A DNA stretch of 64,000 nt. Source: Periplaneta americana. Its lineage: Eukaryota > Arthropoda > Insecta > Blattodea > Blattidae. The translations under genes were made by a program, and so were the position numbers. Location of the stretch: contig NC_091120.1 in assembly GCF_040183065.1 (NCBI RefSeq), positions 317,501 to 381,500 on the forward strand. Reading direction: 5' to 3'. Under the pieces are notes generated by a model. It was not told where the DNA came from. It did not search any database and saw only the letters and a program-made list of their open reading frames with translations. This document shows positions 1-64,000 of this stretch, one piece after another. The stretch's first letter is position 1, and every line of letters begins with the position of its first letter.

Positions 1-1915
1 ACTACTTTCAGTAATGTCATGTAACCCTTCCTTAATTAATTATGAAACCTGAAACATTTCTGCTTAGTCATGACGTAGATAATTATTCAATTGAACGTGT
101 CAGAAAGGTCAGAATTTCTTATGAATCAGCATGTTGACAGCTTTTTATAAAATGTATCAGAGTTCGAATCTCGACAGGAAGAAGAGTCCGTGGGATAGTT
201 GCATTGAAAGAATAAACCTATCTGCAAGTCAGTTATGTGATACGGGAATCAAGGAAAGAGTGATAACATTTTTAGATGAGTAATAAACTCAAACTGATGT
301 AAGAGTAATACAGTTTCTGACGAAATTAGCTCGTCTTGCCTAGAATACATAAGGCCATTGTAATGGTTATTTATGTTCATGCGAACAACCAAACAAGACA
401 GTAGAACATTACTTTTGCTACCTAACGAAAACACGCCATACAATAAAATTGTTATCATATCACCTAGATGAAAGGCATTTGTGTAAACTATTGCGAAGTG
501 TTTCCAAGAAGTCACCACAGAAAGCTCAGAGGCTCCTTGCACTGTCAATGTAAGAATATTTTCTGAAAATGTTGTAAAGTTTTTCCCAGAAAAGTGATGA
601 CCTATGATCTATTTTATTTATTTACTATTTCTGTTTACTATTAGCATACTTCTTTCAGAGTTTCAAATAATAGATTAATCACAACAAATTAAAAAGGAAA
701 ACAGTACTGGTATTTCATTTATTTGCTACCATTGTTCATTGCAAAAATTCCCCTTCATTAACACTTAAATTGGCGAAAATTCAATTTTCAAATAAATGTC
801 ATGAACCCTGTTGGAAATTAAATTGATCTGTAGTATACTATAATTTGATTTTACTTGAAATGAAACATTTTCACGAATTTCCTCTCCATTCTGTTATTTA
901 AAATAAATAAAAAAATGTTTTGCATGTTCCAAATCAGCATTCTTTTACTATTCAGTCAGTGTTTATTATTTGGAGCCAATATCATGTTTGATGTTGAAAT
1001 CACAGACATTTGCTATTTTCTACATGCTCTGTTATTTAGTTTTTAGTTCGTTACATCCACATTTTCGTTCCATTACTATATGACAGTACCTAATATGCAA
1101 ACTTTTTTTTTGTGTGTGCTAAATATAAATTAAATTACAATTGACGATTAAGGTTTAAATTATAGACATACCCATAAACATTTTTCTTAATAAAATTATT
1201 TACTCGAATATTACTCTGTTGATTGCCAGTGCCGCCTTTAATCAATGTAATTACTATGACAACAGCCAAACGAAATAAGCTATAGGTGCGTGATGACGCA
1301 GAGAACCGTGGCGTACAATATGCCGCTTTGATTTAAGTTTAGAATCAACTACCTCAGTCCAACCTTTCTGTTGTGAGGAGGTGTGGTTTGTTACCTGCCA
1401 TATATACTGTATACTCCTCATTTTGCCATAACCCATCTACAATATATTATGCATAGACCATCAAAACCCAATATAGCCTAATGCATACATAGGAGTATCA
1501 GAGTTAACAGTAATGCCTACGAGATGTAAGTAGTTCAAAAGAGGCGTAATATGTGAACAGCTGTACAATGAAGCCATATGCCTGCTCCGTTATTTAGAGA
1601 AAGACCTACATTAGGCTTAATGCGGGAAGAGGACATTCTTTTCGAGAATTTTGAAATTTTATTCTTGAAATCCTTTCATTTCCATTAAGCAATGCAGAAA
1701 TGGAAAATATATTTTCAATAATGACCAACAACTGGTCAGAAACCTGTGACAAATGTTGGTGTTAACGTTTTGTGTTGTGTACACTATCCACTTCAGTGTA
1801 CATAAAAAAAGTGTTGCAGATATTAGGGCGAACTCGCAATCGAGATTCTTTTGCGATTCGCGACAGGCGACACTTGACTATCTGCGCATGCGTAGACTTG
1901 TTAATAAAAACCTAA
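1..1915. other. No recognisable gene
   Basis: AT-rich sequence with only short chance frames on both strands. No splice-bounded coding segment or repeat ends were seen. Confidence 0.5.
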
Positions 1916-2178
1916 GTCCACACCTGTGGAGTAACGGTCAGCGCGTCTGGCCGCGAAACCAGGTGGCCCGGGTTCGAATCCCAGTCGGGGCAAGTTACCT
2001 GGTTGAGGTTTTTTCCGGGGTTTTCCCTCAACCCAGTACGAGCAAATGCTGGGTAACTTTTGGTGCTGGACCCCGGACTCATTTCACCGGCATTATCACC
2101 ATTTCATTCAGACGCTAAATAACCTAGATGTTGGTACAGCGTCGTAAAATAACCCAATAAAATAAAAATAAATAAAAA
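1916..2178 (+). mobile_element. tRNA-derived SINE, family A
   Basis: A tRNA-like head (GTGGAGTAACGGTCAGCGCG as A box region, GGTTCGAATCC as B box) is followed by GGTTTTTTCCGGGGTTTTCC, a body ending CGCTAAATAACCTAG and a short A/T-rich tail. Near-repeats AATAAAAACCTAA and AATAAAAAATCTAA flank it. Confidence 0.87.
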
Positions 2179-3641
2179 ATCTAAACTAACCAAATCTAAC
2201 CTTCGTATATGCAAGTTGTGTAACCGGAGTGCGAAGGGAACTATTTAATTTGGAACGCACACGCGAAAATAAATCCAAGTAAGGATCACGCTGGCACTGC
2301 ATGAGATCGTAAAGATTAATATCCACTGTACCACAGCCAAACTATTCCTGTCGCGAGCCCCTCCTAAGATTTTTTTGTTAATAAGAATAATAGTGTCTAA
2401 TGCTGTCAATATACAGTATTTTAAAATATTGGTAAGGAACAAAATAATTCTAATGAGAATATATTTGAAAATACTTTTAAAGAACAATATTATCCTAACG
2501 AGAGCAGGTATATTTCAAAATATTAATAAGCCTTATCACTGTCCGTGTGTCTAATTTAGACTAATATAATTTAGCCTGTCGTCTCATCAAACCCTAGCTA
2601 ACCTATTGCTACCTCTCAGCAATGCTAACAACGAAAGAGGTAGAGAGAGAAACAAATTTCTCCTCCTAACGACGCCACAGGCCAAAGTCATGCCCTTATG
2701 TTGGCGACATTATATTGTGTATTCAGTTCTATTTGGTCGGTCGCGACGGTCGAAAGACACTTTTCTAATTCTCCAGTTTAGCGCAGTTTTATGTTCCATT
2801 CAAATGGCTCCTCAGGATTGACATGAAGTGTGTGGTGTGAACGTTTTAATGCTGTGCACTAAATAGGGTCCTATTACCGTGATGGGTAAGTTGCCATATA
2901 TTGCATTACTTCACTTTCGGTATAATTTCATTCCAGTTGAACACGGGAAGTTGCAATATTACGTGAAAGCATGTTGAACATTGAGTTCTTAGCTAGCTAG
3001 CGCGCTGCGAGTTTTGCCTGCTCTAAAAGCACACTATTTTGCCTGTCTAATCCAATTCAGCGATATCTGACCATAACATCTAAGTATGTAATTATTCTGT
3101 TCGTTATGCTAAGATTTTTCATATACTTTGAACGGGATTTGGTAATTATGTGTGGCTAGTAGGTCTATCGACCACACCATAGAGGTTCAGGTCACGTCTG
3201 TACATTACAAATCTTATGCTAGCCTCTTTATCGTTGCTTACGAGATTATAATTATACAAGCTGGCGCATAGCACGATCAAGAGTGGGTCTCTGATCACGA
3301 CGAACTGCCTCGCAGTTCTATTAAATGATGAATAGTTCCATTACTAAGCGTTGTGTATCGTGAAAATTCTCCGATTAATTTTGCATTACTGATCGAGTAC
3401 TAAGATTACAAACATGCTAAGCATATTACAGTCTTATTTGGGATTTATCGATGACTTGTTAAATATCAATATGCAGATTTTCAGCGTCATTTAATGGAAT
3501 TTACAATTTTGTTTCCCGAAAGTCTGGATTTGTTCAATTACAAATTTTCCTTTCAAACTACATTCTTCATCTAGTTCATTTACTTTGGCAAGTTGACTGT
3601 TTTCAGTTCCGAGTTTTTCCTTCAGATTTCGTTCCCTCTAA
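2179..3641. other. No recognisable gene
   Basis: AT-rich, short stop-limited frames only. No inverted ends or tRNA-like boxes noticed between the SINE and the Harbinger-type element. Confidence 0.5.
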
Positions 3642-4264
3642 GGGTACGTACACGTTGGAGCAACGATAAACGATAAGAGAAACGATCTAGCGACGCTTTG
3701 GTATTACCAAAGAATCAAGTGTTCATATCGGAGCAACGAGGACGCGGGAAGCGAACATTTTGATTTATCAGTAGAAGATATTCTATGCATCCACTTAATG
3801 AAAGAAGATATATAGGAAATATCAGCTGCTAAGCTCAAGGTTAATATAACTTAAATACGTACAAAATTAAACCTGTTTCTCATCCCAAAGATAGTATAAA
3901 TTCGTTGTGTTGTGATTGGTTCTTGTGATCACATAACATATGACCAATAAGTACACAACTGATCAATTTGTCAATATCTACAATAATTAATTTAATACGC
4001 CGAAATAATAATAAATCTATTAATATTCGGATATATTGATAACCACCGGTAATTATACAGATTAATATTATCTTCATCAGAGATTATATGAACGACAAGA
4101 GCGAAGAAAATGGAATTTTTCTTTTTCGTCGCTTTTATCGTGTATCTTCGCTTTTATCGTTACTCGAATATGCACATCTCAATAACAATGCATGCTTCAA
4201 TTCTCTCTGATATAGCATCGCTGCTTCTTTTATCGTTTATCGTCGCTCCAACGTGTACGTACCC
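3642..4264. mobile_element. PIF/Harbinger-type element, 623 bp
   Basis: Terminal inverted repeats GGGTACGTACACGTTGGAGC and its reverse complement are flanked by TAA on both sides (3639-3641, 4265-4267). The 3-bp TAA/TTA target is typical of PIF/Harbinger. The repeats continue imperfectly inward (AACGATAAACGATAA). No transposase frame is present, so it is non-autonomous. Confidence 0.82.
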
Positions 4265-4315
4265 TAATTCATTTTAATTGCTGAAAGCGAACTACCGGTG
4301 TCTTCTACTTTCAGA

Positions 4316-4357
<42 letters not shown>

Positions 4358-4400
4358 GATTATGATTATCATAATAATAATAATCATCATCATCATCATA
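4316..4400. repeat. (ATT)n/(ATC)n microsatellite
   Basis: Compound trinucleotide tract, ATT then ATA then CAT repeats. Confidence 0.95.
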
Positions 4401-5221
4401 CTAGTTTGTCTTGCCTTAAGACAATCAGTAGTGTTATTCGAGGAAAAGAGTATGATTAAAATCATTTATAATGGCGAAATATTTTACGACCATGGTTAAT
4501 TATTACTGCTGAATATTGACACATATACGATTTGCATTATTTAGGATGCAGCAATGCGATTTTAATGTTGCGCGTGCCGAGTTTAGTGTAACGTAGGCTA
4601 TTCCCTTCATCCTCGAAGTCAAATTAAATATTATTACGACATTACGAGTAATAAATAAATAAATAATGATGACTACAATTATTCGTTCTGATAAGGTACA
4701 ACTATCACCGCATGGTGTACCGAAGATTTTTCTTTATGTTTTCCTTAAATTGACATGTCATGCGGTGACGACAGAAAACAGCTCAGGGGAGCGAGATGCA
4801 GACATTACTGAAAGAGAAATGGGGATCGGGGACAGCAGATGCGCATGTGCCTATGGGCTGCAAAATTAAAAAAAAAAAATCGTCCCTGAGAATTCTGAGA
4901 TATTTGTTTATGTTTTGGGAAATCGTCAAATGCGGAAACCATCTCTAAACACATGTGTTGCAGACTAACTTCCTAATTTAAGTTAATTCTAACTCCTAAC
5001 TTAAAAACTGTTTACACACACTAAAATATCACAGCATTTGCTATTACTATCCACTACAGCAGGCCTATTAGGTATTTATTTCATCACTGCAAGGTGTGCA
5101 AGAAAAATCGCACAATTGTACTAATCATGTATTGTGATTGCAGTTTGCATTAGTAAAAATCATAACATTTCAACATCAATATGTTTTTAAAAAAGAAAGG
5201 GAAAAGTTAGGCCCACTTACT

Positions 5222-5700
5222 TGCTTATAAATGGCTTTTAAGGAACCCGGAGGTTCATTGCCGCCCTCACATAAGCCCGCTATCGGTCCCTATCCTGTGC
5301 AAGATTAATCAGTCTCTATCATCATATCCCACCTCCATCAAATCCATTTTAATATTATCCTCCCATCTACGTCTCGGCCTCCCCAAAGGTCTTTTCCCCT
5401 CCGGTCTCCCAACTAACACTCTATATGCATTTCTGGATTCGCCCATACGTGCTACATGCTCTGCCAATCTCAAACGTCTGGATTTAATGTTCCTAATTAT
5501 GTCAGGTGAAAAAATACAATGCGTGCAGTTCTGCGTTGTGTAACTTTCTCCATTCTCCTGTAACTTCACCCCTCTTAGCCTCGAATGTTTTCCTGAGAAC
5601 CTTATTCTCAAATACCCTTAATCTCTGTTGCTCTCTCAAAGTGAGAGTCCAAGTTTTACAACCATACAGAACAACCGTAATATAACTGTTTTATAAATTC
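5222..5700 (-). pseudogene. LINE (RTE-like) C-terminal fragment
   Basis: Minus-strand translation gives the familiar reverse-transcriptase tail: SPDIIRNIKSRRLR, LAEHVARMGESRNAYRVLVG, RPEGKRPLGRPRRRWEDNIK. The 3' non-coding part includes GGAACCCGGAGGTTCATTGC. More upstream residues (HSRLRGVKLQENGE) follow in the same strand with frame changes. The copy is 5'-truncated. Confidence 0.8.
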
Positions 5701-6244
5701 TAACTCTCAGCGTTTTTGAGAGCATACTGGATGACAACGTGAGTTAAATGTAACATGAGTTATATGTATTAATATTCATATATTATAATCATAAATTTCA
5801 TTTCATTTTTCGGCAAATCAACAAATTAGACAAATCATTCAAAACTGAACCCTTTTCCATTATAAGTTTTTCATTACATAAAACTCATGATTACTCATTC
5901 AATCACTGTTATGCATATTACTGTGTACAACGTAATGGACTTATGTTTAGATTTCGTCAAACTTTTGAATATTTGATGATCCCGTACAGGCGAAAACGTT
6001 CATGGATATCTTTTTCAAGATGTACTAGCAAATAATAAATTTGCAAATTGATAAATCATATGATTGAGCATTTGAATAAATTTATTATCTGAATAGATTT
6101 ATCTGAAAATCAAAAGTGAATTGTAAAATAAAAGAAAAAATTAAACTGAGTATTGTTTCATTCGTAAAGTCCTTCTGAAAATAAAATTATCATATCAAAG
6201 ACTTCGTTGTAAATAAAAAACGCGACACACCGGTTGGGAACCAC

Positions 6245-6426
6245 CACAGTCTAGTATATACAGTCGCGAAGCTCAATACGTAGTAAATATGCAAACATTA
6301 GATAGTTGCTCACCATTAGGATCGCTAATATCGCCTCATTACAGGCAATGCAAAATAGTACCGTCACAGTCTATCGTTTCTAGCACCCTCAAAATCAAGC
6401 TTCGTGACTGTATATAGTAGACTGTG
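6245..6426. mobile_element. 182-bp MITE
   Basis: Ends CACAGTCTAGTATATACAGT and the inverted ACTGTATATAGTAGACTGTG, extending inward through GCGAAGCT/AGCTTCGT, are flanked by GAACCAC on both sides (6238-6244, 6427-6433). The 7-bp repeat is unusual; it may be an 8-bp hAT target with one decayed base. Confidence 0.78.
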
Positions 6427-6628
6427 GAACCACTGTCTGGAGCTACATCTCTTCCATGTTTCCATTTCTTTCACTTCTATGCTACTGAGTTGCATATTTT
6501 ATAACTGCTGCTTATGTGAATCATTATTTACCAATATTGTAATTATAAGTTAAATTATTCATGTATATTTATGTGAAGAAGCTTCTTTGATGGCATATTA
6601 GCCTGTCTACTTTCCCATAAGTACCGGT

Positions 6629-6721
6629 AATAAATAAATAAGTAAATAAATAAATAAATAGATGGATGGATGGATCTATCGATCGATCGATCGATGGATA
6701 GATAGATAGATAGATAGATAG
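6629..6721. repeat. Compound tetranucleotide microsatellite
   Basis: Successive AATA, GATG, GATC and GATA runs, stepwise related by single-base changes. Confidence 0.95.
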
Positions 6722-6784
6722 TATTATAACATTAATTAAAAATAAATATCTATAGACCTTATTGCTATTGATAGGCAGTTGACG

Positions 6785-6982
6785 ACATGTGTCTGAGGAA
6801 GAACTATTGTTTGCATGCATCTGAAGTCTGACTAGTGTATTAGGTAGCTAGTCGGCGATGTATGCAATGGAGGGGGAAAGGAACTGGCCACTCTACACCA
6901 TTATCTCCTGACCTAATTGCCTCATAAGTGGTGCCTTCTTGGTGTCGCTTGTGAGGTTCAGAGCTGTTGACTAAACAACAAG
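6785..6982 (+). repeat. Dispersed repeat, family X
   Basis: Contains CATCTGAAGTCTGACTAGTG, GATGTATGCAATGGAGGGGG, AAAGGAACTGGCCACTC and GTTGACTAAACAAC. Inverted at 56.2 kb and partial at 14.8 kb. Confidence 0.65.
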
Positions 6983-7700
6983 AGACCTTATTGTTAGATT
7001 TGAGAGAAGTGCATGAGCTGTACGAACTTTCCTGGAATGTACGGCACGAGAAATAGACTGCTTCAGTAATATTGACAATTAAAATTGGAATTATTTCAGA
7101 AACTTGTTACGAAACTTAAGGAACAAGAAGTCCAAAACATTAAGTGGCTCACAAAAAGATAAAAAAAAAAAACCTTAAAACACTGTAGCCTACAACATTC
7201 AGCGCGCGTTCTTTTACGTGTGGAACAAGGTTTAAAGTTTATTGTCTCTGCGTCAAGTTTAGAGGCTTCAAGCGCTTGACTCCTGCAAACTGTCCCAATG
7301 TGAATCAGGCTTATGGTGAAATAATGGCGAACAACTAGAAAAATCTACTTAAAAATTTATTGTGACTCTCTATTTAGACTGAGCTCAAAAAGCAAATGAA
7401 TTTATATTCCCATGACTATTCCAAGCTTATGAGCCAATATGAACAAAAAATTTTGAAATGTTAGTCGCAAGGAATCTCTTTAGTCACGTCAATATAAAAT
7501 ATATTTTAAAAATATAATTTCAAAACTATTAGCCCTAATGACACCAAACTTTGTACAGATGACAGTATTGTAGGCATGTTTGTGTAGTTTAACATTCATA
7601 CGTTTTTAATGAAAATTATAAAAGTTTTAAAAATCACAGACAGTAGTAAGTGTGTAGGTCTAATGGTTATAAAATATTTCGTTATTTCAATACACCGAAA

Positions 7701-7727
7701 TTGATTGATTGATTGATTGATTGATTG
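7701..7727. repeat. (GATT)n microsatellite
   Basis: About seven TTGA units directly before the possible micro-exon acceptor. Confidence 0.9.
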
Positions 7728-7743
7728 GTCGGTTGTTCTGCAG

Positions 7744-7785
7744 GACTTGGCCCGGCTTGCTGTGGAGGACTTGCTCGCCAGGAAG
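7744..7785 (+). CDS. Possible 42-nt micro-exon
   Basis: The sequence is bounded by TTCTGCAG and GTAAGT and reads DLARLAVEDLLARK in phase 0 without stop, an amphipathic, protein-like segment. It is GC-rich against an AT-rich background, the pattern of the confirmed exons here. The upstream tract is a (GATT)n microsatellite, not a classical pyrimidine tract. No partner exon was recognised on the plus strand, so the parent gene would have to extend outside the part I can read. It could be chance. Confidence 0.4.
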
Positions 7786-8434
7786 GTAAGTGTGCTCTGT
7801 GCAGACTTCTATTTGTGTCCTCCCTCACGAGAAGAAACGGCAGGGAAGTAGCCTACGTTAGTGATATGAATGCTTACATTACGTGACGCACTACTGATTA
7901 ACAAGCATGCAGACTTCTCACTGATCAGTTACTGGTCACTGATATACAGAAAATCTACCGATTGTTTAAATTGTTGCAAAGCGAAATAACTCTGATGCGC
8001 AGTAGCTATTGGACCGCTGACTGAAATAAACGTAGCCGTGTGACTCAGTGCTGAGATTGAAAGTACAACATCATTACAAATTGTTTTAAATATTGATTTC
8101 TCTTATTCGCGTTGTGTTAAAGGTATTAAAAGATTTAGCCTCTGAATGTATTTTACATTAGATAAAATAGAATATCAGTACGCGTAACTATTCTTTTTGC
8201 ACGCGATTAAGTTAACGTTATGTTCTCTGTTTGAATTGCTTAATCACGGATCTTCGTCGCAGTCGACACTGGTTTGCAGTTTTGAATTCTTCCTTTAATA
8301 CAACTAGCCTACCTCTCCTTACACACTCTTTAGTAACTGTTTTAATTTAACAACATAATACAGTACATTCTTTGTAGATTATTTTATTATTACATTTAAT
8401 TTATCTTCGGTATCTGAAAGCTCCTTCAGGAATG

Positions 8435-8560
8435 TTGATATTCAAAGATATTGAGCCAGATCCACCTTTGCCCATTTTAACAAGTTGGATTTTGGCACCA
8501 GTTCACTATGCCACAAATTTACAGAGTAATTCAATCATCGTAGCTAAGAAAACTTCTTCG
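8435..8560 (+). pseudogene. Possible hAT transposase scrap
   Basis: The plus frame reads DIEPDPPLPILTSWI then APVHYATNLQSNS, similar to the PLPP-x-PIITRW...NAV-x-YY block of many insect hAT proteins. The frame stops soon after. Only a short resemblance. Confidence 0.3.
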
Positions 8561-9257
8561 TCACCCAGAACGTAACAATCATTATGGCCCACTTTAGTTG
8601 TTTGTCAGAGGTAATCAAATGTGGAAGAACATATTGGAAAGTGTGCTTTCGGGAAAAGGGTTAGTGGTGAGTGAAAAATGTATACAGTGTTCTATCAAAA
8701 TCTTGGTTTATTAACTTGAACATATACAGAATTCCACGTAGTATCAATCTGATGAAGTACAGAGCAAAAAGATTCTTCCGTTCTGCAGTTTGTTTCAGTA
8801 ACTTCAGTTGTACTGAGAGACTGTTTGCTGACCAGAAAGCCGTGCCAGATAATATAAAAAGCGCTTGGTTGTAATGTAACAGCAGGTTTAACGTTTACTC
8901 AAAATGTTACAATAAAATGTAGCCAGAAATTAAAACTGAGATATAGATAGTACATGCAACAATGCAATATAAAATGGGAAAAAATCAGTGACAAGTTTTT
9001 CTTGCCTTTTATTGTCTGTTTGGGTGTTTAAAAGGCCCTTCCGTTTTACTATTATAATACTTAATCTAGTCGTCACTTTGTCTATGCTAGTGATCCGCAT
9101 TCATGCCAGATTCGAGAGTTGCAATGTGTACGTGCTCCAACATCGCATCCGTTTTGAGATGCTTATCAGAAAAAAAATGTAAATGGAATGTTTCTTACTG
9201 TCTTAAACAGCCGATATTTTTTTTTCTTGGCTCCAAATTCAAATATACATAGCCTAC

Positions 9258-9316
<59 letters not shown>

Positions 9317-10139
9317 CAGTAATATTCCATAAATATTATAAATTCACGACATTTATTAAATTACCTGAAGTGATACAGTAGCACACCACTAAGTCCTACA
9401 GTAACACAAACTTAATAATACATCAGTAATTCATCTGGAAAGTTCAAACTTCATTACAGAATGCGTGACATTTTCACGAGAAAAACGCTGGAACTACTCT
9501 CATGTCTTGAGTAGCTTGACAGCCACTGGATATAGGGGAGGCGGTCTTGATGCAGGGTTGCCAGATGTACGGTTTTACCCGGAACAATGCGGCTTTAGCT
9601 CTTTTTATTCCGCGCATGGTGCGAGTCTTGTGCTGTACGCCAACTGTTCCGTTTTCAAATTCCAAATCAGCTCGCAGTACCTACGTCACATTTGCAGTGT
9701 GGTTGGCGCGGCGTAGTAGCATGTATGACAGTACCAGAAAAATTAGTGCATCTTATGGATTAAACTGGTGCAGAAAAACCGAAAAAATATTAGGTAGGCT
9801 ATATTGTAATAAAGTTCTTGCTTAGCTTTTCTCCAGTAATGGCTACAAAATGGAATGGAATAGAATATTGCAAATGTTATAAAAATTAACTTTCTGTATA
9901 ATTCAACAATGATGAAAACTGTAGTGAATTTTACAAGAAGATTATGTTATATAAATAAATAGTTAAATACGGCAAGTGAGAAATACAGATTAAATATAGG
10001 AATATATAAAATGAAAGAATAAGTTCACAACATAATTATATGACGTAATAAATAATTACAATGTATAATGCATAAATCATAATAAGATTAATTGTATTAG
10101 TTAATATGTAATACATTGGTTGGGTCATTGGCTGAGAAG
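8561..10139. other. No recognisable gene; CAT microsatellite only
   Basis: A GC-richer patch at 9,540-9,720 starts CAGGGTTGCCAGATGTACGG, a form that could be a transposon end, but no partner was found. Confidence 0.45.
9258..9316. repeat. (CAT)n microsatellite
   Basis: About 20 CAT units. Confidence 0.95.
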
Positions 10140-10330
10140 AAACTATCTACTGAAGGATGCATTGGAATGAATGATGAAAGGGAGAAAAGTTCGGGGCAGA
10201 AGAAGATATCAGGCGATAGACGACATTAAGATATATGGATCATATGCAGAGACTAAAAGAAAGGCACAAAATAGGAAAGATTGAAACATGCAGTGAAAGA
10301 CTTGCATTTAGGCAGAAAACGATGAATGAA
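10140..10330 (+). mobile_element. LINE 3' end, family L-a
   Basis: Includes GTTCGGGGCAGAAGAAGATA, TATCAGGCGATAGACGACAT, GAAAGACTTGCATTTAGGCA and ends GATGAATGAATT. Same order of blocks as the copy at 16.3 kb. It lies just beyond the 3' end of gene 1. Confidence 0.65.
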
Positions 10331-10482
10331 TTAATTCTCTTATACACTCGATGTTTTTTCTAAGAAACCGAATGTGGATGAAAGGTGTTTCTTATTTCCC
10401 ATCTCAAAATCTGGCAATCGTACGTGGATTCGAGTTCTGCTCCATGTTAGGTGAACGTGTTGCAAAATAATCTCGTAGAGTC

Positions 10483-10562
10483 TCAAGCGTTCGTTGGAGG
10501 TGCGGTGCCCTTCAGCTCCCTGAACAGACTGTACACCACCAGTATGAAGTACACCTGCAACA
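10483..10562 (-). CDS. Gene 1 coding exon 5 with stop
   Basis: Acceptor CTTCCAG precedes 10562. The exon continues the phase-1 codon and reads LLQVYFILVVYSLFREL then KGTAPPTNA, with stop TGA at 10485-10483. The paralog has [21 protein letters not shown], which fixes the choice of acceptor. A second AG eight bases downstream (TTGCAG before GTGTAC) is a competing site. No clear AATAAA was assigned; the 3'UTR should run towards about 10,330, where a LINE fragment begins. Confidence 0.85.
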
Positions 10563-11524
10563 CTGGAAGAGAAGAGTACTGTCAGTGAGGGAACTGGACT
10601 GTGAAGACCTACACAATTCACTGTGAGTCTAAATACGGACATAAACTTCCATTTTCTGAAAATTGTCTTCATAATTTTATTCATTTATGAAATGTACGGT
10701 TTGAGTAGATGTGACAGTCATTGTCACAAAATAGCCTATCCGCGTTATGGTAAGTGTAATAACTCCAGTACATTTGTTCCTGTTTACGAAAATTGACATT
10801 TAAGAATGATGAGAATGTTAGTGGCTACATAGTCAGCACATTGTGAACAACAATGTTATAAGGGGCCCAATGCTATTGCTTCTCTAATCCTTTAAGACAG
10901 AAAAACGCGTAGGCTAGAACTAATAGCCGCTAGTAGTCTGCCGTGCCTGAAGTTGCGAAGTCTCGGCGAAAAGTGGAAATAATTGTAGGTTCGGGAGTGA
11001 AAGATGGTGCCCGACATTTCGCTTGTATCAGAGAAGTTCGCACTGATAAGCTGAAATAATTAGCCTAAAAGTCACACCAACAAACCTGCAGTGCCTGGGA
11101 AAAGTGACACAAGTCAGTTTCCGCAAACCTCTTTCGATAATTTACTGACAACTTACGGAACATCTGCTCGCTTGGAAAAAATACATAAATATTTCTCCCA
11201 TTACAATAATTCACACAGAAAAAAATCAAATCGACATAAACCAGTGTAAGTTGTCAATAAATTATCAAAAAAGGTTTGTGGAAACTGACTTGTGTCACTT
11301 TTCCCAAGCACTGCAGAAATAGTGTCGGCAATGTCGAATCTGCTATTTCATGTCGAACTTGGTAATCGACAGAATAATGGCGCGAAATGGTGTACGAAGA
11401 ATTTGAAATCCCCAGGATTGCATGTAACGCCTATACAGGAATTAGGATGGATAAATACAATTTACTATAACATTTACGCATGTCTAATGAACGGAATGAA
11501 GCTATGAATAACAGTCAGTCCTAC

Positions 11525-11572
<48 letters not shown>

Positions 11573-14298
11573 GCACAACTAAATAACGTTATTTTCAAAT
11601 ACATGTTGCACAGCCCTCTTCCCATGGATTATAATAAACTTTTTCTGTAGTAGTTAATGTAGATACGCTCTCTCCATGTGTATAGCAATGGACTCAATCA
11701 CATTCTTCAGTTTAATTATAGGCTATTGTTCAGTTTATCGTATATGACGTAAGCGTTTCCAGGACAACAGAAGTCTTATTTTCTTTCCACAAAATCCTTT
11801 CCTTTTTATTAGGCTAGTTTGGGTCAGAAATACAAGTTGTTGATATTAATAGAGTAATGTGGCATAGTGCGAGAAAATGTACCACGCGGAAGCATGTGCA
11901 AACAGTCACTTTCACTCTTAAAGTGTGTTTGTAGAAAACGTGGCAAGGAGTAGGCCTATATCACTATTTGTTGCAAAACATGGTGACCATACATTCCCAT
12001 TACAAAATCATAATTAATATTCTGACGTGAGGTTCCTGCATGTACTCCAGACCAGTGCTTCTGAACCTGGCACCAATATTATACCGGGCCGCGAGATATT
12101 CTCCTGGAATTTGTCACTTTGCTATTCTAAGCATTTTTCACTAATAAATATTTTATAGTAGAAATAGTCATATTCTTTGGAGAACAATTTTCGTTATTGT
12201 GTCGAAATGTGCAGATCCAGATCGTCTCTAAACACTAAGGATGCTATTCATAGACATTTCGCTAGCCCGCGCTACGAGCGTGCTAAACTAGCCCCGGCTA
12301 TCGACTGGTTACTTGTACAGGATTCATAACACAGCATATCGCTAACACTGGTTTATGAATATGAAAAACGTTAGTTCGCTGATCATCCACCGGAAGCCCG
12401 CGCTAAGAATGTGTTTAAATACGGCCCTAAACGTCTGTGTAGCAAAGTTAGTGACCAAGCCACTTATTTTTTAATGATCGGAAATTTTTCATACTTAGAA
12501 ATCTTTCAACTTCCGGGAAAGGGAATACCGCTGTTTATGATCAGTCATAAAATTGCCTCCAAGCCGATTACAACAAGGGCGCGACAACTCTCTTTTCCAA
12601 ACTGAACGAAATGACATCTGTGTTGCAAAAAATAATGTTAGTGACCAATTATATTACTAGCTGGGAAGCATAATGAAAATTTGTTCACTTAAATTGAAGA
12701 GTAAGGCAATCTGTGTCCAGTTCTCGATACTGAACTGAATAGTCTCTTCGCAAATTCGCTTAAGTGCTTGTTTCAAAACCCGAGTGTTAAAGTAATAAGA
12801 ATACAGATTTAAATATCAATATGAAGACAAGACGAGGGACTTTGCTTAATTTTGGTATTAAGAAATTTCGTACTGGAGGTGTTTGTGACGCAACAACTAG
12901 TGCTATGTCCACCCCACGTCCTCAGAGCGATCTCCAAGATAAGCGAAAGGAGGGGAAAACTACCAACACACAGAAGAAAAAGTCTGGGTTCACAATAATT
13001 ACATGGACAACCACTCAAAATTTGGTTTCATACACTGACCAGCTGCCACACTCAGTGTGTCATTTGTGCTGGGAAGTGAAGCTACGAAGCCATCGTGACT
13101 TTATCGAGATCTTCAACACAAAACATCCCGACGTAGTTAACAAACCCACCGAGTTAGTCATGCGTAAAAAAGATACACTTAAAATAGAAAATAAAATTAT
13201 CTTCCAAGTTTCAACTAAACGTATGAACTTTAAAAAATATGTAAACATGTTGGGTCGGTCCTCGTCCTACAGAAGCAGAATTCACGAGGCCGCTCTAGTA
13301 GCCTACTTTCTACGTTAATTTTTCTAACTCTGTATTAGTACATATGTGGAAAACTTATTATACACTTTTCTCAAAAGAACTTCCACTGGGCTTAATATCT
13401 TCAGTTACTCTTAGCAATAGTAATATGCGTTACAAGAGCGGTATGTTGAAGTTTTCATGTTCGAGGAAAAGTTTGAAAAAGCGAAACGTTAGTTGAGCTT
13501 TTTTAATTTCCGAGAATTGAAAGAAAACATACCGCTCGTGTATCGTACATTATTTTGTGCGAAGATCGTTTATTACGTACCTGAAAGAGGAATTTCTAAT
13601 TAGTTGCAATGAAATCTCCATCTTGGTTTCTGTTCAATGAGGGCAAATTTGCAAAACAAAAATATCTATCTTCAACATTGTTGCTTCAAATATACGTCTG
13701 TCTTTTTTCCCCCCAGTCTACAAATGCGAACTTAAAACAAACGGTAAGGTTATGTAATGATTTATTTTTCATTTTAATATTTTAACAATATTATTTATAT
13801 AACTTATTGCAGTAATAACATCGGCATCTGGAATCTTGTTGATTTTTTCACGACTTCCTTAATGTTACTTGCATCACGAATGCAGTAACTTTAGTGGAGT
13901 TGTAGAGTTTACTTAATTTTTGCAAATATTTAAAAACAATAATTAACAGTGCAATTTAGGTGAAATTGCAGTTGTAAGTGTCCAATTTATAATTATTACT
14001 ATATTGAACGTCTCTAAAAATAATATGTTAAAAGCCTAAAGCAGTAAAATGAATATGTCACTTAAGCGGTAAGAAGAGGGAAATTGTTATGTGTGTTAGG
14101 TTGGGAATACTGAATGTGGAATTTTAGACTTACCGCGGATTGGTTTTGTGGGGAAACCAAGCAAATACGCACGATCTCGCACAAAGAATATTGAGTGGTA
14201 TCATTCCATTACAGTTGATTTGCGCGATAACAAACCGCGACTTAGATGTGGACGAAATCGTCATTGCGTGTTTTTGTTTTGAAAGGAAGTCAATTTTA

Positions 14299-14365
<67 letters not shown>

Positions 14366-15858
14366 GTGCATCATGCCGAATAGATTCACAAGCCAGCAGT
14401 GGTTTTAGTGCGACAGACGGGAATTCAGTGAGAGCCACAGACATGCGCTACTTACACACGTATATGACGACGCCGATTATGTTGCCGGCGCCTGCTTCCG
14501 GGTAGCCATCTGCGATGTTCTGCGCTGCAATAATGATGTTTGTCACGGCGTATACGATCATGAAGACGAAGTTGAACAACATCCACGGTACCAGCAGGAA
14601 CGCATTGCTCTGCAACAGAAAGCATTACTAAGTTAGGTGTACGTTGATCATACTAGCTTCGCTTAGTACGGAGAGCAGATTGCGAGTTAACAGTTCTTGC
14701 TGCAGAGAAGTAGTCTCCCTCCAGTACTGTGTGTAAGTCAGTAAACAACACGAATAGTACTCTTGTCCAAAATACCATTTAGATGTAATAACGAAGTACC
14801 TTACCCCATTATCTTCTGGCTTAGTTGCCTTATGAGTGATGGCTTATTGGTGTCACTTAGGCTGTGAGATTCACACCTGTCTTCGAGCAGTAAATACGAA
14901 GTATTAATTTAAAGGCAGGTTATATGCAGTGAAAGATTATTTTTACCAGGCATAGACAAATTAAAAAAAAAACAGTTTCAGGAGCCACCGTATTTTGCCC
15001 ACATATGCAATGAGAAATTCATTCGAGCTAAGATTAATATATTTCAATAAATGTATATTTAACAATATTACGTATCTATGCAATCCAAACATACGCTCTT
15101 CACCGAAGCTATGTAGTGACAATGCATTGAAATGTATATACAGGGTGTTTCCGATTTGGTGTTACAAACTTTCAGGGATGATGGCGAAGGGCACATGTAT
15201 CAATTTGAGATAAGGAACCATGGTCCGGAAATGACCGAGTCGAAAGATACAAGCAAAAATAGTTCTGTGGAAATGAAATAATTTTATTCCTCTGTACACC
15301 TTATTTATGTGTATTTATCTGTACATCTTACACATACTGTATTCATCTGACGTTGTTTACGTTGTCTACTTACAGTATTCCATTCAGTGCGCTGTCTGAG
15401 GGGTGGGGACAGGAAACTACACTAAAGCAATGCAGATAGCGTAATGTGTAACGGACATGGTCGGTCCTGATATGCACGTCTGTAGACAGCAGTGTATGTG
15501 TACAAGTTGCAGTGTCCAGTCGATCAGTCCTAGTGAAATGGAGGAGTACACGAGAGCGGAATAAGCAGACCTGATTTTCGAATACGGATGAGCCAATGGG
15601 AACAGTAGACAAGCTCACAGATTGTATCGGGGCAAGTACCCACGTAGGAGACATCCGGCCCATATCATTTTTCCACGATTGTTCCAAAAGTTAAGGGAAG
15701 GAGGGCACGTGGTGCCAAATTACAATTCCATTTCCACACAACTATTTTTGCTTATAACTTTCGACTCAGTCATTTCCGGACCATGGTTCCTTGTCTCAAA
15801 TTGATACATGTGCCCTTGGCCATCATCCCTGAAAGTTTGTAACACCACTTCGGAAACA

Positions 15859-15899
<41 letters not shown>

Positions 15900-18800
15900 A
15901 AGTGTGGAAGCGATGTAATCCTCCGCATTGAAACGAGGGATAGATTACATGAAAATAAACAAAAAAAAATTATACCTTTTCAGATTAAGTGTATGGTTAA
16001 TGAAATAATTGCATCGAAAGTTTAAACACGCTGGCAACATCGCAATGCCCAAGATTCCGCACAGAGGCATTGAAATCCTCCGACGTGAGATGTGATGTTG
16101 ATGTTTATTGACTTTCCTGGCTTTGAGCCAGAGGCCGTTTTAGGGTCTTATACGCGCAGGATGCCCTCTCCAGCCATTGTACATGAATAATAATAAATAT
16201 ATATTTACATACTGTGTATGACACTATTTCTGGCATAAGTGCCAGTAGGTGTGTGAGTGCGGTGATTGTTTTATTTATTTATTTTATTTTATTTTGTTTT
16301 AATTATTTTGGTGTATGCCTAATTTGTTAATTTGCGATGCTTAAGGAATGGTGAACAGGACAGGAGTTCGGGGTAAAAGATATCAGTTGATAGACAGCAT
16401 TGAGGTATTATATAGGGAGATTAATAGGAAAGCAAGAAATTGGGAAGAATGGGTGATGCTGGGTTTGCAGTTAAAGACCTGCTCTTGGGCAGAACACTGT
16501 ACATGCATACATATGTGGAAGATTTGGCGGAGAATTCTTCTTTCGCGGGCTTCAAATTTCGATTGGGTCGTTGGAGGGGCTTGTGCGAGGAAAATGGAGG
16601 GATGTATGCATAGGGATCTAACCAATGCTTTGTATAGGTGGAGGAGTGTTTCGGTTATACAACCGGGTCGATTGTTGCCACTTAGGTAGCTCATTGCTCT
16701 GGTGGCTGCGTTATATTTCCTCCAGGTTTCTTTAGCTACTTCGGTCCAGGAGAGTTTGGAGGTGAGGGTTATTCCTAGATATGTGAGATTCCGCTGGAGT
16801 GGAAGTTGAGTGTTGGCTATTGTGATTGGGTTGTTCTGGAGGACCCGAGTCCGGAGTTTTGGGCGGAAGACGCATATCTGTGTTTCGTCTGTGTTGACTG
16901 TGATCCGCCACGTGTTGGTCCAATTTAGATACTGCCTGAGTGTTGCGTTTGGTAACTTCCTAGCGGAGGGGAGTTGGGGGTGTGTTGCCCAATATGCGAC
17001 GTCGTCTGCATATTGTGCCAGTCCTACTAGCGGGTTAATAGGGAGGGGAATGTAAGCAAAAGGCCAGTATTGCAAAATCAGGCGATTGCTTTGGCTCGGT
17101 TTTTTTCTCGACTAAACTTAAAACCTCCTTCCCTGTCAACAATTTTGTCAGTCGTTACCGACTCCGTTCGCGAAATGTTGGAAACACGCCGCCCGTGTCA
17201 CGGATCAGCTGGCAGACAGCTTTGATTATCGTATTGAAAATTCCATGAAAACGGGGATTCAAACGGTCTGAGTCTCGAGGTCGATACACCTAAAAGTGGG
17301 ATCGGATCGACTGGATCGTACTCAGATTTGCATGAAAATGGGTATCTTATTCAAAACGACCTCAATAAGCTGCGACATTTGTTTGCTATGTCAGCTGTTT
17401 TACAAACAGCAACCTCAATTACGTATGTTGAATTTTTTTTTAATTACGGTTTATTTAACGACGCTCGCAACTGCAGAAGTTATATCAGCGTCGTCGGTGT
17501 GCCGCAGAGTTCTAAAGGCGTGTTGTAACACACGATATTTTGTATTTTCCTGAAAGCCATTGTTGCCATTCTTCATTAACGGCCAGAATATTAAGTTTCC
17601 ATGCGCCTTATTAAGACAACTCATTAATGTTTTATATTAGATTGCAAAGTCGAATCGTAAATTAAAAAAGTTAATTGTAAACTTAAATTCACAACTTAAT
17701 CACAATATTGTTATTCACAGGACTACAAACTCTTTATCATGGTTTAATTAAGTTACTGGCTATATTCGGTTATTTTTATCGACTTATCAAAAAGATTGTC
17801 AGATCTCTAATTTTTCTGTCATTCTATATTTTATATCATTGTTGTGAATAGACATACATCACGATTCATGTAAGGGAAAATTTGATATTTTATTGTAATT
17901 CAAAATTTTGAGCCCAACCAAAATTTTTCAAAATTTGGCGCCACTGTAAAACGGTATAAGGCCTGCAGTAAATTTGACAAATCTCGTGTTTCCAGTCTTA
18001 AGGCTCATTCACAATGAAAATTAAACATAACGTAAGCGTTAACTTAACGTTACAGTAAAATCAAGAAGTCATACCATCATTCACGATGGGAACATAGACA
18101 TAACAGCAAACATACTTGGTAACCATGTTCTGTTGTATACTTCAGCGCTCCACGATTGTGTTCGGTTTGCAAATCATGTAAAGATAAGCATGAAAGTTTG
18201 GACTTTGCAAACTTTCATGTTAACGTCTTACGGTAATGTTTAGGCCTATGTTGATGCTTATGTGAATCATTGTGAATGATCCCATTTGATAGCCTGGGCG
18301 CAAACTTCTGTGTTTATGTTACGGTTATGTTTAATTTTCATTGTGAATGGGCCTTTACAGAGACTAGTCGTAGTAATCATATTGATGATGATGATGATGA
18401 TAGCTTAATAATCACGCAAAGTGTTGCCATACATATTCTACTCAGTTCCTTACACCACTTTTCATCCCTGGAGGGAAATAGCCTGTAACCATAATTTGTA
18501 ATACTGATTGTGCGATGTATCGTGCAGAGTGCAAACGCTAGTTTCCTGTTATCACGTTCATTTCCTAATCGCAAGATAAGTCGGTTTACCTGCTGGGAGT
18601 GGCATTCTTGGTACAGGGTTTGTCCACACACTGCGTTCGTACAGACAAATCGGAGTATAGTCGTGTGTAAATTATTCGTCGACGGAAAAATTGGTCTATG
18701 GTATAGCAGAGGAGGCAAGACCTGTCCTGTTACCTAATTGGTGGCTATATGAGCAATGGGTATGGAAGGGGAAGATAGTTTGTCTGAGGCCTTCTCATCT

Positions 18801-21800
18801 GTACAGTCTGAGCGACGCGACGCCTGAAGGAACGCAAACCCGTGCTGCATGTAACAGATAGCACAGTCTTTGTCTAGCAACTCAACTTGAATGTGTGATT
18901 CCAGTGAAGTCATAGAACATTGCCAGCTGTTTGAAAAGCAAATAGCGAGAATGTAATTATTATAGAGACCGGATTAAGAAACACGTAGTCTATTCGGCGC
19001 TGATGTGATGTGCTGTTGGTCATACTCATACAGTAACCGTCAGGTGTTAGAGAAATGTTTCCTGCTTTCTATGAAATACATAATTATAGTATGATTTATG
19101 CTCGACCATGCCGAAATGTAGTAATTATACACCTGGTAGCAGTCCTTTAATGCATGTCGTTAAAGTACACCTATTCATTAAAGTTCAGGTTTTCGATTAT
19201 TCTCGGATATGCAATCGAAAGACAACGAGGGAAACGTCACGGAGGCTGGAAATCCAATACTGTCGCTGAAGGTTGTGTTCTGTTACTATAATAATTAGCG
19301 TTAATTGTAAATAATATTCAAATAAATTCAATTTGTCATCTCGTTTTTTAATTCTAAATCAATTTCCAGGTTATATCAAAATTAGTTTGTTAGTCTCCAG
19401 ATTGTATCAAGGTCAATGACATTATTGTTCCTCGGAAAAAATCAATACTTTCGCGTCTGCGCACATCTCACAATTTGCGAGGTATGCACAAGGTCACTTC
19501 CGCTCTCCAGTCAGATACGAATAAAATGAATACTTCTGAATAATTTCAAGTTAGAAATATGGTCGAGCATAAAAAGTCGTATGAAACTTGCCTATAATGG
19601 TAATTAAGACGCTCGTATGAAAATTATGAAACTCGCTTGCGCTCGTTTCATATACAAACATACTCGCGTCTTAATTATTATCATTATGGGCTCGTTGCAT
19701 AATGTACTATTAATGAACATGTTCTTCGTGGAACTAAAACGGTCTCCATACGAAATAAACACGAGACTGACGTTAAATAAAACTTGTAGCAAGTTGTCAC
19801 CATGACGACATGTTTTTGCAGTATAATTGAGTTCATCCTTACATCGGCTCTACAACAGGCCTATAAAAGTACGAGCTGACTCGGTATTGATAACGTACAG
19901 CAATCTGGCTAATCAGACAATATACTTACCAGAAGTGCTGCTGTATATCGAAGAATCTAAACACACCACAGACTTGGGTTTTCATTAATACTAATTTCAT
20001 GACAACTGAAGTTCTCAGGTCAATTAATTGTTCATTGTGATTGGCATTAGCCATTCATTATGATTTTCTTGCGCGAAGACAAATACAGTGCAGCTCAAAG
20101 CATCAGGCTACGATTGTGATTCCCCGAAAACATCTGAACATCACGTGAAGCTGTCACATGCTCAGAGGAGGGGTGAGGAGAGCTGCGGACCATGTCAGAA
20201 TGCAAAGAATAATAAGTAATAATATTATGTGCACGCAACAATGCCGTGAATATCCATTGCATACGGAAAGAATCGTACTGCGAACTTTTCCGTATCACGT
20301 CGATGGTGTTTAGGTGAAGTGGCTCATCCCACAAAAGGAAATACATTTTTAACACATTATTATTAGTTACCTTATATAAGGAATGTAAACATAATTGTCA
20401 AAAAACATACCTTCACATTTTGTAATGAGCCTAAATTTTAACTAGGCCTAATTACAGCAGAAAAGTGAAATTAAGCAAATGATGGTAAATCCCACCGACT
20501 TACGTTCACAGCTCCTGTGATGAGGCAGATTGCAACGACGATCAACAGGGCGGAGAAGACTGCGATAGCGATGGCTGCCCCCTCAACGTCTGCAACAAAA
20601 CATACATCTGTTGGATTGCCATATCATCATCATGAGGCACAGGAGGAGACGTTGTTGGTACTCACCCGAGTATGAAGATGAAGCGGAGGTGATGCCAACC
20701 ACCAGATTGCTGATACCGGCAATCTGCAAGTACAATCAAACAGTGAAAAAGGAAGAATAACATAATTGAAGGACAGCGAAAAAGAATGATGAAATGGAAG
20801 AGACAAGAAACAGAGAAATGAAGAAGGAAAGAAAAACGATACAAAAAATGGAGTGCAAAGAAGAAAAGACGGAGAATAGCTTGCCAGGAAATGATTGAAG
20901 TCTTGCAAATTATTTTTCTCACACTGTGGCGCCTGATATCCCATAAAACAGTTTCTATGCAAGATTTAATTTTGAGTTTCATTTCATGTGGACAATTTTA
21001 GAAACCTAACACAGTTATTGCATAATTGCGCGTCTCTTTCTTACTCGTCATCAAAACGCCTGACCTCGGACTACCGCGCGACTCAACATGATCAGTTCCA
21101 GTTAATTGTGCGTGCTTGCGTAAGGAAACAAAAATCAGAACCGTCACAACAATAATACTTAATAAAATACTTATCTCTTGTTCAGTCTGTGTCAGTTTCT
21201 TTATCGCATTTCTCGTTGCAAGTTCATAATTATTTTGAAAGTTCATGTATGCAAGTGTTAAAAATACTCTTGTGAGAAAGGGTAAAAATTAAAAAGAATA
21301 ACAATTTGTATTTTATTGTAAAGAATGTAGCTGACATTAAGCCATGTGTACAAGGAATAAGACCCAAATAACATCATTACAGAGAACGAACAGCAATAAG
21401 ACCGAACTTACACACCGCGACACAGAAAAAATTAATTTTGGACATCGTTAATGAACGGATGCCGTTACAAAAAGTGACATATAATATAATGGCTAAAGTT
21501 TTTTGTGAGTCTCTTTACTATAAGCTTCGTTAAAACTTCAAAATTATTTTTGAATTGTAGGCTATATTTGCTGTCGTTTTTGTGATAGACAGTAAAATTA
21601 AGAAGAATGAACATTTATTATAGTCTATGTTATCATAGAAAACGTACTTGCATTCCACCAAAGTGAATCAAATGCACTACATAATAACCATCAATTAAAC
21701 GTTCTTAGAAAGAGCGCTTTGCACGAAGACTGAACTCGCAGTGGAACGATAAGGCAACGTTTATATTAACCTACAAGTAACAAATAGCTGACATAGTTGT

Positions 21801-24800
21801 GAAAGGGATGCACCCTAACATTCTCTGTACAGTCAAAACCACTAATTTGTGCCGAAATCAGAAAGTGAAAAATTGATTTTTGTCCCCCTAGATCACTGTG
21901 TGCTGTGGAGATGATCAGCAGAAGTGCTTGAAGGCACTTATGAACGACAAAAATTGCGCTGATCTTTCCGCAAAAGCGGTAAGCCTAAACTGACTATTTT
22001 TGGGAAGTTCAAAATGGGACAATTGCCATAATCCTGATAAATGTTTTTGGAGGAACAAATTGAGAAGGTGAAATTCTGACAGGTTTAAAAATTGAGAGCC
22101 TACATTTCAGCACAAATCACTTATAAATTTATTTAGGAACACATTTCATAGACGCCTATTGAAAATTACTTAAATCATTTAAGTGTCCTGACCACTGTTG
22201 TAAATATTCTACTGCGGTCGTATAGAATGATCCAGCCACTTCTTCAATGTCTTTTTTACTTGTTAAACCTTCAAGTGACTTTACCTGCATCTTTACCTTA
22301 TATGGAAGAAACTTTCCTGAAATTTTGTCATAGAAATTTATTTTCAGTTCTTTCTTAGCTTCCATAACATCTACTGCAGAAATCTGGTCACCTTCTGTCT
22401 TCAGTACCACCCTGTGGAATGTACTAGCTTGTGTAAAGCAAAATTCAATCATACATCTGAAAGTGGATCTTGGGAAAAACGTTCCAAAATCGCTGGACAC
22501 TGTTTGGCTAAGGAAGTAGGATCTCAAGCCTTGGCACATGTCCAGAATCCTCTTCATTGCTGGCATGAGTGCCAACCACCTGGTTTTACTGCACCCAAGA
22601 TTTTCTTATAGGCTGATCTATGGACACAAATCCACAAAACTCCTTCAGCTCTTGAATTCTTACTGTGTAGATTTAAAAATAAGAGTGAAGCTACACAATT
22701 TCACTCCCCACTCAGTAGGTAGATAATCACGAGCGGACTTATTGCTTTATGCGCACCACATCCTGTTCCAAGTAATTGCCCAAAACTATTCAGTTTTCTA
22801 AATGTATTCACTTCATTTCGTGCTGCACCTCCAAAGTTACTGTTTGTTGTCACCGCAAAATCCAACAACCTTACTTGTAAGTCGTTCTTCACCAGCCTTC
22901 ACTCAAATATTTCACAACGATGTTCGAGGTTCCACCAGGTTGAGACTGACTTCCAGCTGCAATGTAGGGACCATAAAAGCGAACAACGATAGGAAACAGC
23001 TTTATATTTCCGTGGTTCGACGCATCAGTTGACAAAGGAAAACGGTGTGTATTCCCAGTTGATGGTTCTCTTGTTGTTCGGAGAAAGGTGCAATTACTTC
23101 TGTAATAATTCGTCCACATCTTGTCCGAGTACATCTAAATTTGGGCTCAAAACATTTTTGAACCAGTTTCGAAGTGCAGTCATGTGAGCGAAAATTCTGG
23201 TTTTCTTTTACTGTACGAAAAGCCCATGTGCTTTCAGAAGCTGCGATTTCTAAGTCTTTGTAGATGTAGAACTCTTAAAAAACTTGCCAACACTCCACTT
23301 GATCCTGCACTATTTTCAGCCGATTTGTGTTTAATGGATTGCAAATGTCAGATGCTGAATGCTGCACCGCAGGTTTGACATTGATCATCACTGTCGGAAA
23401 TTGCCTTTTTAATAATAAAAGGATAGTTTGTCTGTGAAGCCTTATTAATTACTAGCCGTACCCGTGCGCTCCGCTGCACCCGTTAGAAATAAATATAAAG
23501 TAATTACATAATTAAAATAGGACGTTTGATCCAGGAAACATTCGTTTTTGATAGAAGGATAAATCGTTTAATATGTTGCTTAATTTAAATTGTATTTAAA
23601 TAATTAAAATGCGATCATTTTGGTCCAGAGACCACTCATTTGGTGCAATGACAATTCCTTTAACATGTTTCTTGTTTGTTATTACATGCAACCATAGTTT
23701 AATGAATGTACAAAATAGCCTATTAAGTTTTCTGGGCATAAGAAGCTATTTTAATCTTACCTGTCCTCAATTCACTCAGACGTTACTGTAATAACATTAT
23801 AGCATTATGTCCATCTAGAGAAACTACACTTTCCAATGGTGAAATAATAATTAAACAATTAATTAGCTTCCGATATTACTTCATACAAACACAGAAACAT
23901 TCTCTTTAGGCTATGTTTAATATCTTTCGTTTGTTGTTGTCCAAGGTCCCTTATAGAGGAAGTCATTTGTTATTTCATTGCACCGCCTTAGATGGCAATT
24001 ATTTTAATTTTAAAACTCATTTATCTCATTAAATATCAGTTATATCAAAATTTTTCAAAGAATAAAACTTATCGGAAATCATTTTTAAAGAAACCTTTGT
24101 TATGTGACATTTTTTACAAAAATCAATAATAAGCGAGATATTTCGATTTATTTAATTCAGGCCCCCTTATAACCCCCTTTTCAAATAAAGTATTTTGAAT
24201 GCCATATAGCCTAAAATCTAAGTTACAACGAACTTAATTTGTATTCCAATTTTCATATAAATCTGTTCAGCCATTATAGCGTGAAAAGGTAACAAACATC
24301 CAGACAGACAGACAGACATCCAGACAGACATCCAGACAGACAGACATCCAGACAGACAGAAAAAAATGTCAGAAAAGCGATTTTCGGTTTCAGTGTGGTT
24401 AATTATATACGTTAGGACCAATTATTTTTGGAAAAGCGAAAATTACCAGAAAAATTTCGGCTACAGATTTATTATTAGTATAGATAATTTAGGTTTCGTC
24501 ATTGTGAAGCATTCAGAACAGAAAAAACAATTACTGACTCAAATTTCTAGATTGAATCGCGCTTCTAGACAGACGCAACACGCGACGACGTGCACAAGAA
24601 CCGGAAGTAACTGATTTGTTTGTCAGTCGTCGTCGGTGTGGCATTTTGAAAATATGAGATCTCGATCATTGCTACAAAAATGTATGTCTTTCCCTACAGC
24701 GGGATATTTAAACTTCCCCCAAGATTTTGAGGGGACAACGGGAGAAAATGCGTAGAAGTGGAACTGTCCCGCCTAATCCTAGACGTCTGGCGATGAACAT

Positions 24801-24907
24801 GAAATGGGTACTCACGAGTTCCAGCACTCCGATGATGATGCTGCCCGTCTTGAGCGAACAGCCGCAGCAGCACTGTCTCAGCATAACCACCATCTTGCTG
24901 TGAGGTC
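10483..24907 (-). CDS. Gene 1: small four-pass membrane protein, five coding exons, 151 aa
   Basis: Joining 24893-24816, 20723-20666, 20589-20504, 14609-14456 and 10562-10483 on the minus strand gives 456 nt, 151 residues plus TGA, with every junction at GT-AG and in frame. Residues 1-13 carry a Cys cluster (RQCCCGC). Hydrophobic segments lie at about 15-40, 50-73, 77-104 and 115-139, and the tail is a short polar RELKGTAPPTNA. The architecture matches small insect tetraspan-type proteins that databases label as domains of unknown function (I recall DUF7027/DUF4728-like names but cannot check). No catalytic motif is visible. The C-terminal YSLF fits a tyrosine-type sorting signal, which is only suggestive. 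The start is the first ATG after the exon 1 acceptor, and the paralog uses the equivalent ATG. Gene 2, about 17 kb away on the same strand, has the same exon plan, so the pair arose by duplication. Function is unknown; membrane location is inferred from hydropathy. Confidence 0.85.
11091..11311. mobile_element. 221-bp MITE in gene 1 intron 4
   Basis: The ends read GTGCCTGGGAAAAGTGACAC and CTTTTCCCAAGCAC, forming near-perfect inverted repeats of about 45 bases (through CAAGTCAGTTTCC). TGCA flanks both ends. There is no coding frame of note. Confidence 0.75.
11525..11571. repeat. (AAT)n microsatellite
   Basis: About 15 AAT units. Confidence 0.95.
12058..13318 (+). mobile_element. Degraded hAT-like copy, with possible ORF remnant at 12821-13318
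   Basis: CAGTGCTTCTGAACCTGG at 12058 has the form of a hAT end. Bases about 12,085-12,215 recur inverted at 25,470-25,332. A frame from 12821 (165 aa, beginning MKTRRGTLLNFGIKKF and ending AALVAYFLR) may be an N-terminal transposase remnant but has no clear finger. Another repeat, starting about 12,236 (ATGCTATTCATAGACATTTC), seems to interrupt the copy. Confidence 0.4.
13431..13541. mobile_element. Small inverted-repeat element, about 110 bp
   Basis: ACAAGAGCGGTATGTTGA near 13431 is opposed by AACATACCGCTCGTGT at 13526-13541. It is a short foldback or MITE without coding frame; no target duplication was identified. Confidence 0.45.
14300..14365. repeat. (ATT)n microsatellite downstream of gene 1 exon 4
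   Basis: About 21 ATT units, within 100 bases of the exon 4 donor and transcribed as part of intron 4. Confidence 0.95.
14456..14609 (-). CDS. Gene 1 coding exon 4
   Basis: Acceptor TGTTGCAG precedes 14609 and donor GTAAGT occupies 14455-14450. The 154 nt (51 codons plus one base) encode SNAFLLVPWMLFNFV, the third helix through NIIIAAQ, a loop ADGYPEAGAGN and the start of helix four. Gene 2 exon 4 is also exactly 154 nt and has the matching LLPWLMYG start. A second in-frame donor-like GTGTGT lies four bases earlier. Confidence 0.87.
14803..14896 (+). repeat. Dispersed repeat, family X, partial
   Basis: CCCCATTATCTTCTGGCTTA then TTGCCTTATGAGTGATGGCT and GGTGTCACTTAGGCTGTGAG match the second half of family X. 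Confidence 0.6.
15141..15861 (+). mobile_element. Transposon with long inverted ends and DUF4817-like remnant
   Basis: About 140 bases at the left (starting CAGGGTGTTTCCGATTTGGT) are inverted at 15,722-15,861 (ending CACTTCGGAAACACC). Both arms include GGAACCATGGTCCGGAAATG or its complement. The interior carries a decayed coding fragment. The right end abuts a (TA)n microsatellite. Confidence 0.78.
15538..15711 (+). pseudogene. DUF4817-like helix-turn-helix fragment of an insect transposon protein
   Basis: From ATG 15538 the frame reads MEEYTRAE-stop, ADLIFEYG-stop, then ANGNSRQAHRLYRGKYP and RRRHPAHIIFPRLFQKLREG. This resembles the N-terminal DUF4817 domain common in insect transposon-derived proteins (ADMIF-x-YGEANGN...R-x-A-x-RLY pattern, recalled). 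Two in-frame stops and no downstream transposase core make it dead. Confidence 0.7.
15863..15898. repeat. (TA)n microsatellite
   Basis: Adjoins the right end of the DUF4817-type element. Confidence 0.95.
16345..16512 (+). mobile_element. LINE 3' end, family L-a
   Basis: The plus strand reads NRTGVRGKRYQLIDSIEV then WVMLGLQLKTCSWAEHC, the tail of a LINE also found at 10.1 kb (plus) and 43.5 kb (minus). It abuts the YADD fragment in opposite orientation. Confidence 0.65.
16513..17055 (-). pseudogene. LINE reverse transcriptase fragment with YADD motif
   Basis: The minus frame reads LVGLAQYADDVAYWATHP (catalytic YADD of reverse transcriptase), then TNTWRITVNTDETQICVF, YLGITLTSKLSWTEVAK and SKFEARERRILRQIFH. 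This is the palm-to-thumb region of a jockey/I-type non-LTR element. The 5' part is missing above about 17,055. The open frame continues to 16,383, but that part is the antisense of another LINE tail. Confidence 0.82.
17444..17520 (-). mobile_element. SINE family B, 3' fragment
   Basis: GGTTTATTTAACGACGCTCG then CAACTGCAGAAGTTATATCA is the reverse complement of the family B 3' end. No tRNA-like head is present. Confidence 0.65.
18001..18354. mobile_element. PIF/Harbinger-type MITE, 354 bp, in gene 1 intron 3
   Basis: Ends AGGCTCATTCACAATGAAAA and the inverted TTTTCATTGTGAATGGGCCT are flanked by TTA (17998-18000, 18355-18357). A second nested inverted pair (CATTCACGATGGGA / GTGAATGATCCCA region) lies inside. 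There is no coding capacity. Confidence 0.8.
19096..19677. repeat. Inverted repeat region with strong hairpin
   Basis: TTATGCTCGACCAT (19096-19109) is inverted at 19559-19572. Just beyond, TAATTAAGACGCTCGTATG (19601-19619) opposes CATACTCGCGTCTTAATTA (19659-19677), with 17 of 19 bases pairing around a 39-base loop. Likely a mobile-element remnant. Confidence 0.5.
20504..20589 (-). CDS. Gene 1 coding exon 3
   Basis: Acceptor GTTGCAG precedes 20589 and donor GTAAGT occupies 20503-20498. The 86 nt plus the carried base give 29 codons beginning DVEGAAIAIAVF and ending LITGAVN, i.e. the second transmembrane helix. The intron separating it from exon 2 is only 76 nt, the shortest in the gene. Confidence 0.85.
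20666..20723 (-). CDS. Gene 1 coding exon 2
   Basis: Acceptor TTGCAG precedes 20723 and donor GTGAGT occupies 20665-20660. The 58 nt encode IAGISNLVVGITSASSSYS plus one base, so the intron is phase 1. It completes the first hydrophobic segment and starts the first extracellular/luminal loop. Upstream on the transcribed strand lies a long pyrimidine-rich stretch (about 20880-20738) that should favour acceptor recognition. Confidence 0.8.
20738..20880 (-). promoter_or_regulatory. Long pyrimidine tract before gene 1 exon 2
   Basis: The plus strand is almost pure purine (GAAAAAGAATGATGAAATGG, AAGAAGGAAAGAAAAACG). On the transcribed strand this is an extended pyrimidine tract just upstream of the exon 2 acceptor, likely to help U2AF recruitment. 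It may equally be a simple-sequence tract. Confidence 0.4.
22150..23390 (-). pseudogene. Degenerate hAT-like transposase
   Basis: Minus-strand pieces in more than one frame read like one hAT-type protein: TWAF and NQNFRSHDCTSK-like stretches near 23,150-23,250, LDFAVTTNSNFGGAAR and VNTFRKLNSFGQLLG-like segments at 22,880-22,780, then LMPAMKRILDMCQGLRSYFL at 22,570 onward, ending near 22,160. Frame changes between blocks show it is a decayed copy. It sits in gene 1 intron 1. Family assignment rests on remembered insect hAT proteins. Confidence 0.55.
23449..24486. repeat. Dispersed repeat, CCGTACCCGTGCGC...CAGACAGACA type
   Basis: It begins TACTAGCCGTACCCGTGCGC, followed by TCCGCTGCACCCGTTAGAAA, and ends past a (CAGA/CATC)n stretch with ATTATTAGTATAGATA. 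Sequences of this form recur in many insect genomes; I cannot assign the class. It lies in gene 1 intron 1. Confidence 0.55.
24298..24362. repeat. (CAGA)n / CATCCAGACAGA tract
   Basis: Imperfect CAGACAGACATC repeats inside the dispersed repeat at 23.4-24.5 kb. Confidence 0.9.
24816..24907 (-). CDS. Gene 1 coding exon 1 (5'UTR 24907-24894, CDS from 24893)
   Basis: A TTGCAG acceptor ends at 24908. Fourteen non-coding bases precede ATG at 24893-24891. The 26 codons read [12 protein letters not shown] then SLKTGSIIIGVLEL, and a GTGAGT donor lies at 24815-24810 (phase 0). Because the exon begins at an acceptor, a separate non-coding first exon and the promoter must lie further upstream and were not identified. 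The [13 protein letters not shown] block is the best family signature and recurs in gene 2. Confidence 0.85.
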
Positions 24908-25309
24908 CTGCAACAGTGCAAGAAGACTAGCCAATAAAATTACTCCGCGGAGATTGCAAGGATCCCTCTTATCACCTACATTGTATAGCCTTTCCACAGA
25001 TCATGTCTTTTGCTGATCAAGTACAAAGGAAATTGAAAAATAAAATGTAGATCACATAACAATCTAGACTTCGCAAATGTCACCGTCTGCCACACAACTG
25101 AATGACACTCCGCAAGTTTAGAGATATCAATATAAATGTTCTTATGGGTAAGATAATGAAACATTCCATGTTCAATCAGGTGTCAATTCACTGTAGGCAT
25201 ATCTAATACAGAATGTATAAATTGTTCAGGATTTTATTATTTATTTAGGTACAGTTTTCCTAAATAAGTAGTAAAATTGAAATTGTAACTTATCGTAAAG
25301 GAAAATGAC

Positions 25310-26447
25310 CACCAAAATGTTGGATCCGCGCTTTTCGACACAATCACGAAAATTATTTTCCTAAGAATATTTGCACTATAAAATATTTATTTGTGAAAAA
25401 TGCTTAGAAAAGTAAAATGACAAATTCCAGGGTACATATCTCGCTGCCCGGCAGTGGAGATTAATATGCAGCAAAGTTCAGTTCCTTCTATGTTAGCGCG
25501 TAGCTTAGAGCGGCGGTCAAGATGAGATGATTTAAAAAATGAAACAAAGCTCACACTCACTGTGTGTGTCCAGAAACATAAACAACGTTCAAGATTGAGA
25601 TAAAAGAAAGTTTTAGTAGTTATGCACTAAAATAAAAATAATTTTATTAATGCGACAAATATGCTGTTTTTCAGAAAGTAGCTGTCAAATCTGGACTCTG
25701 TGTTCGATGGGATTTCTCATCTTTGTTTTGATGGCAATCATAAAGGGGAAGCTTGTTTTGCGTACATATGAAATTGGAAATATTATAAAAAAAATTAAGA
25801 GCTTCTTTTGTAAGCTCGGCATTCTTTTGACCTACACTCTTAAGAAAGACTAGTTTCAGTATTCCATCAGTAGGTACGAACACATTTAATCGGATTTTTC
25901 CTTATTTTTTTTTTAATTTCAGTCAGTTGAACGCAACTGTCTAAAAATGGGTTTTTGGGTGTCTTCCGGTAAATATCCATAAAACTGTTGTTTAGAATTG
26001 TGCAGTCGCATGTTCGCAAAAACAAATTCAGTATTTGTCGTATCATATGTAACTAAATTTCCCACGAGTTCTGGAATGCATTAGTACATTCCTTTTGTCA
26101 AGTGATGTCGACCAGAAATAAAATTTCTTAAACAATATTTTGATTTTATCCCTGGCTGTTATTATGTTAACATCTTGGCCTTGCATATTATTATTCAATG
26201 TTTAAATGTTCAAAATATCAGCAAGTAGGCTATTAGAAATGATGTTCATGTAATATTTTGTATTATTGTTACACTATATTATTCTATTTTGGTCATTATT
26301 TGGGTGGCATCCACTAATTTTAAGTAAAATAACAATAATTGTTTTCTATTTTACAGGGATTTTTATTTTTAGAATGGGGTTAAGTACTCTGCCAGTTCGG
26401 TAGTGGGGTCGCGCCTTCGAAAAGCTTGGGAACCGCTGGTTTAGGGT
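25310..26447 (-). mobile_element. Second hAT-like copy, inverted
   Basis: AAGCTTGGGAACCGCTGG near 26,440, read on the minus strand, is a hAT-style CAGCGGTTCCCAA end. The other side matches the 12-kb copy in inverted orientation (ATTTGTGAAAAATGCTTAGA segment). No intact transposase frame exists. Confidence 0.42.
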
Positions 26448-26870
26448 AATGTTGACGTATACCTCTCTGCCACGCCTGACATCATGCGCGATGCAAGAGC
26501 GGATGCACTGTGTGTATAGTCTGTAGGACTTGCCGTTATCTTCATTCTCAAATATGGTACGATACATCAGCCTTCTTGTATTTATGTGTATCTGTTTCTA
26601 ACATTGATGTTGTAATTTCTAATTTATTTATTTAATATTCGTTAATACAGTAGGCCTATGTTTTCTTAGTCAAAGGAAAGTTGAGAACTGCACAGTCTGC
26701 TGTTACTGCGTCCACGGATGTGAGAGCGGACGTTGAAGAGTTGCCGAGTTGTGCTCAGAAAATGACTAATATACAATAAGACTTCCGTTAATGGAAAACT
26801 GGTTTAACTAAGACTTGTAAGTCGCGCAACTGAATTCAGAAGTTGTACTAAGTGCTGCATTTGAGGCTCA

Positions 26871-27435
26871 ACTAATCAAAACGTAAATTGTCCATGCTCG
26901 GTCAAAATTGAGTTTGGAGTGGTTTCCGATAGATGGCAGGTTCTCTACACATCTGTGCAATCAGAATTCTCCTGTTCCATCCATTTTTACACAGTTATGT
27001 GAGGAGCAACTAATCAAAACGTACACTGGGAAATGAGAGTGTATGTCTTGATCACAGTAAAGTTGTTTAAATTCCGGCATCAAAAGTTAAGAAGTCACTG
27101 GCAGCATAGTTCATACAGTATCCAGACAGACAACGCAACAAAAACTAATCGCCAATAGAACATAAAATGAGCAATAATTCGAGTTTCCTTACTAAACTAA
27201 GATTGTTACAATTTGCAAATGTCCACCAAACCGCAATTGTCCAAGTTAAATAGTGTTACATCTTATGCACTTTTGATTTTTTTTATTGAGATACAGTATG
27301 TAGTTGATTCACCTTCAATTCCAGTACAATAAAGCAAGATTTTATTCATCTTTCTACTACAAATATTTTTGAAAATACGCATTTTTGTCTCTTCTGAAAA
27401 ATTCGTTTTATGTGGAAATTTACGTTTTGATTAGT
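26871..27435. mobile_element. Candidate inverted-repeat element, 565 bp
   Basis: ACTAATCAAAACGTAAATT at 26871 is inverted near 27416-27435 (AATTTACGTTTTGATTAGT). A third, direct copy (CTAATCAAAACGTACA) lies at about 27010. No target duplication was recognised. Confidence 0.5.
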
Positions 27436-27832
27436 CTCTTCTCATTTATGAAACACAAAATTTATTACGTGCGGTGTACGGCACACTCGCAAATTATATT
27501 CGTTTCTAATTTACACGATTTTTGGGGGAAATATAAGCAAAGCAGAAGCAGATCCGAAGATAAGTAGTTGTTATACAGCAGAAAATGATGCGAACAAAGA
27601 ACTCGAAATAGTGAAGAATAAATGTTTAGATTTGGTAATAGGCTACTGGACCTACAGTATGCATTGTGTCAACTTTTTTAAATATACGTAATGCTTCCAT
27701 GTATAGAATTCATGAGCCAGTTTCTACCTTTTAACTCTAGCAAGGGTGTACAATTATTATTCGAAATTTTGCTTATGTTTTACTTCGGAGTGACAGTAGT
27801 AGTACTAATAGTAAAACTGAAGCCTGGAAACA

Positions 27833-27860
27833 CGCGCGCACGCACACGCACGCACGCACG

Positions 27861-27920
<60 letters not shown>

Positions 27921-27938
27921 CTCTCTCTCTCTCTATGC
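27833..27938. repeat. (CGCA)n-(CA)n-(CT)n microsatellite
   Basis: Three successive motifs: CGCACG-type, about 30 CA units, then CT units. Confidence 0.95.
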
Positions 27939-28993
27939 ATTAGTTTTCGCCTTGGTGCATAGAAGGAGATGATGAACTTAAACGCAAAGTTACAACTTCA
28001 GTCCACACAACGAACTGCTGGTCCTTGCAGCTTCACTACAGTAACACTCACCTTATCACCTGGTCACCTTGTTCACGATAATCCGCCGAGTACTGATCGG
28101 GCTGTATATATTGCTACTACCGTATTGCGTCACGTGTTATCTTCCCGTATTTCCCCATTTCCTGTGAGAGGAAGATTACGTGTTTTTTCTTTCGTGTAGG
28201 CTTGCGTACTGTATTGCATTAGCCAAGCCTGCCACATGGCTGCAGATGCAACTGGCCTTATCAATAAAACGAATACTGCTTTAGAGGCTTTCGTTACATA
28301 GTAATAACCTTAAAGCATGTGTTGACAGAATAAAAACCATGTCAAGCAGCAAGCGAAATACATTTTTGATCTTGTATGCGTAGAAAATTCTTTAATTTAT
28401 ATATGTTCAAACAAGGATGAAAATGGATGAAATGACGAAGAACTGAGAAAGTACCGCAGGCACGCGTTGTTTTGCCTTGTTGCTCGTGTTTCCTTCATCT
28501 TGCTTCTTAACTCTGAACATGTGTCGTGCAGGTAGCAGCGTTTCAAGGCATCCCAAAATTTCGGAATTATGTATCCACTTCATTTGTCATCCTTCCTTTC
28601 ATAGGCCTATTTAACATCAGATATGTCTGTTTGCTCATAGCTGGGTTACCATTTATTTTTTACAACACTTCATGAAATCCGATTTTCTATTACTGATATA
28701 GGAAGCCTGTAATAGTAATTATATTATGAAATTAGTCTATAATGTTATCCTACTTTATTGCGTGAGACAGTGTTGACTTTATAAAACCAAATTTGTAATG
28801 ATGCGTAGTTTTAAATCAGGTCTATGAAGAATGCAAATATTAATGCATGGAAAATGTTTTAATAATATTAATTTTATGGCACAAGTTACGTTTTACTCGG
28901 CATGGTAATATTTTACAGCACTGGTGCAATAATGTGGCATATTGTGTACGGTTTTGACAAACAAGAATGACTTTATAATGTGACGTGAATTAG

Positions 28994-29080
28994 GGAAGCT
29001 GGTACTGGTGGTAGCGCTGCTGATATTTGCACTGGGCATCGTTGGCGCTTCCATCCTCATTTGTTTTTACATTTCGAGAG
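28994..29080 (+). CDS. Possible orphan transmembrane exon
   Basis: Between an AG and a weak GTTATG donor, the sequence reads KLVLVVALLIFALGIVG then ASILICFYISR, a single hydrophobic helix of the size of exon 3 in genes 1 and 2 (86 and 74 nt; here 87). The base composition is more GC-rich than the flanks. The acceptor lacks a pyrimidine tract, the phases do not fit the paralogs, and no companion exons with the Cys cluster or FRELKG tail are visible on this strand. It may be a relic of a third paralog, an exon of an unrelated gene, or chance. Confidence 0.28.
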
Positions 29081-30031
29081 GTTATGTACATCACAGCATT
29101 CCCGGAAAGAAACCACCCAGCCAGCCAGGATATCTTCTCTTTATACATATAGGCAATTCCAACAATAACGATGATATATCAATGAATAAATCTATTTTAA
29201 TCTTTCTTTATTTCAGTGATCACTATCTTTATCCATGGCTGGTATCTAAACTGGACTTTATTTCACCGTCCTTAGCAACCTAAACAATGACTTTTTTCAG
29301 AGCAGTGAGTTAAAAGGTTTGAAATAACTTTCTCCATGACAACCAACACATTAGAAACAATAAAATGCATACATTCATTCATGTGAACAACACGTCATTA
29401 CAAAGACAAGGCGTACAATTTAAAATTAAGTTCATATAGGTAAAGTAATGCATAAAATATTGTGTAGCACACGAGAGTAAACATATTTTTATGCGCTAAC
29501 CTTTCCTTTCGCGTATAAAATCTAATTTTACTGTCTTACATTATAAATTACTATTATACAAGGGGGCCGTGTTAAAACAGTTGCTGCAGATCTGTGATTT
29601 CGGTATGAGATGGACGTGGAAAGATTCACATGAAATATTTTTAGCGTGCAAAAGCTTAAAGAGTAAAATTCTCCTTACCTCTTGTCTTGCAAAGCATTTT
29701 TTAAAGAATTCCTTCAGGCAAATCATCAGTTCCAATACTTTCACTCATATTTTTACCTACAAGAACAATCTGGTTTTAATTGAAATGTCTCCGTTATTTA
29801 TTTACAGTCAACACAAAACATTCGACGATCCGTAGTCAAGGAAACAGAACAGAAGTCATTCATCTATCAAGCTACGATCAAAGTTAAAGTTTCAACCTTA
29901 TGACGTCTGAAGTCGCATTTTGCTTTACGTTGCGATATGAACGTTGTAGTGTTTTTATCCTACAGGGATAGTATGGCATTTGACGTCTTCGTTACTGTTT
30001 GATTGAAAATCTCGTCTGTGATCTGTAGGGC

Positions 30032-30222
30032 CAGGGACGTCGCTAGGGGGGTGCGAAAGGGTGCGCAAGCACCCCATAAAAATCGGAGCACCCCTTTCCG
30101 CACCTCAAAGGGCAATTTATTAAAAAATACTAGGCATAAGTTATTTTGAAGAACAAAAACAAACAATTTATTGGATGTGAAAAAACTACGTCCCTTAATA
30201 TATCGTTATGGATATGCTGACC

Positions 30223-30280
<58 letters not shown>

Positions 30281-30435
30281 CATAGTAATATTAATAAACA
30301 GATTATAGTATGCGCGCAAGTGCATGACAGAACATTTTGGATTTTTTATTTGCCACATTTTTACAACTCGCACCCCATTTTTAAATCTCGCACCCCATCC
30401 GCACCCCCCTTGCCCTGATCCTGGCGACGTCACTG
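30032..30435. mobile_element. Short hAT-type MITE, 404 bp
   Basis: The ends CAGGGACGTCGCTAGG and the inverted CCTGGCGACGTCACTG are flanked by the 8-bp duplication TGTAGGGC (30024-30031, 30436-30443). The interior holds an (AAT)n microsatellite at 30223-30279 and no coding frame. Confidence 0.87.
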
Positions 30436-31039
30436 TGTAGGGCAACGCTACCTTTATGGTTCTAGTAATATTAGTTTGTATTTTACCAAGTGTTGTTTAA
30501 GAGCTTCACAAATTTCATGTTGAATGATTAATGTCACCAGTTTCAACAGGGATACTCTAATACAGGGGTGGGAAACTCATATTGTAAACAGAACAGTATC
30601 ATGAGTATTTACGTACAATAGCAACTGTAGCGGAGAAACTAAGCTCTCTGTTTCCTATTCATACTCTTAGTCTAATTTTATGCCGTTGATTTGGGGCCAA
30701 GATCACATTGAATTCTATTTTATATTTCTTGTGTAGTAGCAGGCGACTTCATACTTAGGCCGCGCATACCTCATCAGCAATTGGAGTTAGGATATCTGAA
30801 GACGCTTTGGAAGTGAAATAATGATTTTAACATTCTTTCTGCCCAAATGACAAAGAATAGGTTACTGTATAAATTAAATATCTTGATACAGTAATGTAAC
30901 AGTGACAAAGGTTCAATTTGCTCATACATGATATCATGAGAGGAATTATAAGAGGTCTATATAATTTGGTCTCCAGTTCGTACTACATAAATGGTTGTTT
31001 ATATTTCAATAGAACCTTTTGAAGCAAGAAGACCTATAT

Positions 31040-31400
31040 CTAAACAATTTTGCTTTGTAATACTAAATGTTTAATGAAACTTAAAAACTGTCTTGGAATG
31101 ATGTCACGAGTTCCAATCATCAACCCAATGGCGGAGAAGTTGTGAATTTTATATTTTTGTTGGAAGTTTGGCATCGTTGGTTTTTCCAAGTCAGCAGTTG
31201 CTTGCTGGCCCACCCTCTGGTGTATGATGAAGTCTCTTGTATTCATCTTGTCAGTGGCAATTATATCGGCTCCGTCAGTAGCAAGGCAAGGAACTTGGTA
31301 ATTCTTACCAGACAGAGCGGCTATGCGATGGTGTCTTGTATTGTGGACAATAGCCAACGTTTCTTTCTCACTACAGTGGGTTCCAATTTGACTACTGTCA
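31040..31400 (-). pseudogene. Non-LTR retrotransposon C-terminal fragment (R2-like)
   Basis: The minus frame reads VHNTRHHRIAALSGKNYQV then GADIIATDKMNTRDFII and YKIHNFSAIGLMIGTRDIIP. The RH...D-x-I...KY...GLM-x-G-x-R-x-x-IP pattern resembles the C-terminal endonuclease-side region of R2-type elements. The upstream reverse transcriptase is absent. Confidence 0.5.
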
Positions 31401-31631
31401 TCCTCTGAGGAGTTTAGTGCTGAGAGGAATGCGGTTCCGACTAGTCTAGCGCGGTACTGGAGTGGGAGGGAACAGTGACAGCGGCAGTCTGGAAGGAAGT
31501 ACAGTCATACTGAAAACATTCGCCCAATTTACGAGAGCAGTATGCCTATTAGTTTTCTAACGTATTTTTGGCGAGATAGAGATACAACCATTCGTACTTA
31601 CGTGTTCAGAGAAGGAAAGTATTGTAGAAAA

Positions 31632-31720
31632 TTTTATTTATTTATTTATTTATTCATTTATTTATTTATTTATTCATTTATTTATTCTGGTGAAGTTAAG
31701 GCATTAACACCACCAGAAAT
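31632..31720 (-). mobile_element. LINE 3' end with (TAAA)n tail
   Basis: On the minus strand CTGGTGGTGTTAATGCCTTA and ACTTCACCAGAATAAA precede a (TAAA)n-type tail (31,636-31,686). Related to the 37.6- and 39.3-kb tails. Confidence 0.5.
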
Positions 31721-32933
31721 ACAAATGCAATAAAATAAATAAAAAGGAAAATCATAATAAAACTACAATAATATAAATGAAAAGAAGAATCATACTATAA
31801 AATTGAGTGATTATACAGTTGAATTAAATTTGTAAAGTAATCAATTTAAATATACTGTACTGCTGAACTCACATGAGAAGTAAAACTACTTGATTTGTGT
31901 TTTAAGATATCACCAACAAATGATTTTCGCATGACATTATAGGAATCTGTTTTTCACGATACCAATCACACATATTCTAAAATTCCAATAAAATAAAACC
32001 AAATCTTTTCCGTAGCATGTTTCCTTAAAATGACTTGTAACGGTGAAATATTTAATATGAGTAATTCATATAATATTAATATTAACATAGTTAACATCAG
32101 GGAGATGTTTGAGCAAAAATTGAGCTCGGCTCGGCTTGGCTGTAGCAACAAAAGAATCTACCTGCAACCCCCCGCACCGATGGCAAGAATACCTCAGGTC
32201 CAGCGCTAAACTCGTCGGAGGAAGACAGTACTTCCGGACAAACGTGGTGAATTCCCTGACTGCATCGTTTGAACATGCCGTGTCTGTGGAGTGTAACGTT
32301 ACGTTAGCAGGAATATTTGTTGTAAGACATTTTTACACATATATATTTTATATATCTTCAGTTACTTACAATTTTGTCGCAATCCTGCTAAAACGAAAAA
32401 CTGGAATTTCCTCTGCTTTTTTTTTTCTTGCCAATGTAGCGTGAACTTCGAAAAAAGCAATATTTAAGGGGAAAACTCTGGACTGGTATGATTATGAACG
32501 CAAGCGATGGGATAATTGAATGAAGAGTTTAATAATGGCTTGTATCATTCAATTACGTAGTAACATGTACTTACCATAAGTGATGTTCAGGATAATCTTC
32601 AAGTGTTTTAGCTAATTCTTTCTCATTTCACACTTCAAACTGCAATGATTATCTGTATAATATTACAGTGTTTCAACTGTCAATTAATAACATCACTGAT
32701 ATTCTTGTTTTGCACACAAGGCAGTAATATAAATATATTTAAATACGTGCTTTTATCTAAGTTACGGCTTTTAAGGAACCCGGAGGTTCATTGCCGCCCT
32801 CACATAAGCCCGCCATCGGTCCCTATCCTGCGAAAGATTAAACCATTCTCTACCATCATATCCCACCATTTTAATATTATACTCCCATCTATGTCTCGGC
32901 CACCCAAAGGTCTTCCCAACTAACACTCTATAT

Positions 32934-33018
32934 CTGCGCCCGAGCACGAGCTTCTGCTCTTTTGGGCTGCAATACCTAATGTGGTGTAAACCTAGTGTAT
33001 TAAATAAATACATTTGAA

Positions 33019-33068
<50 letters not shown>
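32934..33068 (+). mobile_element. Short retroelement tail inserted in a LINE
   Basis: The insert starts CTGCGCCCGAGCACGAGC, contains CTAATGTGGTGTAAACCTAG and TTAAATAAATACATTTG, then runs into a (TA)n tail of about 40 bases. TATAT lies at both junctions, compatible with a short target duplication. Probably the 3' end of a non-LTR element. Confidence 0.5.
33024..33067. repeat. (TA)n microsatellite
   Basis: Tail of the short insertion that splits the RTE-like LINE. Confidence 0.95.
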
Positions 33069-33070
<2 letters not shown>

Positions 33071-33236
33071 TTTCTGGATTCGCCTATACGTGCTACATGC
33101 CCTGCCCATCTCAAACGTCTGGATTTAATGTTCCTAATTATGTCAGGTGAAGAATACAATGCTTGCAATTCTGCGTTATGCAACTTTCTCCATTCTCCTG
33201 TAACTTCATCCCTCTTAGCAAGTTATTTCTAAATTC

Positions 33237-36224
33237 GATTTCAACTATCCAAATTTTATTTTAATCTTTAAAAGTAATAAAGTGACGTGTTTCAAGAGTA
33301 GCACCTGCTGTGCACGTGATCACTGTTAACAGTTTTAATGATAATATGAGATCATTGTAAGTACAATATTTCATTGTCTTATTAGTGTTGTCAATGAATG
33401 GACAATTGCACTGTAGCCTCATAAAGCCTGGTACAAAAACCGATTATCGTTTAGAAAAATCCTATAAAAAAATCAATCACTATCGCATCTCTATCCCACG
33501 CAAACGATTTTCACGGAAATGATAGCGAAGTCCCCTAGCGGAGAAGCGATTGGCTTACAAGTGAGAGAACGGCACTATCTCGTCTTCTCGGAAGCTGCAC
33601 AGCAACACCCATGTTTGCTTAGCGACGTTCCTGGATAGCAGAACTGATTAGCCATTTCGTAAGCTATAAACAGAAATGTGAATAGAGTGCCAAACTGTAG
33701 CGGAATTTGAGGCTTCGGGAGACATATCGGTGATAATCGAAATCCTTCCGAAATATAGAGAAATTAAAAAAAAAAATTCATGTTAAAGGGTTAAATTTGT
33801 ATATTTTCTCTAAAACTTCCTAAATAAATTTTATTCTAGGGTCTGTAAGTGAAGAAATAGATTCGAATATGCTATTAGGCCTGCATATGTTCCAACTTTA
33901 TAATGATACAAGCAAATTAAAAATGTTCAGTGTGTTGTTACAGAGAGAAGAACAAGTAAAGCAACTTTCTTTCAGACGTGCCTTTATAAAATAAATATGT
34001 TTTAATAAAAACGAAATATGGAGGCATCCTACCAGAAGGGCATATCAACAAATGCAGGGTTATTGGAATACTTTAATGGAACCTATTTATGTTTGAAATC
34101 AATTGTTTGAGAATTACAATGGGCATGAGGAAGGATCAAAGAAAGTGTCTTGTTATGTAGACAATGATAGGAAAAATTATTCCATATTTAAATGGCTCTA
34201 ATGTAGGCTTGCAGTTTTGTTGATACGCCCCTCTGACATGATGCCCTCGATATCATTAGGCCCTACTTACATTTCTGTTCACAAAATACATTTTTATAAG
34301 TATTTTGTCGATAAATATGAAATACATTGAATATAATTTCCAACTTTGATTTTCAAAGTTTATGTCAGAAAGCACAATAAAATATTTTTCTATTATTCCT
34401 AAACACATTTCTTCAGTGCCGACAACCGTAGCGGAATGTAGCGGAGTTTTGGCATCTCCGTAGCGGATTTCGTGTTTTTGGAGTTGGGTACGCTGTAGAT
34501 TGCAGTAGTTGGGAGATCTGGCAAGATGTTAAATACACTACTCCTGCTACTAATGCTACTGCTACAACCAGTGGCGCACCTACTGGGGACTAAGGGGGCT
34601 CCAACCCCTTCACAAACAAGCAAAGAAAGAAAAGGAACGGAAATAAGAAAACTATTTAATGCAATGAAGCGTCTGTATCTGTTATTGGCATGGTATTAAA
34701 ATCCTCCCTAAAGTACCTTAATTTCGAGTTAATTTTGCATATTATAATAAAATATATATCTTTTTACTTATTCTGTTTCACCACTGATCACATAGATCTG
34801 TGTCTATGAAACGGCACCATAAGATTAATTAAAATTTGACTTCAGAAACAAAAGCATTGACTACCTGCGATAACATTAAAATGGAGAGCATTTGTTACAA
34901 GCAATGATTTGAAATTGAGCAAGAGGTTCCTCTGCGACGTGGTGCAAAGCGGTGATCTTGTAATCTTTCACTCAGGTCGAATTTAGTATTCCTTGTAAGT
35001 GGTGACGAGAAATAATTAAAACACAAACATAACCTATATGCTTACCTAGTTGATGGCGGTGGTGGTAGCTGATAATATTTAAAATTATTTTTTTCATAGC
35101 TTTTAGGTTCCTTTTAAAAAAATAGCATAAAAATAGCTTCCCATTATTTCGAGTAGCCCAAACAGTCGAAATAGCCCACTGTAAAAATCAGCAGCCAATT
35201 AAAATTGCAAGTACCCTAATTCGCCACTTTTTGTCTAATCTGCTAATCCTGAACCAACACGATTCTCTTGTCTCGATGACAAGAACAGCGCCAGAATCCA
35301 GATGTATGGTGCACTTTCTCCCCGACAACACATATGAATTGTTTCTCTTAACATGCAACTTCGAGGAGGTTATCATTAGTGCAAATTATATTCAACAAGA
35401 TTGAAAAAAAATTTAAACTATGGAAATATGTAAATAACAGTAACAGAAACAGAGAAAGGACTCTACTAACATCCCAGCGTGCTGGACTAGGTACTGGAAA
35501 TGCGGTAACAATGAATGGGCTTAACCAACATCCCTATGTGCTAGGCTAGGTAGTGGTAATGCAGAATTTCTTGTAACTTCGAAACGTTGAGATACATGGC
35601 AAACAAAAATATTTATCCCTCGTCATCGGTTGCACATGAATAGCTAAGGTCTACTGACCCGCTGAATCCGTCGTTTTTGAAAACGTTGGTACCTGTATGC
35701 TAGTTACTTAAAGGAAACAAATTTGTGGATGAATGTGGACTAGAAAAAGAGAGAGAAATTTAATTTCACTAACTTTTATTACAAATGTATATAAGAGGCC
35801 CTGCAGCGTTCGGACAAAGACATGGTAACTGCCCGGGTAGCCAACTTGCTTTGAAGCTGCTTTTTTCCCCTCTCACAATTTCTTATAGTCAGGAAAAACA
35901 ATCATCCAGAATTGAGGCAGTGTACATTTAAATAATATTTTCAAAGAATCGTCACAAATTACAATCATACTTCAGACCTTTCACATTGCATTAGACCTAT
36001 TGGTGTGATTTTCTTATGAATTTTATAAAGCTCCCCCCCCCCCAGAGGGTTATTTTAGTTTTAATACCTTTTGTACGATAATCTTCGACAGAAAACTATA
36101 ATTTCAGTATCATGTTACCACAATATCGCTCAGCACCTGGCAACCCTGTGTATAGCTCTCTTTTTTTTCTGTCTCTTTTACGGAGAACGGACCCGAGGCT
36201 TATTGTGCTTAACATTCCTATTCT
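33237..36224. other. Intergenic, no recognisable gene
   Basis: Short frames only. A two-copy imperfect tandem of about 60 bases (CATCCCAGCGTGCTGGACTA / CATCCCTATGTGCTAGGCTA) occurs at 35,470-35,570. CAGTGGCGCACCTAC at 34,570 looks like a possible hAT end. Confidence 0.45.
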
Positions 36225-36480
36225 GTGAATGATTGGGTAGCCGAACGGCCACACTCTTATACAAATACGGCACGCCACACCGTGAATATAACCCTGGCTA
36301 CGGCATGGATGATGATTATATGTGGATTAATGATGGCGAAATGAGTCCGAGGTTGAGTGCCCAACAATTCTGCTTCAGTTGGTTGAAGGAAAACCCCAAC
36401 CAGGTAATTTGTCTCAACCAGGATTAGAACCCGGACTCGCTCGTTTCACAGTCAAATGTGCAAACCTTACTTCACAGCGG
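36225..36480 (-). mobile_element. SINE, family D (family A-related)
   Basis: On the minus strand a tRNA-like head (GTGAAGTAAGGTTTGCACAT, B box GGGTTCTAATCC) precedes TTACCTGGTTGGGGTTTTCC and a body with CGGACTCATTTCGCCATCAT. Confidence 0.68.
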
Positions 36481-37199
36481 CAGTAGCTATCCTTAAGTGA
36501 GACGTGGATGATCTGAGAAGTACAGATTGCATCACTGAGATGTTGCCTGCTTCAGATTCAAGGAGAAAGGTGAGACGTATCTACTACAGAGTTGAGTGTA
36601 AACATCGTATTGTCTGTTCTATCTTATCTGTTACCCACTTCAGGAGGAGAACATACTCGTAATTGTATTTCAAATGAATATAGACATTAAAATTCGCAGA
36701 AGCTACAGTACGTGCCTTCGGGAAAATCCTATGTGGCAGTGCACCGTGTCACGTGACATCTGAATCATCAGAGAAGGCAAAGAAAGGGGAATCACGCCAC
36801 TTATCGGCAACTGTTAATATGAAATCCTTTAGTTATGATTACCGATTACAAAAAAATGTCTTGGCGGAGATTTTAATTCTTGCATGCGGTTCCAAATCAA
36901 ACTTTTTTTTCTGTAGTTGTGTTTTGCAAAAACATCTACATATGTAATGTAGGATCTAATGGAACTTGTAATAGTCGTTCAGAAAATCCACTCTTAGAAA
37001 GCCATTCTTTCCTAAATTTATGTCGAAACGGTGGTTTCGGCTTTATGAAGAACTCCACTGAACTTCTTTTTTACTATTGCACACAGTCTTGCCAACTCGA
37101 AATTTCGGAAGTCACTGTAGCTAATCTTGTTCAAAATTAGCTAGCTGACTCCTAAAATCGCCAGATTTTAATTTCACATTCACTCTTATATGAATGAGG

Positions 37200-37531
37200 T
37201 AATATCCATTGTTTCAGTGATGGTACAATTTAAATATTGCAAAACGAGTATGAAATTTGGAGCGCGAGAGCACAGGCTCTTCCCGCAAGTGTGTTACACG
37301 CTATTTTTTGTACGAACAATTTCTTGTCATTGGAACTCCCTATGACATTTACTAATTTCAAAACCCTGTTGTCAAATAGACTGCTTAGACTGTGAGCTTT
37401 CCTAAAATATAATTTTTTTCTAATATAGGATTTTTATTTTTAACATAAATTTTCTTTATTATTTTAACATCGATTCACATTACTACAATTTTTTTTATTT
37501 TTAAAATTATATGTAATTAAACTTGATTTAA

Positions 37532-37580
<49 letters not shown>

Positions 37581-37690
37581 TGTATATTGTTCCTGTATTT
37601 CTGTCATTTTTACATTTTCTATTTTTCTAATACTGGTTGAGTGGAAGAAAAGGCTTTAAGGCCTTAACTCTGCCAGTAGAAATAAATCTA
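37200..37690 (+). pseudogene. LINE C-terminus and 3' end
   Basis: The plus frame FFVRTISCHWNSLPMTFTN then FKTLLSNRLLRL-stop has the classic WNSLP...FK..L ending of non-LTR reverse transcriptases. It is followed by an (ATT)n tract and the 3' end GGTTGAGTGGAAGAAAAGGC / TTTAAGGCCTTAACTCTGCC. Confidence 0.65.
37531..37577. repeat. (ATT)n microsatellite
   Basis: Lies between the LINE C-terminus and its conserved 3' end at 37.6 kb. Confidence 0.95.
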
Positions 37691-39236
37691 CTAGTACTGC
37701 TGCTGCTACTCTTTTAATGTGCAAAACTAGAGCCACCTTCAGTTACAAGCCGGAGCATTGGTACGTTTGGCAAAGCTGAGCGGAGGCGAAATAGAGAACG
37801 AGGTTTAACATTATAGTGCTTAGGTTTCGTTCTCACTGTACATTTTGGACTTTAATTTATACAAACGTAAGTGGATATGATCAACATTCAGAGTATTGAT
37901 GTACGTAATTTATTACGCAATCCGAAATGGTATTTTATTCGAGTTTCGGAATACCGTGTACATGTAAAGACTGTGCCACTTAAAATAATTTAAACAATTA
38001 AAAGCATACGTGTTTTTTATTGATGGTACAAGGCTAAATAAAAAAATACATAAATAAATGTTACTTGTACCAAAAATAAATAATTAAGTAATGCAATAAC
38101 GCAGTACCCTATGCCAATCAATTCGCAAATATACAGTATATATAGTCTATAGGAAGTAAATTAACAATGTCTTGCCGCTTTATGGTGTTTTACCTCTGAC
38201 ATGAAAGATCTAGCGTATCGTATGCATTTTAATCTCATTCGATCATCTGTCTTGCTTTTCTATAAATATTTCAGATGCCTAGGAGGTCAGTTTTGGTTTG
38301 AACCTGGCCAGTCAGCAAAACAATACTGTTTTTCTGAATTATTTATTATAAACTTTTTTCAAATAAATAAGACAAGAATTTAAACTGTGTAAAAAAATAA
38401 AAATATAAACAAAGGATCGACATATTATAATAAAGTATGAGATTGTAAATACAGTTACGCCAAGTCTAAAGTACAGGAACATAAGTGCCTTTAACAGAAT
38501 ATGTAACAAAACACACCTATCTATTAAGTATGTGCCAGTTAGCATAATGTCAGTGACCTTTAAACCAAGTAAATACAAAATGAAAAGAAACATGTTTATA
38601 ACTAATTACAAAAAAAAAATAATAATAATAAACAAACCTTGAAACCAACAGAATGAGAGAGTGCATCTACAGACTATGGATGGTTTTGATATACAGCATG
38701 CATTCAACAAGCTGCAACATTTATGGGATCACAAAATAGGTGTTTGTAATGACTGAGCAACTTTATTGGTACATACAGCAGGCGAGATCCTACAACTTGG
38801 CTGGAGCAACATTTCTGCTAGATCATAAACCACAAGTAAGACTATGAAAGTGTACTTTATAAAATATTTAATATCTGGAAGAACTGTCAATCACTTTGTC
38901 ATTATTAACCGTACAAATTGCCAAAGACTGCAACCATTTTATTTTCATTTATTGTCTTGCATTTATCGCCAATACGCAATTAGTTTATAATACATCAACA
39001 TTGAACGTTTGGTTGACCACGAACATAATTTCATCGATACACACTTATGTTATAACATTCATTTACATTGAAAATCGACATTAACACAAACACATGCTTT
39101 TGCATTGTAGGCCTCCGCTTGACACTTATTTACAATGTTGTCGACCTAAGGCTCCGGCTTGCTATGTGGATGGGTCCGGCAAAACTGACCCTTGCTTATT
39201 GTTACTACACTGGATTCACAAAATAAATTGCATCAC

Positions 39237-39237
39237 C

Positions 39238-39291
<54 letters not shown>

Positions 39292-39352
39292 GTTTATTTA
39301 ACCTGGAAGAGTTAAGGCCATATGACCTTCTCTAACACTCAACCAGGAAGTG
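39237..39352 (-). mobile_element. LINE 3' end with (AAT)n tail
   Basis: On the minus strand CCTGGTTGAGTGTTAGAGAA and GGCCTTAACTCTTCCAGGTT precede a (TTA)n tail of about 50 bases. Same 3' end as at 37.6 kb, in inverted orientation. Confidence 0.6.
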
Positions 39353-39727
39353 ATTATAGTTAGAAACACACACTTGCAAAGTGTAGGTATATTCCTGCTT
39401 GATTCTGTTTCCTGCAATATGTCTTTGTTCTATTTGAATATGCCAAAGAGGTTTAACATTGCCATGTGTGAAAACAGTGCAGAGCTGACATAATCAGGCG
39501 GCTATGTTTAGAAATTAGTAGGCTTTGACAAATTGTAAAACAGTAGATCATCATTTTCGGTTGCTAAGTCAACGCCTGATAGTCTCTTTTTCCACATGTT
39601 ATCAAAGCCTGCTAATTTCTAAACCTGACCAACTGATTATTTTATTTTATTTTTTTTTGTTTTTTTTTTTTGTTTGTTTGTTGGTAACTCTATAGCATCT
39701 ATTAGATGCTTTATGGTTGTGCTAACA

Positions 39728-39986
39728 GATGGAGTTACTTGTCAACAATGTGACGCTGAAACGTGTGTTCAGGTTACTGCCCAGCGACAGTCCTGATGTA
39801 TTTCTATATTTGTGATGATTGGTTAATTAATATTAACCCGGCACAGTCACAATCATACAAATTTCCAGACTCTAGACACCCAGGGAATTCTTCTTCTTCA
39901 AGAAAAATTTCTCCGAGAGCCGAGCCCGGGAATCGAACCCGAACTTCCTGATCTGTAAGCCAGCATGCTGACCACGGGGGCAGTCT
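39728..39986 (-). mobile_element. SINE, family E
   Basis: On the minus strand CCCGTGGTCAGCATGCTGGC and GGTTCGATTCCCGGGCTCGG form a tRNA-like head, followed by GAAGAAGAATTCCCTGGGTG and a body ending near CAGCGTCACATTGTTG. Distinct from families A-D. Confidence 0.7.
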
Positions 39987-41082
39987 ACTTTATTTTATTT
40001 GTTCATTGTTTTCTTGCACAAGTTTCTTATGGCAATGTTAAATCCCTGTGTACTATTCCCAGAAAAACACAGAGTATGTGTGTCATTAATATGGAAGTTA
40101 TGTGTGTTACTGTAAATAAAATGAATGGTTTGTAGCATACTACCACCTTTGTCGGAATATGAAGCAATATAGCTTGGAGTGCACAGCAAGAGCAAGATGC
40201 TATAAATATTCCGTCAAGTTTAAAATTACCGACGGAACCCTGAGACATGCTGTCTGTGGTACCACATAACACCCGGGGAGGGGAAAAGTGCGTGAACTAT
40301 TCTATAGCTAAACACAGATCTGAGGAGCGGTAAGAATTGAACTGGAGTTCTGCATTTCATTTCATTTTATGTGGTGATTTTAACATATTATCTATATTTA
40401 ATATAAGTGAATCTAGATTATATTAGGTTTACTAATTAGGGATAACAGCGTAATATTTTTTTTAGAGTAGGCTAATTCTTATCGATAAATAGGTTTGTGA
40501 CCTCGATGTTGCATTAAGATTTACACGTAGCCTACATTGAATTGATCCACTATAGTTAAATGGCTGTCGTACGTAGTTTCTGTAAGAGATTGGAGAAGGC
40601 TTAACCCCGAAAGCCTAGATTTGAGTTCAATTTATGCCTCCGTCGCCAGGAAAAGGGGCATTTTGTTTGGTTCTCTCTTAACATTTAAATTTTCCTACCG
40701 TGTGTATTTTGAACCTTGTAAGATACGCTCAAAATTTACCGTGTCCCGACAGAAATTGTATAAAAACAAGGTTAGGTAGTAACATCTGGCACTTCAATCT
40801 GTCGAAATTGATCGGAAAATATAACCGAATGTTAAAGAGACTGTTGTGCTGTCCTTGCATTGTTGGTCCCATTCTTGAGTGACACATTCTTTCGATTTAT
40901 TTTAACGAAAACCAGAGGGCACAGATTGTAAAATGTTGTATTTGATTTTGCAGCTGATTTGGCCAATTCATCAGGCTTTTCGTTTGTCAGAAGGCCTGTA
41001 TGTTATCGAACCTAGGATATATGTGCCTGGGGAAATTGTTAATAGTTAGATTAGATTGTGTATTTGGTGTAATCGTTAGCCT

Positions 41083-41330
41083 AGATCATATATGTAACAG
41101 ATATGTCGAGGTTATAGGCTTTGAGGTTAACAACTTTTGTCAGGTTTACTACGCTGCCATCTAGTTGTTACGTAAGGAGTCACGTCATAATACCCATTTG
41201 AATTGCATTAGCGACTGTGCTGCCATTTCGTGTTCGTTTACGGCGGACGGGTGGCGATCCTGGCGGTTGTTCTCTTCAAAGTGCTGCCGATTTTAACGTA
41301 GCGAGGAGTCATCTGTTACATATATGATCT
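41083..41330. mobile_element. 248-bp MITE with perfect 20-bp inverted ends
   Basis: AGATCATATATGTAACAGAT at 41083-41102 is exactly inverted at 41311-41330. The outer TA pairs fit a TA-target element. The flanks share AGATTAGATTGTGTATTT on both sides, in the same orientation. Confidence 0.7.
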
Positions 41331-41595
41331 AAGTCGTTAGCAAGATTAGATTGTGTATTTGTTGTTCACCGATTTAAATAGTCAGTGGGGAAGTATGTGC
41401 AGATATAAATCATTATCAACTGGGATTTAAACAGCAGCAGCTTAAGAGATTGAAAATAGATCATTGATCACACATTGGACTTTCACCATAATGATGCATT
41501 TCTTGTTTGTGTATCACTACGCCGCCTGTTGAAGTGTACACTTAAAATAAAGCACAAGAATGTACCTAACGTCATTAAGAAACAGTCGGCCTTCT

Positions 41596-41775
41596 GTGCC
41601 CGAGGTTGTGGGTTCGATCCTGGTCCAGGTCGATGGCATTTAAGTGTGCTTAAATGCGACAGGCTCATCAGTAGATTTACTGGCATGTAAAAACTGCTGC
41701 GGGACGAAATTCCGGTACACCGGGGACGCTGATATAACCTAGGCAGTTGCGAGCGTCGTTAAATAAACCGTAATT
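41596..41775 (+). mobile_element. SINE, family B
   Basis: GGTTCGATCC B box is followed by AGGTCGATGGCATTTAAGTG, GCGACAGGCTCATCAGTAGA and the 3' end GCGAGCGTCGTTAAATAAA. Adjacent and similar copy at 42.1 kb. The 5' head is weak. Confidence 0.75.
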
Positions 41776-41954
41776 TAATATTTTAGTAAGATTTATAAAC
41801 CCTTGACTGTGTGATGGGCATTGCAATCTCTGCACGCACCTGGAATATGAAATGAGAAACAGACTGTTTTTTAAAAACCCTGTATTTTAATACGAGTACT
41901 GAGGTATAAACAGAGAGCCAGCCGTGTTGATCCTGCAGCGGCGAGGCTCTGTGC

Positions 41955-42031
41955 TCAGGGCATCGTGGGGGCCTCGCCCTTGAGTTCGCGGAAGTAGCTG
42001 TACACCACCAGCAGCGAGTACACCTGCAGGC
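41955..42031 (-). CDS. Gene 2 coding exon 5 with stop
   Basis: Acceptor GTGTTGCAG precedes 42031. The split codon gives Cys, followed by [16 protein letters not shown] and KGEAPTMP, with stop TGA at 41957-41955. As in gene 1 there is a second AG exactly eight bases into the exon (GCCTGCAG), a tandem-acceptor arrangement. Confidence 0.86.
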
Positions 42032-45000
42032 CTGCAACACGCAAAGCACACCATTACTGTAGCAAGCCTGTGATTTTGACTGGAGGCATCGGTCTGGGGG
42101 ATGCAGTCGGTATAGTGTGCCCGAGGTTTCTGGTTCGATCCCAGCCCAGGTCGATGGCATTTCAGTGTTTAAATGCGACAGGCTTATATCAGTAGATTTA
42201 CTGGCATGTGAAAGAACTCCTGCGGAACAAAATTCAGACACACCGGCGACGCTGATATACCTTCGGCAGTTGCAAGCGACGTTAAATAAAACAATTGAAT
42301 CTTTTAAACTGGAGGCTCGACTTCACTTCCCGAGGAAGCCTAGCTGTAACTTGATCTATCGTAAATGGCGTAAGATACATCCTTCTGTGATGGGAGAAAT
42401 GACAGCACCACTTCGAGAAGCAGAAGTATCGCTTTTCCGTCAACTCTGAAATATGTTCCGTTTTTATTCTTGATTCTGCCCTGTCTCGCGGGTAGTGCGA
42501 AAGGGAGTGCCTACAGCATTCTGAGTCTAACCAGCGGCTTTCTACTTCGAGTTGAGCTCTTGCATTCCTTATACGCGGGTTGCCCAAAAATTAGTCTCTC
42601 ATATTTTTTCTTAGCCAAAGCAATGTGTTAGTAACACGATATTGTGGTACTAATTATTTGAAGTTTCTTGAAGTCTCATACAAATATTTATTTCAATACT
42701 CATAATGAAAGCCTAGCCTATAAAGTCTCTTTGCGATCCTGGAAAATTTACTTCAATGGACTTGGAATATTAGCCATTTCAGGTCTTCCATTAGAGATTA
42801 TTTTTCTGCAGGAAACATTTCACCGAACATATGAAGGCTGGGTCGGCAAGATTCAGAAAAAGCACGTCTGAATTACGCGATAAGTCAGGAATTTAAATTT
42901 GTTTCTAGAAGTGTGATGATGTTCAACGAAAAGATAGCTAGATCAACTGATGCTCCGGCATGAGCGATGCCTCTTGCTAGGGGTGGGTAAACTGTCGGAC
43001 CTGTCCCTGCAGTAGTACATGATTGTGTAACAATTACATAATAATAATTGAGCTAATTATAGGCCTCATTATGAAAAAACTGCTTAAGTTAAAGAGAAGC
43101 TATGTTTATTATTTGTTATATCCTACTATTTTTTAATTAACTGCATTTATTACAGAGGTACATTCTGCAAAATATGCATTTATTTCTCGTTTTCTTGTAT
43201 GAGCGTAACACATTATGTATTACTGAAGAGCAGTTTAATTCATCTTCCAGTGGTAGGCCAATAGAGTTCGTTTTGCTCACTCCTTTTTTTTTACCGCTTC
43301 TACCTGCAGAATAGATTCATTGGGACTCGTGAGCGCTTGGTAGCACGTAGTCTTTTACGTGCTCTGAACTTGACATCCCTGGAGTAGATACTAGTATGTC
43401 CGACATTGTGGCAAACAATACCAAATCTGTTGAATCAAAAACAACTCTGTCCAATACATCATATGAAATTTCTACAATGACAATTGATTTGAATACTTAG
43501 GTTTACTACATTCTGAACAGATTCATTCATTCATAGTGTTCTGCCCAAGGCAGGTCTTTCACTACAAACCCAGTATTCTCCAGTCTTTCCTATTTTCTGC
43601 CTTCCTCTTTGTCTCCTCATATGACCCACATATCTTAATTTCGTCTGTCATCTGATACCTTCTTCTGCAAATTAATATTCATAATTAAGTAATCAGTACA
43701 CAATTTTAACATTGGGAAGATTATAAAATGCATTTTTTGTTCATACCCTAAAATTCGATTTGAAGGACAAAGTCTCTTTTGAATATTTGCTCCTCATACA
43801 GGGACATCATTTTATTTTTACTTCAATTTTTATTGTACCTGCGTTTTTGAATGTACTTCACTCCCACCCCTTCTACCAATGAAGTTCAACCGTCCTCCAC
43901 ACAGATCCAAGACCGCATATACAGTCATAGTAGCCTTACGGTCATAGTAAACAGTACGTTCCAAAAATACGTTCGCGTTTTCCAGTGACTAAGGACTTTC
44001 AATATTGAATCATTTTCGCACAGGTACTGTCGTCCATTTGCCTACGTCGTATCCCGGTTTCCCCCACCTTCTTTTATTCGCCAGCTAGTGGCTGGGCTGT
44101 CTTAGCTCTCTTCTGAGAACATTAATTTCTGCTAGGAATTGGACGTCTGCGTAATGTTATACAACTGTTTAGAATAACTTAAATAAAAGGGCCTCGTTAA
44201 GTAATTAACTGTCACGTGATTTCCTCCCTTTCTATGACCCTACGACATAACCACTTGGACGGACAGTAGATAGCATGTCTGAGTAATTTTATCTTTTCGG
44301 ATCGGGCAGAAGTGAAGATTGAATTTACAGTACGTAAAGTACTCTTTTATAGAGTAGGCACATAATTATTTCAACATGAGTTACTCGTACGAAGGACGAA
44401 ACTGGTAATTGGGATTAAGTACAATAGTGTATAGTGCGATAATATGCACATTAGAACTAAAGCCTGTATCGAAACGAACGGCCACCATTTAAAAAAATGT
44501 GTTTGAATATCCATATTATGATTATTTTTAAATTTAACTTCTTTCTCTATATTGTACGCTAATGTGCTGTAGACAGTATAATATACACTGCATAATGAAT
44601 ACGTCCGCATGGACAGCTCAGTTCGTGAGTAAAAACACTCATTGTTAATACTGTACTGTATTTTGATTAAACAAAAACCTAATGAAAATGATCAAACTCA
44701 AAATCGCGATATTTTCTAGTTTACGTAAATGGATGAACTACTTTTCTTCCCTCCTATACCTAGTAAAGTGATTTGTTTGTATATTACGCCAGTATCATCG
44801 AACTCCAGTTGTGGAAGGAGGTAGCAAACGGCGTTGATCCAGAGGTATAGGCAGGTTAATATTAAAAATGTTAGTAAAAATAAAATGATGTCCCTGTATA
44901 TCTTTTTATACAATTTCCTCATTTTGAAAGATAAATGGCGACTACTCTTGAATAGCTCCACCCTCCTCAACTTACAGCCGTGCACGACGAGCGCCACGAT

Positions 45001-47171
45001 GAAGCCGACTCCGACTGCCGTGTCTCCGCTGTTGAAGCTGCTGATGGAGAACAGGAGGTGCTGCACGCAGGAGAGCACGAGGTACAGGCAGCCGTACATG
45101 AGCCACGGCAGCAGGTAGCGCAGCTGGCCCTGCGGACAAAGCGACAGCTAGACATTTGCGGCACAGACTGCGGCGAGCAGCAGGGCGTGGCAGTACTTAC
45201 ACTGCAGCGAGCAGCAGCACGTGGCCGTACTTACACTGCAGCGAGCAGCAGCACGTGGCCGTACTTACACTGCAGCGAACAGCGGGACGTGGCCGTACTT
45301 ACACTGCAGCGAGCAGCAGCACGTGGCCGTACTTACACTGCGCGCCCCGAAGAAGAGCAGCACGCTGACGGCCAGCAGCACCGCCCCCGTCACGCCGCCC
45401 GCCAGCACCACTGCAACAGACAGGTTGCTGAGCAACGGCCAGACTGACTGGCACCAGACGACGACAACACGAGGCGCCCGCCACTTACCTTCGTACATGC
45501 CGTGCAAGTCCTTGGCGAACTCGGGACCCGCCACGGCGAGCACCAGGCTCAGCAGGCCGATAGTCTGCAACACATTACATTGCAGTTAGCCTGTTTGCAT
45601 GGGCTATTCCATATGAAATCGATCAGTAAAAACCCTTGCATTTTTTATACCCTAATTTTTTCCCCATTTATACAAGGTGCTGAGGAGAGTGCATTTGCAA
45701 AAATATACTATCGAAAGTCAAACGGTTTTCGTATTGTTGAGCGACAAATTTAGCGTATTTTAGAAAAACAAGCCTCTTTCAGCGCTCAGAACTCTGGAAC
45801 CATTTACTGCAGAACATTGAACGAGAGCTCATTTTGAAGCTGACATTTGGTAGGTTATGATAAGAAGTAATCCTTATTTTTATTGTATACAGAGAGACAG
45901 ATAATCTGATTTTACTTAGTTTCAGGCTTTCTGGCCATTTGTAAAAATGTAAAAAAATATTGACAAAAACCTTGCATTATTAAGAGGGATTCGGCATTGT
46001 TTGCTTAGTGTCACGGCAATAAGTTTCGAGGGTATTAAATAAATTATATTCACACGCCTAGACTTGAAAGGCTCAACACAGCAAGCACTGGCCGAGAGAT
46101 GAAGATAAGCGAGCGCTGGGCGTCATTTTACTCCTGTGTTTATGAAACGCTGTGATAAAGCTAGCCCAGCTATGCGCTACTAGACGAAACATCGCGTGTT
46201 TATGTCTCCTGACCTTGCTTGCCTAGGCTAGCTCCCGCCTCACAGTCAGCTGGTTAGCTCACGCGCGTACTATTTATTTTCTTTATTTGATTTTTCAATA
46301 CTTTCTTATTAACGTTGCACCAGTAAAAAATACGTGTTTATTTGTACTTTCAATGCGGAATCTAACCATATATTTTAGAAATATTTTTTCGTGGGGAAAC
46401 GTGTCTAATTAAGAAAAATCTAAATTTCTCCATTTCCATAAAAAGTAAGAAAAACTGTTTACATGTCAATATAAACTTTAACTTTTCAGCATCAAAATAA
46501 ACCATGATTTTGATCACTGGGTGAAAGGGTTTCGGAGCCACAACAGTTTAAAGTTGCTAATTTTATGAAAACACGATAAATTTAAATATTTTTAATTTAA
46601 ACACTATGAAGTTATGATGCCTCAAACTTTGCACAAAGCATTGTATCATAGTTGTCTACGTACAAAAAAAAGTTTCATTGTATTTAAAAATCGCAAGGTC
46701 AATTTTCTCTGTATTTCGGTCGATTTGAGATGGAATAGCCCGCATGCACATCTCTGAGGTATGAACACTAAGCCGTGCTGGAAACACACGAGCACACCTG
46801 GCGGCGCGTTTGAACTCTTTGATACGTCGTGATGATTGGCCTTGTGGGATTTGTTTCTAATACAGACTCTGCAGTAAAGGGATGCTGTAATCAAATGTGG
46901 TTCCAACAGGACGTGAAAAACGATTTAAAATGGATTGTCGGACTGTATGCTAGATGCAGAATATAAAAACAAATTTTATTCACAAATTATCATTTACCAA
47001 TGTGTGATAATGGACTAAAAATACAGAGGAATGGAGAAGAGGTCGACGGATGTACGCACCGCATCTGTAACGCTGATGATGCTGCTGCCCGTCTTCAGCG
47101 AGCATCCGCAGCAGCACTGTCGCAGCATCAGCACCATCTCCACGGATTGACGCAGATTCTGCTGCTCGTAC
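41955..47171 (-). CDS. Gene 2: paralogous four-pass membrane protein, five coding exons, 152 aa
   Basis: Joining 47137-47060, 45564-45489, 45410-45337, 45129-44976 and 42031-41955 on the minus strand gives 459 nt, 152 residues plus TGA, all junctions in frame. The N-terminus is [19 protein letters not shown], followed by four hydrophobic segments (about residues 14-40, 53-75, 80-107, 116-141) and a tail [12 protein letters not shown]. It shares with gene 1 the exon count, intron phases 0,1,0,1, identical lengths of exons 1 and 4 and near-identical lengths of the others. The loop after helix one ([13 protein letters not shown]) differs from gene 1. Exons are much more GC-rich than the surrounding introns. 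Introns 1 and 4 each contain an inverted-repeat DNA element of about 1.1 kb. Function is unknown; same insect DUF-type tetraspan family as gene 1, by inference. Confidence 0.85.
42085..42294 (+). mobile_element. SINE, family B, in gene 2 intron 4
   Basis: CCCGAGGTTTCTGGTTCGAT leads into AGGTCGATGGCATTTCAGTG and ends GCAAGCGACGTTAAATAAAA. It begins about 55 bases upstream, in transcript direction, of gene 2 exon 5, on the antisense strand. Confidence 0.78.
43525..43672 (-). mobile_element. LINE 3' end, family L-a
   Basis: Read on the minus strand: GGTATCAGATGACAGACGAA, ATTAAGATATGTGGGTCATA, GTGAAAGACCTGCCTTGGGC and a GAATGAATGAAT terminus. Third copy of the family, in gene 2 intron 4 and sense to that gene. 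Confidence 0.7.
43799..44896. mobile_element. 1.1-kb inverted-repeat DNA element in gene 2 intron 4
   Basis: The ends are CAGGGACATCATTTTATTTT and its inverted copy, flanked by TA on both sides (43797-43798, 44897-44898), the target pattern of Tc1/mariner-like elements. No transposase frame was seen, so it is probably non-autonomous. A second, inverted and diverged copy begins at 63261. One end is 79 bases from exon 4 of gene 2. Confidence 0.8.
44976..45129 (-). CDS. Gene 2 coding exon 4
   Basis: Acceptor GTCCGCAG precedes 45129 and donor GTAAGT occupies 44975-44970. The 154 nt encode [18 protein letters not shown], the third helix, then [13 protein letters not shown] and the start of helix four ([11 protein letters not shown]). 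The length equals gene 1 exon 4. The next intron carries a 1.1-kb DNA element whose end is 79 bases from this exon. Confidence 0.87.
45187..45342. repeat. 34-bp minisatellite spanning gene 2 exon 3 donor
   Basis: Units start at 45187, 45221, 45255, 45289 and 45323 (last one partial, merging into exon 3). The consensus starts GTGGCCGTACTTACACTGCA and ends GCGAGCAGCAGCAC. Each unit carries ACTTACACTG, which on the transcribed minus strand is CAGTGTAAGT, the exon 3 donor. The third unit differs (GAACAGCGGGAC). Confidence 0.95.
45337..45410 (-). CDS. Gene 2 coding exon 3
   Basis: Acceptor TTGCAG precedes 45410; donor AGT|GTAAGT is at 45336-45331. The 74 nt plus the carried base encode [18 protein letters not shown] then LFFGARS, the second helix. 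The donor sits in the last, partial copy of a 34-bp tandem repeat, so the intron immediately downstream contains four more copies of the same donor sequence. Confidence 0.85.
45489..45564 (-). CDS. Gene 2 coding exon 2
   Basis: Acceptor GTTGCAG precedes 45564 and donor GTAAGT occupies 45488-45483. The 76 nt encode [16 protein letters not shown] then AKDLHGMYE plus one base (phase 1). It lies only 36 bases from the inverted-repeat element that fills much of intron 1. Confidence 0.85.
45601..46741. mobile_element. 1.14-kb inverted-repeat DNA element in gene 2 intron 1
   Basis: The left end is GGGCTATTCCATATGAAATC and the right end is the inverted form GATTTGAGATGGAATAGCCC. A GCAT appears on both flanks (45597-45600, 46742-46745), a possible 4-bp target duplication. 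No coding frame for a transposase was recognised. The element begins 36 bases upstream, in transcript direction, of gene 2 exon 2. Confidence 0.7.
47060..47171 (-). CDS. Gene 2 coding exon 1 (ATG at 47137-47135)
   Basis: Acceptor GTGTTGCAG ends at 47172. 34 bases precede the ATG; they are open in frame ([11 protein letters not shown]), so an earlier start in an upstream exon cannot be excluded, but the paralog aligns from this ATG. The 78 coding nt match gene 1 exon 1 in length. The donor at 47059-47054 is GTGCGT, weaker than the GTAAGT/GTGAGT used elsewhere. Confidence 0.82.
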
Positions 47172-49854
47172 CTGCAACACGCCCGTTAATTTTTCTGTAT
47201 TTTCGTCGTAACTCTTTATTTTTAATAATAGCATTAATGTGTATAATTAGTGACATATACTTACATCATGGCATTAACTATAATAATATTTCATTTTTAA
47301 TGGTAATAATGTCATCAAACCTAAAAATTTGTTGTACCGGTATATTACACTACATAAAATCTTTTATAAAAAATGTTATCAAACATAACCTAAAATTAGG
47401 AACAAAAGCTCTCCTAACACTTGTTCCGAGGATTTGTTGATACTAATATTTAAGCGTTAAGAATAAAATAAAATTAATAAGCGATTACGTGAGTTTTTGT
47501 AGTCCTAATCATTAACATTGTAATCTCTCTCTCTTTCTCTCCGGATGTTGTCACTAGAACGTGCTATTCGCATTTTGTCGAAGTACTTCTACTTCCAGAT
47601 GTTTCCCAGGTGATAAAATTTAAATTGTTGCTTCGTGGTTTTACCTTATTTTTTTCTCAACGCATTGTCGTGACTTTAGCAAGAGTAGGCCTATTGTTTA
47701 ACTTAATTGTATATTTCTGTTTTCAATTGAAGTTTTAAGCGCCCACGTTACGTGGGAACGAAAGCTTGGTGTCACCAGTGGATTAGGGTTTGCGTAGCAC
47801 GAAATAAAGCCCAGCGACAGTGCGTGCTTTTTTGACTGAACAAGTTCACTTGCAGCTGAGTTTCCTATTCGTTGAATGACGGATATTTCTGTAGTTGTAT
47901 TATGTACAATATTTAAGAAATGACGCAAGTTTGGGACCGACGACTTGTGTTTGTTGAACATTTTTTTTATTTTAATATTTTATTTAACAACGCTGTAGCA
48001 ACATCTTAGGTTATTTAGCGTCTGACTGAGATGAAGGTGATAATGCCGGTGATATGAGTCCGGGGTCCAACACCGAAAGTTACCCAGCATTTGCTGATAT
48101 TGGGTTCAGGGAAAACCCCGGAAAAAACCTCAACCGGGTAACTTGCCCCGACCGGGAATCGAACCCGGGCCACCTGGTTTCGCGGCCAGACTCGCTAACC
48201 GTTACTCCACAGGTGTGGACTGTTTGTTGAACAGTCCCGTGGTGTTATTTTGCTCAATTGTTATTATGGTAGGGGTGCGGGGTGACGCAATAAGCCTACT
48301 GTACAGACATTACACTTGGTTCCGCACGTGGGTTTCCGATTTGAAAGCCGTTCACCTAAAAGACTTATTCATCTAGAATTCTAGAGCCCCTTGTTGGGCT
48401 TTTTATGGGTATCACATCTTCTACTGCTGGACATGTATACCATTGATTGTGTTTGTGCATTCACAATGAAAGTGAAGCTCTAATCATTAATGTTGTCTTA
48501 CGTTATTCGAAACGTATCGAGTTCATAAAAACAATATAAGTCTGCGGTAAAACGAAGTGAAACTTTAATTTCTGTGATCAGCTTATGCCTCTAGATGATA
48601 TGCTATTTAGCGCGTCCTGATAACATGACGGACAGCGTTGCTGGTGGTCCACTTGACAACTCCGGAAACAGTCTGTCAGAGTGGTAATGGAGCGAACGTG
48701 GTGCTGTGCTGTGTATCCTGTCTGATGATATTTTAAGATTTCCCTCGTTCAATCGTGGCAAATGTTCCACGCACATAATTCGAACACGCGGCACCTGTCT
48801 TTTTTATTTGGGTCAAGTCTGATGTGTCATATCTTTCTACACGTTTCTAGTCCTTGAATTCCATTCATTATACCACGAAGTAGGATAAAGAGAAATATTC
48901 TAATTCTGCAATTACGATACAAGGATGGGAAGCCCTTTTTACAAAATCGAGAAGTTTTCAGTTTCCGAGATTTTGTAATGCACTTCACAAATGTGTATTG
49001 TACAACATTTTTTGTACGATCATATTTTTAAAATTGCAAATACAGTATATTTTGCATTGAAAATTTAGAGGAATATTAATCCAAAGCCTTCGCAAAACTA
49101 TACTGTAATGGTAACTAAGTAACAATAAGTGCACTGTAATGGGTCTATTTCAGTATAGTGTTATGTTATGAAGAATGGTTTCCCTAGCAACAAGTTTCTG
49201 TGTGTGAATTATAACTTTCAAGGTCTAACAATAAGAGTTGTAAAAAAAAAAAAACAAAAAAAAAAAACACGATCGTGCAAAAAAGATAGTTACAGATCTT
49301 CAGAGCGTGTATGCGTACTTATTATCTACAGCGCACCTAATGAATATGAAATGTAATGATTTTTATAAGGAATTAAGGCGTCTTTATTTAGAAGGAGCAA
49401 TAGGTTTACTCCATGAAGAATTATTACCACCCTGAAAGGAGAGGAGTAGTAAACTGTTAAGCTAACTACAACCTATGCCTAGTTTTGTTGCTCATGCGCA
49501 GACAATGCGGATTTTATTCATATCAGTTCTTTGTGCTGATTTGTTGTATCTCGTTGTGAAAGTTTTCGCCGTCAGCGACGCAAAAGACTCATCGCAAATG
49601 TTAACGCGAGTGCGTGAGTTTCATATTTTCCTCTTTAACGGTGTGATTTGTTACCTTTAACAAGAAAGGAGAACACTTGGCATCTCATTATGAATCACTA
49701 ATATCCCTTTTAAAATCATAAATATGAAGAGAAAAACTATTGTAACATGCGGGCAGCAGTGGCACAAACACAGATGTAGTACAAACAGTAAAGACGGCTT
49801 TTCCATCTTCTCACAGACAGTTCCGAGTTGCGATTTCCTCTCTCCTTTGAAAGC
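47172..49854. other. Upstream region of gene 2, no exon identified
   Basis: The unseen first exon and promoter of gene 2 should lie here or further right. Apart from the SINE at 48 kb and a poly(A)-rich stretch near 49,240-49,267, nothing recognisable was found. Confidence 0.45.
47961..48220 (-). mobile_element. tRNA-derived SINE, family A
   Basis: Reverse-orientation copy of the 1.9-kb SINE. A perfect 13-bp target duplication TGTTTGTTGAACA lies at 47948-47960 and 48221-48233, proof of retroposition. Confidence 0.92.
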
Positions 49855-52800
49855 GGGTCTTCAGTTTCATTTACGACAACAGGTTGTAATCGCATCGGGT
49901 CTTCAGTTTTATTTCCGACAATAGGTCGTAATCGCATCGGGTCTTCAGTTTTATTTACGACAACAGGTTGTAATCGCATCTGGTCTTCAGTTTTATTTAC
50001 GACAACAGGTTGTAATCGCATCGGGTCTTCAGTTTTATTTACGACAACAGGTTGTAATCGCATCGGGTCTTCAGTTTTATTTACGAGAACAGGTTGTAAT
50101 CGCATCTGGTCTTCAGTTTTATTTACGAGAACAGGTTGTAATCGCATCGGGTCTTCAGTTTTATTTACGACGACAGGTTGTAATCGCATCGGGTCTTCAG
50201 TTTTATTTACGAGAACAGGTTGTAATCGCATCTGGTCTTCAGTTTTATTTACGACGACAGGTTGTAATCGCATCGGGTCTTCAGTTTTATTTACGAGAAC
50301 AGGTTGCAATCGCATCGGGTCTTCAGTTTTATTTACGAGAACAGGTTGTAATCGCATCGGGTCTTCAGTTTTATTTACGAGAACAGGTTGTAATCGCATC
50401 TGGTCTTCAGTTTTATTTACGAGAACAGGTTGTAATCGCATCTGGTCTTCAGTTTTATTTACGAGAACAGGTTGTAATCGCATTTGGTCTTCAGTTTTAT
50501 TTACGAGAACAGGTTGTAATCGCATCTGGTCTTCAGTTTTATTTACGAGAACAGGTTGTAATCGCATCTGGTCTTCAGTTTTATTTACGAGAACAGATTG
50601 TAATCGCATCTGGTCTTCAGTTTTATTTACGAGAACAGGTTGTAATCGCATCGGGTCTTCAGTTTTATTTACGACGACAGGTTGTAATCGCATCTGGTCT
50701 TCAGTTTTATTTACGAGAACAGGTTGTAATCGCATCTGGTCTTCAGTTTTATTTACGACGACAGGTTGTAATCGCATCGGGTCTTCAGTTTTATTTACGA
50801 GAACAGGTTGTAATCGCATCGGGTCTTCAGTTTTATTTACGACGACAGGTTGTAATCGCATCTGGTCTTCAGTTTTATTTACGAGAACAGGTTGTAATGG
50901 CATCGGATCTTCAGTTTTATTTACGACGACAAGTTGTAATCGCATCGGGTCTTCAGTTTTATTTACGAGAACAGGTTGTAATCGCATCTGGTCTTCAGTT
51001 TTATTTACGAGAACAGGTTGTAATCGCATCGGGTCTTCAGTTTTATTTACGAGAACAGGTTGTAATCGCATCGGGTCTTCAGTTTTATTTACGACGACAG
51101 GTTGTAATCGCATCTGGTCTTCAGTTTTATTTACGAGAACAGGTTGTAATGGCATCGGATCTTCAGTTTTATTTACGACGACAAGTTGTAATCGCATCGG
51201 GTCTTCAGTTTTATTTACGAGAACAGGTTGTAATCGCATCTGGTCTTCAGTTTTATTTACGAGAACAGGTTGTAATCGCATCTGGTCTTCAGTTTTATTT
51301 ACGAGAACAGGTTATAATCGCATCGGGTCTTCAGTTTTATTTACGAGAACAGATTGTAATCGCATCTGGTCTTCAGTTTTATTTACGAGAACAGGTTGTA
51401 ATCGCATCGGGTCTTCAGTTTTATTTACGAGAACAGGTTGTAATCGCATCTGGTCTTCAGTTTTATTTACGAGAACAGGTTGTAATCGCATCGGGTCTTC
51501 AGTTTTATTTACGACGACAGGTTGTAATCGCATCTGGTCTTCAGTTTTATTTACGAGAACAGGTTGTAATCGCATCTGGTCTTCAGTTTTATTTACGAGA
51601 ACAGGTTGTAATCGCATCGGGTCTTCAGTTTTATTTACGAGAACAGGTTGTAATCGCATCGGGTCTTCAGTTTTATTTACGAGAACAGGTTGTAATCGCA
51701 TCTGGTCTTCAGTTTTATTTACGACGACAGGTTGTAATCGCATCGGGTCTTCAGTTTTATTTACGAGAACAGGTTGTAATCGCATCGGGTCTTCAGTTTT
51801 ATTTACGAGAACAGGTTGTAATCGCATCGGGTCTTCAGTTTTATTTACGAGAACAGGTTGTAATCGCATCTGGTCTTCAGTTTTATTTACGAGAACAGGT
51901 TGTAATCGCATCTGGTCTTCAGTTTTATTTACGAGAACAGGTTGTAATCGCATCTGGTCTTCAGTTTCATTTACGAGAACAGGTTGTAATCGCATCTGGT
52001 CTTCAGTTTTATTTACGAGAACAGGTTGTAATCGCATCTGGTCTTCAGTTTTATTTACGAGAACAGATTGTAATCGCATCTGGTCTTCAGTTTTATTTAC
52101 GAGAACAGGTTGTAATCGCACCGGGTCTTCAGTTTTATTTACGACGACAGGTTGTAATCGCATCTGGTCTTCAGTTTTATTTACGAGAACAGGTTGTAAT
52201 CGCATCTGGTCTTCAGTTTTATTTACGACGACAGGTTGTAATCGCATCTGGTCTTCAGTTTTATTTACGACGACAGGTTGTAATCGCATCGGGTCTTCAG
52301 TTTTATTTACGAGAACAGGTTGTAATCGCATCGGGTCTTCAGTTTTATTTACGACGACAGGTTGTAATCGCATCTGGTCTTCAGTTTTATTTACGAGAAC
52401 AGGTTGTAATGACATCGGATCTTCAGTTTTATTTACGACTACAAGTTGTAATCGCATCGGGTCTTCAGTTTTATTTACGAGAACAGGTTGTAATCGCATC
52501 TGGTCTTCAGTTTTATTTACGAGAACAGGTTGTAATCGCATCGGGTCTTCAGTTTTATTTACGAGAACAGGTTGTAATCGCATCGGGTCTTCAGTTTTAT
52601 TTACGACGACAGGTTGTAATCGCATCTGGTCTTCAGTTTTATTTACGAGAACAGGTTGTAATCGCATCTGGTCTTCAGTTTTATTTACGAGAACAGGTTG
52701 TAATCGCATCGGGTCTTCAGTTTTATTTACGAGAACAGATTGTAATCGCATCTGGTCTTCAGTTTTATTTACGAGAACAGGTTGTAATCGCATCGGGTCT

Positions 52801-54765
52801 TCAGTTTTATTTACGAGAACAGGTTGTAATCGCATCTGGTCTTCAGTTTTATTTACGAGAACAGGTTGTAATCGCATCGGGTCTTCAGTTTTATTTACGA
52901 CGACAGGTTGTAATCGCATCTGGTCTTCAGTTTTATTTACGAGAACAGGTTGTAATCGCATCTGGTCTTCAGTTTTATTTACGACGACAGGTTGTAATCG
53001 CATCGGGTCTTCAGTTTTATTTACGAGAACAGGTTGTAATCGCATCGGGTCTTCAGTTTTATTTACAACGATAGGTTGTAATCGCATCGGGTCTTCAGTT
53101 TTATTTATTAGAACATGTTGTAATCGCATCGGGTCTTCAGGTTTATTTACGACGGCAGGTTGTAATCGCATCTGGTCTTCAGTTTTATTTACGAGAACAG
53201 GTTGTAATCGCATCTGGTCTTCAGTTTTATTTACGACGACAGGTTGTAATCGCATCGGGTCTTCAGTTTTATTTACGAGAACAGGTTGTAATCGCATCTG
53301 GTCTTCAGTTTTATTTACGAGAACAGGTTGTAATCGCATCGGGTCTTCAGTTTTATTTACGAGAACAGGTTGTAATCGCATCGGGTCTTCAGTTTTATTT
53401 ACGAGAACAGGTTGTAATCGCATCTGGTCTTCAGTTTTATTTACGAGAACAGGTTGTAATCGCATCGGGTCTCAGTTTTATTTACGAGAACAGGTTGTAA
53501 TCGCATCGGGTCTTCAGTTTTATTTACGACGATAGGTTGTAATCGCATCGGGTCTTCAGTTTTATTTATTAGAACATGTTGTAATCGCATCGGGTCTTCA
53601 GTTTTATTTACGACGGCAGGTTGTAATCGCATCGGGTCTTCAGTTTTATTTACGAGAACAGGTTGTAATCGCATCGGGTCTTCAGTTTTATTTACGACGA
53701 CAGGTTGTAATCGCATCTGGTCTTCAGTTTTATTTACGAGAACAGGTTGTAATGACATCGGATCTTCAGTTTTATTTACGACGACAAGTTGTAATCGCAT
53801 CGGGTCTTCAGTTTTATTTACGAGAACAGGTTGTAATCGCATCTGGTCTTCAGTTTTATTTACGAGAACAGGTTGTAATCGCATCTGGTCTTCAGTTTTA
53901 TTTACGAGAACAGGTTGTAATCGCATCGGGTCTTCAGTTTTATTTACGAGAACAGGTTGTAATCGCATCGGGTCTTCAGTTTTATTTACGAGAACAGGTT
54001 GTAATCGCATCTGGTCTTCAGTTTTATTTACGAGAACAGGTTGTAATCGCATCGGGTCTTCAGTTTTATTTACGACGACAGGTTGTAATCGCATCTGGTC
54101 TTCAGTTTTATTTACGAGAACAGGTTGTAATCGCATCTGGTCTTCAGTTTTATTTACGACGACAGGTTGTAATCGCATCGGGTCTTCAGTTTTATTTACG
54201 AGAACAGGTTGTAATCGCATCGGGTCTTCAGTTTTATTTACGACGATAGGTTGTAATCGCATCGGGTCTTCAGTTTTATTTATTAGAACATGTTGTAATC
54301 GCATCGGGTCTTCAGTTTTATTTACGACGGCAGGTTGTAATCGCATCTGGTCTTCAGTTTTATTTACGAGAACAGGTTGTAATCGCATCTGGTCTTCAGT
54401 TTTATTTACGACGACAGGTTGTAATCGCATCGGGTCTTCAGTTTTATTTACGAGAACAGGTTGTAATCGCATCTGGTCTTCAGTTTTATTTACGAGAACA
54501 GGTTGTAATCGCATCGGGTCTTCAGTTTTATTTACGAGAACAGGTTGTAATCGCATCGGGTCTTCAGTTTTATTTACGAGAACAGGTTGTAATCGCATCT
54601 GGTCTTCAGTTTTATTTACGAGAACAGGTTGTAATCGCATCGGGTCTTCAGTTTTATTTACGAGAACAGGTTGTAATCGCATCTGGTCTTCAGTTTTATT
54701 TACGAGAACAGGTTGTAATCGCATCGGGTCTTCAGTTTTATTTACGACAACAGGTTGTAATCGCA
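49855..54765. repeat. 42-bp minisatellite, 117 units
   Basis: A head-to-tail array with consensus beginning GGGTCTTCAGTTTTATTTAC, then GAGAACAGGT and TGTAATCGCATC. The span of 4,911 bases equals 117 x 42 minus 3: one base is missing at about 53,471 and the last unit lacks two. Nearly all variation sits at two sites (TCG/TCT before GG, and GAGAACA versus GACGACA/GACAACA). Rare variants (GGCATCGGAT or GACATCGGAT; TTAGAACATG) mark internal block duplications. Since 42 is divisible by three and most frames lack stops, the array is open for over 1,200 codons on plus and for hundreds on minus (unit MRLQPVLVNKTEDQ). No promoter, splice site or non-repeat coding sequence joins it, so I annotate it as a satellite. 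Confidence 0.97.
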
Positions 54766-57443
54766 GGGACTAATATTTTTGTGAATTCCGTGAATATTCG
54801 AGGAGTTTGTGTGAACCGTAGTGAACAAATGCTTTGAGCTGGGACTAATTTCGGAATGTCGCTTCATACGAAGAGAAAATATATTGCATGCCCTTCATGA
54901 ATAAAATTACTTCTCTTATCACAGACTCATACTCTCCAGGTGTAAACCGGAAAATTAATAAAACATTCAAAACAACACAACTGTATTTTAATTCCCGAAG
55001 CTATGTGCCAGAGAATACCGGATTTTTTCCAGGTCACCGAAGTTGACGTAAATCTCAGCTTGGCAATAAACTTATCCCGCTGTAGGCCTACTTGTATAAT
55101 TTTTTTTACCAGTTTGACGATTTTTTTTTGCCTAATGGTAAATCAGTCTTATTCCACTTCTGACTCCACCTGTTATCAGAAACAGTGAACCAGTCGAAAC
55201 AAATTACTGATGATCTTGATAAAATAATAGTAAATCACACACTTCGTGTGCAATTGTTGCATGAACAGTGCACACTGAGCCCTGTCAGCTGCTAGTCCTA
55301 TTTAATGTCACGTGACAGTAGCGACGCCATAATATGAGTTAAAAGTAATAATAGTGCCTGTGCGTTTGGAGATAAGAATGTGCAGTAATGGAAACAGCTT
55401 TAAAACGTAGTTCTAGTTTTTCTCCATATGGGCCCATGCATTTTTTTTTTTCAGAATTGCCAAGTGCTAAAATTTCTTTTGTCTCTTCAAACACGTAAGC
55501 GTCGCTAGGTTGGCAACACAGCGTCTCAAACTGTGAGATAACGTTAACACATTGCTTACTGTGGAGTCCGGGTTTATATGCACTAAAGTTCATAACACTG
55601 TGATGTCATTTACTATTTCGTAACAACCCAGTGGAGTGCATCAGTAGGGTTGCCGCTAAAATGTCTGTGTAACGCGAAGAGAAGAATGGTACGAGGAAAT
55701 AAATTTAAAAAAGTTGCCAGGGAAGTGCAATGATACCGGTTTGGCAAAATTTGTTCTCTGTCCAACAGTTCTTTCAATTAGATGTGAAGGAAAGCGTATG
55801 CAGCGAAGGAACACAAGCTTGCAGTGGCGGCAAGTAACAAAAATAAAACAATCGTTCATTTCTTTAATGTGAAAGATTCCTATGCAGAAAACAGTACTGC
55901 AGCTGCTGAACTATCATTTTCTTATGCACCATCGTAGCTATTTGTCTGGATAAACAGGCGAGTTCGGTATTTAAAGTTTCTAACTTACATAGCGGCCACA
56001 CCAAATGTGAAATGTTATTTATCAAATACTTGTTTTCAAACATTCCTTTTTTCAGAGGGGCCTTCAGTATAACTTGGCTAACCTAAAGAATGAGTTACAA
56101 CTCCTGACTGTTCTATTTATTTCTTACGTAACTATATGAACTTTGTAACAAAAACAGTTTCACAGCTAGAAAATCGTTCAACACAATCAACAGATGTGTT
56201 GTTGTTTAGTCATCTGTCCGAAGACAGGTTTGAAGTGACACCAATAAGGCATCACTCATAAGGCAACTAGATATTGAGGTAGGGTAGCCAGTTCCTTTCC
56301 TCCCTCCATTGCATACATCGCTCACTAGTAACTTATTCCACTAGTCAGACTTCAGATGTATACCCTGACACATATGTCAAGTGAGATGTACTGCCTGATA
56401 TTACATGTAGGCGTACATATCAGCCAGAACCTGAATCAGAGCTAAACAAATGTGTTTGAAATATTAAGTAAATTATGAGTATTTGAAATTAAGAATTTTT
56501 GATGGGTTTTTTGGATTCAAAGTACACAAAAATTTTTGGATGTTGTGTCCATGAGATAAGGTGTCTTTAAAAAATGATGTGCTAACGGCTTATTAAAGAA
56601 ATTTAGTTTATTTGGAAAAAAGGTTCGATTTTTATTCCTCTTCTTTCCAGTAACATTTGAACGCCCACAAATATCGTGAAAGTAAATATACTGACAATAT
56701 TGATGGCGAAAATATCGTGCAAGATAGTGTCCCAAGAACGAATAAAGAAGGCTGCACCAACAGATCAGTAAATCCAGCAGCAGCGTCCCCAACTTACTTA
56801 AAATAGTCAAACGTTGTTCTGTCTGCAGTCGAACACGTGTCTTCAATAATGAAAGGCCTGTAGACAGATGACAATGTTAAAACAGTTGAGAGTAAACTTC
56901 CTGTATTCAAAAGTTATCATCATTACTAGCTATCAAATATACCTCCAAAAGGCCGTAGAATCAGCATCAACAGCGTCAGAAAAATTAAAAGTAATTTGAT
57001 GTTAAGTATTCTTAATATACCCCATAGTCAGCCATAGATATTCAGACATTTTGGCTTCGGGAGGTAGAAACCCTTACGTGCATGCGCTACGTAGTTGGAA
57101 TTGCAGCGAGAATTATATTTTATCAAGTTCTCATGTCAGTTGTTTGGAGATACACACCATGTTAGTCAGGATCTAATCTGTAACAGTGTTCCTCGCGATC
57201 CCAGCTGATATTTCAATTTTGTCAACATTTTATTCGAAACCCAGGGGCAACATCAAATCAGTGATAGGCTGTTTAACTGATTTCAGAGTTTCTTTCACAC
57301 TTGCAATGTCATTTTGCGGAGTGATGAGTGATCAGTGCCTCCTAATTGCAGTTGAAATTCAAATAATGATGCAACAATTGAGCAGAAGCGCAGCACTTCC
57401 CCTTATCCACACTCCACAGTACCGGCGTCACGTGCTGTAGATA
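54766..57443. other. No recognisable gene
   Basis: Besides family X at 56.2 kb, only short chance frames. Confidence 0.45.
56205..56420 (-). repeat. Dispersed repeat, family X
   Basis: Minus-strand order CATCTGAAGTCTGACTAGTG, GATGTATGCAATGGAGGGAG, GCCTTATGAGTGATGCCTTA and GACTAAACAACAAC matches the 6.8-kb copy. Confidence 0.65.
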
Positions 57444-57692
57444 CTGTAAAGCAGGGATGTCGAACAGCGCTCTCGAGCTGTGAACTGCAGAGCCTTCACT
57501 CCTCCCTTACCGTGCAACGGTTGAACACAGGCAGCAGACAGTCCGGCCGAATGATCGTAAACAAAAGCGAAACTGCGACGGCTGGTACTTTGATAACTTT
57601 TATTCATCTTACCAATTGATTAGGAACTCGGTTTAGATTTGCACTTGATGAACTCTGATAAACAAAGAATGTAGCCTACATGAGGATGAATT

Positions 57693-57701
57693 ATGATGAT
57701 G

Positions 57702-57767
<66 letters not shown>

Positions 57768-57768
57768 G
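57693..57768. repeat. (AAT)n microsatellite inside the hAT element
   Basis: About 25 AAT units between the left end and the decayed transposase. Confidence 0.95.
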
Positions 57769-58192
57769 AGTTTTATCCACTGGGTCATTCCATGAATGTT
57801 GTTAGTTAGTGACGGAAATAGTTAATAATAAAGTTGTTAATATCATGTTTAAAATATCAACTTTGTGTGTATGTGTTGTAGCAGAGCAACTTCAAGTTCA
57901 GAAACGTAAACTGTTTTGATGTATAAAATTAATTACTTTTAGCTTGACTTGAAATTTGTTCATAGTTTTTGTTACACATTCAAAAATATCTCCTCCTCGA
58001 GTTCGATCCTTTAGTGAAATGACATCTACAAGATCTCCACGAACATTGAAATCTGAATCGACACTCCTTATGAATACACTGTAGCTAGCTGCGCCGTATC
58101 TTTTCGGTCGGTACTTTCATCAAGAGCTATACTGAGTAATAAGTGAAAGTTTTCATTCTTGCTATCAGTTGTTCCTCCAAGTTATCTCCCAT

Positions 58193-58750
58193 TTATGTTA
58201 CGCGCTCTGCAACAATATTACGAGACAAACATATAGATTTAAAATCATTAACGTATTCCAGACATATCCCTTTTGCAACAGCTATGAGGCAGCCTTTTAC
58301 AAATTCTCCGTCAGTAAATAGCTTTGAAGCCGTTGCAGTAATTTCACAAATTTTGTAGCTAGCATCAATCAAGATTATTCTACTAACACCCGATGATGAT
58401 GGAAGGTTTTCTGAATTCAATCTTGATTTTAATTCTTCTACAGCCTTTTCACGAGTGAAACCGAATAACTTTTCTGGTCCATAAGCTTCAGTATGACGTG
58501 TAGAATTAAAATGCCTTTTAATATTATGATGGCTAATGTATCCAAGTTCCTTTCTACATATTAAGCAATGTGCCTTTCCGTCCTTTAAGATAAATAAATA
58601 TTTATCTGTCCACTCACTATTGAATCGTCGTTCCATATCCATACCAGCCGCCAGAGTTGATAAACACACTGCGTACAAAACAGTGCTACAGGAGCTGACT
58701 GACTGTCGTTTCAGTTCAGCTACGGTAGCAAACGGTATTAATCGTTTCAC
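58193..58750 (-). pseudogene. hAT transposase N-terminal fragment with zinc finger
   Basis: The frame reads RRFNSEWTDKYLFILKDGK then CLICRKELGYISHHNIKRHF, a CxxC...H...H finger like those at the start of ZBED/GTF2IRD2-type hAT proteins, where it binds transposon ends. Downstream, between about 57,900 and 58,190, a shifted minus frame resembles the usual continuation (ALDESTD-like, then a region near VDSDFNV and TRGGDIFE). The frame break and missing C-terminus make it a pseudogene. Only family resemblance is claimed. Confidence 0.72.
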
Positions 58751-58943
58751 AGTTTGAGAGCGCTGTTCGACATCCCTGCTGTAAAGGTTAAAGTAATATA
58801 CACTTTAATTAAAATGCTAACATATTGGAAAAATGGCAATGAATATCATTACTAGTTTTTTCGGAAACTAGTGGATGACTACCATTTTGAATAGGCTAGA
58901 AATGGCTATGTTGTCCTACAGTGAAATCTCTCACTTCTGTGGT

Positions 58944-59040
58944 CACTGCTGTAGGTTTCGGGTCGGGCTCGGGTGATAATTATAAGCTAATCTCGGGTTG
59001 CGGGTCTGGCCTACTAATTTCGGGCCGTGCAGACCTCTAG
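58944..59040 (-). mobile_element. hAT terminal fragment
   Basis: On the minus strand the segment begins TAGAGGTCTGCACGGCCCG and continues with alternating CGGGT/CGGGC motifs, a form I associate with Ac/hobo-type hAT ends. The matching opposite end was not found. Confidence 0.35.
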
Positions 59041-60126
59041 CATATGTTCATGAACTCAGAAATGTTCTCTGGGTTGAATCGCACGTCTCTTCTCGATGGC
59101 GGGCCCAGTGGGAGTGGGAAGACCACGGATATCGATGTGTTGCATGTCCTCGGTGTCATAATGGAAAATAAAACACAATAACAATAGAAATAATAGCCAA
59201 TTGTGCATTTTAGAATAATTGATTGTATTAATGTTGTGTTGCGTTTTGAACTTTCATTAAGGGGATGAGATGGGAGCGAAACCTCTAAAAATCCGAGTGG
59301 CCTCTATTAATAGTTGGACTGACAAGTTAGTCATTGATGCACGTTTCAATTTCGAACCTTCCATATGCACTGTACCCCAAAGAAAGGATGGGTAGACTCC
59401 AGGTGATGGCAAGCCTATGGTATATAGCGCGATTCACACGATAACATTCTTCGTCAGTATTTTGGAACGGCGCCTGAGACCAGAAATGGCGCAGTCCTTC
59501 ATATTTACTAAAGCGAACTTAACGAGACGCTGATTAATCATGTGTCCGTCTTCATCCTTCCACAACCAGGAGTGTTAGTAATTTGAAGATAATCGATGTT
59601 AATGAACTTAATTACAGCGTTTAATTAATTAATGTACTACATCACCATGCGATAGTATTTAATTGTTGTTATTTAATATCAATTGTTAAGGCATTTTAAA
59701 TTTCATTTTTATTGTTAAAAAGACAAATCACCCAGTTTACGATTACATTGCAAGATATAACTTATAAATACTATTTATTAATACATACTGTTTCTTAAAT
59801 TTACAATTTTCTAGATTTCATTTACGATCGGGAAATGAATAAAAATAAAAGTAACACAAATCGTCTTTGGTCAGTTTATTTCCTTTGTTATAAACAAAAT
59901 AGAAATTAAAAAATTTCTTTCATTTAGCCACCGATCTACCTCTTTGCTATCTGTATCGTTTCAAAACTCGTGGAAGAAAATTGGATTCACATTTAATAAG
60001 ACTGAGTTTCTATGGTATTTATTATTTACAACAAATTAACATTTTCCTTGTAAATTTTTAAGTGAATTTCGGATTCACTTTAATCAAATAGAGTGAATTT
60101 AAATAATTCACTTACGACTTATCTTG
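59041..60126. other. No recognisable gene
   Basis: AT-rich, stop-dense sequence between the hAT fragment and a SINE. Confidence 0.45.
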
Positions 60127-60135
60127 TGTATGTAT

Positions 60136-60387
60136 CTGGGTTATTTTACGACGCTGTATCAACATCTAGGTTACTTAGCGTCTGAATGAAATGAAGGTGA
60201 TAATGCCGGTGAAATGAGTCCGGGGTCCAGCACCGAAAGTTACCCAGCATTTGCTCGTATTGAGTTGAGGTAAAAGGGAAAACCCCGGAAAAAACCTCAA
60301 CCAGGTAACTTGCCCCGACCGGGATTCGAACCCGGGCCACCTGGTTTCGCGGCCAGACGCGCTGACCGTTACTCCACAGGTGTGGAC
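60136..60387 (-). mobile_element. tRNA-derived SINE, family A
   Basis: Third copy of family A, minus strand. Target duplication TGTATGTAT lies at 60127-60135 and 60388-60396. B box and FTP-like CCGGGGTTTT motif are intact. Confidence 0.9.
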
Positions 60388-61325
60388 TGTATGTATGTGT
60401 GCTATGGGTCTTCGATCATGCGCAGTGTCTTGTATACCTGGGACCTGGAATATTCGAATAGCCCAATCTTTCTTTGGATAACTGAATACTGGTAGGAATT
60501 ACTTAACATGAACGCGAGAACTGCTATATCACTTTGAGATATTCGCCGACTCTTACGACAAAAATTCACATTTTTCCCTTCATGTCTTTCAAACTTCGGT
60601 GACATGAAAGGTGTAAAGTAAGCAATTTATATAATTCAAACTTGAAAATCGGATTTGGAGGTCCAAAGAAATTTTTTTGGAAAAAAAATTAATAAAATTT
60701 TGGACCAACCAAATTCCATTAGAAATTAAATTTTCTTTAGCGAAAATGATCCCCTTCATATGGAGAATATTACATATAAAAATTACTTATCTTGAACCAT
60801 TAAAAAATACGTATGCCACATTATATAAGCACTTTAGAAATATATATTAATGGGATAATGTATAATCGATAAGAATAATAATTTTGGTTTACGACATAGC
60901 CACATGTTAAGCTTCAATTTGGTACCTCAATGAAGTCTTTTTCCCAATTGGAAGTCTACTTTTTGTCCGTCGGAAGGATAATAAATGTCGGAAAATGTGA
61001 AATAGAAAACAGACACTGAAGATGGAGTAAGGTATAGAAAGTATAGCGCGTTTATATAGTGAATGTCCAAATAATTATGAAATTATTGAGATAATGAGTA
61101 CAAAGTATATATTTTTGAAAACTTGAAGAAATGAGCTTCCGGATGAGGGAAAAACATTATTTACCAAATTTTGAAGAAATCTGACATTTCTAGTCTGCGC
61201 AATGGAAGCGTTGGGGGAGTTTCTAACATTACGAACAGCTTCGTCTCCCTGAATAGACTTCTCCGACGCCTTTGTTGTGGCTAAACGTTTACTATGCAAA
61301 AACTTAGAAAGGAGTTTGACGTCGT

Positions 61326-61515
61326 TGCCACCCGCTAAGGCGCTTGCCTGCCGATCCGGAGTTTCGCTCGGGCGAGGGTTCGATTCCCGCTCGGGCTGAT
61401 TACCTGGGTTTTTCCGAGGTTTTCCCTAACCGTAAGGCAAATATCAGGTAATCTATGACGAATCATCTCGCTATGACCAATCCCATCGACGCTAAATAGC
61501 CTCGTAGTTGACAGC
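61326..61515 (+). mobile_element. SINE, family C
   Basis: A tRNA-like head (CGCTAAGGCGCTTGCCTGCC, B box GGTTCGATTCC) is followed by GGGTTTTTCCGAGGTTTTCC and CGACGCTAAATAGCCTCGTA. The core resembles family A, but the head is from another tRNA. Confidence 0.8.
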
Positions 61516-62120
61516 TTCAAACCACGCACCGCGGCACACGTCACATTACACTGACTGTCACTCACTCACCTGGAAGTCAAACTGCCGGTGTGCGGGTCCA
61601 CACAGCAGGTCTTGTTATTTATAACGCCAAGGGTGGACTCCAGAGCCCATCCAATTCCTGACTAATTTTATCCGGGGGACCCTCCCCTTCCTATCGTCCT
61701 AATTTTAACAACGTGTGAAATTTCAGGTCACCTCGCTGGTGGGGGGCGGCAGGCTCAACCCTTCGGTGCCCGCGTCACGTTAAAGGGTCCAGTGCCCTCA
61801 GACCTCGACCCAGGACATGGAGTAACACTGCTTAGCTGGCAAAGTATTGTGATGACTGATGACACAAGAAATCGATTCCGACACTTTCGCTTAAATGCAC
61901 AGTCTCATCAAAAAGGAGTTTGGACACGCCGTCTATGAACAGCGGTCAATTTATACAAGCCAATATAGGAAATGATGCGCATGAAAAAGTGTGGGTTAGT
62001 CGGTTAATAAAAATGAGAAAATGTATTCTAATATGAAATGACAAAAGACAGGTAGGCTGCAATAACAAAACTTGTAATAGTAAGGACGACACCACAGTAT
62101 CAGATTCACTTGAGTTGCGA
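61516..62120. other. GC-rich repeat-like block and SINE B scrap
   Basis: 61,566-61,850 is unusually GC-rich (CCGGGGGACCCTCCCCTTCC, GGTGGGGGGCGGCAGGCTCA) with no good frame. It looks like a transposon untranslated region but is unassigned. The end of the interval holds the family B 3' end interrupted by SINE C. Confidence 0.4.
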
Positions 62121-62130
62121 GCGTCGTTAA

Positions 62131-62401
62131 TTTTTTTTTTTAAATTTTAGTTGGTTATTTAACGACGCTGTATCAACTACTAGGTTATTTAGCGTCGATG
62201 AGATTGGTGATAGCGAGATGATATTTGGCGAGTTGAGGCCGAGGATTCGCCATAGATTACCTTGCATTCACATTACGGTTGGGGAAAACCTCGGAAAAAA
62301 CCCAACCAGGTAATCAGCCCAAGCGGGGATCGAACCCGCGCCCGAACGCAACTTCAGACCGGCAGGCAAGCGCCTTAACCGACTGAGCCACGCCGGTGGC
62401 T
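62131..62401 (-). mobile_element. SINE, family C, nested in a family B tail
   Basis: Minus-strand head GGCTCAGTCGGTTAAGGCGC with B box GGTTCGATCCC; the body matches the 61.3-kb copy. GCGTCGTTAA (62121-62130) and GCGCCGTTAA (62402-62411) flank it, and those flanks are the interrupted family B 3' end (...GTTGCGAGCGTCGTTAA / AATAAAAC). Confidence 0.82.
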
Positions 62402-62411
62402 GCGCCGTTAA

Positions 62412-63258
62412 ATAAAACATAATTTTTCATATGTAAAATTAACAGTTGTGTATGTAATCCGATTTTATAACTTACAAAAATTGTTGTTGAGTGAAATTTC
62501 GTACCTTTGACGCACAGACAACCCCGTTCTCGTACATCGTGCAGTATGTGTACGAATCTTGCATTGATTAGGGTCAAAAGGGACTATAGTTCATGGGCAC
62601 TCGCGACAGGGGAGAAGCGGAACTCGCAACTTTTGCTAGTCAGCTTGCTTCATTTTGTTGCTGCCACTACGTAAGGAAACCAGATTAGTGTTAAGGGACA
62701 CGTAAAGGGGTGGAAGTAATACAGTGCTTAAGGAATACCCAGTTGTCAGGTAAAAAGGAGGTTCGAGGGAGAGATGAAACAGACATTTTTGAAATTCTTG
62801 AGATGGTGATGATAAAATTGAGAGACTCGGTGACTTTACCAGAAACTCTGGAGCAAAGGGACAAGGGTTCATTCGGTCCAGTGGAGTGAATCTCAGGATA
62901 AAGCTCCGCTTCTTCGGAGAGCAAGTAGGCTGAGTGGAAATAATGGGAAAATAGGAGGAATATACTGTAGAACTATTATAGTAAAAAATTTTCTACGAGT
63001 TTAATGAATACCAAATTTTAGATATGATTAGCAGAGCTAGGAAGTTCGTACCAAAGCAATGGATTTCAGTTGAGTATAGCGAGTAGTACAAATATCACCC
63101 GCGCCTCGCCCTGCTCCCGTCCGCTGCAGACGATACACACAAACAACGCATAGTGGCATTCTGAGGAGCTGTGTAGAGTCGTGAATAGTTTGAAGAATAT
63201 TAGTAATTTATATTAATGTTTTAGGTTCTGAACAAAATGAGCTATTCTGTTATTATTG
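62412..63258. other. No recognisable gene
   Basis: Short frames on both strands without domain resemblance. Confidence 0.45.
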
Positions 63259-63260
63259 TA

Positions 63261-64000
63261 CAGGGACATCATTCTATTTTTACTAACATTTTTAATATTA
63301 ACCTGACTATACCTTTAGAGAACCGGAAACACCGCTTGCTCCCCCCTCCAAGACTGGAGTTCGATGATACTGGCGTAAAACACAAATCACTCTACTAGGT
63401 ATAGGAAGGAAGAAAAGTAGTTCATCCATTTACGTAAACTAGGAAATATCGCGATTTTGAGTTTGATAATTTTCATTAGGTTTTTCTTTAATCAAAGTAC
63501 AGTACTGTATTAAGAATAAGTGTTTTTACTCACGAAGTGAGTTATCCATGCGAACGTATTGATTATGCAGTGTATATTATACTGTCTACAGCACATTAGC
63601 GTACAATATAGAGAAAGAAGTTAAATTGAAAAATAATCATAATATGAATATTTAAACACAATTTTGAAAATGGTGGCCGTTCATTTCGATACAGGCTTCA
63701 GTTCTTTTGTGCATATTATCGCACTATAGACTATTGCATCTAATTCCAATTGCCAGTTTCGTCCTTCGTACTAGTAACTCATGTTGAAATAATTCTGTAC
63801 CTACTCTACGTACTGTGAATTCAATCTTCACTTCTGCCCGACCCGAAAATATAAAATTACTCAGACATGCTATCTACTGTCCGTCCAAGTGGTTATGCCG
63901 CAGGATTGTAGAAAGGGAGGAAATCACTTGACAGTTAATTACTTAACGAGGCCCTTTTATTTAAGTTAAATTAAACAGCTGTATAATATTACGTAAAGTC
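63261..64000. mobile_element. Second copy of the 1.1-kb TA-flanked element, truncated by window end
   Basis: It starts with CAGGGACATCATTCTATTTT after TA and is, base by base, the diverged reverse complement of 44,896 downwards to about 44,150, including the stretches around TTTACGTAAACTAG and CGAACGGCCACC. The outer end lies beyond the window. Confidence 0.8.

Follow-up and report, generated by a model that had tools for sequence, protein, structure and literature searches.

How does a 42-bp sequence come to be repeated more than a hundred times in succession with almost no change in unit length, and does such an array stand alone in its genome or belong to a dispersed family? We addressed this question for an array of Periplaneta americana that lies in a window of 64,000 nt, the whole stretch of DNA analysed here (scaffold C4:317501-381500). 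The assembly is in all likelihood PAMFEO1_priV1, which its report describes as 3.23 Gb in 91 scaffolds, 17 of them chromosome-size, with AACCT as the telomere repeat (PMC12774602); the genome searched comprises 3,231,669,367 bases in 91 contigs, C4 measuring 208.7 Mb. Our data indicate that the array is very probably a non-coding, single-locus minisatellite, situated ~367 kb from the scaffold end and shaped by block duplication through unequal exchange or conversion-like repair. C4 begins with the insect telomere repeat, in a tract that reaches ~17.5 kb, and this end of the scaffold looks like a chromosome end, which places the array ~367 kb from an apparent chromosome end. A run of N of ~5 kb within the telomere tract (~2.5-7.5 kb, L017:2501-7500) may be a scaffold gap.

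TRF describes the array with a period of 42, 117.0 copies, 94% matches, 0% indels and a score of 8676, at which chance is not an issue. Division at an internal anchor also gave 117 units, 42 nt long in 115/117 and 41 nt in 2/117 (Table 1). The preliminary description, made from the sequence before this analysis, had recognized 117 units of 42 bp, one deleted base near 53,471 and a shortened last unit, and all three are confirmed, the deletion falling in unit 87 and the truncation in unit 117. Its length, 117 x 42 minus 3, is right when counted from 49855; the TRF start at 49854 gives 117 x 42 minus 2, or 4912 bp, the difference being a choice of phase. GC content is 0.395-0.396 in 50001-54000 (~40% for the array), within a range of 0.333-0.442 over the window.

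Table 1. Features of the array and its surroundings (window positions unless marked C4)
Feature	Position	Strand	Basis
Minisatellite array, 117 head-to-tail 42-bp units	49854..54765 = C4:367354-372265	+ (as given, no coding strand implied)	TRF, anchor splitting
Units 1-5, left edge, all CA at columns 24-25	49854..50063	+	column haplotypes
Putative higher-order block copy A, units 9-43 (35 units)	50190..51659, edges approximate	+	unit-type alignment; limits interpretive
Putative higher-order block copy B, units 44-87 (44 units)	51660..53506, edges approximate	+	unit-type alignment; limits interpretive
Unit 87, 41 nt, sole internal 1-nt deletion	53466..53506	+	anchor split
Putative higher-order block copy C, units 88-116 (29 units)	53507..54724, edges approximate	+	unit-type alignment; limits interpretive
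Unit 117, truncated last unit, 41 nt, CA haplotype	54725..54765	+	anchor split, column haplotypes
Membrane-protein-like gene, three exons	45564-45489, 45410-45337, 45129-44976 (44976..45564)	-	splice signals
Dispersed repeat with A-rich tail, left of single-copy flank	48911..49269	+	genome search
Left flank, no other genomic match	49304..49853	+	600-base query search
Dispersed repeat of ~200 bp, starting 41 bp past the array	54806..55012	+	genome search

The units fall into 26 exact types, the four commonest of which make up 84 of the 117 (33 + 31 + 11 + 9). When units are reduced to columns 2, 24 and 25, with the two 41-nt units padded, four types cover 110/117, in agreement with the four main types reported earlier. 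Among the 115 full-length units, column 2 is G in 62 and T in 53, column 24 is G in 80 and C in 35, and column 25 is A in 85, G in 29 and T in 1. Columns 24 and 25 are linked, occurring as GA, as CG, as a rare CA and, in a single unit, as CT; GG is absent from the array units. Because of this linkage the array has two effective variable sites, and the earlier statement that substitutions concentrate at two positions holds in that sense, although three columns vary. Any two units differ on average by 2.06 in 42 positions, which makes them 95.1% identical, and the whole array contains 23 distinct substitution types and one internal indel.

The order of the unit types is more informative than their frequencies. 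Class agreement between units 71-87 and units 99-115 is complete (17/17 positions), a level reached in 0/300 shuffles, and the two segments differ by 2 substitutions in 714 bp and one 1-nt deletion. Between units 9-22 and units 44-57 there are 4 substitutions in 588 bp, and two further pairs of segments, units 23-28 with 29-34 and units 36-41 with 69-74, are each exactly identical over 252 bp. A gapped alignment of unit types, units 9-87 against 44-115, scores 47, and the best shuffle reached 18 in 150 permutations and 28 in 150 neighbour-preserving ones. Autocorrelation of exact unit types is weak (best lag 28, z 2.9). Because the alignment score is far above those of the shuffles, we read the array as a higher-order block present in about three diverged copies. 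Units of type r, with changes in columns 38 and 39, as well as units of type u, are common to blocks B and C and lacking in A, and these shared marked units suggest that B and C probably split last. The preliminary description read the array as a near-binary string; the image understates the pattern, since the order departs from a random mix and resolves into about three block copies.

The history that we propose would start from a 42-bp sequence repeated in tandem, through which changes at column 2 and columns 24-25 would have spread. The approximately three diverged higher-order copies would then have arisen as blocks of 6 to ~35 units (0.25-1.5 kb) were duplicated again and again, whether through unequal exchange or through conversion-like repair acting between sister or homologous arrays, the edge units keeping an older haplotype. 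The CA haplotype, restricted to units 1-5 and 117, differs from each of the common haplotypes, GA and CG, by a single step; it looks ancestral, and may have survived only at the two edges as amplification replaced the interior. Single-unit slippage alone would hardly preserve 17 ordered unit classes across 28 units. Exchange as the mechanism, the direction in which the columns changed and a continuing variation in copy number are inferences from these patterns. Uniform unit length had previously been taken to point to recent expansion or strong homogenisation. Homogenisation by amplification is supported by the 95.1% identity, the near-identical blocks and the confinement of CA to the edges, but length uniformity alone is weak evidence for it, since the one internal indel stands beside just 23 distinct substitution types. 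The locus is a clean worked example of an array whose history is carried not by the length of its units but by the sequence in which their variants follow one another.

Among the other explanations, we give little credence to a regulatory role, in which the array would act as an enhancer of variable length or as a chromatin element for a membrane-protein-like gene on the minus strand. The nearest gene found, it has a weak DUF4728 match (E 1.2e-4, 23.1 bits vs a cut-off of 26.7), and a genome search found its sequence at this place only. The array lies ~4.3 kb from its most 5' exon found, and either upstream of the gene or inside it: a candidate first exon at 61592, from a first filter, was unconvincing, and a second filter gave no candidate for the 5' exon, which weakens the regulatory reading. 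Substitution types are sparse in unit columns 3-19 (3/23) and dense in columns 20-34 (15/23), and a scan for a deficit of changes gave P of 0.028-0.061 for 15-17 columns and 0.24-0.33 for 20 columns. This deficit is borderline; it weighs somewhat against wholly neutral evolution and leaves some room for constraint, as does the predicted minus-strand fold of a unit dimer, which beats 196/200 shuffles (reached by 4/200); the plus strand shows none, 120/200 shuffles folding as well. A dyad in columns 21-39 forms 6 pairs and is equalled by 33-39% of shuffles, and the dyad-like half of the unit therefore speaks against a regulatory role. There is a slim chance that the array works as a switch of variable length, acting on the membrane-protein gene or on subtelomeric chromatin, in which a mildly constrained core (approximately columns 3-19) would bind a putative factor and block-wise changes in copy number would alter its strength. 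Most likely, the array has no function, and we saw no sign of one. Within the same gene, an array of ~5 copies of a 34-bp unit (45167-45341) lies at an exon-intron junction. Its copies on the minus strand carry the donor hexamer GTAAGT at 45336, 45302, 45268, 45234 and 45200, and also an acceptor-like GC[T/C]GCAG, so that splicing of the gene could vary.

Less probable again is an origin of the array within a transposable element, as one of its internal tandem repeats, or from a satellite family dispersed in the genome. Such an origin is suggested by the dispersed repeats on either side of the array and by a neighbouring 49-bp minisatellite of the dispersed kind, but the 42-bp unit itself occurs at the array only. 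A two-unit query against the genome gave one first-look candidate, the array locus. A genome-wide scan, in which a 35-nt unit core was allowed up to 3 mismatches, returned 113 forward matches, 0 reverse matches and 0 with a backward control; the same scan on the window's array alone also returned 113, placing 113/113 genomic matches inside it. As a positive control, the 49-bp unit (C4:431843-437333) gave 334 first-look candidates, of which 40 were scored, on many scaffolds, and a comparable dispersal of the 42-bp unit would therefore have been detected. The searches thus support a single genomic locus for the 42-bp unit: of the two outcomes that the preliminary description had set out, a unique locus and an array repeated at hundreds of loci, they favour the first, and we rejected the class of dispersed satellites or transposon-internal repeats.

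The flanks agree with this reading. In a 600-base query from the left flank, all 14 other genomic matches fall in the first 50 bases, and the ~550 bp that adjoin the array, which separate its left edge from these repeat-like matches, had no second match in the genome search. The dispersed repeat beyond this flank gave 2574 first-look candidates, and its main matches among the 40 scored are 85-93% identical. The repeat to the right gave 2020 first-look candidates, other copies among the 40 scored being 79-84% identical; the seven of these that we fetched, out of 39 scored other copies, do not contain the array sequence. A trace of the founding sequence was sought in the 100-bp flanks and rejected, the best local scores being 10 and 10 and the shuffle means 12.6 and 13.2.

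In 20 ten-kb pieces of C4:10001-520000, scored for arrays of at least 150 bp with a period of at least 5, the only other array above 1 kb besides the telomere tract was the 49-bp one; elsewhere in the genome we found one array, of 0.65 kb, among 14 loci (43,594 bases), a small and biased set fetched for repeat matches. The 49-bp minisatellite has 112 copies (C4:431843-437333, L043:1843-7333) and lies ~60 kb from the 42-bp array. Its listed matches are all on the plus strand, which may reflect which candidates were scored. In the subset of its units that passed an exact anchor (62/~112), the best block match was 4 vs a shuffle maximum of 7, and there was no block excess in that subset.

An assembly artefact in the copy number or in the order of the blocks is as improbable as a transposon origin. 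Near-identical blocks of 0.6 kb can be mis-assembled, but an array of 4.9 kb with frequent variant units fits the usual length of HiFi reads. The assembly was built from PacBio HiFi reads, according to its report (PMC12774602), and the 64,000-nt window contains no N. Least probable of all is a repetitive protein-coding exon with 14 codons per 42-bp unit: long ORFs cover the array on both strands, up to 1235 aa, but they follow from the unit length, 42 being divisible by 3, so that a stop-free unit frame (3/6 are open) continues through the array, and in the real array no frame has fewer than 2 stops, the 1-nt deletion disrupts the cleanest, and synonymous changes in the three open frames number 7, 4 and 7 of the 23 types against 7.2, 6.9 and 6.4 expected. 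With no intact frame and no synonymous excess, we found no coding signal in the array in substitution pattern, stops or frameshift, and rejected a coding tandem repeat. An affiliation of the satellite with any described family of RNA, ribozymes included, was also rejected, the window yielding no Rfam match at the gathering score and no tRNA match.

The non-coding minisatellite that we favour is ordinary in kind: it belongs to a known type and opens no new mechanism. Its unit of 42 bp and length of 4912 bp lie within the limits given in one account of minisatellites, units of ~10 to >100 bp in arrays of 100 bp to >20 kb (PMC1929145); another sets the line at <25 bp but terms such limits arbitrary (PMC9498494). 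The array also has the interspersed variant units of the class (26 exact types) and a locus-specific unit (113/113 matches inside it), and lacks the GC-rich unit that is usual, not required. What is new here is the higher-order arrangement of its units, together with the evidence for a single locus and its position close to the end of a scaffold. Our search of the literature on cockroach minisatellites and P. americana satellite DNA returned no paper on this locus, and three pieces of the unit sequence did not occur in the literature searched.

The closest parallels are with mapped minisatellites of mouse and human. Like the mouse hypervariable minisatellites mapped by variant repeats, the array combines units of tens of bp with a kb-scale length and a few interspersed variants whose order is readable as a map, and some mouse alleles described in that work show block duplications (PMC1929145). 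Those minisatellites are usually GC-rich, unlike the ~40% GC of the cockroach array, and variability among individuals was measured there whereas one assembly is considered here (PMC1929145). Human D1S80 is likewise subtelomeric, with relatively constant edge units (four on one side and seven on the opposite side) and a changing centre, but its printed alleles have ~18-31 units, against 117 in the cockroach array, and 6/7 of the new mutations reported for it were single-unit steps (PMC3356730), against the blocks of 6 to ~35 units to which the unit order points here. By this comparison, block events would not be the rule at every minisatellite. The ordered recurrence of monomer types inside a longer block is shared with the alpha satellite higher-order repeats outlined in PMC9498494; the cockroach locus differs in having only some three diverged blocks, all in a single array of 4.9 kb close to the end of a scaffold, and in its single-locus unit. 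If alleles differ, the array would provide a marker that is confined to one locus and easy to score in a cosmopolitan pest.

Apart from these repeats, the window contains eight trinucleotide microsatellites, at 4317, 9258, 11525, 14296, 30223, 37534, 39238 and 57702; seven are of the AAT type and one is CAT, and five are perfect over 45-66 bp. Two sets of ORFs, of 5 and 10, were scanned against Pfam and gave one match at the cut-off, a PF18658 zinc finger in a minus-strand ORF at 58196-58750 (27.3 bits, cut-off 27.3), which is perhaps transposon-derived or part of a gene fragment.
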